A DNA stretch of 49,857 nucleotides from Bacillota bacterium. GTDB lineage: Bacteria; Bacillota; UBA5301. Below, piece by piece: positions 1 to 49,857 of this stretch. Positions within the stretch are counted from its first letter, which is position 1, and each line of letters starts with the position of its first letter. The DNA is taken from positions 1 through 49,857 of the forward strand of contig JAAYHC010000013.1 of the NCBI GenBank assembly GCA_012735535.1. Direction: 5' to 3'. A model generated the notes under the pieces. That model ran no database searches. It had not been told where the DNA came from and saw only the letters and a program-made list of their open reading frames with translations. The position numbers and the translations under genes were made by a program.

Positions 1-614
1 CGCTCGATGAACTCGCGAACTTCTCGGCCGCGCTCGCCAATCAAGGCGATCACGTTGATATCAGCTTCGGTATTCCGGGCGATCATCCCCAAGAGCGTGC
101 TTTTGCCGACACCGCTGCCGGCAAAGATCCCGACCCGCTGGCCCTTGCCTAAGGTCAACAAAGCATCGACCGCCCGCACACCTACACTGAGGGGCTCGGT
201 GATCCGTTGACGGTTTAGCGGGTTCGGCGGCTTGGCATCAAGCGGATAACTCTGCGGAAGTTCGAGTAAACCTTTGCCATCAATTGGTCGGCCTAGTCCA
301 TCGAGAATCCGCCCCAACAGCTGGGGACCCACGGGAACCTGCAAATTCTGCCCGGTTCCCCTCACCCTCGCACCCGGGCTTATCCCACTCATGTCGCCAA
401 GCGGCATCAGCAGAACGTTATCCTCTTTAAAACCAACAGCCTCCGTGGCGATCCGCTGACCGTCCGGACCGATTATCCAGCACAACTCCCCTAAACGAAC
501 ATCGGGGCCGACCGATTCCACAGTCAGGCCCACCACCCGGGTAACTCTCCCATAGGTTATCAGCGGAGAAGCCTCGGCTAACTCGGCATATACGCGCTCA
601 AGATCAAGTATCAC
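1..614 (-). CDS. fliI: Flagellum-specific ATP synthase FliI (partial, C-terminus outside window)
   Basis: FliI is the ATPase of the flagellar type III export apparatus; with FliH and FliJ it delivers rod, hook and filament subunits to the export gate at the cytoplasmic membrane. About 204 N-terminal residues are present and the gene runs off the left edge. The beta-barrel N-domain is followed by a P-loop, GSGVGKST, near residue 167, and then IALIGERGREV, typical of FliI/F1-like ATPases. The start is taken as GTG at 614 because an AAAGGAGG ribosome site lies about 9 bases upstream; it overlaps the end of fliH by 11 bases, which implies translational coupling. Identity is secure; only the truncation limits it. 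Confidence 0.95.
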   Translation of the reverse strand, partial: MILDLERVYAELAEASPLITYGRVTRVVGLTVESVGPDVRLGELCWIIGPDGQRIATEAVGFKEDNVLLMPLGDMSGISPGARVRGTGQNLQVPVGPQLLGRILDGLGRPIDGKGLLELPQSYPLDAKPPNPLNRQRITEPLSVGVRAVDALLTLGKGQRVGIFAGSGVGKSTLLGMIARNTEADINVIALIGERGREVREFIE

Positions 615-1356
615 GGTTTGCTGCCTCCTTTGCCAAAGCCGTCCGCAAACAGCTTTCAAGCTCGGCAATCTGCGCCTCAACCGAAGCCTCCACCGTCACT
701 TTGCTAGTTGAGACGATGCAGGAATACCGGGGCAACTGGGCATCCGGAACAAACTCGAGTTCATACTTGCTCGCCAAGACGCTCGTATCTTCGGAAATTC
801 GGGTGAGAATATTCAAATCTTCAGGATGCAACCGGACCAGTGCCCGTGTCACTCCGTCCACTTTTTCAATGGCTCCGGCCAGAATATTCAGTAAGACGCT
901 CGGATCCACTGAAACCGTAGTCCTAATTATTTTTTCGGCAAATAACAGGATGATCTTTAGTAAATCTTCCAGAGCTGTGGAAATGACCTCGCTCCGCTCC
1001 TGGCTCAAGCGATCACAAATCATGGCGCATGTTTCTTTGAACTCAGCCATGGCACTAGCCAGTTCTGCTTCAGCCTGACGGCGCCCCTCTAAAAGCCCTT
1101 GTTCAAAGCCTTCACGGGTCGCTTGCTCGCGGAGCATCCGCGCCTCTTCTTGGGCTTGATGAAGCAAAGCGGCAGCCTCCTCCTGAGCCTTGGCCAAGAT
1201 TTGAGCTGCCTGTTCTTGTGGATCCTCCTGGGGAACCGATTCGTTCTGATCATCGGAGCGGCATTCTATCAACTCTTCGACATCCGGAATCGGAATTTTG
1301 ACTACCCGCTCGATGCCTTCCTCGGGGATGAAAATGGATTTAATAATCTTAGACAA
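604..1356 (-). CDS. fliH: Flagellar assembly protein FliH
   Basis: FliH is the stator-like regulator of the FliI ATPase and docks the ATPase complex to the C-ring. The 250-residue product has a Glu/Gln/Ala-rich coiled-coil segment at about residues 45-100 with the small-residue spacing (EGFEQGLLEG) typical of FliH, and a C-terminal domain resembling the V-type ATPase E subunit. Translation probably starts at TTG 1356, preceded by AGGAG at 9 bases that lies inside the end of fliG; the two genes overlap by 8 bases. Assignment rests on position between fliG and fliI plus these features, since FliH sequences diverge widely. Confidence 0.88.
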   Translation of the reverse strand: MSKIIKSIFIPEEGIERVVKIPIPDVEELIECRSDDQNESVPQEDPQEQAAQILAKAQEEAAALLHQAQEEARMLREQATREGFEQGLLEGRRQAEAELASAMAEFKETCAMICDRLSQERSEVISTALEDLLKIILLFAEKIIRTTVSVDPSVLLNILAGAIEKVDGVTRALVRLHPEDLNILTRISEDTSVLASKYELEFVPDAQLPRYSCIVSTSKVTVEASVEAQIAELESCLRTALAKEAANRDT

Positions 1357-2353
1357 TTATCTCATCTCCTGAACCGCGGGCAATGATAATCTCACCGGCT
1401 TCTTCTAATTTACGAATCACATTGACAATCCGCTGTTGGGCATCTTCGGCATCGCGCAAGCGAACCGGGCCCATAAACTGGATGTCTTCTTTGAGCATTT
1501 CGGAAGCCCGTTTCGACATATTCTTGTAAATCCGGTTCGCCACTTCTTCGCTGGCGGTCTTAAGCGCCAAAGCCAAATCCTTGGAATCCACTTCACGCAG
1601 AACTTGCTGAATGGCGCGGTCATCAAGCAGGATAATGTCTTCGAAGACGAACATCCGCCGCTTGATCTCTTCCGCCAAATCCGGATCTTCCTCAGAGAGG
1701 GTTTCAAGAATGGTTTTTTCCGTACCGCGGTCTACGCGGTTCAAGATATCGACTACCGTGCCGATGCCGCCGGCGGTGAGGTAACCCTGGGTCATATACG
1801 TCGAGATCTTCTTCTCGAGCAGATTTTCCAGCTCGGTGAGCACCTCCGGCGAAGTCCGATCCATGATCGCGATTCGGCGAGCCACGTCAACCTGTTTTTC
1901 CGGATCGAGAGCCGACAGAATGACCGCAGCCTGCTCGGGATTGAGGTATGACAAAACCAACGAAATGGTTTGCGGATGCTCGTTCTGAATGAAGTTGATC
2001 AACTGGGCCGGGTCGGTGTTGCGCGCGAAATCAAACGGCCTGATCTGCAGGGTCTCGGTTAACTTTTCGATAATATCCGCGGCTTTGCGCGGACCAAGCG
2101 CTTTCTCCAAGATCTCTCTGGCGTAATCAATACCGCCCTGCGAGATATACTCTTGGGCCTGATAAAGCTGGGAAAACTCCTCTAGAACCTTGTCACGCAA
2201 ATTAGAATCAACCTTGCGCAAATTGGCGATCTCCAAAGTTAGAGTCTCGATCTCGCTTTCGTTGAGATGCTTAAAGATTCCGGCAGCAATCTCCGGACCA
2301 AAAGCAACTAACAAAATCGCCGCTTTCATTTTCCCCGACAATTGTCTGGCCAT
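1349..2353 (-). CDS. fliG: Flagellar motor switch protein FliG
   Basis: FliG forms the upper part of the C-ring, binding FliF with its N-terminal domain and transmitting torque from the stator with its C-terminal domain. At 334 residues it has the normal length. The EHPQ motif of the middle domain is visible (NEHPQTISLVL, near residue 127), followed by the charged C-terminal torque helix region (LDDRAIQQVLREVDSKDLA, near residue 243). The start codon overlaps the fliF stop in a TAATG arrangement, and its 3' end overlaps fliH, so the genes are tightly coupled. No oddities. Confidence 0.97.
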   Translation of the reverse strand: MARQLSGKMKAAILLVAFGPEIAAGIFKHLNESEIETLTLEIANLRKVDSNLRDKVLEEFSQLYQAQEYISQGGIDYAREILEKALGPRKAADIIEKLTETLQIRPFDFARNTDPAQLINFIQNEHPQTISLVLSYLNPEQAAVILSALDPEKQVDVARRIAIMDRTSPEVLTELENLLEKKISTYMTQGYLTAGGIGTVVDILNRVDRGTEKTILETLSEEDPDLAEEIKRRMFVFEDIILLDDRAIQQVLREVDSKDLALALKTASEEVANRIYKNMSKRASEMLKEDIQFMGPVRLRDAEDAQQRIVNVIRKLEEAGEIIIARGSGDEIIV

Positions 2354-3909
2354 TAAACTTCATCCTCCGTAAGCCAGGTGCGGATTAATTTCGCCGCTTC
2401 TTGCGGTTTTCTGCTGGCGAAATCTCTTAACTGATCCTCGAGTCGGCGGCTTGTCGAATCCTCCACCGCGAGCAGATCTTCCTCTACCTTAGCTTTTGCC
2501 TGCTCGAGCAAGGTGCTTAGATCAGTCTCCGCAGTTTGCTGTTCGGCTTTACGCTTGCGCAAGGTCAGGAATACAGCCACACCGCCAACAACCAAAAGCG
2601 CTGCAACAATGGGCCAGTACTGCTCCCAGAATGATGGCGCGCTGACGACCTCATATTCCTCAAAGACCGGTCGTTCAAAGGTTAGACTTTCGATTGTGAT
2701 TTGGTCACCACGGCTAGCCGAGAAACCAACGGCTGACTCAACAGCCGATCTCACCCTGGCCAATTGCTCCGGTGGGAGTGCACCGTCCAACCATACAGCC
2801 ACCGTAAGCCGGTTAATCGACCCCGGCGGTACAATCGTCCGCTCGTTGACTTTGTTTAGTTCATAGTTACGGGTAATATCCTGTTTGGTATATGAAGAAG
2901 TTGCGCTATCCGCCGGCGTCTCATAGGTCGGAATATTGGAGGTAATCCCTGGAATGCCGATCGGCTGAGATCCCCCGCCGGTGTAGGTTTCCAAATAAGT
3001 TTGCTCGCTACGGATCAAGCCGGACTCATCCAAGATCGGCTTGAAAGTTTCCGCGGATAGCTCTCGGTACTCAAAATTGAGATCGGCATTGACCCGGACA
3101 ACCGCTTTTCCAAAGCCGAAGACCCGCTCCAGCATGCTGCGGACACTTTCGGCCAGTTTCTGTTCAACAGCTTCGGTGAGAGCAAGTTGCGCGGTAATCA
3201 GCTCGCTATTAATGGGCATGGTGGCTCCAATATTCAGGTTCTGGGAGAGAATGTTGCCATCTGTGTCGAGGATGGTCACATTCTCCGGGTCGAGGCCGTC
3301 GACCGATGAGGCCACCAGATGGGCAATACCCCGAACTTGCCCGGGAGTAAGCTTCGCGAACGGACGCAGGCGCAAAAGCACGGAAGCTGTTGCCGGCCGC
3401 TCCTCCGCAACGAACAGCGACCGCTCAGGCTGCACAATATGCACCCGAGCATCCGCCACTTCCCGCATCTCCCGGATCGTCCTGGTTAGCTCTCCCTGCA
3501 GAGCCATATTATATTGAATGCGGCGTTCAAAGTCTGTTGTGCCAAGAGAGTTGTTCTTGAAAAGTTCAAAACCCACTACGCCACCCCTGGGCATGCCGGC
3601 CGAAGCCAGCTTGATTCGGGTTTCGTAGACGAGGTTTTCAGGAACAAGAATCGATCTCCCATTAGCGCTTAATCGATACGGGATTTGATCCTCCTTCAAG
3701 GCACTGATGATCTCACCCGCATCGGTGGGATCCAGGTCGCTAAAGAGAGTAGCATATTCCCCAACACGAAGTGTGCTGACTACGAGAACGAGACTGCCGA
3801 TCAGGAGGGCAATCCCGATCATCAAAATCAGCCTTCGGCTAGGGCTGAGTTTTTCCCATATTTCGCCCAACTTAGGACTAATTTTCTTAAGCCACGCTGT
3901 CATCTGCAC
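2353..3909 (-). CDS. fliF: Flagellar MS-ring protein FliF
   Basis: FliF builds the MS ring in the cytoplasmic membrane, the platform on which the C-ring and export gate assemble. The 518-residue protein has an N-terminal transmembrane helix (about residues 26-48), the two conserved ring-building motif regions, a Ser/Thr/Gly-rich loop in the middle, a second transmembrane helix (about 430-452) and a short cytoplasmic tail (FASRKPQEAAKLIRTWL) that matches the FliG-binding end. Start is GTG 3909 or ATG 3903; neither has a strong ribosome site, so the choice is open. It lies 14 bases after fliE. Confidence 0.97.
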   Translation of the reverse strand: MQMTAWLKKISPKLGEIWEKLSPSRRLILMIGIALLIGSLVLVVSTLRVGEYATLFSDLDPTDAGEIISALKEDQIPYRLSANGRSILVPENLVYETRIKLASAGMPRGGVVGFELFKNNSLGTTDFERRIQYNMALQGELTRTIREMREVADARVHIVQPERSLFVAEERPATASVLLRLRPFAKLTPGQVRGIAHLVASSVDGLDPENVTILDTDGNILSQNLNIGATMPINSELITAQLALTEAVEQKLAESVRSMLERVFGFGKAVVRVNADLNFEYRELSAETFKPILDESGLIRSEQTYLETYTGGGSQPIGIPGITSNIPTYETPADSATSSYTKQDITRNYELNKVNERTIVPPGSINRLTVAVWLDGALPPEQLARVRSAVESAVGFSASRGDQITIESLTFERPVFEEYEVVSAPSFWEQYWPIVAALLVVGGVAVFLTLRKRKAEQQTAETDLSTLLEQAKAKVEEDLLAVEDSTSRRLEDQLRDFASRKPQEAAKLIRTWLTEDEV

Positions 3910-3923
3910 ACGCCAATTCCATG

Positions 3924-4241
3924 TTAGATTTGCATCCGCATAACTTCATTATAGGCATCCATGATCTTGTTGCGAACCGCCATCATGAAGTCCAGCGCTA
4001 ACCTAGCCTGCTCCGTGATAACCATCACTTGATGCAAACTCACATCATCGACACCGGTGGCCAAAGCGATCTGGGCCTGTTTTGCTTGGTATTGGAGGGA
4101 GTTAACCTCGCTAAGGGTAGATTTAAATATCTCAGCAAAACTTGGCGTCTGGTCATCAGTACTTTTTTCGGATGGAGAAAGAGAAAAACTGACGGGCTTG
4201 TACAGCTTTTCGAGACCAAATGCCTTGCTAATATCAGTCAT
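3924..4241 (-). CDS. fliE: Flagellar hook-basal body protein FliE
   Basis: FliE joins the MS ring to the proximal rod and is the first exported rod component. The product has 105 residues, a typical length, and ends with the family's characteristic helix (RNKIMDAYNEVMRMQI) that packs against the rod. The region around QAKQAQIALATG and SLHQVMV is also typical. ATG 4241 is preceded by an AAGGGGGAG ribosome site. Position between flgC and fliF agrees with the standard Firmicutes order flgB-flgC-fliE-fliF. Confidence 0.96.
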   Translation of the reverse strand: MTDISKAFGLEKLYKPVSFSLSPSEKSTDDQTPSFAEIFKSTLSEVNSLQYQAKQAQIALATGVDDVSLHQVMVITEQARLALDFMMAVRNKIMDAYNEVMRMQI

Positions 4242-4261
4242 GCCGTCTCCCCCTTACAGGC

Positions 4262-4663
4262 TTACTTGCCGATCTGTAGCGCAGTTTGCACCATCTTTTT
4301 CGCTTCGTTGATTACGGTCACGTTGGCCTCATAAGCCCTGGCTGCCGAAATTAAATCAACCATCTCGCTGATTACGTTAACATTCGGCATGCTGACGTAT
4401 CCATTGGCATCTGCATCAGGGTGACCGGGGTTATAGACTAACCGGGGGGGTGTCTGGTCTTTAACGACTCCCAAAACCTGAACCCCGGCCGGCTGACCTT
4501 TGTCGTACTTGGTAGCAAAAACCGCTAGATGCCGCTGAAACGGGCCACCCTCCGGAGTTCGCGTTGTGTTGGCGTTAGCAATGTTGTTTGCAATCACATC
4601 CATCCGGAAACGCTCAGCCGTTAACGCCGAGGCCGAATGCTCGATTGTACTAAAGAGCCGCAT
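4262..4663 (-). CDS. flgC: Flagellar basal-body rod protein FlgC
   Basis: FlgC is a proximal-rod subunit exported by the flagellar secretion system. At 133 residues it carries the rod-protein N-terminal signature (ADVIANNIANANTTRTPEG type) and the C-terminal heptad helix (SAARAYEANVTVINEAKKM) shared by axial proteins. ATG 4663 follows the flgB stop by 3 bases; its GGGAGG ribosome site lies within the last codons of flgB, so the two are likely translated together. Confidence 0.97.
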   Translation of the reverse strand: MRLFSTIEHSASALTAERFRMDVIANNIANANTTRTPEGGPFQRHLAVFATKYDKGQPAGVQVLGVVKDQTPPRLVYNPGHPDADANGYVSMPNVNVISEMVDLISAARAYEANVTVINEAKKMVQTALQIGK

Positions 4664-4666
4664 ACC

Positions 4667-5080
4667 TTAACGCCTCCCTTCATTAATCACAGACCGGAGC
4701 AAAGAAATCCGTCTGCTGAGTAGGTCGGACAGAGCCGAATACATCAGCGAATTCTCGGCCAGCTTGGCCATCTCAGCCTCGATATCCACATTATTGCCAT
4801 CAACACGGATCCGTGAAGAATCCGCGACTTTAATGGGTTCAAAAGCAAGACGAGACACCCCTGACCGTCCGGGCAGATGGTTGACGTGCGTAGTGACCAT
4901 CGTCGCCCGACCGGAGACCGCATGTCTGAGCATCTCTTGAAACGGGACATCCGATCGCTTATAACCAGGGGTGTTGGCATTGGCGATATTGTCGGCTAAC
5001 GCCTTATGTCTAGCCTCGGCCCCATCCAGTGATTTGGACAGTAGGGAGATCGACAAGTCCTTTGTCAGCCGATCCAGCAT
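4667..5080 (-). CDS. flgB: Flagellar basal-body rod protein FlgB
   Basis: FlgB is the other proximal-rod subunit and the first gene of the flagellar operon here. The 137-residue protein shows the conserved N-terminal rod motif (LADNIANANTPGYKRSDV, about residues 30-47) and a C-terminal region ending in SLLRSVINEGRR. ATG 5080 has a TAGGGGG ribosome site about 9 bases upstream. The 124 bases between codY and flgB hold a candidate promoter with an inverted repeat and a short tandem duplication, described separately. In B. subtilis the equivalent promoter region is the one controlled by CodY, the product of the neighbouring gene. Confidence 0.96.
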   Translation of the reverse strand: MLDRLTKDLSISLLSKSLDGAEARHKALADNIANANTPGYKRSDVPFQEMLRHAVSGRATMVTTHVNHLPGRSGVSRLAFEPIKVADSSRIRVDGNNVDIEAEMAKLAENSLMYSALSDLLSRRISLLRSVINEGRR

Positions 5081-5113
5081 GCCATTTACCCCCTAAACGT
5101 GCCAAAATTGCTA

Positions 5114-5152
5114 AAAACTCATGAATCTAGGATATTTGTGAGTTTTCTACAA
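5114..5152 (-). promoter_or_regulatory. Candidate flagellar operon promoter with inverted repeat over the -10
   Basis: On the minus strand TTGTAG (5152-5147) and TAGATT (5129-5124) are separated by 17 bases, a weak sigma-A-like pair ahead of flgB. A perfect 8-base inverted repeat (AAAACTCA ... TGAGTTTT) occupies 5114-5121 and 5139-5146, so its arms flank the -10 box. This looks like a regulator site; it does not match the CodY consensus closely. The promoter call is tentative; the repeat itself is plain in the sequence. Confidence 0.45.
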
Positions 5153-5173
5153 ATAGGAATAAACTCCTTCATA

Positions 5174-5207
5174 ATAGGAAAGAAGACCTAATAGGAAAGA
5201 AGACCTA
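5174..5207. repeat. Perfect 17-bp tandem duplication across the codY stop codon
   Basis: The 17-base unit ATAGGAAAGAAGACCTA occurs twice in direct succession at 5174-5190 and 5191-5207. The copy nearer codY contains the TAG stop codon (5207-5205), so the second copy lies just downstream of codY and extends towards the flgB promoter. The exact identity of both copies suggests a recent slippage or duplication event. Confidence 0.9.
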
Positions 5208-5981
5208 ATTCAAATTGGCAAGCTCCGGGAGTAAATACTCATTGAGCACCTTGATAAACGTTCCTTTCATCCCCAAGGATCGCGTTTCAATAACCCCGGC
5301 TGACTCAAATTTGCGCAGGGCATTCACGATTACCGAACGAGTAATCCCAACCCGGTCGGCAATCTTGCTGGCGACGAGTAGCCCTTCGTCTCCATCCAAC
5401 TCCTGGAAGATATGTTCGATAGCCTCCATTTCCGAATAGGACAAGGTACCCAAAGCAATTTGCACCGCTGCTTTCTTGCGGGCTTCAGTTTCAATCTGCT
5501 GGCTACGCGCCCGCAGAATTTCGACCCCGACAACCGTGGCGCTAAACTCCGCCAGGAGCAGGTCGTCGTCGTTAAACTCTTTGTTAAAGCGAGCCAAGGT
5601 TAAAGTTCCAAGGCGTTTGCCGCCGGCAAATATTGGGACGATCGTGGTCACTTTGCCGGAAAAGACGCACCCCGCCTCATGTTCGAAGACACACTTTGTA
5701 TCATCAACTTCAACATTGGTCACCGTCTGCGTAATACGAAGCAAGCGATTGTTAAAATCGGCAGGAAAACCTCCCCGATCAAAAATGACTTCCTCGATAA
5801 TCCCACACTGGAAATCATGCATCAAAGCATGTCCCAGCAGGTTACCCTGATGATCAACCAGGTAAACATTTGCATCAATAACATCACGCAGTGTTTGCGT
5901 CATCAATTGAAAGTCTACGGAGTTACCGGCGGTCTGAACGAGTTTGCTAATTTCGCGCGTTTTTGCCAATAGTGTGTTCAC
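5205..5981 (-). CDS. codY: GTP- and branched-chain amino acid-sensing global regulator CodY
   Basis: CodY represses nutrient-scavenging, motility and stationary-phase genes when GTP and isoleucine/leucine/valine are plentiful. The 258-residue product has an N-terminal GAF ligand-binding domain (to about residue 150), a linker helix and a C-terminal winged helix (ASKIADRVGITRSVIVNALR, near residues 206-225) matching the family. GTG 5981 is the start; AAAGGAG lies a rather long 11 bases upstream. It ends the topA-trmFO-hslV-hslU-codY cluster, the same neighbourhood as codV-clpQ-clpY-codY in B. subtilis, and sits just upstream of the flagellar operon that CodY controls in that organism. Confidence 0.97.
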   Translation of the reverse strand: MNTLLAKTREISKLVQTAGNSVDFQLMTQTLRDVIDANVYLVDHQGNLLGHALMHDFQCGIIEEVIFDRGGFPADFNNRLLRITQTVTNVEVDDTKCVFEHEAGCVFSGKVTTIVPIFAGGKRLGTLTLARFNKEFNDDDLLLAEFSATVVGVEILRARSQQIETEARKKAAVQIALGTLSYSEMEAIEHIFQELDGDEGLLVASKIADRVGITRSVIVNALRKFESAGVIETRSLGMKGTFIKVLNEYLLPELANLN

Positions 5982-6015
5982 GATTGCTGCTTCTCCTTTA
6001 CATTAATCACAATAA

Positions 6016-7428
6016 TCATAATATGTAATGGGACAAGTCAATACTTCCCACAATGTCACCCAAACGAGTCTGAACATACTCTTCATCAATGACGATTTCG
6101 GTCCCGGCATATTGGGGAGCATTGAAGGAAATCTCCTCCAGTACACGTTCGAGAATGGTGTTGAGACGGCGCGCCCCAATATCTTCAGCCCGCTCATTAA
6201 CCTCATAAGCGGCCTTCGCCAAGGCTTTTATACCTGATTCGGCAAAGGTAACCTTAACCCCTTCTACCCCAAGTAATGCCACATACTGCTTGGTCAAGGC
6301 GGCCTTCGGCTCAGTCAAAATCCGGGCAAAATCCTCTTTGCTCAAACTTTTCAGCTCAACCCGGATCGGAAAACGCCCCTGCAACTCAGGTATTAAATCT
6401 GACGGTTTGGACTCATGAAAAGCGCCGGCTGCAATAAACAAGATGTGATCGGTTTTAACCGGCCCATACTTGGTCATGACCGTTGAGCCTTCGACGATCG
6501 GGAGAATATCGCGCTGCACCCCTTCGCGCGAAACATCCGGCCCGCTCATCCCTTTGTTGCCCACGATTTTATCAATTTCATCGAGAAAAATTATCCCGGA
6601 ATCCTCAGCTCTCTTGATGGCTTCAGCTGTAACCTCATCCATATCGATCAGCTTTTGGGCCTCTTGTTGAGCGATTATTTTCCGGGCTTCCGAAACCGTC
6701 ACTTTGCGGGTCTTTTTGCGTTTGGGCAAGAGCCCGCCAAAAAGATCATTGAGATTGACTCCCATCTCCTCGATGCCGGTGCCGCTAAAAACCTCGAGCA
6801 TCTGCGGGGCTTGATCTTCCACCTCAATCTCAACGATCTCGTCCTCGAGTTTGCCTTCGGCCAGCAGCTGTTTGACCTGAGCACGTTGCTCGCGTAATCG
6901 GACAGAATCGGTAGAGTCTGTCTGCTCGCCGGCCGGCTCGTTTGCCGAGGAGCCTAATCCGAAGAGGGCCTCAAAAGGGTTTAGTGCTGTACGCGACGGT
7001 TTCGGGGCCGGGACTAAGATTTCGAGCAGGCGCTGCTCTGCCAGGGCCTCCGCCTGGTCTTGAACTTCCGCCATGCGTTCGTTCTTGACCATTAATACGG
7101 CGGTCTCGACCAAATCCCGCACCATCGATTCAACATCACGGCCGACATAACCGACCTCGGTAAACTTGGTCGCTTCGACTTTGACAAACGGCGAATTGGC
7201 CAGTTTGGCCAAGCGGCGGGCAATCTCGGTCTTCCCCACACCGGTTGGCCCGATCATCAAGATATTCTTGGGCAAGATCTCTTCGCGCAACTCTTCACTC
7301 AGCTGCCTCCGGCGATAGCGATTGCGCAAAGCGATCGCAACCGCCCGTTTGGCCTCATCCTGACCAATGATGTATTTATCGAGTTCGGCCACGATCTGCT
7401 GCGGAGTCAGCTCCAACGAGTCAGGCAT
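6016..7428 (-). CDS. hslU: HslU (ClpY) ATPase subunit of the HslUV protease
   Basis: HslU is the AAA+ unfoldase that feeds substrates to the HslV peptidase in the cytoplasm. The 470-residue protein has the N-terminal [19 protein letters not shown] segment, Walker [10 protein letters not shown] near residue 57, a divergent intermediate (I) domain at about 110-250, Walker [11 protein letters not shown] near 275, and a C-terminal tail ending LSHYIL that inserts into HslV. The [14 protein letters not shown] pore-loop region is intact. ATG 7428 follows hslV by 11 bases with an AGGAGG ribosome site. Normal length, no oddities. Confidence 0.97.
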
Positions 7429-7439
7429 GCCAATCCCTC

Positions 7440-7970
7440 CTAAATCGTCTCCACAGTAATCCGGTCATTGGTGAAAATACAGATCGAGGCGGCAATCTTC
7501 AAACTCTCCTCCGCAATAGCGGTGGCACTAAGATCGCTATGCTGGTAAAGAGCTTTGGCCGCGGCCATGGCATAAGGCCCGCCGGAGCCGATCGCCATAA
7601 CCGGCTCGTCCGGTTCAATAATCTCGCCATTACCGGATATTACCAATATTTTATCGCGATCGGCGACCAATAGCAAGGCTTCGAGCTGACGCAGAATCTT
7701 GTCTGAACGCCACTCTTTGGCGAGCTCTACCGCCGCACGGGGCAGATTGCCTTGAAACTGCTGAAGTTTGGCTTCAAATTTGCTAAATAAGGTAAAGGCA
7801 TCAGCCACAGAGCCGGCAAAACCGGCCACTACTTTATCGCCAAATAAACGGCGTACTTTGCACGCCGTATGCTTCATAATCGTTTTCTCAGCAAAGGTCA
7901 CCTGGCCGTCGCCGGCAATTGCCGTCACACCATCTTTTTTGACTGCCACTATCGTGGTTCCTTGAAACAT
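7440..7970 (-). CDS. hslV: HslV (ClpQ) peptidase subunit of the HslUV protease
   Basis: HslV is the N-terminal-nucleophile peptidase of the HslUV complex. The mature protein should begin at the Thr of [10 protein letters not shown] after a short propeptide (MFQG), followed by [10 protein letters not shown] and [13 protein letters not shown], all standard for the family. Two in-frame ATGs exist; 7970 is preferred because AAAGGGG lies 7 bases upstream, whereas 7976 is almost on top of it. B. subtilis ClpQ uses an N-terminal Ser, whereas this one keeps Thr as in E. coli. A xerC-like codV gene, usual before hslV in Bacillus, is not present here. Confidence 0.96.
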
Positions 7971-8001
7971 TGGCATACCCCTTTGCTATCAAGCTATGAT
8001 A

Positions 8002-9315
8002 TCATATGTTCTGAGTCTTCGCAAAATGTTCCAGCACCACTAACGAGCGTCTGGCTTTGGCCAACTTCCGCTCCTTCTTGCTGCGAATCTTCTCCGGCAA
8101 ATCCGGCAAGAGGCCAAAATTAGCGTTCATCGGCTGAAAATCAGTATGCCTACGATCGGTAATATAGGCCATGAGACTGCCCAGCATCGTTTCGGCCGGC
8201 CAAATCAGCGGTGGTAGTCCGGCGAACCTTCGCGCCAGCATAAGCGCGGTATATAGGCCGCTCGCGGCAGATTCCAGGTATCCCTCGACCCCGGTTATCT
8301 GGCCGGCAAAAAAGATCTCCGGATGACTGACCAGACTCATATCCTCAGCAAGTAGCTGCGGTGAGTTGATATAGGTGTTGCGGTGCATAACCCCATAGCG
8401 GACGAACTCAGCCTCCGCAAAGCCGGGCAAGGTTCGAAAGACGCGCTTTTGCTCTCCCCATTTGAGCCGGGTCTGACACCCGACCAGATTTAGCAGTCGA
8501 CCTGCTTCATCTTCCTTGCGCAATTGCAACACCGCCCAAGGCCGATGGCCGTTGATTTCCAAGCCGACCGGGCGCAATGGGCCAAAGCGTAACGTGTCAA
8601 GGCCGCGACGGGCCAACTCTTCGATGGGCATACAACCTTCAAAGAGAATGAGCTTGTCATGTTCGGCTAAAGGGACAACTTCGGCGGTGGTAAGTTCACG
8701 CCAGAAAGCTTCATATTCTTCGCGATTTAGCGGGACATTGAGGTAATCCCCCGGCCCTTCGTCATCATAACGCGACTTCCAATACATCACCGACTCATCC
8801 AAAGACTCCCGCTCGACAATGGGCGCGGCGGCATCAAAAAAATACAGGTCGGCTTCACCGGTCAGATCTTGAATAGCCTCGGCCAAACCCGGCGAGGTAA
8901 GCGGACCGGTAGCGATCAAGACCAGCCCGGAGAGTTCCCGCAATGAAGTAACCTCTTGCCTAATAACAGTAATCTTGGGATGAGCTGAGAGCTTGGCCGT
9001 GATGTACTCGGCAAAACGTTTGCGGTCGACCGCCAAGGCCTTGCCCGCAGATACCCTGGTCGCATCAGCAGCTTTGATCACCAAGGAATCCAAAAGTCGC
9101 ATCTCAGCTTTGAGCAGTCCGGCACCGGTTTCCAACCCTTCCGCACCAAGCGAGTTGCTGCAGACCAACTCGGCAAAATCGCCGGTTTGGTGTACTGCGG
9201 TCTGAGTCTCCGGCCGCATCTCGTATAAGCGGACCGCAATCCCCCGCTTTGCCAGCTGCCACGCTGCCTCAGAGCCGGCCAGACCGGCACCGATGATCTG
9301 GATGGCTTCGCTCAT
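8002..9315 (-). CDS. trmFO: Methylenetetrahydrofolate-tRNA (uracil-5)-methyltransferase TrmFO
   Basis: TrmFO makes 5-methyluridine at position 54 of tRNA using methylene-tetrahydrofolate and FAD. The 437-residue protein opens with an FAD-binding GAGLAGSEAA motif (residues 9-18), carries the LVCSNSLGAEG segment with a conserved cysteine near residue 53, and the C-terminal GQITGVEGYLESAASG motif of the GidA/TrmFO family. Its start overlaps the topA stop (TAATG). It is shorter than GidA/MnmG and follows topA exactly as in Bacillus, so the TrmFO assignment is firm. Confidence 0.96.
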   Translation of the reverse strand: MSEAIQIIGAGLAGSEAAWQLAKRGIAVRLYEMRPETQTAVHQTGDFAELVCSNSLGAEGLETGAGLLKAEMRLLDSLVIKAADATRVSAGKALAVDRKRFAEYITAKLSAHPKITVIRQEVTSLRELSGLVLIATGPLTSPGLAEAIQDLTGEADLYFFDAAAPIVERESLDESVMYWKSRYDDEGPGDYLNVPLNREEYEAFWRELTTAEVVPLAEHDKLILFEGCMPIEELARRGLDTLRFGPLRPVGLEINGHRPWAVLQLRKEDEAGRLLNLVGCQTRLKWGEQKRVFRTLPGFAEAEFVRYGVMHRNTYINSPQLLAEDMSLVSHPEIFFAGQITGVEGYLESAASGLYTALMLARRFAGLPPLIWPAETMLGSLMAYITDRRHTDFQPMNANFGLLPDLPEKIRSKKERKLAKARRSLVVLEHFAKTQNI

Positions 9316-11384
9316 TATTTTTCATCCTTCTGGCGGTACCCGCACTCATTGTCAATGCAGACCAAAGTTTGCTTGCCGCGGCTGCCCTTTTTGACCAACA
9401 TCTTATTGCACTCCGGACAAGTTTCGGAGGTCGGCTCATACCAAGAAACGAAATCACACTCCGGATAGTTGCTGCAACCATAAAAAATCTTGCCGCGCCG
9501 GGATTTCCGTTGCACGAGACTGCCGGCGCACTTGGGACAGTTAACGCCGAGTTCTTTGACGAGCGGCTTGGTGTTACGGCACTCCGGAAAACCTGGACAG
9601 GCGAGGAATTTCCCGTAGCGACCATGTTTGATTACCATGCGGCGGCCGCACAGTTCACAGACCTCATCGGTTTCCTCATCAGGCACCTCTACCTTCTCCA
9701 TCTCCGCTTTGGCCTTTTCCACCTGCGGCTCAAATTTGGCATAGAAATCGCGCAACAAGCCCCGCCAATCTACGCTGCCCGTTTCCACCGCATCCAGCTT
9801 TTCCTCTAATTCGGCTGTAAACTCAGTGTCGATAATATCAGGGAAAAATTCGGTGAGCAGGTCGACCACGACAAAACCTAACTCGGTCGGTTTAAAGGTC
9901 TTATTGACCATCTCCACGTAATCCCGGGATTTAATGGTTTCAATGGTCGGCGCGTAGGTGCTGGGCCGGCCGATCCCTAACTCTTCCAAGGTTTTGACAA
10001 GTTGGGCCTCGGTGTACCGAGGCGGCGGCTGCGTAAAATGCTGACTCGGTGTCACCCCGACTACCTCAAGAGGTGTGCCCTCGGCTAGCAACGGCAATTC
10101 GGCCTCACCGGACCGCTCCGGTTCGCCGTAGACCTTGAGGTAACCCGGAAATACCAAACGTGAACTGGTCGCAGTAAACAGCAGATCATCCCCGGCTATC
10201 TCCAGTTTCTGCGTATCGTAGACGGCCGGACTCATCTGGCTCGCGACAAAGCGCTCCCAGATTAAGCGGTACAGGCGCAGATGATCTCGCTTAAGCGCTG
10301 TCTTTAACAGCTCAGGGGTGCGCAGAACCGATGTCGGCCTGATCGCTTCATGGGCCTGCTGGGTATTGCGACCGGCCGTCTTATAATAGTTCGGCTTCTC
10401 CGGCAAATACTCCGCTCCCAAACTTGTGTGAATATACTCCCTGACGCCGGCAATGGCTTCCTCGGCGACCCGAACGGAGTCGGTGCGCATATAGGTGATT
10501 AGACCAACCCTACCTTCGCCGGGCACATCCATGCCCTCATAAAGGTCTTGCGCCAAGCGCATCGTCTTTTTGGCCGAGAAGTTCAGACGTTTGGAGGCCT
10601 CCTGCTGGAGGGTACTTGTCGTAAATGGTGGTGCCGGGTTGCGCCGCCGCTGGGATTGTTCTGCTTTGACAACCGAGAACTTGGCCTGATTAATCCGTTG
10701 CACGATCTCGTCGGCCTCAGCAGCTGTGCTGATCTTGGCCTTCTCGCTGCCGACTTTGGCCAACGCCGCTACAAAACGGTCGGTTCCGGTTTCGAAGGTG
10801 GCCTCAATTGTCCAATACTCTTCCGGCTGAAAAGCCTGGATTTCCCGTTCGCGATCACAGATCAAGCGCAGCGCAACCGATTGTACGCGTCCGGCCGATA
10901 ACCCTTTGCGCACCTTCTGCCAGAGGATCGGACTCAATTCATACCCGACGATCCGGTCCAAGACCCGCCGGGCCTGTTGCGCGTTGACCAGAGCTTCATC
11001 GATCGGCCGTGGTGAACGGAGCGATTTTTGCACAGCGTCTTTGGTAATCTCATGGAAAGTAATCCGCAGCGGCTCTCTAGTGTCTAAATTCAAGAGTTGG
11101 CTCAGGTGCCAGCTAATAGCTTCACCCTCGCGGTCAGGGTCGGTAGCCAGTAAAACCTTATCGGCTTTCTTAGCCTGGGCCCGTAAACTCGCGATTAACT
11201 TGCCCTTGCCGCGAATGGTAATGTATTTCGGTTCGAAGTCTTTATCGATATCAACCCCGAATTGGCTTTTGGGAAGATCACGGACATGGCCGGCTGAGGC
11301 TTCGACAGTATAGCCTTTACCGAGGAACTTTTTGATGGTTCGAGCTTTAGCCGGAGATTCGACAATTACCAATTTGTTAGCCAA
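9315..11384 (-). CDS. topA: DNA topoisomerase I (TopA)
   Basis: TopA relaxes negative supercoils behind transcription and replication forks. The 689-residue protein has the Toprim domain (VESPAKARTIKKFLG at the N-terminus and DPDREGEAISWHL near residue 110), the active-site tyrosine in GLITYMRTDSVR (about residue 296), and three C-terminal four-cysteine zinc ribbons (starting near residues 582, 623 and 665). Translation starts at TTG 11384, with GGAGG 7 bases upstream; no ATG fits. A near-consensus promoter lies just upstream inside the end of dprA. It heads the topA-trmFO-hslV-hslU-codY unit. Confidence 0.97.
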   Translation of the reverse strand: MANKLVIVESPAKARTIKKFLGKGYTVEASAGHVRDLPKSQFGVDIDKDFEPKYITIRGKGKLIASLRAQAKKADKVLLATDPDREGEAISWHLSQLLNLDTREPLRITFHEITKDAVQKSLRSPRPIDEALVNAQQARRVLDRIVGYELSPILWQKVRKGLSAGRVQSVALRLICDREREIQAFQPEEYWTIEATFETGTDRFVAALAKVGSEKAKISTAAEADEIVQRINQAKFSVVKAEQSQRRRNPAPPFTTSTLQQEASKRLNFSAKKTMRLAQDLYEGMDVPGEGRVGLITYMRTDSVRVAEEAIAGVREYIHTSLGAEYLPEKPNYYKTAGRNTQQAHEAIRPTSVLRTPELLKTALKRDHLRLYRLIWERFVASQMSPAVYDTQKLEIAGDDLLFTATSSRLVFPGYLKVYGEPERSGEAELPLLAEGTPLEVVGVTPSQHFTQPPPRYTEAQLVKTLEELGIGRPSTYAPTIETIKSRDYVEMVNKTFKPTELGFVVVDLLTEFFPDIIDTEFTAELEEKLDAVETGSVDWRGLLRDFYAKFEPQVEKAKAEMEKVEVPDEETDEVCELCGRRMVIKHGRYGKFLACPGFPECRNTKPLVKELGVNCPKCAGSLVQRKSRRGKIFYGCSNYPECDFVSWYEPTSETCPECNKMLVKKGSRGKQTLVCIDNECGYRQKDEK

Positions 11385-11428
11385 GTAGGCACCTCCGATA
11401 TATTTTTATCCTGCTTAGTTTCCATAAT

Positions 11429-11457
11429 ATTATAGAGAGGCCGCTTCATTTTGTAAA
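11429..11457 (-). promoter_or_regulatory. Sigma-A promoter of the topA operon
   Basis: On the minus strand TTTACA (11457-11452) and a perfect TATAAT (11434-11429) are separated by 17 bases. The element lies across the last codons and stop of dprA and about 40 bases before the topA start, so topA-codY can be transcribed independently of the ylqF-dprA genes. Seen directly in sequence; activity is inferred. Confidence 0.8.
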
Positions 11458-12572
11458 CTAATAACTGCCTTGGACCACAAGGGACCAGGGAGCAGCCTTC
11501 CGTCCAGCGAGACGGTGATGAACTTGTTTAATTGCAAATTGGTCAAGGCATAACTTAGTCTCCCCATCTCGATCTGGGTAGTCTCCAGCAAGGCTTCAAC
11601 CGTTTCCGTTCCGAGCGTTATCTGCTGCAAAATTGTCGCTTCCACCTCGGAAAAGACTATTTTGTCTGCCCCGGTAGTGTGGCCGAAATTCAGCAGTGCT
11701 AATTCTTGCAAAAGATCGTCGACCCCGGTAATCAAGCAGGCCCCTTGCTTAACGAGACGGTTTGACCCAACCCAATTGGCCTGATAAATCGCGCCAGGAA
11801 CCACAAAGACCTCGCGACCTTGTTCCACCGCGAAACCTGCCGTAATCAGCGCCCCGCTGCGCGCCGGGGCCTCAACCACTACGACGCCTTTGGATAAGCC
11901 GGAAATGATCCGATTTCGGGCGATAAACTGCTGCGGATAAGCCGGATAACGCGGCGGATATTCGGATAATAGGAGCCCTCCCTCGCGCAGAATCTCTCCG
12001 GCCAAACCACGATGTTCTTGCGGATAGATCTTGGCCAATCCGCCGCCCAATACAGCGATGGTCTTCCCACCAGCTTTCAACGCCGCACGGTGGGCGGCGC
12101 CATCGATACCGGTCGCCAGACCGCTGACGATCACCACCCCGATCTCCGCGAGGTTGTAACTGAAATCCGAAGCGATGTTCAAGCCCTGTTGCGTTGCCCG
12201 GCGCGTCCCGACTACTGCCAAGCATAGACCGCGCTCCGTCAAACTCAGATCTCCTTGGTAGTACAGTACAGGAGGCGGAGAATCGATTTTGCGCAACTCC
12301 CGCGGATAATTGCTGTCAAGAATACAGACGAGGCCGGTCTCAGATTCCGCCAACTCACGCTCACGCCGGGACAACTCAACTTCCCAATCCATCTTCCGAC
12401 AGTGCGCATAACAATCCGGCGGAACTCCGGCAGCCTGCCAAAACGCCTGATCAGCCTGGAGAATCGCTTGCGGTCCTGCCGAGTTCGCGAGCAGTTTGGC
12501 CAGCCGGCTGGGTCCAAGGTCGGGAATCTGCGCTAAAACAGATAAGATCAAGGCTTCTTCAGACCACAGCAC
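11430..12572 (-). CDS. dprA: DNA processing protein DprA
   Basis: DprA binds single-stranded DNA entering during natural transformation and loads RecA. The product (380 residues from the preferred start) has an N-terminal helix-hairpin-helix/SAM-like part, the central Rossmann fold with VVGTRRATQQG and SGLATGIDGAAHRAAL, and a C-terminal winged-helix-like domain. GTG 12572 is chosen because GGAGG lies 8 bases upstream; a TTG 15 bases further up coincides with that ribosome site. It overlaps the end of comM by 14 bases. DprA is widespread in non-competent bacteria too, so its presence does not prove competence. Confidence 0.95.
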   Translation of the reverse strand: MLWSEEALILSVLAQIPDLGPSRLAKLLANSAGPQAILQADQAFWQAAGVPPDCYAHCRKMDWEVELSRRERELAESETGLVCILDSNYPRELRKIDSPPPVLYYQGDLSLTERGLCLAVVGTRRATQQGLNIASDFSYNLAEIGVVIVSGLATGIDGAAHRAALKAGGKTIAVLGGGLAKIYPQEHRGLAGEILREGGLLLSEYPPRYPAYPQQFIARNRIISGLSKGVVVVEAPARSGALITAGFAVEQGREVFVVPGAIYQANWVGSNRLVKQGACLITGVDDLLQELALLNFGHTTGADKIVFSEVEATILQQITLGTETVEALLETTQIEMGRLSYALTNLQLNKFITVSLDGRLLPGPLWSKAVISLQNEAASL

Positions 12573-14043
12573 CGGCTTCGCCTCCAATCATATCAGATAT
12601 CTCGAAGCGGTACTGGCAGGCCTCGGCCACGTGTTCGACCGTAATTAGCTCACTGCCGGTTAAAGCCGAAATCGTCGAGGCCACCGAGAGCAACCGGAAA
12701 TAGGCCCGGGCGCTCACCCGCCGATTTTGCACCAACGACCGCAATAACTTCATCGCTTCCGGCCGCAGACGGTCTCGCAGGGTGCCGGTTCGCCTACCTA
12801 GCTCCGCTCGCGCCTCCTGGACCGAACAAACGAACTGCTCGCCCGGAACGCCCTGCTCCTCCCATAATGGCCGAGCGATGGTTAACCGCAGATCAATGCG
12901 GTCGGCCAACGGTCCGATTACCGGTTTCAGAAAGCCGGCAACCTCCCGCTGCGAACATGTACAGCGCTCCGGATGGAAGTGATGATAACCGCAGGGACAG
13001 AGATTGAAAGCACAAACCAGTTGCACAGCAGCAGGCAAAACCACTTGTTTAGCCGAGCGGCCGAGGACCACTTGTTTGGCTTCGAGCGGCTCCCGTAAAG
13101 CGTAAAGTACTTGACGCTGAAATAGTGGCAGCTCATCCATGAACAGCAGCCCACGGTGGGCCAAGGTCAGCTCGCCGGGTCTGATCGGGACTCCGCCGCC
13201 GAGTAAGCCGGCTCGGGTTAGGCTATGGTGAGGTTTGCGCAGGGGTGGTACCCCTTGGAGTACTTCAGTAACCGGCAAACCAACTGCCGAATATAGCTGT
13301 GCCACTTCCAACCGTTCCCGCGAACCAAGCGGTGGGAGCAAGCTATGCAAAACAGCGGCCAAGGAGGTCTTGCCCACCCCAGGAGGGCCGATCAAGGCCA
13401 GATGATGTGCGCCGGCTGCGGCAATGGTCAAACAGCGGCGGACCAGCACCCCGCCGATAATGCCATGAGCGACCCAAGGATCGAGCGAACGGGCGGCCGG
13501 CAGCAGCCGTCCGGAAGTCCGGCGCCAGCCGATGGCAGCATTATTCATCGCGCATACGAGTCCGGCAAAGTCCGTGACAGCATGGACCCTGAGGCCGGCC
13601 ACCGCCTCCACCTCGGTCAGGTTTCCCGCCGGACAGACCAAGTTCAACCCATGCTCTGCCGTCAATAAAGCAATGGGTACAGAACCGGGAATGGGCTCAA
13701 GATCTCCAGCCAAAGACAGCTCTCCGACAAAAAGACAATCGCGCCAAACCTCGGCCTTGATTTGGCCGGTCGCGGCCAGAATGCCTACGGCTATCGGCAA
13801 ATCTAAAAACGACTGGGCCTTAGGAAAGTCGGCCGGCGCCAGATTAACTGTAATTCGTCTAGTGGGAAAATCCAGACCGCAGTTGTAAAAAGCGGCTCTG
13901 ATCCGATCACGACTTTCTCTAACGACCTGGGCAGGGCGCCCGACAATTTCGAAGGCCGGCAAACCCCGGTTGACATCGACCTCAACGCGCACCAACCGCG
14001 CCCGTAAATCGCTAATCACCGCGCCCCAAACAGCAGCATACAT
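12559..14043 (-). CDS. comM: ComM/YifB-type Mg-chelatase-like AAA+ ATPase
   Basis: YifB/ComM proteins are hexameric AAA+ helicases; ComM promotes branch migration during natural transformation in Gram-negative bacteria. The 494-residue product has an N-terminal Lon-S5-like domain (about 1-170), Walker A GPPGVGKTSL near residue 222, Walker B LLFMDELPLF near 297, and a cysteine/histidine cluster (CNLCPCGYHHFHPERCTC) near 359 typical of the family. ATG 14043 is chosen over preceding GTGs: GGAGG is 8 bases upstream and it overlaps the yraN stop as TGATG. The next gene is dprA, also linked to handling of incoming DNA. Confidence 0.93.
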   Translation of the reverse strand: MYAAVWGAVISDLRARLVRVEVDVNRGLPAFEIVGRPAQVVRESRDRIRAAFYNCGLDFPTRRITVNLAPADFPKAQSFLDLPIAVGILAATGQIKAEVWRDCLFVGELSLAGDLEPIPGSVPIALLTAEHGLNLVCPAGNLTEVEAVAGLRVHAVTDFAGLVCAMNNAAIGWRRTSGRLLPAARSLDPWVAHGIIGGVLVRRCLTIAAAGAHHLALIGPPGVGKTSLAAVLHSLLPPLGSRERLEVAQLYSAVGLPVTEVLQGVPPLRKPHHSLTRAGLLGGGVPIRPGELTLAHRGLLFMDELPLFQRQVLYALREPLEAKQVVLGRSAKQVVLPAAVQLVCAFNLCPCGYHHFHPERCTCSQREVAGFLKPVIGPLADRIDLRLTIARPLWEEQGVPGEQFVCSVQEARAELGRRTGTLRDRLRPEAMKLLRSLVQNRRVSARAYFRLLSVASTISALTGSELITVEHVAEACQYRFEISDMIGGEAGAVV

Positions 14044-14411
14044 CACCACCACCTCCGGATGGTGAGAAAATGCGGCAGCAGGCGAAGATGAATCCGCCGG
14101 GAGGTCAGCACGATTTCAACCAGGTCAAACCGGTAAGATTGGTTGAATCCATGGTTTTCGGACAAATACGTAAGCGCCGCCCGATACAAACATTGTTGTT
14201 TTCGCCGGTCAATGCTCTCAGCCGGTGTTTCCAGGGCCGTGGCTGATCTCACCCTGACCTCCACGAAAACCAGGTCCGCCTCGTCCCGGCAAACGAGGTC
14301 GATTTCACCGCTCGGGTAAAACACATTGCGCGCTACAATCTGGTATTCAAGACAAGCAAGCCAGTAAGCAGCTAACGCTTCACCGGCTTTCCCTAATGTG
14401 GCTCGGTTCAA
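14043..14411 (-). CDS. yraN: YraN family (UPF0102) predicted endonuclease-like protein
   Basis: YraN proteins are small relatives of the restriction-endonuclease/Holliday-junction-resolvase superfamily with no settled role. The [22 protein letters not shown] segment holds the nuclease-fold pattern (E...D...E-x-K-like), although the usual lysine of the FVEVK motif is arginine here. The start is taken as TTG 14411, preceded by AAAAGGAG at 10 bases, giving 122 residues and a 32-base overlap with rnhB; a longer reading from TTG 14453 lacks a ribosome site and would overlap rnhB by 74 bases. It lies between rnhB and comM, a common order. Confidence 0.9.
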
Positions 14412-15222
14412 AATGATCAGGCTCCTTTTCGCACAGGGTCGAAACAGGAGCAAAAGACCGCCGATGAATTGGAGACGGGCCCAACCGGGCCAAGGCCGCT
14501 AAATGATCAGAAGTCGGATAACCTTTATGCTCCGCGAAGCCGTATCCGGGATACAGCGCGTCCAGATCCACCATTAAAGCATCCCTGGTCTGTTTGGCCA
14601 GAATTGAGGCTGCTGCAATGCTGACGGAAAGCGCGTCACCCTTGACGATTGCCCGTTGAGGTTGGGACAAATGCGGACAGGGAGAATTTCCATCGATCAA
14701 AATACACTGACAATCCACCTGCAAATCACGGACTGCCAGAGCCATCGCCTGGTAGGTGGCTTGCAAAATGTTAAGCCGATCAATCTCGGCCGGCTCGACA
14801 ATGCCAACGGCATAGTCCACCGCCACCGCGGTAATCTGGGTCAGGAGTTCATCCCGTTTCTGCGGGCTGAGTGCTTTGGAATCGGTGAGTCCCGGGATGT
14901 AACAATCAGGAGGCAGAATTACCGCAGCTGCCACCACCGGACCAGCTAACGGGCCGCGTCCGGCTTCGTCTACCCCGCAAACCAGTCCGCCCGCCTCCCA
15001 AATCGGCCGTTCAAACCGGCACATCGCTTGCCACTGTCGGGCCAAACGGTCGGCACGGTCTTTGCTCCGGTAGTAGGCTGATAGCAACCGGTGGACACCT
15101 TGCCGAGAATCCTCTGCCAGCAAAGCCAGAAAATCTTGGGGAATAGTGGAAGGATCGCTTCTGGCCAGGATGGCTGCGATCTCTTGAATAGTGAGCTGTC
15201 TCGGATCAGGAATGGGGTTCAT
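14380..15222 (-). CDS. rnhB: Ribonuclease HII (RnhB)
   Basis: RNase HII removes ribonucleotides misincorporated in DNA and RNA primers, acting on RNA-DNA junctions. The 280-residue protein has a roughly 70-residue N-terminal extension, as in Bacillus RNase HII, then the catalytic motif [13 protein letters not shown] (near residue 85) with the DEG signature, and the later acidic residues in LIDGNSPCP and the [11 protein letters not shown]-like C-terminal stretch. Start is ATG 15222 (or GTG 15225); the ribosome site is weak and a 15-codon out-of-frame ORF beginning at the ylqF stop overlaps it. Confidence 0.96.
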
Positions 15223-15253
15223 CACTTTCGAGGATTTCGTCTTTAGAACTCAT
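15206..15253 (-). CDS. Possible 15-codon coupling ORF at the ylqF/rnhB junction
   Basis: The ylqF stop overlaps an ATG (TAATG at 15255-15251) that opens a 15-residue frame, [15 protein letters not shown], ending at 15206 after overlapping the rnhB start by 17 bases in another frame. GAGGG lies just upstream and rnhB itself has a weak ribosome site, so reinitiation through this frame could feed ribosomes to rnhB. No known homologue; it may equally be chance. Confidence 0.25.
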
Positions 15254-16098
15254 TATCCCTCTTCACCGTAAAGCAAATCATCCGGGAGTTCCAAAGTAAT
15301 CCGGCCGAGCTGGCCGTCACGAAACTCTTTGAGCAGGGTCAGAGCCATCTGATTGGGATCACCAACTCCGCCCGGACGCAGATAACCGCGTTTAGCGGCA
15401 AGGGCGATCAAGTAGTCATAAAAAGCAGGTAAGGAGCGATCCGCGGGGACCGGCAAACCATAACGATCGGCGAGTGAACCGGGCGCCTTTTCTTCAAGGA
15501 TTTTCAAGAGATGCAGCGCCGCCTCCTCCACATCAAAACGCTGGTCGCTGATTGAACCGATCAGTGCCAGGTGCAACCCGGTTCGCTCATTGGCAAATTT
15601 GGGCCAGAGCAGCCCCGGAGTATCCAATAGTTCAAGTTGCGGGTTTACCGAAATCCACTGTAGTCCTCTGGTAACACCGGGCCTGTTGCCGGTTTTGGCC
15701 GAAGCACGCCGCCCGATCGCATTGATCAGAGTCGACTTGCCGACATTGGGCACTCCTACGATCATATACCGCTTAATTTTCCGGCCCTCACCCTGTGATA
15801 AAAAGGCCGCCAGTGCCTTAACCGAAGAATGATTGCGCGGGTCAACCACAAAAAAGGGGATGCCTTGGTCACGAAAATGCTCTGCCCACGCCGCTGTTCC
15901 GGCGGGATCGGCCAAATCGGCTTTGGTAAAAACGACAAACCGTTTCTTGTTCGCTCCGACCTTAGCAAGCTCAGGATTGGCCGTACTGAGTGGCGCCCGG
16001 GCATCGCGCAGTTCTACTAAGCCCTCAACCAACTTCAAAGACTCTTTGAGTTGGCGCAGGGTTTTCGCCATATGCCCCGGAAACCATTGAACCTGCAT
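15253..16098 (-). CDS. ylqF: Ribosome biogenesis GTPase YlqF (RbgA)
   Basis: RbgA is a circularly permuted GTPase needed for a late step of 50S subunit assembly. The 281-residue protein begins QVQWFPGHMAKT, has the G4 motif (FTKADLADP near residue 57) before the G1 P-loop (GVPNVGKST near residue 117), then G3 (DTPGLLWPK), which is the permuted order that defines the family. ATG 16098 is preferred over GTG 16101 because AAGGAGG lies 6 bases before it. The gene lies just after a terminator that closes the rplS unit, so it depends on read-through or on an unseen promoter. Confidence 0.96.
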   Translation of the reverse strand: MQVQWFPGHMAKTLRQLKESLKLVEGLVELRDARAPLSTANPELAKVGANKKRFVVFTKADLADPAGTAAWAEHFRDQGIPFFVVDPRNHSSVKALAAFLSQGEGRKIKRYMIVGVPNVGKSTLINAIGRRASAKTGNRPGVTRGLQWISVNPQLELLDTPGLLWPKFANERTGLHLALIGSISDQRFDVEEAALHLLKILEEKAPGSLADRYGLPVPADRSLPAFYDYLIALAAKRGYLRPGGVGDPNQMALTLLKEFRDGQLGRITLELPDDLLYGEEG

Positions 16099-16113
16099 CA
16101 CAATCCTCCTTGT

Positions 16114-16146
16114 AAAAAGGCCGACTTAATCTGATAAGTCGGCCTT
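16114..16146 (-). terminator. Intrinsic terminator after rplS
   Basis: A perfect 12-base-pair stem (AAGGCCGACTTA at 16117-16128 with TAAGTCGGCCTT at 16135-16146) closes a 6-base loop and is followed on the minus strand by five Ts (16118-16114). It lies 10 bases after the rplS stop and only about 15 bases before the ylqF start. Confidence 0.9.
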
Positions 16147-16155
16147 ACCCTCGTC

Positions 16156-16497
16156 TTACCGGCGTTCTTTGATCCTAGCGGCTTTACCCCGAAGCTTACG
16201 GAGATAATACAGGCGGCTACGCCGAACTTTACCACGGGCCACCACCTTAATCTCGGCAATTTTCGGCGAATGTAACGGGAAAATCCGCTCAACACCGACA
16301 CCGTAGGAGATTTTGCGCACCGTAAAAGTCTCACTCAAACCGCTGCCACGTCTGCGGATGACAACACCTTCAAAAACCTGAATCCGCTCACGGCCACCTT
16401 CAACGACCTTCACGGCCACTTGAACTGTATCACCAGGACGAAACTGGGGAAGATCCTTCCTCAAGCAGCTATTTTCCACTGCAGAAACTAAATCCAT
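16156..16497 (-). CDS. rplS: 50S ribosomal protein L19
   Basis: L19 lies at the subunit interface of the 50S subunit. The 113-residue sequence shows the family core [20 protein letters not shown], the [17 protein letters not shown] stretch and the basic tail [23 protein letters not shown] 16497 overlaps the trmD stop and has AAAGGAGG upstream. The order rpsP-khpA-rimM-trmD-rplS is conserved across bacteria. A terminator follows directly. Confidence 0.98.
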
Positions 16498-17249
16498 TCT
16501 GATTCGCCTCCTTTCGCTAGCGAAACTTTAATCTGTTCTAAAAACTTGCGATCGTCAGTTGTTAGCTCAGCCTGGTCCAACAAATCAGGTCTGCGCAAGT
16601 AGGTGCGTAACAACGACTGCTCCCGGCGCCAGCGTTCGATCTCGGCGTGATGACCGCTCAGCAGCACCTCCGGAACTGCTAAGCCCTCCCAAACCGCCGG
16701 CCTGGTATATTGGGGATATTCGAGCAATCCCTGTTGAAATGATTCATCTAAGGCCGATTCGCTAGAACCCAAAACACCGGGGATTAGCCTGATCACCGCA
16801 TCTACAACAACCATCGCCGGAATTTCACCGCCGGTCAGCACATAATCGCCGATCGAGAGCTCTTTAGTGATCAGTCTCGTAATTACCCGCTCATCAACAC
16901 CCTCATAATGTCCGCAGACAAAAACTAGACGTTTCTTGCACGCCAAATCGGCAGCCGCTTTCTGCGAAAAGACCTCACCCTGCGGCGAAAGCAAGATGAC
17001 CTCATCCGGTGGTTCAGCCATGGCTGAGACCGCTCTGATGGCTTGCGCTAACGGTTCCGGTTTCATCACCATGCCGGGCCCGCCTCCATAAGGGGTATCG
17101 TCGACTACTTTATGTTTCCCTTCGGCCCAGTCGCGAATATTGTGGAGCCATATTTTCACCAGCCCCGACTCCTGTGCACGTCCGAGGATGCTTTCGCTGA
17201 AAACCCCCGAAAACATCCCTGGGAAAAGTGTAAGGATATCGATGCGCAC
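16488..17249 (-). CDS. trmD: tRNA (guanine37-N1)-methyltransferase TrmD
   Basis: TrmD methylates G37 next to the anticodon using S-adenosylmethionine, preventing +1 frameshifts. The 253-residue SPOUT enzyme starts at GTG 17249 ([13 protein letters not shown]), preceded by GGAGGAG, and overlaps the rimM stop by one base; a longer frame upstream duplicates the rimM region and lacks support. The AdoMet-binding trefoil knot region ([13 protein letters not shown] near residue 107 and [11 protein letters not shown] near 132) is intact, as is the [21 protein letters not shown]-terminal stretch. Confidence 0.97.
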
Positions 17250-17767
17250 TATAACTCCTCCAACCCCGGCGGGATCGTCACGGTAATCACTTTGCCCGCT
17301 AGATCGATCTGGTGTACAAAGGCCTTCACCATCGGTAGCCACAGATCCGCGCCGCAACTGGTTCGAATGCGTAGCAAATCATTGCCGGGATTGTTGATGA
17401 CCTCTGTTACGTGGCCGACTGTTGTACCATCCGCTTCCACGACCGTTAAACCGATTAGATCATCGATATAGTACCGATCAGGCGGCAAAGGGAACCGTTC
17501 ACTTTCCGGAACCAGCAAGTATGAACCGACAAGCCCTTCGGCGCCGGCCGCATCGGTAATACCCCCAAAGGCAAGCACCAAGCCATTTCCGGCATACTCT
17601 GCCCGCTCTAGTCTCAACGGTAGTGGGAAGTCAGCCTCCGGATCCCGGCTAACGTACAAGCGCTCGAGCTGAGCAAAGCGCTCCGGGAAATCGGTCAGCA
17701 ATTCGGCACGAACCCAGCCTTGCTGGCCATATACACCGACTATCCTGCCCACTGCGACGTATGACAC
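17249..17767 (-). CDS. rimM: 16S rRNA processing protein RimM
   Basis: RimM is a chaperone for maturation of the 30S head that binds S19. The 172-residue protein has the N-terminal RimM barrel ([19 protein letters not shown]) and a C-terminal PRC-barrel ([20 protein letters not shown] and [15 protein letters not shown]). GTG 17767 is preceded by GGAGG. It lies between khpA and trmD as usual. Confidence 0.96.
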
Positions 17768-17776
17768 TAGAACCTC

Positions 17777-18007
17777 CTACTCAACAATCTCAAGTGAAAT
17801 CTTGCGGCCATCTTTAACCGCCGCCGCCTTAAGGACGGTTCGCAACGCTTTAGCGATCCGACCTTGACGTCCGATAACCTTCCCTACATCCTCATCGGCT
17901 ACCTTGAGTTCGAGTCTAATCCCATCCTCGTCTTCGAAGGCAACCACTCGGACCTGTTCCGGGCTATCGACCAGCGATTTGGCCATGAATTCGACAAGTT
18001 CTTTCAC
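17777..18007 (-). CDS. khpA: KH-domain RNA-binding protein KhpA (YlqC)
   Basis: KhpA is a small single-KH-domain RNA-binding protein that in several Firmicutes works with KhpB and influences cell size and division. The 76-residue product carries the GXXG loop as GRQG within VGKVIGRQGRIAKALRTVL. Start is GTG 18007 with GGAGG 8 bases upstream. The gene lies between rpsP and rimM, its standard place. Confidence 0.95.
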   Translation of the reverse strand: MKELVEFMAKSLVDSPEQVRVVAFEDEDGIRLELKVADEDVGKVIGRQGRIAKALRTVLKAAAVKDGRKISLEIVE

Positions 18008-18022
18008 AGGACCAACCTCCGT

Positions 18023-18325
18023 TTATCCCTCGGTGCCATCCGCAGCGACGGAGACCTTGCCGGCCTTGGCGTAGTGGAAGCGCTCCAAAACACCGGCCTG
18101 ACTCAGAAGCCTGCGCGCAGCCTCCGAAGGTTGGGCGCCTTTGAGAAGCCATTGGACCGCTTTATCCTTATCAATGGATAGCTCAGCCGGCTCAACAACC
18201 GGATTGTAGTACCCAATCTCCTCGATAAACCGCCCGTCGCGCGGGGCGCGAGAGTCTGCAACGACTAACCGATAAAAGGGGCTCTTTTTGGCACCCATTC
18301 TTTTTAGTCTGATCTTAACAGCCAT
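18023..18325 (-). CDS. rpsP: 30S ribosomal protein S16
   Basis: S16 is an early-binding 30S protein. From ATG 18325 (AGGAGG ribosome site 8 bases upstream; an upstream in-frame GTG falls in that site) it has 100 residues, starting [19 protein letters not shown] and including [17 protein letters not shown]. It is a little longer at the C-terminus than the usual 80-90 residues, ending in an Ala/Gly-rich acidic tail. Confidence 0.98.
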
Positions 18326-18351
18326 GGAATTCACCTCCTAAAACTAGTCAT

Positions 18352-19689
18352 CTATTTAAAGAGTGAAAATAATCCACCCTTTTTCGCTTTCTTCTCCAGT
18401 AAGCCTAGCTGCTTCAGCAGCTTCCGCGACTCCTCAAATTGCTTTAACAATTTATTGACATCCTGCACCTTGACCCCGGCCCCGGCGGCAATCCGTCTGC
18501 GCCGGCTACCATCGATAATCTCCGGCCGGCGCCGCTCCTCAGGAGTCATGGACTGAATCATCGCCTCGATCCGGCGCAGCTGTTTTTCATCAACCTTAAT
18601 CTTATCCAAGCCTTTAATCTTGTTAGCCCCCGGCAGCATCTGCAGTATCTGATCCATCGGCCCGAGCTTGCGCATTTGTTCCAACTGCGCCTGGAAATCC
18701 TCAAGGGTAAACTCGGCCGACAGCATCCGTTTACCCATCTTGAGCGCTTCGTCCTGGTCGATGCTGGCTTCGGCTTTCTCAATCAGGCTGAGCACATCGC
18801 CCATACCGAGGATGCGACCGGCCATCCGGTCCGGGTGAAAGACCTCTAAAGCATCGCTCTTCTCACCAAAGCCGCCGAACAAAATCGGCTTACCGGTAAC
18901 CGAACGTACCGAGAGAGCGGCTCCGCCGCGCGCATCGCCATCAAGCTTGGTGAGGATAACACCGTCGATGTTAATCGCGTTGTTAAACTCTTCGGCCACC
19001 GTAACCGCGTCTTGACCGGTCATCGCGTCCACGACTAAGATCGTGCGGTACACCGGAACCCGTTCCCGGATACGTTGCAGTTCGCCCATCAGCTCGGCAT
19101 CGATGTGTAGACGGCCGGCTGTATCAAGAATAATCAAGTCATGGTTATGGTTTTTGGCATACTCGAGAGCCTCGGCGGCAATAACCACCGGATCCTGTCC
19201 GTTAAGAGCAAAAACCGGAATATTGAGGCTCTCACCGACAACTTGGAGCTGTTTGACCGCTGCCGGCCGGTAAATGTCGCAGGCCACCAACAGAGGACGC
19301 CGACCCTGCTTTTGCCAGTATTTGGCGAGCTTGCCGGCTGTCGTGGTTTTACCGGACCCCTGTAAGCCGCAGAGCATAATGATATATGGGGGTTTGCCCT
19401 CAAAGCGCAGCTGGACGGCGCTCCCGCCCATCAGCTCGGTCAGTTCGTCGCGGACAATTTTAATCACCTGCTGAGCGGGGGTCAAGCTGTTCATGACCTC
19501 TTCGCCCACTGCCCGCTCTTGGACCCGGGCGATAAATGTACGCACTACCTTAAAGTTGACGTCAGCCTCGAGCAAGGCTAATTTAACCTCGCGCAAGACC
19601 TCTTTAACATCTTTTTCGCTCAGTTTGCCCCGGCCGCGCAGGCGCTTAAAGGTGTCTTGCAATCGTTGCGACAAACCCTCAAAAAGCAC
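18352..19689 (-). CDS. ffh: Signal recognition particle protein Ffh
   Basis: Ffh is the GTPase subunit of SRP that binds signal sequences and hands ribosomes to FtsY. The 445-residue protein has the N domain, G domain with P-loop GLQGSGKTTTAGKLAKY (near residue 107), DTAGR (near 190) and TKLDGDARGG, and a Met-rich M domain (QAQLEQMRKLGPMDQILQML onward) that binds SRP RNA. Start is GTG 19689 with GGAGGGG 4 bases upstream. Its neighbour ylxM and nearby ftsY complete the protein side of the pathway; the SRP RNA gene is not in the window. Confidence 0.98.
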   Translation of the reverse strand: MLFEGLSQRLQDTFKRLRGRGKLSEKDVKEVLREVKLALLEADVNFKVVRTFIARVQERAVGEEVMNSLTPAQQVIKIVRDELTELMGGSAVQLRFEGKPPYIIMLCGLQGSGKTTTAGKLAKYWQKQGRRPLLVACDIYRPAAVKQLQVVGESLNIPVFALNGQDPVVIAAEALEYAKNHNHDLIILDTAGRLHIDAELMGELQRIRERVPVYRTILVVDAMTGQDAVTVAEEFNNAINIDGVILTKLDGDARGGAALSVRSVTGKPILFGGFGEKSDALEVFHPDRMAGRILGMGDVLSLIEKAEASIDQDEALKMGKRMLSAEFTLEDFQAQLEQMRKLGPMDQILQMLPGANKIKGLDKIKVDEKQLRRIEAMIQSMTPEERRRPEIIDGSRRRRIAAGAGVKVQDVNKLLKQFEESRKLLKQLGLLEKKAKKGGLFSLFK

Positions 19690-19705
19690 AATACCCCTCC
19701 AAAAA

Positions 19706-20059
19706 TCAAATCTGTTCGAGTTTGGCCAACTCTGCTGTCAGTTCCTGCAGATATGAGCGGGCTTCCGTAGGAAGGTCGGTATCTGCCAATTTGACCGTCA
19801 AGGCTTTGAGGCGGTCGATTACCTCTCGCCGGCGCCGATCACGGGCTGCCAAACCTAATTGCTCTTCTAAGCAGCGCAGTTGGGTCAGGGCCCGCCGCAG
19901 CAGATCATGGACCCCCGGCCGCGAAATCCCCAAGTTTTCGGCAATTTCCGCTAAAGAAAGATCGTCCTCATAGTAGGCGGACATCACTTCGCGTTGCCGC
20001 TTAGTCAGCAACTTGCCGTAATAATCGAGTAAGATCGCCGCCTCGGTCCGCTCTAGCAA
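19706..20059 (-). CDS. ylxM: YlxM family SRP-associated helix-turn-helix protein
   Basis: YlxM is a small protein encoded with ffh; the Streptococcus member binds SRP components and modulates Ffh GTPase activity. The product carries a sigma-70 region 4-like helix-turn-helix (LSLAEIAENLGISRPGVHDLL) after LLTKRQREVMSAYYEDD, matching the family. The C-terminus is about 40 residues longer than B. subtilis YlxM, with a basic DRRRREVIDRLK helix. Start is probably TTG 20059 (LLERTE), with AGGTGGGG 9 bases upstream; GTG 20074 is possible but sits inside that site. Confidence 0.9.
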   Translation of the reverse strand: MLERTEAAILLDYYGKLLTKRQREVMSAYYEDDLSLAEIAENLGISRPGVHDLLRRALTQLRCLEEQLGLAARDRRRREVIDRLKALTVKLADTDLPTEARSYLQELTAELAKLEQI

Positions 20060-20106
20060 CGCAAAATACCCCACCTGTTAAGTAGAAATACTTTACACAC
20101 AGATGA

Positions 20107-20136
20107 AGTATAACGCATGGGAAAGCTCGTTGTCAA
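20107..20136 (-). promoter_or_regulatory. Sigma-A promoter of the ylxM-ffh-rplS unit
   Basis: On the minus strand a perfect TTGACA (20136-20131) is followed after 18 bases by TATACT (20112-20107). Transcription should begin near 20100, about 40 bases before the ylxM start. It sits just downstream of the ftsY stop, separating smc-ftsY from the ribosomal/SRP operon. Confidence 0.82.
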
Positions 20137-20143
20137 CAATTTT

Positions 20144-21067
20144 CTAGCTGCGATCGAAAATGGCTTCAACGAAAGCCTCGGTATCAAAAGGCTTCAAGTC
20201 TTCGACTCCTTCGCCGATCCCGATAAACTTGACCGGAACGCGTAAAGTATTGACAACTGCGGCGACAATCCCGCCTTTGGCAGTACCATCAAGCTTGGTC
20301 AGGATAATGCCGGTAATCGGAACAGCTTTAGCAAAAAGTTTGGCTTGGTTAAGCGCATTTTGCCCGGTGGTCGCATCAACGACCAATAAGATTTCATGTG
20401 GAGCGCCATCCATGGCCCGACCGATAACACGACCCACTTTTTCCAATTCTTGCATTAAATTGGTTTGGGTATGCAACCGGCCGGCGGTGTCAATGAGAAT
20501 ATAATCCGCCCGCCGGGAAAGCCCCGCCTGGACGGCGTCAAACGCTACGGCAGCGGGGTCGGAACCCATCTGATGCCTAATCACTGCCGCACCGGCCCGT
20601 TCACCCCAGATCTCCAACTGCTCGATGGCGGCAGCCCTAAAGGTATCTGCAGCGCCCAAGACTACTTTCTGCCCTTGCTCTGCTAAATGATAAGCCAGCT
20701 TGCCCACGCTGGTTGTTTTCCCGGTTCCATTAACCCCGACAATCATGACTACGGTCGGCCCGGACGGGTTCTTGATCAAAACCCCGGGCTCGCCGATGAG
20801 CTTTTTCAGCTCATCTTTGAGGAGCCACCGTAACTCCTCGGCGGCCTTGATTTTCTCAGCCTTGGCCCTCTGGCGCAAGGTCTCAACCAGACCGACGGAT
20901 GCTTCCACACCTAAATCGGCCTGAATAAGAATGGCCTCGAGCTCTTCATAAAGCTCTTCGGTCACCTCGGTCTGTCCTTGAATCAGCGACTCGATTTTCT
21001 CGGCAAAACCCGCCCGCGTCTTGGCCAGCCCCGCCTTTAACCTGCTAAAAAAACCATCCTTAGCGAT
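20144..21067 (-). CDS. ftsY: SRP receptor FtsY, apparently with a non-standard start codon
   Basis: FtsY is the membrane-associated GTPase receptor for SRP. The G domain is plain: P-loop GVNGTGKTTSVGKLAYHL, DTAGRLHTQ and TKLDGTAKGG. The first usual start codon in frame is GTG 20965, but the frame continues upstream as IAKDGFFSRLKAGLAKTRAG, the conserved amphipathic N-terminal helix of short-form FtsY, so the true start lies further up. No ATG, GTG or TTG exists there; GGGAGG just after the smc stop is 9 bases before an ATC (21067) and 3 before an ATA (21073). From ATC the length is 307 residues, normal for the family. The start is an inference. Confidence 0.9.
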   Translation of the reverse strand: MAKDGFFSRLKAGLAKTRAGFAEKIESLIQGQTEVTEELYEELEAILIQADLGVEASVGLVETLRQRAKAEKIKAAEELRWLLKDELKKLIGEPGVLIKNPSGPTVVMIVGVNGTGKTTSVGKLAYHLAEQGQKVVLGAADTFRAAAIEQLEIWGERAGAAVIRHQMGSDPAAVAFDAVQAGLSRRADYILIDTAGRLHTQTNLMQELEKVGRVIGRAMDGAPHEILLVVDATTGQNALNQAKLFAKAVPITGIILTKLDGTAKGGIVAAVVNTLRVPVKFIGIGEGVEDLKPFDTEAFVEAIFDRS

Positions 21068-21083
21068 GGTTATGCACCTCCCA

Positions 21084-24000
21084 CTAACCTACTGTCAAGT
21101 CTGATAGTTTTACCGAAACCACCTCGGAATATCCTTTGTCTTTTTGCATGGTTACTCCGTATAACATATTCGCTAACTCCATAGTCGCTCTGCGGTGGGT
21201 AATGACAATGAACTGCGTACGCTGGGCGAACTCCCGCAACACCTCGCCAAAGCGATCAAGGTTAGCATCGTCCAAGGCCGCATCCACCTCGTCCAAGATC
21301 GTAAAGGGAGCCGGATTTACTTTCAGTATGGCTAACAGCAGGCTGATGGCCGTTAAAGACCTCTCACCGCTTGAGAGCAAGGCCAAATTCTGGAGCTTTT
21401 TCCCGGGCGGCTGCGCCATAATCTCGATCCCGGTTTCGGTGAGATTGTCCGGTTGCGTCAAGGTGAGGAATGCCTCGCCGCCCCCGAATAGGCGGGCGAA
21501 CATCTCGCGAAACTCCTTTTGAATCTGGGCGAAGGTGGCAGCAAACTGCTCCTCGGTAGTCGTTTCGATTTCCGAGATCACATTGTCCAGATCCTGTTTA
21601 GCTTGGACCAGATCATTATATTGACCGGTTAAGAAATCAAAGCGCTCTTTGGCAGCTTGGTACTCCGCTTCAGCATCAGGATTGATCGCCCCAAGCATTT
21701 TAAGTTTGCTCTGATACTCAGCAACCTTCGCTCTGGCCTCGTCCAGATCCACTCCTGTCAAATCGACCTGATCGACCTGTTGCTCTGTGAGGGCATAGTT
21801 TTCTTGGGCACGTTCCAACAAGGCTGCTTGCTCTGACCGGAGGCGGGTCAATTCGAGTTCCTGCTCATGCAGCTCGGTTGTGAGATTGGCCACCTCCCGC
21901 CGTAAGAGCCGCAGCTTGTTTTCATTCTCGGCCAATCCGGCCTGCAGCGCTTCACGTGCGGTGCGTTTCTGGCGATACAGACCAACAATTGACTGTTTGT
22001 CCTTTTCCAAGCGCTCTTTAGCCTCTCCGGCACGTTGGATGGCCGCTTTAGCCGCGGCGATCTCCTGCTCTGCCTGGCTGATCAAGAGTTGGCACTCATT
22101 GATCCGCCCGCGTAAAGTCTCCTGCAGAGCGACAGCCTGTTTGAGCTCAGCCTCGGCACGATCAAGCTTTTCTTTTTCAATTGCCTGCGCGGTTTCAACC
22201 TGACCGGCCAGCGCTCTCTGCCGGTCCAGCTCCGCTTGGGCCTCTTGCAGCTTGACCTTGGCTTGACCCAAAGCCGCTTGTGCTTGCTCACGAGCACGAT
22301 TAGCGGCAACCAGTTCCGCTTGCAGTTGGGCTTTCGTCTGGGCAACCTGAGTAGCGGTCAGGCTCTGAATCCTCTCACGAAGAGCCTCTCTCCTTTTCTG
22401 CGCGGCCTCGATTGACTGCTTGAGCGCGGCCAACTCTTTTTCCACGGCCACTTGCTCAAGACGGCACTCCGTATGTTGCCGATCATTACCGGCCAACTCA
22501 GCCGCTAAACGTTCCTCAGCAGCAGCCAATTCGGCAACCGTTTGCGTGACCTGCGCGAGTTTGCTCTTCATCCCGGCAACCTGCTCCGCAAGCTCGCTGA
22601 TACGCCCGCGCCGCTGGAGCAGACCGCTGGTATTTTGGCGTTGAAAACCACCGGTCATCGATCCGCCGGGACGAATCAGGTCCCCTTCCACCGTAACGAC
22701 TTGGTAACGGTACTGGGTCTGGCCGGCGATCTTTCGCGCCGTGGTCAAATCCTCGGCCAACAGACAGCGACCCAATAAATAATCTTTCAGCCCGGCCAGG
22801 TTAGCAGCTGCCGAGACCATCTCGGAAGCCAAGCCGAGAAAACCGGGGGTCTCTTTAAGTTTGGCCAGCTCTGCCGGGGGAACCGGACGTCCGGAAATAA
22901 TGTTTAAGGGCAGAAAAGTGGCCCGCCCGGCTCGATGCTGTTTTAACCAAGAAATCGCTGCTTCAGCCGCGGCGTCATCAATCGAGACCAAACACTGGAT
23001 ATTGCTGCCTAATGCGGTTTCGATCGCCACTTCGTAACCTCTGGGTACCACCAGCAAGTCGGCGACCACACCGATGATCCCGGCTAACCGACCGGACTGC
23101 GCAGCCTGCACTACCTGCTTGACCCCGGCGAACAAGTCCTCGCCGCTCTCCTGCAAATCCCGAAGCGCGCGCAGTTCAGACTCGGCGCGGCCCAATTGTT
23201 CTTTGCATCGCTCCGCTTGGTGGCGTTGCTCCTTGATTTGCGCCTCCAGGTCGGCCTTAGCCTCAACCAACTCCTGCCTCCGACTTTCAAGGGCGGCCAG
23301 CCTGTCCTCCGCCTTGCGCAGGGCTACCTGTTTGGCTGCATACTCTTGTTGATACTCGGCCAGTTCCGCATCAATAGCCTTAATCTGCTCGGCTAGGCGC
23401 GCTGATTCGGCCGCAGCTTGCTCGCCTTGGGTTTCGACAACTCTGATCCGTGACTCAAGCTCCTTAACGCGATCCAAAGCTGCAAATAGCGCCTGTTCTG
23501 CGTTGGCCGCATCAGCTGACGCCTCAGACAATCTGGCTTGGGCAGCCCGGACACCATCACCGGCAGCAGCGACTTCGCGGGCAATTTGCTCCGCGCGTTC
23601 AACCGCCTCCGCCAGCTTCGCGCGGCGTTGTTCGATATCGGCCTCGGCCTGGACCAGCGAGTCGGTTAAAGCAGCGAGCTCTTTTTGGCTGCGGATAAGC
23701 TCAGCTTGCCAACGATCCTGTTTTTCTTCGGCCAAATGTAACTGGGCCTGGCATTGTTCCAAGGCCCGGGTGAGCTCCAAGTCTTGCAGGCGGAGCGCCT
23801 CCAAGTCTTGCTCCAGTGTTGTTAGAGCTAACTTCTGCTCCTCCAGAGCGGCTTCACCGACGCTCTGCCGACTCAACGCCCCTGCCTGTTCGGCTCTGAG
23901 CTTGTCCACCTGTAAACTAAGTTGCTGAATCCGCTGTTTGCCGGCGAGATATCGCTCGGCCAATAACAAGACCTCGTTCGCTTGCAGCGCTTGTTGATAT

Positions 24001-24650
24001 TCCCGGTAGCGCTGGGCTTTGTTGGCTTGCCGGGCAAGCGGTCCCAACTGCCCCTTGATCTCATGCAGGATATCCGCTAGACGAACGAGATTGGTTTCGG
24101 TCTCGGCCAGTTTGCGCTGGGCTTCTTGTTTACGGATCCGGAATTTGACAACCCCGGCAGCCTCTTCAATAAACCGTTTCCGGTCTTCTGAATTCGGACT
24201 CAAGATGGTGTCGATATCTTGCTGGCCCAAAACGCAAAAAGCATCCCGCCCCACTCCGGTATCCATAAACAGCTCTTGGATGTCCCGGAGGCGACACGGA
24301 TTGTTATTAATAAAAAACTCACTCTCTCCGGAGCGATAAACCCGACGAGAAATGACGATCTCGTTATAATCGAGATTGAGCCGGCCATCCGAGTTGTCAA
24401 GCGTCATAGTGACTTCGGCCATGCCGACGGGTTTACTCCCTTGACTGCCGGCGAAAACCACGTCCTCCAGTTTGGAGCCACGCAGATTCTTGATGCGCTG
24501 TTCACCGAGGATCCAGCGGATCGCATCAGCAATATTGCTTTTCCCGCTGCCATTAGGGCCAACGATACCCGTAATCCCCGGTTCAAATTCAAGGGTGGTG
24601 CGCTCGGCAAATGATTTGAAACCTTGCAGTGATAAACGTGCTAGATACAA
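21084..24650 (-). CDS. smc: Chromosome segregation protein Smc
   Basis: Smc is the condensin ATPase that organises and segregates the chromosome with ScpA and ScpB. The roughly 1188-residue protein has an N-terminal Walker A (GPNGSGKSNIADAIRW near residue 30), a long coiled coil rich in Ala/Glu/Gln, a hinge near residues 520-665, a second coiled coil, and the C-terminal signature LLSSGERSLTAISLLLAIL followed by Walker B ILDEVDAALDD. Start is probably TTG 24650 (MYLARLSLQGFKSFA, the canonical opening); GTGs at 24656 and 24662 are alternatives. A weak TAAAAT box lies about 35-40 bases upstream, after the terminator of the preceding unit. ftsY follows by 16 bases. Confidence 0.97.
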   Translation of the reverse strand: MYLARLSLQGFKSFAERTTLEFEPGITGIVGPNGSGKSNIADAIRWILGEQRIKNLRGSKLEDVVFAGSQGSKPVGMAEVTMTLDNSDGRLNLDYNEIVISRRVYRSGESEFFINNNPCRLRDIQELFMDTGVGRDAFCVLGQQDIDTILSPNSEDRKRFIEEAAGVVKFRIRKQEAQRKLAETETNLVRLADILHEIKGQLGPLARQANKAQRYREYQQALQANEVLLLAERYLAGKQRIQQLSLQVDKLRAEQAGALSRQSVGEAALEEQKLALTTLEQDLEALRLQDLELTRALEQCQAQLHLAEEKQDRWQAELIRSQKELAALTDSLVQAEADIEQRRAKLAEAVERAEQIAREVAAAGDGVRAAQARLSEASADAANAEQALFAALDRVKELESRIRVVETQGEQAAAESARLAEQIKAIDAELAEYQQEYAAKQVALRKAEDRLAALESRRQELVEAKADLEAQIKEQRHQAERCKEQLGRAESELRALRDLQESGEDLFAGVKQVVQAAQSGRLAGIIGVVADLLVVPRGYEVAIETALGSNIQCLVSIDDAAAEAAISWLKQHRAGRATFLPLNIISGRPVPPAELAKLKETPGFLGLASEMVSAAANLAGLKDYLLGRCLLAEDLTTARKIAGQTQYRYQVVTVEGDLIRPGGSMTGGFQRQNTSGLLQRRGRISELAEQVAGMKSKLAQVTQTVAELAAAEERLAAELAGNDRQHTECRLEQVAVEKELAALKQSIEAAQKRREALRERIQSLTATQVAQTKAQLQAELVAANRAREQAQAALGQAKVKLQEAQAELDRQRALAGQVETAQAIEKEKLDRAEAELKQAVALQETLRGRINECQLLISQAEQEIAAAKAAIQRAGEAKERLEKDKQSIVGLYRQKRTAREALQAGLAENENKLRLLRREVANLTTELHEQELELTRLRSEQAALLERAQENYALTEQQVDQVDLTGVDLDEARAKVAEYQSKLKMLGAINPDAEAEYQAAKERFDFLTGQYNDLVQAKQDLDNVISEIETTTEEQFAATFAQIQKEFREMFARLFGGGEAFLTLTQPDNLTETGIEIMAQPPGKKLQNLALLSSGERSLTAISLLLAILKVNPAPFTILDEVDAALDDANLDRFGEVLREFAQRTQFIVITHRRATMELANMLYGVTMQKDKGYSEVVSVKLSDLTVG

Positions 24651-24701
24651 AAGCACACCCACTTTTCACCAAAATACAGCTACCATTTTATCATAGCCCC
24701 T

Positions 24702-24736
24702 AAAAAAAAGGAACCCGCCTGGGGCTAGCTGGGCGG
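24702..24736 (-). terminator. Intrinsic terminator ending the fapR-sigma gene operon
   Basis: CCGCC (minus strand, 24736-24732) pairs with GGCGG (24719-24715) around a 12-base loop, followed shortly by eight Ts (24709-24702). It lies directly after the sigma-factor gene and before smc. Confidence 0.7.
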
Positions 24737-24738
24737 AG

Positions 24739-25458
24739 CTAATAATCTGTGGTTCCAACTCGCCGCATTTCGGGTAAGTCAAAATTATAGTAGAGGTCTT
24801 CACGACGGCGCGTTTTTTTGGGCACCTGCGGGCTGAGCAATGAACCGTATTTGTTCACGATCCGCTGTAGTTTTAACCGCACCCGCGTCCGGGCATTATC
24901 AATGACTTTCGGTGCGATACCATACTCTTCTTGGATCTCGTGGTAGCTGTACCCCTCAAGAAGCTTGCGAATGACCGTATACTCAAGAACAGAGAGATGA
25001 TCCCGCAAGAGCTGATCGATTCGTTCGTCGATAAACCTCGTCTCGATCACCTCTTCCGGATTGGATTTCTGATCATCATTCTCGATAATATCCATAACCA
25101 TCCGGGTTTCATCCAGATTGATGTAACTAAACAATGAAACTGCATCGTTTAACGCCCGGTGCTTGTTGCCGTTAATCCGTTTAATGACATTGTAGATCTT
25201 GCGGATGATGCAGATGTAAGCAAAAGAAGAGAACTTAATGTTGTATCTGGTATGATCATACTCGTTAACCGCATTGATCAGCCCGATCATACCTTCTTGC
25301 ATCAAATCTTCGAATTCAAAAAACTTGGCGTAATAATTGCGGACAATATAGCGCACCAGTGGAGTATACTTTTCGACTAACTGCTCCATGGCGTCGCAAT
25401 CACCGGCCCGAACACGCGCCAGCAGCTCCAGGTCACGAATCTGATTATCCCCAAGCAT
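24739..25458 (-). CDS. Sigma-70 family RNA polymerase sigma factor, SigH-like
   Basis: The 239-residue product has sigma region 2 (FEFEDLMQEGMIGLINAVNE near residues 47-66, then IKFSSFAYICIIRKIYNVIK near 74-93) and a region 4 helix-turn-helix (LEGYSYHEIQEEYGIAPKVI near 167-186), with no region 3. The spacing and residues resemble the stationary-phase/sporulation factor SigH more than ECF or SigF/E/G factors. It differs in a basic, tyrosine-rich C-terminal tail of about 30 residues (PKKTRRREDLYYN). The usual sigH site near rpmG-secE is not in this window, so whether this is the only SigH or a paralogue is unknown. It follows spoVS by 73 bases. Start ATG 25458 has GGGGG upstream. Confidence 0.85.
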   Translation of the reverse strand: MLGDNQIRDLELLARVRAGDCDAMEQLVEKYTPLVRYIVRNYYAKFFEFEDLMQEGMIGLINAVNEYDHTRYNIKFSSFAYICIIRKIYNVIKRINGNKHRALNDAVSLFSYINLDETRMVMDIIENDDQKSNPEEVIETRFIDERIDQLLRDHLSVLEYTVIRKLLEGYSYHEIQEEYGIAPKVIDNARTRVRLKLQRIVNKYGSLLSPQVPKKTRRREDLYYNFDLPEMRRVGTTDY

Positions 25459-25531
25459 ACAGATTCCCCCACACGGTTTCTTGGGTAATCTATATGCTTG
25501 TCTAGGCAGAATATTACTAAAAGTGGCCTAG

Positions 25532-25792
25532 CTATCTTTTTTCCAACAAAAATTTGATGGCGGTCCGCCGCTCGCCGTCGATCTCAATCTCGTTGAACGA
25601 AGGGATGGCAACCAAATCAATACCATTCGGAGCAACGTAACCCCGGGCAATCGAGATCGCCTTGATGGACTGGTTAACCGCTGCGGCGCCGATGGCTTGC
25701 AGTTCCGCACGCCCTTCTTGGCGTACTAGGGCCGCAATTGCCCCGGCTAATGCTTTGGGGTTTGATTTTGCCGATACTTTGAGTATTTCCAT
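25532..25792 (-). CDS. spoVS: Stage V sporulation protein S (SpoVS)
   Basis: SpoVS is a small Alba-like-fold protein; in B. subtilis its loss blocks sporulation at stage V and alters septation. The 86-residue sequence matches the family throughout: EILKVSAKSNPKALAGAIA at the start, AAAVNQSIKAISIARGYVAP in the middle and AIKFLLEKR at the end. ATG 25792 has AGGAGG 9 bases upstream. It follows the unknown gene by 19 bases and precedes the SigH-like gene; in B. subtilis spoVS is transcribed by sigma-H, which makes this adjacency suggestive. Confidence 0.96.
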   Translation of the reverse strand: MEILKVSAKSNPKALAGAIAALVRQEGRAELQAIGAAAVNQSIKAISIARGYVAPNGIDLVAIPSFNEIEIDGERRTAIKFLLEKR

Positions 25793-25811
25793 ATGCTATT
25801 GCCTCCTGGTT

Positions 25812-26471
25812 CTATCCTGCAGCTAATACAGCGAAACGTCGGTTCAAAGAATCTAAAGTGGCTCGGACCGTAGCCAGAATCAGATCTCGTTCAATAATGC
25901 AAGTGCCCAGCAAGGTTTCTTGGCGGTTAGGATACAGAATAGTGACACAGCTTACTACTACGTCATTATGCGCAACCCGTTCGATTGCGGTGCCTTCCAA
26001 GATCAAGTGACAAGTATCCGGCAGAAATTGCGCAAGCGAATTCAAGACTGCCGTGGCGACCAAGCGCATCTTATTGGCCACCGTGTCAGCGCCCGCGGCG
26101 GTTCCCCGCTTCGTTTGCCCGTTGAAGCCCAGCTCCACCGAGACTTCGGAGATTAGGCCGCGACTACACGTCTCAATCCCGCAAATCTGCACCCGCATCG
26201 CCTGAGGACTCTTTTCTTTCTGGCCGATCCGGGCAATACTAATTATATTCTTATCAATAGTAAGATTCCAGCGCGACGTTAACAGGGTTTGGATATCCTG
26301 AGCCAGATATTTGGGGGCACGTTTGCCATCATACAGAACGTGAATCTCAATCAGCTTGCCGCTCCGGTCGGTTACCAAACGACTGGCAATTACACCGGTG
26401 ATCTGGTTGATGACCGATTCGATCTCGCGCAAGAGATCCGTGGTCAAGCCGCTTGCTTGCCCCTTCGCCAA
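25812..26471 (-). CDS. Conserved protein of unknown function with LeuA-regulatory-like C-terminal half
   Basis: I do not recognise a characterised homologue. The 219-residue protein is soluble, with no signal or membrane segment. Residues about 20-88 (VTDRSGKLIEIHVLYDGKRA ... IISIARIG) form a compact alpha/beta unit of a type I associate with conserved hypothetical proteins of Firmicutes and Actinobacteria. Residues about 108-215 (VSVELGFNGQTKRGTAAGA ... ATVRATLDSLNRR) follow the pattern of the regulatory domain of 2-isopropylmalate synthase (LeuA): strand, glycine-rich turn, helix, strands, final A-x-L-x-x-LN helix. No synthase domain is present. Start TTG 26471 has GGAGG 8 bases upstream. 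It lies between rnc and spoVS in the fatty-acid operon. A ligand-sensing role is only a guess. Confidence 0.8.
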   Translation of the reverse strand: MAKGQASGLTTDLLREIESVINQITGVIASRLVTDRSGKLIEIHVLYDGKRAPKYLAQDIQTLLTSRWNLTIDKNIISIARIGQKEKSPQAMRVQICGIETCSRGLISEVSVELGFNGQTKRGTAAGADTVANKMRLVATAVLNSLAQFLPDTCHLILEGTAIERVAHNDVVVSCVTILYPNRQETLLGTCIIERDLILATVRATLDSLNRRFAVLAAG

Positions 26472-26516
26472 TTACTTCGCCTCCTCGGACCGGCATAACA
26501 AAGCATTAATCAGCCT

Positions 26517-27245
26517 TTATATTTCTTTCCGACGATCGGAGTTTCCTTTATCATGCAGATCTGCGAGCATTTGCAGGGTCTGTTTGGCCGCCTTCTGCTC
26601 CGCCGCTTTCTTCGTCCTGCTCTCGCCCGAACCCCATTGCCGTCCGGCGAACTCGACCACCACCTCAAATTGACGATCATGGGGCGGACCTTTACAGGCG
26701 ACCTGCTGGTACTCAGGGGTCAGGGCATACAGCTTATAGACCTGTTCCTGCAAAATCCCTTTATAATCAGTATTCAAATCCGGATCGATCGTTGCAAAAA
26801 ATTGCTGCCAATGCGACAAGACCCAGGATTTAGCCTCGTCCAACCCGCGATTGATTGTTAACCAACCGATGATCGCCTCAATCGCGTCCGCCTGCACCGA
26901 AGGACGAAAATGCTGATTCTCATTGCGGGCACCCGCCCCAATTCTCAGCAGTTCGGCGATACCGAGCTGGTCGGCCAACTCAGCCAGCACCCGCTCCCGG
27001 ACCAACTCACTTTTTAATCTGGTCAGTATGCCTTCGGGGTAATCCGGGTACCGGAGATACAGGTACTCGGAAATAATGAAGCCCAGCACCGCATCGCCCA
27101 AGAACTCCAAGCGTTCATTGGACAAACGCCGGTCCCCGAACTCATTCGCCCACGATGAGTGAGTTAACGCCTGCAAGAACGAGTCGGCCTCGTCGCCACT
27201 TATCGGATAGATTGCTTGTAACCGGCGTATTTTTTCAGCGTCCAC
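26517..27245 (-). CDS. rnc: Ribonuclease III
   Basis: RNase III cleaves double-stranded RNA, including rRNA precursors. The 242-residue protein has the signature ERLEFLGDAVLGFIISEYL (near residues 44-62) with the catalytic acidic residues, and a C-terminal double-stranded RNA-binding domain (about 158-230, ending TKKAAEQKAAKQTLQML). Start is GTG 27245, two bases after the fabF stop; the ribosome site (GGGGAT) lies in the end of fabF. The acpP-fabF-rnc-smc order is common in Firmicutes. Confidence 0.97.
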   Translation of the reverse strand: MDAEKIRRLQAIYPISGDEADSFLQALTHSSWANEFGDRRLSNERLEFLGDAVLGFIISEYLYLRYPDYPEGILTRLKSELVRERVLAELADQLGIAELLRIGAGARNENQHFRPSVQADAIEAIIGWLTINRGLDEAKSWVLSHWQQFFATIDPDLNTDYKGILQEQVYKLYALTPEYQQVACKGPPHDRQFEVVVEFAGRQWGSGESRTKKAAEQKAAKQTLQMLADLHDKGNSDRRKEI

Positions 27246-27247
27246 AC

Positions 27248-28492
27248 TTATCCCCGATAGTATTTCAGTACGATGACGGCATTGTGGCCGCCAAAACCGA
27301 AAGAATTCGAAATGGCATACTCAATCTGCCGCTTGCGCGCACCCTCCGTCACGTAATCAAGGTCGCACTCCGGATCCGGTGTCTGATAATTAATTGTCGG
27401 GGTCAGCACACCGTGGTAAACCGACAAAGCGGTCACAACCCCTTCCACACCACCGGCCGCCCCTAGGAGATGGCCGATCATCGACTTCACCGAGCTGACC
27501 GCTAAGTTGGAAACATCACCCAACGCCGCTTTAATCGCCTTAGTTTCCATAGCATCATTAAGTTTGGTGCTGGTGCCATGGGCATTGACATAGTCAACCT
27601 GCGCACCGCTGATCCCCGCTTCGGCCAGGGCCAATTTAATCGCCCGAGCCGCACCCTCACCATTCGGTTCGGGCGCAGTGACGTGGTAAGCATCGGCAGT
27701 GGCCCCATAGCCCACAATCTCGCAGTAAATCCGGGCACCCCGGGCAAGAGCGTGGTTAAGCTCTTCGAGTACAAGAATACCCGCACCTTCACCCATGACA
27801 AACCCGTCCCGCTCCGCATCAAAAGGACGTGAAGCGCGCTGCGGATCATCGTTACGGGTCGAAAGCGAACGGGCAGCGCAAAAACCGGCCAAACCCAACG
27901 GCGAGATTGCGGCCTCAGCGCCACCGCAAACCATCACATCGGCACAGCCATACTTAATTAGTCGAAAGGCTTCACCAATGGAGTGGGTGCCGGAAGCGCA
28001 AGCGGAAACAGCCGCAAAGTTCGGACCCTTGGCACCGATGGCGATGGAGGTCTGACCGGCCGCCATATCCGGGATCATCATCGGGACAAAAAAGGGGCTG
28101 ATCCGGGAAGGCCCTTTGTAAAAAAGCGTGTAATACTGCTCGTGCAGGGTTTCCATGCCGCCAATTCCGGCGCCGATGACTACGCCAACCCTCTCCGGGT
28201 CGACCTCAGCTTGCGCCGAAGCCAATCCGCAGTCTTGCCAAGCCATTAGCGCAGCGGAAACGGCAAACTGGGTGAAACGATCCATGCGCCGGGCTTCTTT
28301 ACGGTCCAAGTACTCCAAAGGATCAAAATCCTTGACTTCAGCGGCAATCTGTGTTGGATACTCACTCGCATCAAATCTGGTAATCTTGTCGATACCCGAC
28401 CGGCCCTCCAACAATGCTTGCCAGGTCTTGTCCAGATTATTGCCAACCGGTGTAATCGCGCCAAGACCTGTAACGACAACTCTGCGTCCCAT
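27248..28492 (-). CDS. fabF: 3-oxoacyl-[ACP] synthase II (FabF)
   Basis: FabF condenses malonyl-ACP with acyl-ACP in fatty-acid elongation. From ATG 28492 (GAGGGG upstream; earlier in-frame starts run into the leader hairpin) it has 414 residues. The Cys-His-His triad is visible: Cys in [13 protein letters not shown] (near 164), His in [11 protein letters not shown] (near 304) and His in [11 protein letters not shown] (near 340). It is the last fatty-acid gene of the FapR-controlled cluster and abuts rnc. Confidence 0.97.
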
Positions 28493-28511
28493 CGGTACCC
28501 CCTCATTTAGC

Positions 28512-28537
28512 GGAGGGGAGGGCAAGCCCACCCCTCC
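28512..28537. promoter_or_regulatory. GC-rich hairpin between acpP and fabF
   Basis: GGAGGGG (28512-28518) pairs with CCCCTCC (28531-28537); an inner GGGC/GCCC pair (28520-28523, 28526-28529) extends the stem across one A-A mismatch. There is no T-run, so it is not a classic terminator. In the acpP-fabF mRNA it could act as a stability element or partial attenuator setting the ACP to FabF ratio. Confidence 0.5.
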
Positions 28538-28554
28538 AAAGTGAATATCACCGC

Positions 28555-28788
28555 TTATTCAATCCGTTCTTTAATGTAATTGACCGCATCACCAACGGTA
28601 GTGATGCCCTCTGCGGCTTCATCCGGAATCTCTAAATCAAACTTGTCTTCAAAAGCCATGACCAACTCGACAATATCCAGAGAGTCCGCGCCCAAGTCAT
28701 CAACAAAGGAGGCACTCATGGTGACCTCTTCCTCTGCCACACCCAACTGTTCAACCACGATTTCCCTTACCTGTTCGAACACGTCCAT
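28555..28788 (-). CDS. acpP: Acyl carrier protein
   Basis: ACP carries growing acyl chains on a phosphopantetheine arm. The 77-residue acidic protein has the attachment serine in [12 protein letters not shown] (near residue 37). ATG 28788 is preferred: AAGGAGG lies 8 bases upstream, and an in-frame GTG at 28797 overlaps that site. It lies between fabG and fabF, as in most bacteria. Confidence 0.98.
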
Positions 28789-28816
28789 GGTTTTCACCTC
28801 CTTCCAAGATAAGAGC

Positions 28817-29560
28817 CTAATACATTACTAGCCCACCGTCAACGACTAACGTTTGCCCGGTGATGTAAGATGCATCTTCGGAGGCCAAGAAAGTAACGGC
28901 TTTGGCCACATCATCCGGACTACCCAGTCGGCCCAACGGGATATTGTTCTGATACTGAGCAACAACTTCCGGTGGAAGCTTTGCCGTCATGTCACTCTCG
29001 ATAAACCCGGGAGCGACAGCATTCACCCGGATATTACGGGCCGCCGCCTCCCTAGCTATGGATTTGGTAAAGGCGATGATCCCGGCTTTAGCCGCCGCAT
29101 AATTGGCCTGCCCGGCGTTACCGATTATCCCAACCACCGAAGCGATATTGATTATCACTCCGCTTCTTTGCTTAAACATCGGTCGCAAAACCGCTTTGGT
29201 ACAATTATATACACTAGTGAGATTAGTATTAATTACCGAACTCCAAGCCTCTTCGGTCATCCTGAGTAACAGTGTATCCCGGGTAATTCCGGCGTTATTA
29301 ACCAGGCAATCCACCCGCCCCCAAGTTTCAAGGACCTGCTCGATCAGGGCAGAGGCCTCTGCGGGATCACCAACATCCGCTCGGATTGCAAGAGCCTCGC
29401 CACCCTGGCTCCGAATAGCCTCCACTACCTCTTCGGCCGCGGCCGCATTACTTAAATAATTGACCGCTACCTTCGCTCCAAGGGAACCGAACCGCAAAGC
29501 AATGGCTTTGCCGATACCGCGTGAGCCGCCGGTGACAATCACAACTTTATCGGTAAACAC
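28817..29560 (-). CDS. fabG: 3-oxoacyl-[ACP] reductase FabG
   Basis: FabG reduces 3-oxoacyl-ACP with NADPH. The 247-residue short-chain dehydrogenase has the GGSRGIGKA cofactor motif (near residue 11), NNAG, the catalytic Ser in [11 protein letters not shown], and Y-x-x-x-K in NYAAAKAG (near 152). GTG 29560 has GGAGG upstream. It follows fabD by 27 bases in the fapR operon. Confidence 0.96.
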
Positions 29561-29587
29561 AAGCCCGCCTCCTCCAGTTTATTACTG

Positions 29588-30496
29588 CTATAACAAAGTA
29601 TCAACATCTGCCAATCGGCTGATGTTTATACGCTGCAGGCCTGGATCGGTCCGTTTCACCAAGCCGGTCAAGACCTTGCCGGGTCCCACCTCGATCACCG
29701 TTCGGACTCCGGCCTTGCTCAGCCAAACCACCGTCTCCGTCCACCTGACCGGCCCGGTTAATTGGTTGATTAAGGCTTCACGTATTTCAGCTGCCGTACG
29801 CAGCATCCCGCCGGTCGTCGGTGAAATGACAGGCAAACTTGGCTCTTTAAATGCAAACTCGTTTAATACTACGGCAAATTCTTTGGCAGCGCCACTCATC
29901 AAAGGCGAATGAAACGGACCGCTGACCCCGAGGCGCACCACTTTAGCCCCTCGCGCTAGGGCCGCCTCGCTAAACTCGGTAATCGCTTCGTCCAAGCCCG
30001 ACAAGACAGTTTGCTGCGGCGAATTGCGATTCGCCGGATAGAGGCGGTCGGTGAGGCCAAGCTGCACGAGCAAAGATTGGATCTCAGCATAATCTAAACC
30101 CATTACCGCAACCATACCACCGGAAATCCGACCGGCAACCCGCGCCATCAGCGTAGCTCGCTCTCTAACTAACTGTAAGACCTCGGCGATACCTAACACC
30201 CCGGCGGCATACAGGGCAGAATACTCCCCCAAGCTATGGCCGGTCACGTAGCCGACGCGCGTTTGCGCGGGTAAACACTCCCACAGAGCGGCCGATACGG
30301 TCACAATGGCCGGCTGGGCATACTCGGTCCGGTCCAAGAGCGCTTGGTCGTCGCCAAAACAAACACTCAACAGATCTGGAACAATTGTTTGCGCCAAATC
30401 GAAGACCTCTTTAGCAACTGCGGACTCGGCATAAAGGTCTGCACCCATCTGGATCTGCTGACTGCCTTGTCCTGGGAATAGAAAGGCTTTATCCAT
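29588..30496 (-). CDS. fabD: Malonyl-CoA-ACP transacylase FabD
   Basis: FabD charges ACP with malonyl units. The 302-residue protein starts at ATG 30496 (MDKAFLFPGQGSQ), preceded by AGGAG at 8 bases, and overlaps the fabH stop by 8 bases. The nucleophile serine is in GHSLGEYSALYAAG (near residue 90), the arginine in VRERATLM, and the histidine in SGPFHSPLM (near 199). Confidence 0.97.
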   Translation of the reverse strand: MDKAFLFPGQGSQQIQMGADLYAESAVAKEVFDLAQTIVPDLLSVCFGDDQALLDRTEYAQPAIVTVSAALWECLPAQTRVGYVTGHSLGEYSALYAAGVLGIAEVLQLVRERATLMARVAGRISGGMVAVMGLDYAEIQSLLVQLGLTDRLYPANRNSPQQTVLSGLDEAITEFSEAALARGAKVVRLGVSGPFHSPLMSGAAKEFAVVLNEFAFKEPSLPVISPTTGGMLRTAAEIREALINQLTGPVRWTETVVWLSKAGVRTVIEVGPGKVLTGLVKRTDPGLQRINISRLADVDTLL

Positions 30497-31496
30497 TGAG
30501 CTGTCTCCTATCATACCATTTTAAGACGGCGCTACCCCAGGTCAAGCCGGCCCCAAAACCGACCAACAGGATGTTATCCCCATCATGAACCCGCCCGGCA
30601 GCGACCGCCTCCGCCAGAGCAATTCCAACCGAAGCGGCAGAAGTGTTCCCATACTTATCGACATTCAGAAAGACTCGTTCGTGCGGAACACCCATGCGGT
30701 GCAAAGAAGAGTCGATGATCCGGATGTTCGCCTGATGCGGAACGAACAAATCGATATCCGCCAAGGTTAAACCGGCTTGCTCAATCACCTGTAAAGTTGC
30801 CTCTTCCATTACCTTGACCGCAAATTTAAAGACTTCGGGTCCGGACATTTTAATGTAATGCTCTCGGTTTTCCAAGGTTTCCGGGCTCGCCGGCCGGCGG
30901 CTGCCACCGGCCGGAAGATATAAGTGGTTTCCGCCGGTACCGTCTGCACCCAAGAGCGAACCCAGGATGCCATACCCGTCCGGCACGCGTCCGACAACCG
31001 CCGCAGCCGCACCGTCACCGAACAAGACACAAGTTCTCCGGTCTTGCCAATCCGTCAACCGCGACAGGGTGTCGGCCCCAACCACCAGAACATTTTGGTA
31101 CAGACCGGCAGCGATGAACTGGGCTGCGGTAATTAAAGCGTAGACATAGCCGCTGCAGCCGGCGGACAAGTCAAAAGCCGCCGCCTTGGTTGCACCCAGC
31201 GCTGCCTGCACCAGGCATGCCGTAGCCGGAAAAATCATATCCGGCGAAATCGTGGCCACGATGATGAGGTCCAGTTCGTCCGCACCCAGACGCGCATCCA
31301 GAAGCGCCTCTTGGGCAGCTGCTATGGCTAAATCACTTGTCGCCTGCTCCGCCGCGGCAATACGCCGCTCGCTGATCCCGGTCCGCGTGGTAATCCATTC
31401 ATCCGAAGTATCGACTAACTCTTCTAACTCCCGATTGGTCACAATCCGCTCGGGTAAATACTTGCCCAAACCAATGATCCCGGCCGAATAGATCAA
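30489..31496 (-). CDS. fabH: 3-oxoacyl-[ACP] synthase III (FabH)
   Basis: FabH starts fatty-acid synthesis by condensing acyl-CoA with malonyl-ACP. The 335-residue enzyme has the catalytic Cys in LSAGCSGYVYAL (near 114), His in VPHQANIRI (near 255) and Asn in YGNTSAASVG (near 285). It begins at TTG 31496 with AGGAG 6 bases upstream; no ATG fits. Substrate preference (straight or branched primers) cannot be read from the sequence. Confidence 0.96.
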   Translation of the reverse strand: MIYSAGIIGLGKYLPERIVTNRELEELVDTSDEWITTRTGISERRIAAAEQATSDLAIAAAQEALLDARLGADELDLIIVATISPDMIFPATACLVQAALGATKAAAFDLSAGCSGYVYALITAAQFIAAGLYQNVLVVGADTLSRLTDWQDRRTCVLFGDGAAAAVVGRVPDGYGILGSLLGADGTGGNHLYLPAGGSRRPASPETLENREHYIKMSGPEVFKFAVKVMEEATLQVIEQAGLTLADIDLFVPHQANIRIIDSSLHRMGVPHERVFLNVDKYGNTSAASVGIALAEAVAAGRVHDGDNILLVGFGAGLTWGSAVLKWYDRRQLNG

Positions 31497-31515
31497 TGAT
31501 GTCTCCTGCCTTTAT

Positions 31516-32511
31516 CTAAAATGTGATGTTTTGCTTTAACTTTTCAATCAAACCGATCTGCACACTTTCTCTAGCTACTCTAATGGCATTCATAATGGCT
31601 TTGGCATCGGAACTACCATGGCTAATAATGTAGACCCCTTCTACGCCCAACAAAGCTGCGCCACCAATCTCTGAAACATCCAACCCCTTTTTCAGCTCAT
31701 CTATCCGGCGCTTAACCGTCAGGCCGGCAAACTTACCGCCTAATCCGGTGAAGATCTGCTCCTTGAGGATCAGGCCAAACTGCTTCCACATTCCTTCTAC
31801 CAGTTTTAAGACGATATTCCCCACAAAACCGTCACAGACGATCACATCGGCTGTTCCCGCCGGAATATCCCGGCCCTCAATATTGCCGATAAAGTTGAGA
31901 TCAGTCGCCGAGCTGAGCAGCTGGTAAGTTTCCTTTGCCAGCTCATTGCCTTTTTCGGCCTCCTCACCGATATTCAACAATCCGACTTTCGGGTTGGCCA
32001 CCTTAAGAATTTGGCTTGCATATATACTGCCCATTTTTGCAAACTGCATTAAATGGTTTGGCCGGCAATCCGCATTGGCGCCCGCATCGACTAGTAGGGC
32101 AAATTTCCGGCCGATCGGTAGCGGAACGCCGATCGCCGGGCGTTCAACACCGGCAATCCGGCCGATCTTAAAAAGCGCCGCCGCCATCGCCGCCCCGGTA
32201 TTACCGGCGCTTAAAGCGGCATCGGCTTGCCCTTGTTTGACTAAAACCGCCGACCTGACTACACCTGAATTCGGCTTGGTCCGCACGATCTTCCCCGGAT
32301 GCTCATCCATCGCCACCAGTTCAGGAGCATCATCGATTTCCAGCCGGGAATGATCATAATTGCGGCCGCGCAATTTGCTCTCAAGCAACTCTTTCGGTCC
32401 GCAGAGGATCACCTGCAAATCGGAGAATCTCTCCAGGGCCAGCAGTGCTCCGTCAACGTTGATCTCAGGGGCGCGATCCCCGCCCATAGCATCAACCGCT
32501 ACTCGTATCAT
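31516..32511 (-). CDS. plsX: Phosphate acyltransferase PlsX
   Basis: PlsX converts acyl-ACP to acyl-phosphate, the acyl donor for PlsY in phospholipid synthesis, linking FabF-type enzymes to membrane assembly. The 331-residue protein begins IRVAVDAMGGDRAPE and contains SAGNTGAAMA and DGFVGNIVLKLVEG, all family hallmarks. ATG 32511 has GAGGTG upstream. It lies between fapR and fabH, as in Bacillus. Acyl-phosphate can also come from the FakA/DegV kinase encoded at 42326-44884. Confidence 0.97.
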   Translation of the reverse strand: MIRVAVDAMGGDRAPEINVDGALLALERFSDLQVILCGPKELLESKLRGRNYDHSRLEIDDAPELVAMDEHPGKIVRTKPNSGVVRSAVLVKQGQADAALSAGNTGAAMAAALFKIGRIAGVERPAIGVPLPIGRKFALLVDAGANADCRPNHLMQFAKMGSIYASQILKVANPKVGLLNIGEEAEKGNELAKETYQLLSSATDLNFIGNIEGRDIPAGTADVIVCDGFVGNIVLKLVEGMWKQFGLILKEQIFTGLGGKFAGLTVKRRIDELKKGLDVSEIGGAALLGVEGVYIISHGSSDAKAIMNAIRVARESVQIGLIEKLKQNITF

Positions 32512-32524
32512 AATTACACCTCGC

Positions 32525-33079
32525 TTAACTATTGCTTTCTATGGCGAATAAGAGGAACTCTCCTTGGAAGACTTCACGCCCCCCTGCAGTGCTGCGAACC
32601 TTAATGGTCCGTTTCCGTCCGGAAATGTTCGTTACTTCAGCTTTGGCGACAATCCGTTCCCCGACCCGCACCGGTGAAACATACTTAATCACCGCTGAAC
32701 CGGTTAAAGCCACCGGTGCATCTACAGTTGCGGTGGCTAACGAATTGGCCTGAGCAAAAATATGGTGACCTCTGATAATATCAGAATTAGCGAAGGCCAT
32801 GGATTTTTCGGTGTCCAAAATGGAAATGGCAGAATGGTCCAGTTCGATCTCGACCAAATCACCAATGATGTCCGCCGAACTAATCGAGCGTAAACGGGCA
32901 TGCGCTTGTTCAGCAACTTGTTTTACCCGCTGGCGCAACTCGGGTAACCCCAGTTCCAGCCGATCCAGACGGACAGTCTGGATACTGACGCTAAAATGTT
33001 CGGCCAGTTCCTGATCTGTTAAAAATGGATTGCTGGCCAGTAGATCCACCAGGGCCTCTTGACGTTCTGCCTTGCGCAT
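32525..33079 (-). CDS. fapR: Transcriptional repressor of fatty-acid and phospholipid genes, FapR
   Basis: FapR represses lipid synthesis genes and is released by malonyl-CoA. The product has an N-terminal helix-turn-helix (LTDQELAEHFSVSIQTVRLD, near residues 20-39) and a C-terminal hot-dog domain that binds malonyl-CoA (SDIIRGHHIFAQANSLA; SAVIKYVSPVRVGERIVA). ATG 33079 (MRKAERQEAL) gives 184 residues and aligns with the Bacillus start; GTGs at 33085 and 33097 are alternatives with equally poor ribosome sites. A FapR-type operator 26 bases upstream indicates autoregulation of the whole fapR-plsX-fab operon. Confidence 0.96.
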   Translation of the reverse strand: MRKAERQEALVDLLASNPFLTDQELAEHFSVSIQTVRLDRLELGLPELRQRVKQVAEQAHARLRSISSADIIGDLVEIELDHSAISILDTEKSMAFANSDIIRGHHIFAQANSLATATVDAPVALTGSAVIKYVSPVRVGERIVAKAEVTNISGRKRTIKVRSTAGGREVFQGEFLLFAIESNS

Positions 33080-33104
33080 CTTCACCGGTATCTTCACCCG
33101 ATCA

Positions 33105-33123
33105 ATTAGTACTTGCTATTAAT
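33105..33123. promoter_or_regulatory. FapR operator upstream of fapR
   Basis: ATTAGTACTTGCTATTAAT matches the FapR box as I recall it (ATTAGTACCTGATACTAAT) at 16 of 19 positions and keeps its two half-sites. It lies just upstream of fapR, where a repressor would cover the start region of the operon. A weak TAGATA -10-like box is adjacent on the minus strand. Confidence 0.8.
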
Positions 33124-33203
33124 ATCTAGTGTTATTCTTTCTGAAGCCGAAAATACCTTCTGATACTGAAAAAGAATTTCCAACAACTTGTCCGAAAAAT
33201 CAA

Positions 33204-33232
33204 AAGGTGTGGATCGTCCTGATCCACACCTT
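33204..33232 (-). terminator. Intrinsic terminator after rpmF
   Basis: A perfect 12-base-pair stem (AAGGTGTGGATC, 33204-33215, with GATCCACACCTT, 33221-33232) encloses a 5-base loop and is followed on the minus strand by TTTTGATTTTT. It ends the yceD-rpmF transcript about 80 bases before the fapR operator. Confidence 0.9.
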
Positions 33233-33250
33233 ATAAGGTTCCTCTATCTC

Positions 33251-33430
33251 TTACTCAGCTACCTTCACAACCTGTCTCCCATCATAATAACCACAGTTTG
33301 AGCAGGCCCTGTGCGGCAGCTTCGGCTCATGACACTGCGGGCAATCGGTGATACTGGGAACACTGGCTTTCCAGTGAGTTCTCCGTTTGGCACCTCTGGT
33401 GCTGGAATGTTTCCGTTTTGGGTTAGCCAT
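33251..33430 (-). CDS. rpmF: 50S ribosomal protein L32
   Basis: L32 is a small 50S protein. The 59-residue sequence starts [20 protein letters not shown] and carries a zinc ribbon with two C-x-x-C pairs (CPQC and CSNC, near residues 30 and 43), the zinc-binding form. ATG 33430 has AGGGGG upstream. It follows yceD by 46 bases, the usual pairing. Confidence 0.97.
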
Positions 33431-33476
33431 CAATTACACCCCCTACTCACAAAAAAGATGAAGACAAAGAAAACAA

Positions 33477-34004
33477 TCAATCTTTGCTAGCCAACAGACT
33501 CCGGAGCGCCTCCAAACGGGGATCTACCTCCTCGTCTCGGCAATCACACTCGCTTTCGTTGCGGTTGTGCCCGCACCGCGGGCAGAGGCCCTTGCACTCC
33601 TCATCACAGAGCATCTTGATCGGCATACCTACCGCCAGCTCATCTTCGACGACTTGCGTCAGATCAAGAGTGGTACCTTCGTATCCGTAAACCTGATCTT
33701 CATCATCGAATAAACGCAGCGGATCGTCCTGGCCGGATCTTTTCTTGTACTCGGCTGAAAACTCCAAGTCTACCGGATACTCAAAAGTGCGGAGGCAACG
33801 ATCACACTGAACTTCAAGACCGGTTTCAATCCTGCCTTGCACTAAGAGATACTTGCCGGTATTAGTGACATCTCCGGAAACCCGAATCGGCTCAGCAAAG
33901 CCGCTGACGGCGAAAGGAAACACCAGCGGCAACCGCTCAACCTGAAAATCAAAATCGACAGATGCCGCCTTATCCCCGACAATGGATGAAACATCAATCT
34001 TCAT
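33477..34004 (-). CDS. yceD: YceD family protein (DUF177)
   Basis: YceD proteins are conserved beside rpmF and are linked to 23S rRNA accumulation in plants and bacteria. The 175-residue product has the GRIETGLEVQCDRCLRTFEY pattern (near residues 56-75) and a C-terminal cysteine cluster (CDEECKGLCPRCGHNRNESE, near 134-153) typical of Firmicutes members, probably binding zinc. ATG 34004 has GGGAGG upstream. A strong promoter precedes it. Confidence 0.94.
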   Translation of the reverse strand: MKIDVSSIVGDKAASVDFDFQVERLPLVFPFAVSGFAEPIRVSGDVTNTGKYLLVQGRIETGLEVQCDRCLRTFEYPVDLEFSAEYKKRSGQDDPLRLFDDEDQVYGYEGTTLDLTQVVEDELAVGMPIKMLCDEECKGLCPRCGHNRNESECDCRDEEVDPRLEALRSLLASKD

Positions 34005-34030
34005 GAGAGACTTCCTCCCAAACTAGCATG

Positions 34031-34060
34031 ATTATACCCAAGCGGCCGAAGGCTTGTCAA
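34031..34060 (-). promoter_or_regulatory. Sigma-A promoter of yceD-rpmF
   Basis: Perfect TTGACA (34060-34055) and perfect TATAAT (34036-34031) are separated by 18 bases on the minus strand, about 27 bases before the yceD start. It begins directly after the stop of the LysM protein gene. Confidence 0.88.
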
Positions 34061-34063
34061 CAG

Positions 34064-34954
34064 CTAGAAACAATCTAGCCCGGCTGCTGCCAAGACCATC
34101 TGCTGGTGATCCGGATCAACCTTTTGACTTTGATGAATCTTGCTACCCCAGAAGTGAATGCAAAAGTGCCCGGGGAAACCGTTATCCTTGATCCGTTTAT
34201 TGCCATGGGGAAAGCCATTGACCGAAGCGGCAATTTTCAGGCCGCGCAACTCAAAAATGACGGCCCGCCTGTTCCACGACCATGCTCCGCCAAAAATCGC
34301 CTTTAACTGCGCCGTATCCTGCGCCGTCACCGGCTCAATATCGGCGTGCAGGCTGCCGCCCAAGCGTACCACCTGCAGTGAAAGCCCGGTGAGCACATCG
34401 GTAATCCTGGCTTCATCGCCGACTTTAAACAAATGATTCATCCGTTCCCAAGGAATAATGAGAACCTCTCTAGCGGCTGCTTCGCGCAGAAAGAAATCTT
34501 TCGGCAGCTTCACCTTGAACCCCACCGGGAGGCGCGCCGGGTCCTTAACCTGATTCACCCGCACCAATTCGGCTGCCGCCAAATCAAAGCGCCTGGCCAC
34601 CGACCAGAGAGTTTCGCCTGGATGCAGCGGATAAACCTCCTCATCCAAACTTCGCACATAACTGAGCAATCTCTCCCAAGTTTGCCCGCCAACAACCCCA
34701 TCAACAACTAGGCCGCAGTTATGCTGAAAGATCCGTACCGCCAACTCGGTATCGGAGCCAAAAATGCCATCAACCGTTGAGCGGTACAAGCCCAAGGACC
34801 CCAGAATGGTCTGTACTTGTTGCACGAGCGGGCCGCTAGCTCCCTGCTTGAGAGTTGGCGGAGACTCGGCCAACACTTCTGAAGCACAAGCCAACATCAC
34901 TAGTCCAACGAGAATAACAGTTTTAACAATCCTTTTATTTCGCCACATCTCCAT
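34064..34954 (-). CDS. Secreted peptidoglycan-binding and LysM domain protein
   Basis: From ATG 34954 (GGAAAGAG upstream) the product has 296 residues: a signal peptide (about 1-28, cleavage after VLA), a peptidoglycan-binding type 1 domain (about 33-92, GASGPLVQQVQTILGSLGLY), a LysM domain (about 97-143, HPGETLWSVARRFDL) and a C-terminal domain of about 150 residues with the conserved stretch GHFCIHFWGSKIH. That last domain recurs in Firmicutes cell-wall proteins but its activity is unknown to me; the His-x-Cys-x-His pattern could be catalytic or metal-binding. Its start overlaps the end of the patatin gene by 20 bases, so the two are coupled. Probably an exported cell-wall or spore-envelope protein. 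Confidence 0.88.
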   Translation of the reverse strand: MEMWRNKRIVKTVILVGLVMLACASEVLAESPPTLKQGASGPLVQQVQTILGSLGLYRSTVDGIFGSDTELAVRIFQHNCGLVVDGVVGGQTWERLLSYVRSLDEEVYPLHPGETLWSVARRFDLAAAELVRVNQVKDPARLPVGFKVKLPKDFFLREAAAREVLIIPWERMNHLFKVGDEARITDVLTGLSLQVVRLGGSLHADIEPVTAQDTAQLKAIFGGAWSWNRRAVIFELRGLKIAASVNGFPHGNKRIKDNGFPGHFCIHFWGSKIHQSQKVDPDHQQMVLAAAGLDCF

Positions 34955-35753
34955 GCTCTTTCCGGCTCCCGTACGATCTGCCGACTTTATCCAGAGCTGC
35001 AAAAATCTCCGGCAGCTTCTCTCGCGCAGCGGTTCGACCGAGCTCGATCGTCTGGGCAGCATCAGAGAGATCGAAAGGTCGGATCGCTCCAACCGCCGGA
35101 GTAATCAGCACATCTGCCTGCCGAATCTTGTAGGCATTAGCCTCTTCTTGCATGATCACGACACTTTGCAGCATCACGTCAATAACCGACTGCACTTTCA
35201 TCGGGATCACATCACCGCTAACATCAACGGCAATCACCAGATCGGCGCCGAGTTTCTTGGCCGCTTCAATCGGAATTTGACTGCGAATCCCGCCATCAAC
35301 CAGGAGCCGATCATTCATTTTGTACGGTAAAAAAACCCCTGGTATCGATGCGCTGGCGATCGCGGCCGCAGCGATGTCACCACTGGTTAACAGCAGTTCC
35401 TCCCCGTTCGCAATATCAACCGCTACCGCCCCGAACTTGATCTCGAGTTCTTCTATTTTTTTCTGCCGACACAATAGTTGGAGCAAGTGGTACAGTTTTT
35501 CCGTTTTCAAAAAGCCCAGGCGCGGTACGGTTAAATCAACTAACTGATCCCACTTTAAGGTTAAGACCAGTTTGGCCAACCATTCCAGGTCGCCCCCGGC
35601 AGCATAATAGCCACCAACAATCGCTCCGATGCTGGTGCCGGTAACGATATCCAGCGGAACCCCTGCCTCTTCCAGGGTGGCCAACACCCCGATATGCGCC
35701 AGCCCCCGCGCAGCACCGCCACCCAAGGCTATGCCTACCAGCGGTTTTCCCAT
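34935..35753 (-). CDS. Patatin-like phospholipase family protein (RssA/NTE type)
   Basis: Patatin-like hydrolases cleave lipid acyl esters with a Ser-Asp dyad. The 272-residue protein has the oxyanion motif GGGAARG (near residue 11), the nucleophile elbow GTSIG (Ser near 41) and the catalytic DGG (Asp near 153, in LLVDGGIRSQIP). There is no signal peptide, so it is likely cytoplasmic or membrane-associated. ATG 35753 has AGGTGAGG upstream. It is divergent from ylbJ and overlaps the LysM protein gene. The substrate is unknown. Confidence 0.92.
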   Translation of the reverse strand: MGKPLVGIALGGGAARGLAHIGVLATLEEAGVPLDIVTGTSIGAIVGGYYAAGGDLEWLAKLVLTLKWDQLVDLTVPRLGFLKTEKLYHLLQLLCRQKKIEELEIKFGAVAVDIANGEELLLTSGDIAAAAIASASIPGVFLPYKMNDRLLVDGGIRSQIPIEAAKKLGADLVIAVDVSGDVIPMKVQSVIDVMLQSVVIMQEEANAYKIRQADVLITPAVGAIRPFDLSDAAQTIELGRTAAREKLPEIFAALDKVGRSYGSRKEHGDVAK

Positions 35754-35776
35754 TGCAACCTCACCTTGACCTACCT

Positions 35777-35800
35777 GGGAGCGTATGCTCCCATAGCATA
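35777..35800. promoter_or_regulatory. Two overlapping inverted repeats in the patatin/ylbJ divergent region
   Basis: GGGAGC-GTAT-GCTCCC (35777-35792) and TATGCT-CCCAT-AGCATA (35784-35800) are both perfect 6-base repeats that share sequence, so only one hairpin can form at a time. They could be an operator or an alternating RNA structure in the patatin leader. Confidence 0.55.
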
Positions 35801-35824
35801 TTCAAACTACCCTGAAAATATAAA
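35796..35824 (+). promoter_or_regulatory. Candidate sigma-E sporulation promoter of ylbJ
   Basis: GCATATT (35796-35802) fits the sigma-E -35 consensus (K-M-ATATT) exactly. After 14 bases AATATAAA (35817-35824) matches about 5 of 8 positions of the sigma-E -10 (CATACAMT). The ylbJ start is 30 bases further on. ylbJ is sigma-E dependent in B. subtilis, which supports the reading; the -10 match is only fair. Confidence 0.45.
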
Positions 35825-35853
35825 TAAGCCGACACAGAAGAAAGGGAATCGAC

Positions 35854-37098
35854 ATGCACAAATTACGCACGCCGAGCAAAACCGGTGCCTATTTTTTGGC
35901 TTTCCTTGCTACTTTAATAACCATCGCCGTCGTCCTCTACCCGGAACAAGCATACGAAGCTTCGCTTGACGGGCTAAAACTATGGTGGGATATCGTCTTT
36001 CCAGCCCTTTTGCCCTTCTTTATCATCTCGGAAATCCTCATGGGCCTAGGCGTAGTGCACTTTATCGGCGCACTGCTGGAGCCATTGATGCAGCCGCTCT
36101 TTCGGGTGCCCGGAGTCGGCGGATTTGTCATGGCTATTGGCCTCGCCTCCGGCTACCCGTTGGGAGCGAAGATCGCGACCAGACTGCGCGAGCAAAATCT
36201 CTGTACCCGCAATCAAGCGGAGCGCTTACTCTGCTTCACTAATACCGCCGATCCCTTATTCATGGTCGGTGCCGTCGCCGTCGGCATGTTTCACGACGTC
36301 CGCCTCGCGTCAACCATCGCCGCCGCCCACTACATCAGTAGTATTATGGTCGGACTGACGATGCGGTTTTGGGGCCAAGAAGAGTTTGAGCAAAAGCGAC
36401 CCCAAACCACTGCAGCCAACCTAAACATTTTCCGTCGGGCCCTCCGCGATCTCTACCAAGCCCGCAAGACGGACGGACGGCCGATCGGCAAACTACTAGG
36501 TGATGCGGTCACCAGCTCGATGAATACCAGCCTGTTTATTGCCGGCTTCATCATCCTCTTTGCCGTACTGGTCAAAATCATGTTGGTCACCGGGGTTATC
36601 GACTTCTTGGCGACACCGCTGGCCTGGATCTTACAGCCGCTGGGCATCAGCTCAGAGGTCGTCTTCCCCCTGGTTAGCGGACTTTGTGAGATTGATCTCG
36701 GCGCGCACCAAGCCAGTCTGGCGCCGCTGGACCTGAAAACCCGGCTCATCCTGGTCGGCGCCATCATCGCCTGGAGCGGGCTCTCGGTTCACGGCCAAGT
36801 TGCCGCGATTATCAGCACCACCGATATGCGCTATTACCCGTATCTGTGGTCCCGCATTCTCCACGCAATTTACGCCGGACTGATCACCTACATCATCTAC
36901 AATCCGGAGCAACCTGCCCTCGCAAGCATACCTAGCTTTTGGCAGCCTTTCAATAACTTCTGGGTCCTAAATCTCGAGCTGCTCTCGGCCAGACTGTTTA
37001 CCGCGGTGTTCGGCTTGGTCGTCCTAGGCCTCCTGGCCGCACTTATGCGGACCGGTAACAAAATTGGCCACAGACCGCGGAAAGTTAATCCCGTTTGA
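35854..37098 (+). CDS. ylbJ: Sporulation integral membrane protein YlbJ
   Basis: YlbJ is made in the mother cell and is needed for proper spore cortex/resistance; it belongs to the nucleoside-transporter gate family. The 414-residue protein is very hydrophobic with about eight or more membrane segments; conserved stretches include WWDIVFPALLPFFIISEI (near residue 45), GLASGYPLGAKIATRLRE (near 107-124) and FPLVSGLCEIDLG (near 270). ATG 35854 has GAAAGGGA upstream. It is one of only two plus-strand genes, and its 3' end overlaps the converging gene at 37085 by 14 bases. In Bacillus it lies close to coaD, as here. Confidence 0.95.
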   Translation: MHKLRTPSKTGAYFLAFLATLITIAVVLYPEQAYEASLDGLKLWWDIVFPALLPFFIISEILMGLGVVHFIGALLEPLMQPLFRVPGVGGFVMAIGLASGYPLGAKIATRLREQNLCTRNQAERLLCFTNTADPLFMVGAVAVGMFHDVRLASTIAAAHYISSIMVGLTMRFWGQEEFEQKRPQTTAANLNIFRRALRDLYQARKTDGRPIGKLLGDAVTSSMNTSLFIAGFIILFAVLVKIMLVTGVIDFLATPLAWILQPLGISSEVVFPLVSGLCEIDLGAHQASLAPLDLKTRLILVGAIIAWSGLSVHGQVAAIISTTDMRYYPYLWSRILHAIYAGLITYIIYNPEQPALASIPSFWQPFNNFWVLNLELLSARLFTAVFGLVVLGLLAALMRTGNKIGHRPRKVNPV

Positions 37099-37534
37099 GC
37101 TTCTGGCGACCTTTTTCGATGACTGCCAATGTCCGTTGCAGCAGCCCTGCCAGGTCGGATAGGGTGCGGTCGACATATTCGTCGGCTCCTGCAGTCAAAT
37201 CCTTGGCCCGGGCCTGAGCTTCTTTTAGAATCTGCTCGGCCTGGGCCTTAGCTTTAGTAGTAATTTCGTGTTCATCGATGAGCTTGCGGGCGTAAGCTTC
37301 CGCCTGGCGAATAATCTTCTCGGCATCCTGTTGACCGGCCGCCATTAGCTTGTCCCGCTCATTTTCAATTTGTTTGGCCCGAACAACCTCGTCCGGCAAG
37401 GCCAGCCGGATCTTTTCCAGCATGTCGAGGAAAAACTCCCCATCAACCACCACTTTATCGGTCATCGGAATGCGCGGGGCTTCAGAGATTGCCTCTTCCA
37501 ACTGCTCAAGCAAAACAAGCAGATTTGTCCTCAT
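37085..37534 (-). CDS. Coiled-coil protein (ATP synthase b-subunit/DivIVA-like)
   Basis: I cannot assign a function. The 149-residue product is mostly charged helix: an N-terminal stretch (MRTNLLVLLEQLEEAISEAP) with conserved prolines, a VVDGEFFLDMLEKIRLALP segment, then a long Ala/Glu/Lys coiled coil (about residues 50-120) of the kind automatically labelled ATPase or DivIVA-like. No membrane segment. Such a gene beside coaD and ylbJ recurs in clostridial genomes as far as I recall. ATG 37534 overlaps the coaD stop by 4 bases and has AAGGAGG 10 bases upstream. It ends inside the ylbJ 3' end. Confidence 0.8.
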   Translation of the reverse strand: MRTNLLVLLEQLEEAISEAPRIPMTDKVVVDGEFFLDMLEKIRLALPDEVVRAKQIENERDKLMAAGQQDAEKIIRQAEAYARKLIDEHEITTKAKAQAEQILKEAQARAKDLTAGADEYVDRTLSDLAGLLQRTLAVIEKGRQKLKRD

Positions 37535-38040
37535 TGGTCGGCTTCCTCCTTAGGCTGGAACCGTACTCCCAGCACGTCATATAACGCCTTCTCCACCTGC
37601 GGGGGAACCAATCCGGTCACCGGCCCGCCGAACCGGGCCAGCTCTTTAACCGCGCTGGAGCTAAGAAAAGTATACTCGGTACTGGTCATCAGGAAAACGG
37701 TTTCGATCTCCGGTGCGATTTTCCGGTTCATCAGAGCCATCATAAACTCATTTTCAAAATCGCTAATTGCGCGGAGACCGCGGATTATCGCACTCGCACC
37801 CACCGAAGCGGCATAATGGACGGTTAGCCCCGAAAACGAGTCGCAGACTACGTTGTCAAAGCCTTCGACCGCCAGCCGCAGCATCGCTAAGCGGTCTTCA
37901 ATTGAAAAACAGGCTTTCTTATTCGGGTTGACCGCAATCGCGACAATCACTTTGTCAAAAAGCTGCCGCGAACGCGCGATGATGTCTAAATGGCCGTTAG
38001 TTACCGGATCGAAACTTCCAGGGTAAACTGCAATTTTCAC
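37531..38040 (-). CDS. coaD: Phosphopantetheine adenylyltransferase CoaD
   Basis: CoaD adenylylates 4'-phosphopantetheine in the penultimate step of coenzyme A synthesis. The 169-residue protein shows the nucleotidyltransferase motif YPGSFDPVTNGHLDII (residues 5-20) and the C-terminal EYTFLSSSAVKELA motif (near 127-140). GTG 38040 overlaps the rsmD stop by 4 bases (GTGA). The rsmD-coaD pair is conserved. Confidence 0.97.
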   Translation of the reverse strand: MKIAVYPGSFDPVTNGHLDIIARSRQLFDKVIVAIAVNPNKKACFSIEDRLAMLRLAVEGFDNVVCDSFSGLTVHYAASVGASAIIRGLRAISDFENEFMMALMNRKIAPEIETVFLMTSTEYTFLSSSAVKELARFGGPVTGLVPPQVEKALYDVLGVRFQPKEEADQ

Positions 38041-38612
38041 TGTTCTTCCTCCAGATCGGATTGGCGATAAAAACAGATTGTTGTATCGCCATAGCCTTCG
38101 CTACGCTGCAATTTGAATCCTGCAACTTGCGCCAAAACCTCCATCTTTCTCGGCTGTTCGACCACTACCAGTGCAGAGGGCGTCAGCAGCCCGGATTCGC
38201 CCAAGCGCGTTAGTGCCTGTTCATAAAGGCCGGCAGCATATGGTGGATCAACAAAGGCCAGGTCAAAAAGGTGCCCACCAGGTAGATAGCGACCGGGAGC
38301 CGCGAGGACTCTGAGCGTATCGGCAAGTAGAACCTTTGCCGCCTCTTGGAGCTTAGTCTTGCCCAAATTCTCGCGGATAACTTTGACCGCCTGCCGATCC
38401 TTATCGATAAACACAGCTTCAGCGGCGCCTCGGCTTAGGGCTTCGATCCCTAGGGCACCTGAGCCGGCAAAGAGGTCCAAGACCCGGGCACCGGATATAT
38501 CACCCAAGATATTAAAGAGCGATTCGCGCACTCGGTCCGCGGTAGGCCGCGTAGTCAGGCCTTTCGGCGCCTTGAGCGGGACGCCGCGGGCTATTCCGGC
38601 AATTACGCGCAT
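38037..38612 (-). CDS. rsmD: 16S rRNA (guanine966-N2)-methyltransferase RsmD
   Basis: RsmD methylates G966 of 16S rRNA during 30S assembly. The 191-residue protein carries the AdoMet-binding motif DLFAGSGALGIEALSRGA (near residue 44) and the catalytic FVDPPYA (near 128). ATG 38612 shares its A with the recG stop (TAATG) and is preferred over an upstream GTG. It is followed by coaD with a 4-base overlap. Confidence 0.95.
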   Translation of the reverse strand: MRVIAGIARGVPLKAPKGLTTRPTADRVRESLFNILGDISGARVLDLFAGSGALGIEALSRGAAEAVFIDKDRQAVKVIRENLGKTKLQEAAKVLLADTLRVLAAPGRYLPGGHLFDLAFVDPPYAAGLYEQALTRLGESGLLTPSALVVVEQPRKMEVLAQVAGFKLQRSEGYGDTTICFYRQSDLEEEQ

Positions 38613-40708
38613 TAGCTCAACCACTCCCCTTGCATGATCTTGGCGGCAAATTCACGATCAACTTGCCGCGCCAAAGGTTCATATAACTCGCGCCAGTTCA
38701 TCGCAGCCAACCGGGCCGCCCTGGCGAAAGCTCGCTCATAAACCTCCGGATGTTTGAGCATCGTCTGGAAAATAAGATCCTGGGCGCCGTGTTGGCGCAA
38801 GCCAAAAACCTCACCCGGACCGCGCATGCGCAAATCGACCTCGGCGATGCGGCTGCCCTCATGGATCTGCTCCAAGGTCTGCAATCGTTCGATCGCGGCC
38901 GGCGTCGGATTGTCGGCATGCAGAATGCAGTATGATTGCCGCTTCCCCCTGCCCACTCGGCCGCGCAACTGATGTAATTGCGCTAAACCGAAACGATCCG
39001 CATTCATGATAATCATAAAGGATGCCTCGGGCACATCCAGGCCGATTTCGACAACCGTAGTCGCCACCAGCAGCTGCACCTGACCATCGCGGAACCTACT
39101 CAAAATCGCCGACTTATCCGCCTCAGACATACCGCCATGGAGAATCCCGATGGCCAGCTCGGGCAAGATCCGCTCTTTGAGCTCGGCAGCAAACTCCAAG
39201 ACTCCATACACGCCGGGTAAATCTCGGTTGGCCTCGATGAGCGGGCAGACTACGTAGCCGCGATAACCTGCAGCCACCTCCCGTTTTACGAACTCCCATA
39301 CTCGCGATAAACGGTCGGAGTTAACCCATTTGGTAATTACGCGGCTCCGCCCGGGCGGCAGCTCATCAAGGATTGAGTATCCGAGCTCGCCATAGGCCGC
39401 CAAAGCCAAGGTGCGCGGGATTGGCGTCGCCGAAAGGATCAGCACATCCGGTGCGAAGCCTTTACTGGACAAGAGCTGCCGCTGTTCGACCCCGAAACGG
39501 TGTTGTTCATCTGTTACCGCCAGGCCCAAGTCGGCAAAGCGAACGGCCTCTTGAATCAGCGCGTGTGTGCCGACAACCAGATTACATTCACCGGAAGCCA
39601 AAGCTGCATAAATCTCCAGCTTTTCCTGCTCCGGCAAATCTCCTAACAGCAACCTGATCTGCACGGGAAACCCGGCCAAGAGGCGGGACAAGTTCCGGTA
39701 ATGCTGCTCGGCTAAAATACTCGTCGGCGCCATAAAGGCGGCCTGGTGACCATCCTCGATGGTCTTGAGAATGGCCAGAGCCGCCACCAGGGTCTTTCCC
39801 GAGCCAACATCGCCCATCAACAAATGCTGCATCTGTTTCGGCTCTGCCATCCGCGCCCAAATCTGCTCGGCTGCCCGTTGCTGCGCACCGGTAGGAGTAA
39901 AAGGCAATCTCTGCAAAAAAGCCGCAATTAAAGCCCCCGGCGGGGTATGTTGAACTCCGTTGGCCGCCGCTTCGCTTTGGCGCTGATGCAGAGCGAGCGC
40001 ATAGTATAATAGCTGTTCGAAGGCGAGACGTTCCCGCGCCTTTTGCGCCCCACATGTTCCGCTGGGAAAATGCAGTTCATGTAAGGCTGTAGTCAGATCC
40101 GGCAGCCCTTCGACCGCGCGCACCTCCGCGGGCAGCGGATCGACGAGACGACCACCGATCTCATCAAGGGCCGTTTTAATCACTCGGCGTAGGGTTTTTT
40201 GGTTAAGCCCGCTTGTTAATGGGTAGATCGGTGTAATCCGCCCCAAATTGAGTGAATTTTGCGTGCTTCGCGGCTCAACCTCCGGGTTTTTCATCAGCAG
40301 AAAGTCACGTTCTTGTTCCACCCGGCCGAAGACGCAAATTTCTCGGTTCTTTTCTAACAGTTGATAAATCGGAGTAGGAATTGGCAAGCGCTGTTGGAAC
40401 CAGATCAGACCGAGTTCGCCTGACCGGTCTTTCAGAATGGCCTTGGTAATAATCAAGTTGCGCCGGGTTCGCGAACGGTTTTCCACCAACCGAACGACCC
40501 GACCGCAAACGAGATATTTCTCTCCTGGTATTAGCTTGCTAATGAGAGCAGTCGTACCGGCATCTTCATATTCTCGCGGATAAAAGAAGAGCAGGTCATA
40601 CAGGCTCACGATCCCTAGTTTGGCCAATACTCTTGCCCGGGCCGGACCGATGCCCTTAACCTGAGTAACCTCCATCTGTTTTAGCTCATCAACAAAAATG
40701 CCACTCAA
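38612..40708 (-). CDS. recG: ATP-dependent DNA helicase RecG
   Basis: RecG reverses stalled replication forks and migrates branched DNA. The 698-residue product has an N-terminal wedge/OB region (QVKGIGPARARVLAKLGI; SRTRRNLIITKAIL), Walker A MGDVGSGKTLVA (near residue 299), the DExH box DEQHRFGVEQR (near 400) and helicase motifs V-VI (VVEIGLDVPEA, QLRGRVGRGKRQ). Start is TTG 40708, with AGGAG 7 bases upstream in the end of sdaAA; longer readings overlap sdaAA and lack support. Confidence 0.97.
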   Translation of the reverse strand: MSGIFVDELKQMEVTQVKGIGPARARVLAKLGIVSLYDLLFFYPREYEDAGTTALISKLIPGEKYLVCGRVVRLVENRSRTRRNLIITKAILKDRSGELGLIWFQQRLPIPTPIYQLLEKNREICVFGRVEQERDFLLMKNPEVEPRSTQNSLNLGRITPIYPLTSGLNQKTLRRVIKTALDEIGGRLVDPLPAEVRAVEGLPDLTTALHELHFPSGTCGAQKARERLAFEQLLYYALALHQRQSEAAANGVQHTPPGALIAAFLQRLPFTPTGAQQRAAEQIWARMAEPKQMQHLLMGDVGSGKTLVAALAILKTIEDGHQAAFMAPTSILAEQHYRNLSRLLAGFPVQIRLLLGDLPEQEKLEIYAALASGECNLVVGTHALIQEAVRFADLGLAVTDEQHRFGVEQRQLLSSKGFAPDVLILSATPIPRTLALAAYGELGYSILDELPPGRSRVITKWVNSDRLSRVWEFVKREVAAGYRGYVVCPLIEANRDLPGVYGVLEFAAELKERILPELAIGILHGGMSEADKSAILSRFRDGQVQLLVATTVVEIGLDVPEASFMIIMNADRFGLAQLHQLRGRVGRGKRQSYCILHADNPTPAAIERLQTLEQIHEGSRIAEVDLRMRGPGEVFGLRQHGAQDLIFQTMLKHPEVYERAFARAARLAAMNWRELYEPLARQVDREFAAKIMQGEWLS

Positions 40709-40709
40709 C

Positions 40710-41606
40710 CTAGTTCTCCTGTTTGAAACGGCAATTACTTTCACATTGTTGAGCCAGAAGCTTCCCGGTCGGGGTGACCGCCAAACCGCCACGCGAAGTC
40801 TCCCGCAGATCCGGGTGCATCCGCTTGCCGATATCAATCATGGCCAAAACCGCATCATCCAGCGGGATTTTGCTGCTAACCCCAGCCTTGGCCAGCTCAA
40901 TGCAGATCAGCGCGTTAACGGCAGCGGCCGAGTTGCGCGAAATACAAGGTATCTCCACATAACCGGCCACCGGATCACAGGTCAAACCAAGCAAATTCTG
41001 CAAGGCCAAAGAAGCGGCATCCAGACAGCCCAGGGCAGAACAGCCGGCTAAGAACGCCCCACCGGCCGCCGCCATCGCCGCGGCCACCCCGATCTCCGCT
41101 TGACAGCCAAGTGCGGCACCAACCAACTGAGCATTTTCGGCGGCGACCTGGCCAACCCCGGCGGCGACAAAGAGCGCAGCTAAGAGCTGATCCTGATCCA
41201 ACTGCAAGGCCTCGCCCAAAGCGATTATCACCCCCGGGACAACCCCGGCAGCACCGGCGGTCGGAGCAGCACAAATCCGGCCCATCGACGCGTTAACCTC
41301 GGCGGTGGATAAAGCATACATCGCTGCTTTGAGGTAGAGGCAGGAGGTCAAGGTGGTCTGCTCTTTCAGGGCCTGCATTAACTGGAAAGCAGCTCCGCCG
41401 GTTAAGCCCGAACGGGAGTAAACCGGCTCTGTTAAGCCCCGCTTGACCGAGTCCTCCATGACCAGTAAGTTCTGGCGCATCTTGGCCATAATCTGCTCCA
41501 CTGCGAGCTCTGAGGCCGCCGCCTCGGCCCGAATGACCACCTCAGCCAAGGTCAAATTATGCTGTTCCGCCAAGGCCAACCACTCTTGGGCAGTAGTAAA
41601 TTTCAT
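40710..41606 (-). CDS. sdaAA: L-serine dehydratase, iron-sulfur-dependent, alpha subunit
   Basis: SdaAA with SdaAB forms the [4Fe-4S] L-serine dehydratase that converts serine to pyruvate and ammonia. The 298-residue alpha subunit has the cysteines expected to hold the cluster in ICAAPTAGAAGVVPG (near residue 112), GCLDAASLALQ (near 194) and LTCDPVAGYVEIPC (near 209-222). ATG 41606 follows sdaAB by 27 bases. The order fakA-degV-sdaAB-sdaAA-recG resembles B. subtilis yloV-sdaAB-sdaAA-recG, with degV added. Confidence 0.96.
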   Translation of the reverse strand: MKFTTAQEWLALAEQHNLTLAEVVIRAEAAASELAVEQIMAKMRQNLLVMEDSVKRGLTEPVYSRSGLTGGAAFQLMQALKEQTTLTSCLYLKAAMYALSTAEVNASMGRICAAPTAGAAGVVPGVIIALGEALQLDQDQLLAALFVAAGVGQVAAENAQLVGAALGCQAEIGVAAAMAAAGGAFLAGCSALGCLDAASLALQNLLGLTCDPVAGYVEIPCISRNSAAAVNALICIELAKAGVSSKIPLDDAVLAMIDIGKRMHPDLRETSRGGLAVTPTGKLLAQQCESNCRFKQEN

Positions 41607-41633
41607 AACAACCCGCCACCTTTACCTTTTGCA

Positions 41634-42305
41634 TTAGAGAGCAGCAACCATTCGAACGCGTTCCACACCGCGAACAGCAGCGATGCTGGCTGCCGCATCA
41701 GCCGGGATGGGCTCATCAGCCTCAATGGTCATCAAGGCTTTTTCCCCTTTGCCGGAGCGGGATAAGCTGAGAAAAGCGATATTCACCCGGTGATCAGCCA
41801 GAATTTTGGTAACGGCAGCCACAATCCCTGGTTCATCACGATGCTCGGTAATTAAGCAATGCAGCTCACCAGTGAGCGCCACCGCAAACCGGTCAATGCG
41901 GGAGATGAGGATTGTCCCACCCCCGGTTGAATGACCAACAACCGTGGTGCTGGTTCCATCGGCCAGTTTGCACTCGAAGACCGCCGTGTTCGGATGGATC
42001 TCCGGCCCCAAGTCAACTAGGGAAAACTCAATCTTGGCTCCGCTGGCAGCAGCAAGTTGGCCGGCATCGCTAATCGCCGGATCACTCTCGGATAAGCCCA
42101 ACAATCCGGCGATCAGGGCCAGATCAGTTCCATGGCCCTGATAAGTTTCGGCAAATGAACCGTGCAGCTTGATATGTACCTGGCTCGGCAACCCGCCGAC
42201 AATGGTGCGGACCATCCTCCCCAGGCGCACGGCACCGGCGGTATGAGACGAAGAAGGGCCAATCATGATTGGCCCCAAAATATCAAAGACACTGTGTCTT
42301 GGCAT
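41634..42305 (-). CDS. sdaAB: L-serine dehydratase, iron-sulfur-dependent, beta subunit
   Basis: The 223-residue beta subunit has the N-terminal serine dehydratase part (SVFDILGPIMIGPSSSHTAG, residues 5-24, with the substrate-loop S-S-S-H-T) and a C-terminal ACT domain (about 147-220, HRDEPGIVAAVTKILADH), as in Bacillus. ATG 42305. The ACT domain suggests control by serine or another amino acid. Confidence 0.96.
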   Translation of the reverse strand: MPRHSVFDILGPIMIGPSSSHTAGAVRLGRMVRTIVGGLPSQVHIKLHGSFAETYQGHGTDLALIAGLLGLSESDPAISDAGQLAAASGAKIEFSLVDLGPEIHPNTAVFECKLADGTSTTVVGHSTGGGTILISRIDRFAVALTGELHCLITEHRDEPGIVAAVTKILADHRVNIAFLSLSRSGKGEKALMTIEADEPIPADAAASIAAVRGVERVRMVAAL

Positions 42306-42325
42306 GGCATTCTACTCCAAATTGA

Positions 42326-43174
42326 TTATTCAACCGGGAGCCAACAAACCCCGACCGTCTTCGGCCCGGTATGGGTGGAAATCACCGGTCCCATTTCCAT
42401 AAAGATTACGTCACCGACCAGGTTCAGCTCCTGCTTGAGTTGGTCAACGATCTGCTCAGCCTCCTCCCGGGCATCGACATGGGCCACAAACAACCGCATC
42501 GGCCGCTTGCCGGCTTTGCTGACAGCATAGTTTACAAGTGACTTGACCGCTTTGGCTCTGCCCCGTTCTTTACCAACCGGGTGAATAATGTCGTCGATGC
42601 GGATTAACACCTTCATCGATAGAATCGAGCCTAACAAACTGGCTGCTTTCCCAATCCGGCCATTCTTTTCGAGATATTCCAAGGTGTCAACCAATAAGAT
42701 GTTGCCGTCAGCTGCCGCCGGAATTAGTCGGTTTAGTAAATCAAGAATCTCTTCTTTGGATTTGCCGGCCTTGGCTGCTTCCGCCGCCAAACAGACCAGC
42801 CCGCCTTCGGCCATCGTCGCGCTGCGCGTATCCACAATGGTGATCTTGGCCTCCGGTAACATCTCGGCGGCTAGGCGCGCCGACTGAATTGTGCCGCTCA
42901 ACTTTTCGCCGATATGAATGGAAATGATCTCGGATCCATCTGCCGCCAGTTGCTCGTAAACCTCTTTGAACGCTCCAGGGGACGGCTGTGAGCTGCGCGG
43001 CATTACCGCCGACTTGGTCAGCTTATCCAGAAACTCCTCCTGCGAGATGGTGACCCCGTCAACGTACACCTCATCACCGAAATGAACATTCAAGGGCACA
43101 ATTGTGACACCAAGTTCCGCTGCCAACGCCTTGGGAAAATCGCTGGTACTATCGGTTACGATCTTTATTCCCAC
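42326..43174 (-). CDS. degV: DegV family fatty acid-binding protein (FakB-type)
   Basis: DegV/FakB proteins bind a fatty acid and present it to the kinase FakA. The 282-residue protein starts IKIVTDSTSDFPKALA and has the fatty-acid phosphate-binding residues in PRSSQPSPGAF (near residue 59), SIHIGEKLSGT (near 86) and the C-terminal GPVISTHTGPKTVG (near 261). GTG 43174 has GGAGGG upstream. It lies directly after the FakA-like gene, a pairing that supports a fatty-acid kinase role. Confidence 0.93.
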   Translation of the reverse strand: MGIKIVTDSTSDFPKALAAELGVTIVPLNVHFGDEVYVDGVTISQEEFLDKLTKSAVMPRSSQPSPGAFKEVYEQLAADGSEIISIHIGEKLSGTIQSARLAAEMLPEAKITIVDTRSATMAEGGLVCLAAEAAKAGKSKEEILDLLNRLIPAAADGNILLVDTLEYLEKNGRIGKAASLLGSILSMKVLIRIDDIIHPVGKERGRAKAVKSLVNYAVSKAGKRPMRLFVAHVDAREEAEQIVDQLKQELNLVGDVIFMEMGPVISTHTGPKTVGVCWLPVE

Positions 43175-43195
43175 AGTAAATCCCTCCGTAAACCG

Positions 43196-44884
43196 TTATT
43201 CAACTGAGATAAAGTAGAAATAGAGCGGCTGACCGCCGTAGTGGAGTTCGATTTCGTAGTCGGGAAACCGTTCTACCAGCTCTTTATAGAGCTCTTCAGC
43301 TTCAGCCGAGGACACATCCGCCCCGTAATATAAGCTGATCAATTCCGAGTCCTCATCCAACATCACCTGGATGAGCTCAGAAGTGACTTCTTTGGTGGTT
43401 TTACCAACCGTGCGAATCTCGCCATCTAACAGACCGATAATATCCTTTTCTTCAATTTCCACCCCGTTATAACGGGAATTGCGGATGGCGTAGGTTACTT
43501 CGCCGGTCTTTACGGTGGCAAAGGACGAAGCCATATTGGCCTCGTTCTCTTCGATTTTCTTGGAGGGATCGAAGGCAAGTAGAGCGCCAATCCCCTGTGG
43601 AATCGACTTGGTTGGTATCACAACGACTTTTTTCTTAGTCAATTGCGGGACCTGCTGGGCGGTTAAGACCACATTACCGTTGTTGGGCAGAATAATCACT
43701 TGGTCGGATTGACAGCTTTCGACAGCCTCCAATAAATCCTGGGTGCTTGGGTTCATCGTCTGACCGCCATGAATGATGTTGTCAACCCCTAAAGACCGGA
43801 AGATGCGCTCCAGGCCGTTGCCGGCCACAACCGATACCACCGAAACCTGGCGATCTTCAACAACGTTGGCAAAAGACTCCGGATCATCCTCCAAAAGAGT
43901 TGAGACCTCGGAATCGGTTTCGCTGGCGCGCCGGTCAAAGTTGGCATTCTGTTCGGCCATATTGTTGATGTCAATCTCCAAAAGATCGCCCAAAGCTCCG
44001 CAGTACTCCAGAACCCAGCCAGGGTTATTAGTGTGAATATGGACTTTAGCCAAATTGGAGTCACCCACGACGAGCAAGGAATCGCCGCGCGGTTCAAGCT
44101 TAGCCCTGATCTGGTCCAGATTTAAATTCTTGCCTCTGACCAAGAACTCGGTACAATACTTATATTTCAATGATTCTTCGATCGTTTGCTCACTGAGGCC
44201 TAAACGCTCCGAGGCGCCCCGCGCTTTCTTGGCTTGATCTTCCGCGACCAATTCCCAATCGATCTGTCCGCCTTTGAGGATCTTGATCGCACCTTCCCAA
44301 GCCACTAGTAATCCCTTTCCACCGGCATCAACTACGCCGGCCTCTTTCAGCACCGGCAAGAGCTGCGGCGTCTTGGCCAAAGAGCGGTTACCTTCGAGGA
44401 GAAACACCTGGGCAACGGCAACAATGTCCGCGTTCTTTTTCGCCTCTTCCACCGCAGCCGTGGCAGCCTCTCTGGCTACGGTTAACATTGTCCCTTCGAC
44501 CGGTTTCATCACCGCACGGTAGGCCTGCTGATAAGCAGATTTTAAGGCGGCGGCAAACTCCTTGGCGTTGAGACGCTCTTTACCCTCTACGGCTTGGGCA
44601 AAACCACGAAACAGCTGTGATAAGATAACACCCGAGTTGCCTCGGGCACCCATCAGAGAACCCTGCGCCAAAGCCTGGGCAACCTTGCCGACGGAGTTGG
44701 AATCGACTTTCTCCGCCTCGCGCGCCGCAGACTGCAGAGTTAAAGACATATTGGTGCCGGTATCACCATCGGGAACCGGGAATACGTTCAGGGCGTCTAC
44801 GCCCCCTTTGTTAACAGAAAGCCAACTACTGCTAGCTTGGATCATTTGTTTGAGCAAAGCACCATCTATAAACTCTAATTGCAA
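43196..44884 (-). CDS. fakA: Fatty acid kinase subunit FakA (YloV, DAK2 domain protein)
   Basis: FakA phosphorylates fatty acids bound to FakB/DegV, yielding acyl-phosphate for PlsX/PlsY. The roughly 562-residue protein has an N-terminal DhaL (DAK2) ATP-binding domain with FPVPDGDTGTNMSLTL (near residue 37) and GARGNSGVILSQLFRG (near 80), a middle domain and a C-terminal Dak1-like domain (ILPNNGNVVLTAQQV, near 396). TTG 44884 is chosen: AGGAGG is 8 bases upstream; TTG 44890 is too close. The next gene encodes DegV, and asp23 precedes it. Confidence 0.94.
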   Translation of the reverse strand: MQLEFIDGALLKQMIQASSSWLSVNKGGVDALNVFPVPDGDTGTNMSLTLQSAAREAEKVDSNSVGKVAQALAQGSLMGARGNSGVILSQLFRGFAQAVEGKERLNAKEFAAALKSAYQQAYRAVMKPVEGTMLTVAREAATAAVEEAKKNADIVAVAQVFLLEGNRSLAKTPQLLPVLKEAGVVDAGGKGLLVAWEGAIKILKGGQIDWELVAEDQAKKARGASERLGLSEQTIEESLKYKYCTEFLVRGKNLNLDQIRAKLEPRGDSLLVVGDSNLAKVHIHTNNPGWVLEYCGALGDLLEIDINNMAEQNANFDRRASETDSEVSTLLEDDPESFANVVEDRQVSVVSVVAGNGLERIFRSLGVDNIIHGGQTMNPSTQDLLEAVESCQSDQVIILPNNGNVVLTAQQVPQLTKKKVVVIPTKSIPQGIGALLAFDPSKKIEENEANMASSFATVKTGEVTYAIRNSRYNGVEIEEKDIIGLLDGEIRTVGKTTKEVTSELIQVMLDEDSELISLYYGADVSSAEAEELYKELVERFPDYEIELHYGGQPLYFYFISVE

Positions 44885-44912
44885 CCTCAAAACCTCCTGC
44901 CTGCGGGGACCA

Positions 44913-45281
44913 TTAAGCCAAGGCTTCTTTGGTCACCCGTACACCCTGAACGTGGACATTGATGGCTTTGACTTTGGCGCCAACCAACCGCTCCACGGTG
45001 TATTTGACTTTTTCCATGATGTTGTGGGCAACTTCGGTGATGTTTGTGCCGTACTCTACAATAACATACAGGTCAATAACTAGTAAATCATCTACTACAT
45101 TTACCTCTACACCACGGCTGAGGTGCTCCTTCTTCAACAGCTCACTCAAGCCATCCGAGATATTGCGATTGGCCATACCCACCAGGCCGTAGCACTCCAT
45201 TGCCGCTACACCGGAAATAACACTAATGACCTCATCGGAAATGTTAATCTGTCCGAACTCATTGGTCATTTCTTTACCCAT
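44913..45281 (-). CDS. yloU: Asp23/Gls24 family envelope stress response protein (YloU)
   Basis: YloU/Asp23 proteins are small, abundant envelope-associated proteins; YloU is regularly paired with YloV/FakA. The 122-residue product shows the family pattern INISDEVISVISGVAAMECY (near residues 12-31), VIVEYGTNITEVAHNIMEKV and VNVHVQGVRV-like ending. ATG 45281 has GGAGGGG 6 bases upstream; a longer frame lacks a ribosome site. Confidence 0.95.
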   Translation of the reverse strand: MGKEMTNEFGQINISDEVISVISGVAAMECYGLVGMANRNISDGLSELLKKEHLSRGVEVNVVDDLLVIDLYVIVEYGTNITEVAHNIMEKVKYTVERLVGAKVKAINVHVQGVRVTKEALA

Positions 45282-45300
45282 GTGATCCCCTCCAGAAATA

Positions 45301-45516
45301 TTACGCCTCTTGCCCCTCAAGCAAGTGATTCAAATCAGCTAACAGGGCATCCAGATTGATCCCGTGCATCCGCGCCCCATTTTCCAAAGTCTCCATGGTA
45401 GCGCCCATGCAGCCAAGACAACCCATGCCATGGTTGGCCAAAACATCTCTGGCTCCTGGATGCTGCCGCAAAACCTCAATAATCGTCATATCTTTAGTAA
45501 ACTTGAAATTATTCAC
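45301..45516 (-). CDS. DUF1858 domain protein
   Basis: DUF1858 is a short domain often annotated as hybrid-cluster-protein-associated disulfide oxidoreductase. The 71-residue protein has the core DMTIIEVLRQHPGARDVLAN followed by a CLGC pair (near residues 33-36) and ends in an LDALLADLNHLL helix. The C-x-x-C could be redox-active or bind a metal. GTG 45516 has AGGGG 6 bases upstream; ATG 45522 is too close to it. It is followed by yloU and preceded by a tiny ORF. Function unknown. Confidence 0.88.
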   Translation of the reverse strand: MNNFKFTKDMTIIEVLRQHPGARDVLANHGMGCLGCMGATMETLENGARMHGINLDALLADLNHLLEGQEA

Positions 45517-45526
45517 GCACATCCCC

Positions 45527-45583
45527 TCAAACCGTAAAGTTTACCCGCCTATATTCTCCTAGCTTGCCAAAAATTCCTGCCAT
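45527..45583 (-). CDS. Possible 18-codon small ORF upstream of the DUF1858 gene
   Basis: ATG 45583 is preceded by CAGGAG with ideal 7-base spacing and opens an 18-residue frame, MAGIFGKLGEYRRVNFTV, ending 10 bases before the DUF1858 start. It lies downstream of a promoter-like pair. SpoVM, a 26-residue sporulation protein, is encoded next to rpmB in Bacillus, but this peptide does not resemble it beyond being short and partly amphipathic. It could be a leader peptide or a real microprotein. Confidence 0.4.
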   Translation of the reverse strand: MAGIFGKLGEYRRVNFTV

Positions 45584-45604
45584 TTGCAAACTCCTGCGCT
45601 ATCC

Positions 45605-45632
45605 GTATTATATGTAGCGTTAACCTTGTCAA
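45605..45632 (-). promoter_or_regulatory. Candidate promoter of the DUF1858-yloU-fakA-recG unit
   Basis: On the minus strand a perfect TTGACA (45632-45627) is followed by TAATAC at 16 bases (45610-45605) or by a perfect TATAAT at only 14 bases (45612-45607). It diverges from the rpmB promoter. Spacing is not ideal, so confidence is moderate. Confidence 0.5.
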
Positions 45633-45651
45633 TCCTTGGCGAAATTACTCC

Positions 45652-45680
45652 TTGTCAGAGTCTGGCCGGTATGGTAAAAT
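45652..45680 (+). promoter_or_regulatory. Sigma-A promoter of rpmB
   Basis: TTGTCA (45652-45657) and TAAAAT (45675-45680) are spaced by 17 bases, 30 bases before the rpmB start. Good match to consensus. Confidence 0.8.
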
Positions 45681-45709
45681 GCCTTTGTGTACTTAAGGAG
45701 GTGAAGCTC

Positions 45710-45901
45710 GTGGCAAAAGTCTGCATAGTCTGTGGTAAAGGTGTTTCCTCCGGGCACAAGGTCAGCCACTCCAACATCAAGACTAATCGGAGGTGGCGCC
45801 CCAACCTCCAAAAAGTTAGAATCATCGTACAAGGACGCCCACAACGCGAGTATGTGTGCACTAAGTGTCTAAAAGCCAGCAAGGTTCAGAGGGCGATCTA
45901 A
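45710..45901 (+). CDS. rpmB: 50S ribosomal protein L28
   Basis: L28 is a small 50S protein. From GTG 45710 (AAGGAGG 8 bases upstream) it has 63 residues, with C-x-x-C at the start (KVCIVCGKG) and a second pair near the end (CTKC), the zinc-binding form, and SNIKTNRRWRPNLQKVR in the middle. It has its own promoter and terminator and is one of two plus-strand genes; in Bacillus too rpmB is transcribed opposite to yloU-yloV. Confidence 0.97.
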   Translation: MAKVCIVCGKGVSSGHKVSHSNIKTNRRWRPNLQKVRIIVQGRPQREYVCTKCLKASKVQRAI

Positions 45902-45920
45902 TACTAAGCTTTTGAGTACG

Positions 45921-45949
45921 TAACCCGCAACCAGGCGGGTTATTTTTTT
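45921..45949 (+). terminator. Intrinsic terminator after rpmB
   Basis: TAACCCGC (45921-45928) pairs with GCGGGTTA (45935-45942) around a 6-base loop and is followed by seven Ts (45943-45949). Confidence 0.92.
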
Positions 45950-45961
45950 GGGGCTAAAACA

Positions 45962-45990
45962 ACGAGACCGCCCACAAGGAGCGGCCCCGT
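45962..45990 (-). terminator. Possible terminator after secF
   Basis: On the minus strand GGCCGC pairs with GCGGTC (one G-U pair) around a 9-base loop, followed by TCGTTGTTTT, about 20 bases after the secF stop. Weaker than the other terminators in the window. Confidence 0.4.
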
Positions 45991-46009
45991 AGACAAGCTA
46001 TTACGCCGA

Positions 46010-46927
46010 TTATGCCGAATGGGTTTTACCTCTGCTGCTCGCCCACTCCTGCAAGCTGACCCAGATGCTGGTCGAGATAAAAATGGAAGTCAAGCTACCA
46101 ATAGTAATACCGATCAGCACAGCTAAACTAAAGGTTTTAATGGTCTCGCCGCCGATCAACAGGAGGGCCACTACGGCAAGCAAAGTGCTAATGGTAGTAT
46201 TGATGGAGCGCGCGATAGTATCATTAATACTCTTGTTGGCAATCTCGGCGAGGGACTCTTTTTTCCGATAGCGCATATTTTCACGGATCCGGTCGAAGAT
46301 CACTATTGTATCATTAATCGCATACCCGACTATGGTCAGCATCGCCGCGATGAAAGTACTATTAATCTCGGTGCCAATCAACGCGAAAAAGCCGAGGGTG
46401 ATGAGGACATCCTGGATCAAAGCGATGACCGCAGCTACGCCAAACTTGAATTCAAACCGGAAGGCCACATAAATCAGAATGAGAATTGACGCAATCACTA
46501 CCGCCCGGATGGCATTGGTGTAAAGCTCTTTACCGATCACCGCGCCGACCGTATCGGTACTGCTCATCCCACGCTCAAGCGGAGCCACCAACTGCTCTAA
46601 GCCTGCATCAAGCTGTCTCTCCTCTTCAGGTGAAAGGTAGCGGGTTTTGAGGATGATCCGCCCTTCACCGGCATTCTGAATAGTGGCTGATTGCGCCAGT
46701 CCCAGCTCAGCCAGGGGTGCAGTCGCTAACGCCTGGCGCAGCTCTCCCTCTGTCACTGGTTGGGTGAACGTACGTTGCAGAATGGTTCCACCGGTGAAAT
46801 CAATGCCGAGGTTTAGGCCGCGGGTTGCCAATAAGAAGATGCTCGCCAAGACCAAGAGCGCTGAAATGATAAACCATTTACGGCGATGGGTAATGACATC
46901 AACTTTAATACGGTCAAAATAGTACAT
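46010..46927 (-). CDS. secF: Protein translocase subunit SecF
   Basis: SecF with SecD uses the proton gradient to drive late steps of Sec export. From ATG 46927 (two bases after the secD stop, ribosome site inside secD) it has 305 residues: one N-terminal membrane helix, a periplasmic-side domain, and five C-terminal helices. Family stretches include LGIDFTGGTILQ (near residue 40), AIVGYAINDTIVIFDRIREN (near 205-225; here TIVGYAINDT) and SINTTISTLLAVVALLL. SecD and SecF are separate proteins, unlike the fused SecDF of Bacillus. Confidence 0.96.
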   Translation of the reverse strand: MYYFDRIKVDVITHRRKWFIISALLVLASIFLLATRGLNLGIDFTGGTILQRTFTQPVTEGELRQALATAPLAELGLAQSATIQNAGEGRIILKTRYLSPEEERQLDAGLEQLVAPLERGMSSTDTVGAVIGKELYTNAIRAVVIASILILIYVAFRFEFKFGVAAVIALIQDVLITLGFFALIGTEINSTFIAAMLTIVGYAINDTIVIFDRIRENMRYRKKESLAEIANKSINDTIARSINTTISTLLAVVALLLIGGETIKTFSLAVLIGITIGSLTSIFISTSIWVSLQEWASSRGKTHSA

Positions 46928-46928
46928 C

Positions 46929-48134
46929 CTAGTGAACCTCCCCCGCCTGGCCAAAGTATCGGGCATATTTCTCCGGATTGCGATCAACCAATATGGTCAA
47001 GAACGTCCTGGTGACAAAGATAGCAGAAAACATACTCAATAAAATGCCGACCGAGAGCGTAACCGCAAACCCTCTCACCGGACCGGTGCCGAAATAAAAG
47101 AGGATAGCTGCCGTAATTAATGTAGTAATGTTGCCGTCGAAAATACTCGACCACGCCCGGGCAAACCCGGCATCCACCGCCGGTCTGATCTGCTTGCCTT
47201 TTAAGCGTTCCTCTTTGATCCGCTCAAAGATCAGCACATTGGCGTCAACCGCCATACCCACCGAAAGGATCAAGCCGGCAACGCCGGGGAGAGTCAAGGT
47301 GGCCTTTAAGCCCGCCAGCGCCCCCAATAGCAGCACGAGATAAATCGCCAGCGCAACATCGGCCAAAGCGCCGGGTAGACGATAATAAAAGATCATGTAC
47401 AAGACCACCAGAATCACGCCGATGACTCCGGCCCGGATACTCTGGTCAATGGACTCCTGTCCCAAAGTCGGTCCGATTAACCTGGTCTCTGCAACCCGCA
47501 GCGGAACCGGCAAGGCGCCTGCTCTAAGCAGCGTGACCAAGCGTTTAGCTTCCTCGACCGTAAAGTTGCCGGTAATCTGCCCCTCACCGTTGTCAATCGG
47601 GCTTTGGATCACCGGGTTGGAAATGATCTCATCATCCAGTACGATCGGAGCCTGTCTGCCCAGATTGGCCTTGGTCATTTGGGCGAACTTTTCCGCGCCC
47701 TCTTTGTCCAGAACAAAAGAGACGGCCGGACGGCCCCACTGATCCTGTGAAAGGGTTACCGACTTGAGGTTGGCCCCGGTAACCACCACTTTGCCATCGG
47801 GATCCCGGAATTCTAGTACCGCCGTCTTACCAATCACTTCGATCGCTTTTTGCTGATCCGCAATGCCGGGCAAATCCACAATAATCTGGCGAGCACCCTT
47901 GATCTGGATCACCGGCTCGACAACCCCGAGGTTATCCACCCGGTTGCTGATGACCTCCCGAACCTGCTGCATCATATCTGCTTCGACCTCATAGCCCGGT
48001 TCGACCTCGAGAATAACGTGGACGCCACCGGCCAGATCGAGACCCGGACGGATCGGCCGGAAATAAATGAAGGCTCCGGCAACAATCAATACCAGGACGA
48101 TTAGTGCCAATCGCCAGCGGTTTTGCTTTCGCAT
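46929..48134 (-). CDS. secD: Protein translocase subunit SecD
   Basis: The 401-residue SecD has an N-terminal membrane helix, LGLDLAGGVHVILEV-like entry motif (here GLDLAGGVHVILEVEPGYE, near residue 28), a large extracytoplasmic region, and five C-terminal helices with LTLPGVAGLILSVGMAVDAN and VLIFERIKEE (near 285-310), the standard SecD motif. ATG 48134 has AGGGGG upstream. A strong promoter lies 37 bases before it, so secDF can be transcribed apart from tgt-yajC. Confidence 0.96.
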   Translation of the reverse strand: MRKQNRWRLALIVLVLIVAGAFIYFRPIRPGLDLAGGVHVILEVEPGYEVEADMMQQVREVISNRVDNLGVVEPVIQIKGARQIIVDLPGIADQQKAIEVIGKTAVLEFRDPDGKVVVTGANLKSVTLSQDQWGRPAVSFVLDKEGAEKFAQMTKANLGRQAPIVLDDEIISNPVIQSPIDNGEGQITGNFTVEEAKRLVTLLRAGALPVPLRVAETRLIGPTLGQESIDQSIRAGVIGVILVVLYMIFYYRLPGALADVALAIYLVLLLGALAGLKATLTLPGVAGLILSVGMAVDANVLIFERIKEERLKGKQIRPAVDAGFARAWSSIFDGNITTLITAAILFYFGTGPVRGFAVTLSVGILLSMFSAIFVTRTFLTILVDRNPEKYARYFGQAGEVH

Positions 48135-48170
48135 GCCCGTTCCCCCTAACAAAATAAAAGTACAAGAAGA

Positions 48171-48199
48171 ATTATACTCCTGGGCTAGCCCTTTTTCAA
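48171..48199 (-). promoter_or_regulatory. Sigma-A promoter of secD-secF
   Basis: On the minus strand TTGAAA (48199-48194) and a perfect TATAAT (48176-48171) are 17 bases apart. The spacer contains a perfect 10-base palindrome, GGGCTAGCCC (48182-48191), which may be an operator. Confidence 0.82.
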
Positions 48200-48205
48200 T
48201 TGCAG

Positions 48206-48877
48206 CTACAAGAGCTTGTTACCATTAATCACCAAGCCAAACCGGCAACCGAGAACTTCGGCCGCTCGCCGACACATGATCATCCGGCTGAGGAAGATCT
48301 CAAAATACTCCATCACCGGGGTAATCTTCACGTCAATAGTGATATCCAGGGTGATCGCGCGATTATCGCTGTCAACCGCCAAGAAGGACTTGACCGCAGC
48401 GTAGTTCACCCGATCATGGATATCAAACTGAGCCGGATCTTTACTGCTGCGCACCCGGCTACGGTGCACATCACTTTTATCCGCTAAGATTAATGCCGCG
48501 GCTACCGGGCTGACCGCCTCTCCGTGCTCTTCCTCATGGTTGCCGATCGCCCCGAGAACAACCGCAATTTCATCCGGCGGCATACCTAAGCGGAGCAATA
48601 TCGGATAAGCAAGACAAGCGCCGGATATGCCATGACGATCCCGGGCAATAACATTGCCGATATCATGGAGATATCCGGCGATAGCTGCTAATTGCTTATC
48701 CCGTTCCGGAAATTGGAGTCGATCGAGAATGTTATAAGCGATATGCGAAACCAAATCGACATGACGAAGGCCATGTTCGTTAAAGCCCATGGCCAAAACA
48801 TGCTCATTGGCCTTTTTGATCATAGCCTGCACAGCATGGTCACGTTTGACGTCCTCAACTGTCACATGTTTACCCAA
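48206..48877 (-). CDS. HD domain metal-dependent phosphohydrolase of unknown substrate
   Basis: The 223-residue cytoplasmic protein has an HD domain with ligands in GLRHVDLVSH (near residue 33), LHDIGNVIARDRHG (near 67), GNHEEEHGE (near 105) and DKSDVHRSRVR (near 127), an arrangement close to HD proteins that hydrolyse nucleotides or cyclic dinucleotides. The C-terminal 85 residues (TLDITIDVKITPVMEYFEIF) form an alpha/beta extension I do not recognise. TTG 48877 is chosen because AGGGGG lies 7 bases upstream. It lies between yajC and secD, breaking the usual yajC-secD order. The function is not known to me. Confidence 0.85.
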   Translation of the reverse strand: MGKHVTVEDVKRDHAVQAMIKKANEHVLAMGFNEHGLRHVDLVSHIAYNILDRLQFPERDKQLAAIAGYLHDIGNVIARDRHGISGACLAYPILLRLGMPPDEIAVVLGAIGNHEEEHGEAVSPVAAALILADKSDVHRSRVRSSKDPAQFDIHDRVNYAAVKSFLAVDSDNRAITLDITIDVKITPVMEYFEIFLSRMIMCRRAAEVLGCRFGLVINGNKLL

Positions 48878-48905
48878 TGGTAAGCCCCCTACTAATTGCA
48901 ACTGC

Positions 48906-49184
48906 TTAGGAGATTACCTGGCTGACAGCTCCTCGGGTGGTTTTAATCTCGACTTTATCGGCAACTCTGATGATCAGAGTATCCTCTTTGACCTCGACTA
49001 TCTCACCGTAAATCCCGCCGATGGTGATAATTTTATTGCCTTTCTTTAGCCCGTCGAGCATGGCCTGGCGCGCTTTCTGCTGCTTCTGTTGCGGTCTGAT
49101 GAGTAAAAAGTAAAAGATCGCTAACATCAGCACAAACGGAAGCAACGCGCTAAACAAGGATGCACTTTGCGTAGTTTCTGCCAT
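48906..49184 (-). CDS. yajC: Preprotein translocase accessory subunit YajC
   Basis: YajC is a small single-span membrane protein associated with SecDF. The 92-residue product has a hydrophobic helix (LFSALLPFVLMLAIFYFLLI, about residues 10-29) then the family motif IRPQQKQQK and a cytoplasmic domain with KKGNKIITIGGIYGEIVEV. ATG 49184 has GGGAGG 8 bases upstream. Confidence 0.96.
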   Translation of the reverse strand: MAETTQSASLFSALLPFVLMLAIFYFLLIRPQQKQQKARQAMLDGLKKGNKIITIGGIYGEIVEVKEDTLIIRVADKVEIKTTRGAVSQVIS

Positions 49185-49254
49185 GGTGTAACCTCCCAAT
49201 ATCAGTTTGCTTTGAACTTAGTAATTATTCCCTTAACTTTTCATTCAATCCTGC

Positions 49255-49857
<603 letters not shown>

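Follow-up and report, generated by a model that had tools for sequence, protein, structure and literature searches.

A probable stand-alone relative of the LeuA allosteric domain encoded between rnc and spoVS in a Bacillota bacterium

A gene of unassigned function, here called X, lies between the genes for RNase III (rnc) and SpoVS in a 49,857-nucleotide stretch of DNA from a Bacillota bacterium (the window). What type of protein does this gene encode, and what could such a protein do beside genes for fatty-acid synthesis and sporulation? The initial annotation read the C-terminal half of the product as a LeuA-like regulatory domain and proposed that it might sense leucine or an acyl compound. 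The features discussed here are as follows.

25812..26471, minus strand: X, a 219-residue two-domain protein, the rnc/spoVS-linked copy of its family (stop codon included; open reading frame and translation)
26205..26471, minus strand: N-terminal domain of X, residues 1-89, predicted alpha-beta-beta-alpha-beta (AlphaFold secondary structure, Foldseek, hhalign)
25815..26204, minus strand: C-terminal domain of X, residues 90-219, LeuA_dimer-like (hhalign, AlphaFold, Foldseek)
26480..26486, minus strand: ribosome-binding site GAGGAGG, 8 nt before the start codon of X, which reads TTG in the sequence
26517..27245, minus strand: rnc, upstream neighbour of X, 46 nt gap (ORF list; position kept in 11 genomes)
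25532..25792, minus strand: spoVS, downstream of X, 19 nt gap (Pfam SpoVS, 2.7e-37; adjoins X in 12 genomes)
24739..25458, minus strand: sigma factor (SigH-like), next gene after spoVS (Pfam Sigma70_r2, 1.3e-14; present in most rnc-type loci)

Rnc, X and spoVS share one strand. X is taken to be a real gene because two further genera of its family have relatives with 59% and 51% identity; matches occur in 34 of 61 related genomes. The AlphaFold model of the whole protein has a pLDDT of 93. Searches with X alone gave no match in Pfam or NCBIfam and chance matches only among PDB sequences, and an Rfam search of the window gave no match. The catalytic HMGL-like TIM barrel is absent from the chain (the whole protein has 219 residues and no Pfam match), in agreement with the earlier reading that a synthase domain is lacking. 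The genome carries the LeuA_dimer domain in two separate genes of synthase length. It is quite possible that X is a soluble, non-enzymatic sensor or adaptor.

Relationships of the two domains

LeuA_dimer (PF08502) is the Pfam family matched most often when 34 members of the X family are each searched separately (10 members, best E-value: 2e-5). One orthologue (G001) lies barely above the Pfam cut-off for this domain (25.0 versus 24.9 bits), and most members lie below it. For profile-profile comparison, family alignments of 34 and later 113 members were set against a LeuA_dimer profile of 29 domains taken from related genomes. The C-terminal half matched this profile in hhalign with a probability of 95.3% (P 2.4e-8, 113 columns) using 34 members and 96.1% (P 3.4e-9) using 113, while the N-terminal half scored 0.4%. 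As controls, 60 column-shuffled LeuA profiles scored at most 2.0%, and no alignment of an unrelated neighbour gene (35 in all) exceeded 1.2%. The final A..A.L.A.N helix is in register in this match. It reads A..L..LNRR in X, so the final helix described in the initial annotation (A-x-x-A-x-L-x-x-LN) is recovered.

Structure comparison points the same way. The C-terminal domain modelled alone (pLDDT 93, pTM 0.89) is predicted to consist of a beta-beta-beta-alpha unit repeated twice, and its top three Foldseek matches in the PDB are LeuA of M. tuberculosis (3hps, 1sr9 and 3fig; prob 1.00, TMq 0.53-0.60, rmsd 4.2-4.4, 125 columns). A PDB sequence search with the X-family profile, even with 113 sequences, did not find LeuA; the likeness is visible by profile-profile and fold comparison only. 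In the conservation table, the turn glycines G127 and G189 are almost always present. They align with the turns of the LeuA motifs GxGPVxA and GxGxSTD, which precede the two helices, and the equivalent turns of LeuA are, we presume, those contacted by leucine. X itself has GA where most family members have GP.

These data could be explained by convergence on a simple beta-beta-beta-alpha repeat, X then being unrelated to leucine or LeuA. Identity is just 10-15%, the TM score is about 0.6 and the PDB sequence search missed LeuA. The profile match (P 3e-9) nevertheless extends over 113 columns and keeps the final helix aligned, the nulls are clean and an orthologue lies above the Pfam cut-off, which makes convergence very improbable. 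Judging by profiles and predicted structure, the C-terminal half is very probably a genuine, if distant, relation of the LeuA allosteric domain. The proposed LeuA-type layout is thus upheld by both the profile and the structure comparison, either of which might have shown no relation to the LeuA fold. To our knowledge, this regulatory domain has been known only within leucine and citramalate synthases, and no paper on a stand-alone LeuA regulatory protein was found in the open-access literature. The next Foldseek matches of the C-terminal domain after LeuA are double-stranded-RNA-binding domains (rmsd 13-17). A tandem of such domains, as Foldseek suggested, was ruled out by profile comparison (hhalign against 11 RNase III sequences, 0.2%).

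The N-terminal half had been described as a different small alpha/beta unit, and AlphaFold predicts just such a unit (alpha-beta-beta-alpha-beta). Foldseek with whole X matches the C-terminal domains of cation-efflux proteins (CzcD 6vd9, prob 1.00, TMt 0.69; MamM; ZnT) and FliF RBM2. The matched stretches are 70-90 residues long and, their residue ranges not being printed, suggest rather than fix a location in the N-terminal half. When this half was compared by hhalign with a ZT_dimer profile of 29 domains, it scored 47%, rising to 65% with more sequences (P 6e-5), against at most 4% for shuffled nulls; it has no Pfam match. These scores are suggestive of a remote relationship to ZT_dimer (PF16916). 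The family motif in the conservation table is E42.H44...R51..K54Q...R58D59...D73H74K75K76.S78. The window copy retains E42, H44, R51, K54, D59, D73 and S78 and departs from the motif at Y55, Q58, K74, N75 and I76.

Three genomic neighbourhoods of an unnamed family

The initial view of a single unknown protein is too narrow. X belongs to a large unnamed family, for which neither Pfam nor NCBIfam has a dedicated model and whose main niche, out of view of the initial annotation, is a locus with hpf, an HD-GYP gene and secA. Its profile matches 173 of 399 phylum-sampled genomes at E <= 0.001, the weakest few of which may be chance matches or LeuA itself. Among the named genomes scanned, those with relatives belong to Bacillota, Actinomycetota, Zixibacteria, Armatimonadota and Chloroflexota. 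Some members are longer (L293, L294, L295, L296, L298 and L037; up to about 390 residues); in these, the N- and C-terminal domains are matched by distinct segments or additional sequence is present. Four others (L106, L115, L129 and L169), from Zixibacteria and another bacterium, form a separate clade with a different neighbourhood.

The window shows the second niche, in which the order plsX-fabH-fabD-fabG-acpP-fabF-rnc-X-spoVS recurs across many families and usually continues with a sigma factor, smc and ftsY. The location between rnc and spoVS noted initially is therefore a conserved one: X and spoVS are paired in 12 genomes (G000, G001, G002, G003, G006, G007, G054, G264, G302, G310, G216 and G331), with rnc detected upstream in 11 of them; in G302 it was not detected and fabF precedes X. 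X in the window is probably co-expressed with the fatty-acid synthesis genes and spoVS. Fatty-acid initiation uses branched acyl-CoA primers in many Bacillota. CodY had also been cited. Its gene is indeed in the window, but it lies about 20 kb from X and was rejected as evidence for the role of X.

The majority niche has the order hpf-X-(RNA-like element)-MASE9/HD-GYP-DUF5317-secA-prfB; no paper on DUF5317 or on this locus was found in the open-access literature. The genome of the window has such a copy as well (G000:C52:2874-3482, hpf upstream). This paralogue belongs to the same two-domain family (32% identity, X residues 18-218 matched), but it has another neighbourhood and is followed by the conserved RNA-like element. 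R58 and H74-K75-K76 are mostly kept in the hpf group but lost from the window copy. In some Bacillota, a gene of about 390 codons lies between hpf and X (L131:7616-8851, L141:7672-8844, L035:8519-9661 and other c15 genes). Its product has no Pfam match (L141) and looks nucleotidyltransferase-like by eye. In two Actinomycetota carriers of X, hpf is preceded at a distance of a few kb by the raiA/ModT RNA (Rfam RF03072; L118:3870-4113 and L136:3870-4113, both plus strand).

The element between X and the HD-GYP gene is about 220-250 nt long. Examples are:

L033:1231-1505, plus strand: RNA-like element
L136:9634-9908, plus strand: RNA-like element
L108:9634-9880, plus strand: RNA-like element

Some 70 other hpf-type loci have it too. 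The fetched loci, 1.88 Mb in total, contain the 10-mer AGCGGAGCGG 60 times, in 45 cases within about 420 nt after X. In many loci, AGCGGAGCGG is followed by a ribosome-binding site and an ORF of about 24 codons such as MKRIIVLLSSLAALALTGGAWFKW, of the type MKRIIxLLxxLAxLVLAGGAxxxW. A long-range closing helix encloses the element. The best helix between 5' and 3' ends has a mean score of 31.1 in 74 loci, compared with 18.0 (sd 3.1) when the 3' ends are shuffled. It is formed by very different sequences (GGGCCAACG with CGTTGGCCC, CAAACCGCTTAA with TTAAGCGGTTTG), and RNAalifold keeps five closing pairs, all with changes on both sides in some sequences. Two examples gave no match in Rfam up to an E-value of 1. 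Apparently, this is an undescribed, conserved RNA-like element with a covarying closing helix. No rnc-type (0 of 11) or leucine dehydrogenase-type (0 of 10) copy is followed by the core AGCGGAGC. In the genome of the window, the element follows position 3485 of contig G000:C52, which ends inside the small ORF.

These neighbours raise two alternatives to a metabolite sensor. The main one would have X associate with RNA or ribosomes in the stationary-phase or sporulation switch, with the ribosome hibernation factor encoded by hpf, RNase III or the Alba-like SpoVS as partner and the LeuA-like fold serving as a dimer scaffold only. RNA-related genes adjoin the family in two of three niches (hpf; rnc and spoVS), a structured RNA element follows the hpf-type gene, the basic residues R51, K54, R58, K75 and K76 of the N-terminal domain are conserved in most members, and Foldseek returned double-stranded-RNA-binding domains. 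That last likeness is invisible to profiles, however, the window copy has lost three of the basic residues (R58, K75 and K76) and no RNA gene adjoins X in the leucine dehydrogenase niche described below; an RNA- or ribosome-associated role is rather unlikely.

According to the second alternative, X is a cytosolic regulator of a signalling partner, which in the main niche would be the adjoining membrane MASE9/HD-GYP phosphodiesterase. The N-terminal domain would sense a nucleotide or metal, and the rnc-linked copy would serve another partner. The HD-GYP gene (Pfam HD_5 and MASE9) is directly 3' of X in the majority of hpf-type loci, in Bacillota as in Actinomycetota, and the N-terminal domain resembles the C-terminal domains of cation-efflux proteins. 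The ZT_dimer likeness is weak, though, and HD-GYP genes are absent near X in rnc-type and leucine dehydrogenase-type loci and in some hpf-type genomes (L293 and L294); such a regulator is rather unlikely.

In the third niche, a leucine dehydrogenase-like gene adjoins an X paralogue in nine loci (L037, L038, L242, L244, L247, L255, L256, L257 and L302), most of which have a NUDIX gene and/or spoIIM and xerD afterwards. In L242, L244 and L247, vorA/B/G-type 2-oxoacid oxidoreductase genes lie between the dehydrogenase gene and X; VorB of L242 is above its NCBIfam cut-off (572 versus 399 bits). The closest PDB entries to the L242 and L037 dehydrogenases are leucine or generic Glu/Leu/Phe/Val dehydrogenases (1e-136 to 1e-144), with tryptophan and phenylalanine dehydrogenases ranking lower. 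NCBIfam gave only sub-cut-off matches to these dehydrogenases, the best being ScyB. The paralogues of this niche form one supported clade (SH-aLRT 97). In the free tree the niche labels need up to six changes, and rnc-type copies may have been recruited several times independently; a single clade of them is neither established nor rejected (p-AU 0.30).

A proposed role and its relation to known systems

The third niche, of which the initial annotation had no knowledge, brings a LeuA-like domain together with the breakdown of leucine and is the best independent support for a sensor of branched-chain metabolites. This reading is supported indirectly, in that a paralogous clade adjoins leucine dehydrogenase, with vor genes at some loci, and, for the window, in that the fab-rnc-X-spoVS order is kept across families. 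On balance, X is rather likely to be a small-molecule sensor; that its ligand is a branched-chain compound can be proposed only tentatively. Counting against this explanation are the low identity to LeuA (about 15%), the roughly eight extra residues after the first glycine turn and the GA in place of GP in X. A close leucine dehydrogenase was not found in the genome of the window and is present in only two of the 12 rnc-type genomes. The majority niche (hpf, HD-GYP and secA) speaks of translation and signalling, against branched-chain metabolism.

A mechanism for such a sensor might run as follows. The C-terminal domain would be a LeuA-type allosteric domain freed from its synthase. Close to the glycine turns ahead of its two helices, it would bind a branched-chain amino acid or derivative (leucine, a branched keto acid or acyl-CoA). 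The bound state would be relayed through the conserved, ZT_dimer-like N-terminal domain to a protein partner, by altered self-association or an altered surface. In the window, X may in this way inform lipid synthesis or sporulation of the supply of branched-chain compounds. A broader proposal takes in the whole widespread family: freestanding LeuA-type domains would monitor the status of branched-chain amino acids or acyl compounds and, by way of an N-terminal output domain that all members share, signal it to three programmes (ribosome hibernation and cyclic-nucleotide signalling, fatty-acid synthesis and sporulation, and leucine degradation); as a whole this proposal must be considered doubtful. 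If it is true, the LeuA regulatory domain acts on its own as a sensor in a sizeable fraction of Clostridia-type bacteria, and the supply of branched chains, by which membrane lipid composition is set, is linked to sporulation and ribosome hibernation. A conserved hypothetical gene of the fab-rnc-spoVS operon would also gain a function that can be tested.

X possibly has branched-chain or sporulation control in common with CodY, SpoVS and other known regulators; no sequence or fold relation to these was found. Its suggestive similarity to ZT_dimer lies in the sequence of elements (alpha-beta-beta-alpha-beta) and in a histidine on the second strand; X has no transporter domain, and other residues are conserved in its family (R51, K54, R58-D59 and D73-H74). 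With the allosteric domain of 2-isopropylmalate and citramalate synthases it shares the predicted doubled beta-beta-beta-alpha fold. It differs from LeuA in its low family identity, in the longer stretch past the first glycine turn and in its architecture, in which an N-terminal partner domain stands in place of the synthase and linker domains.
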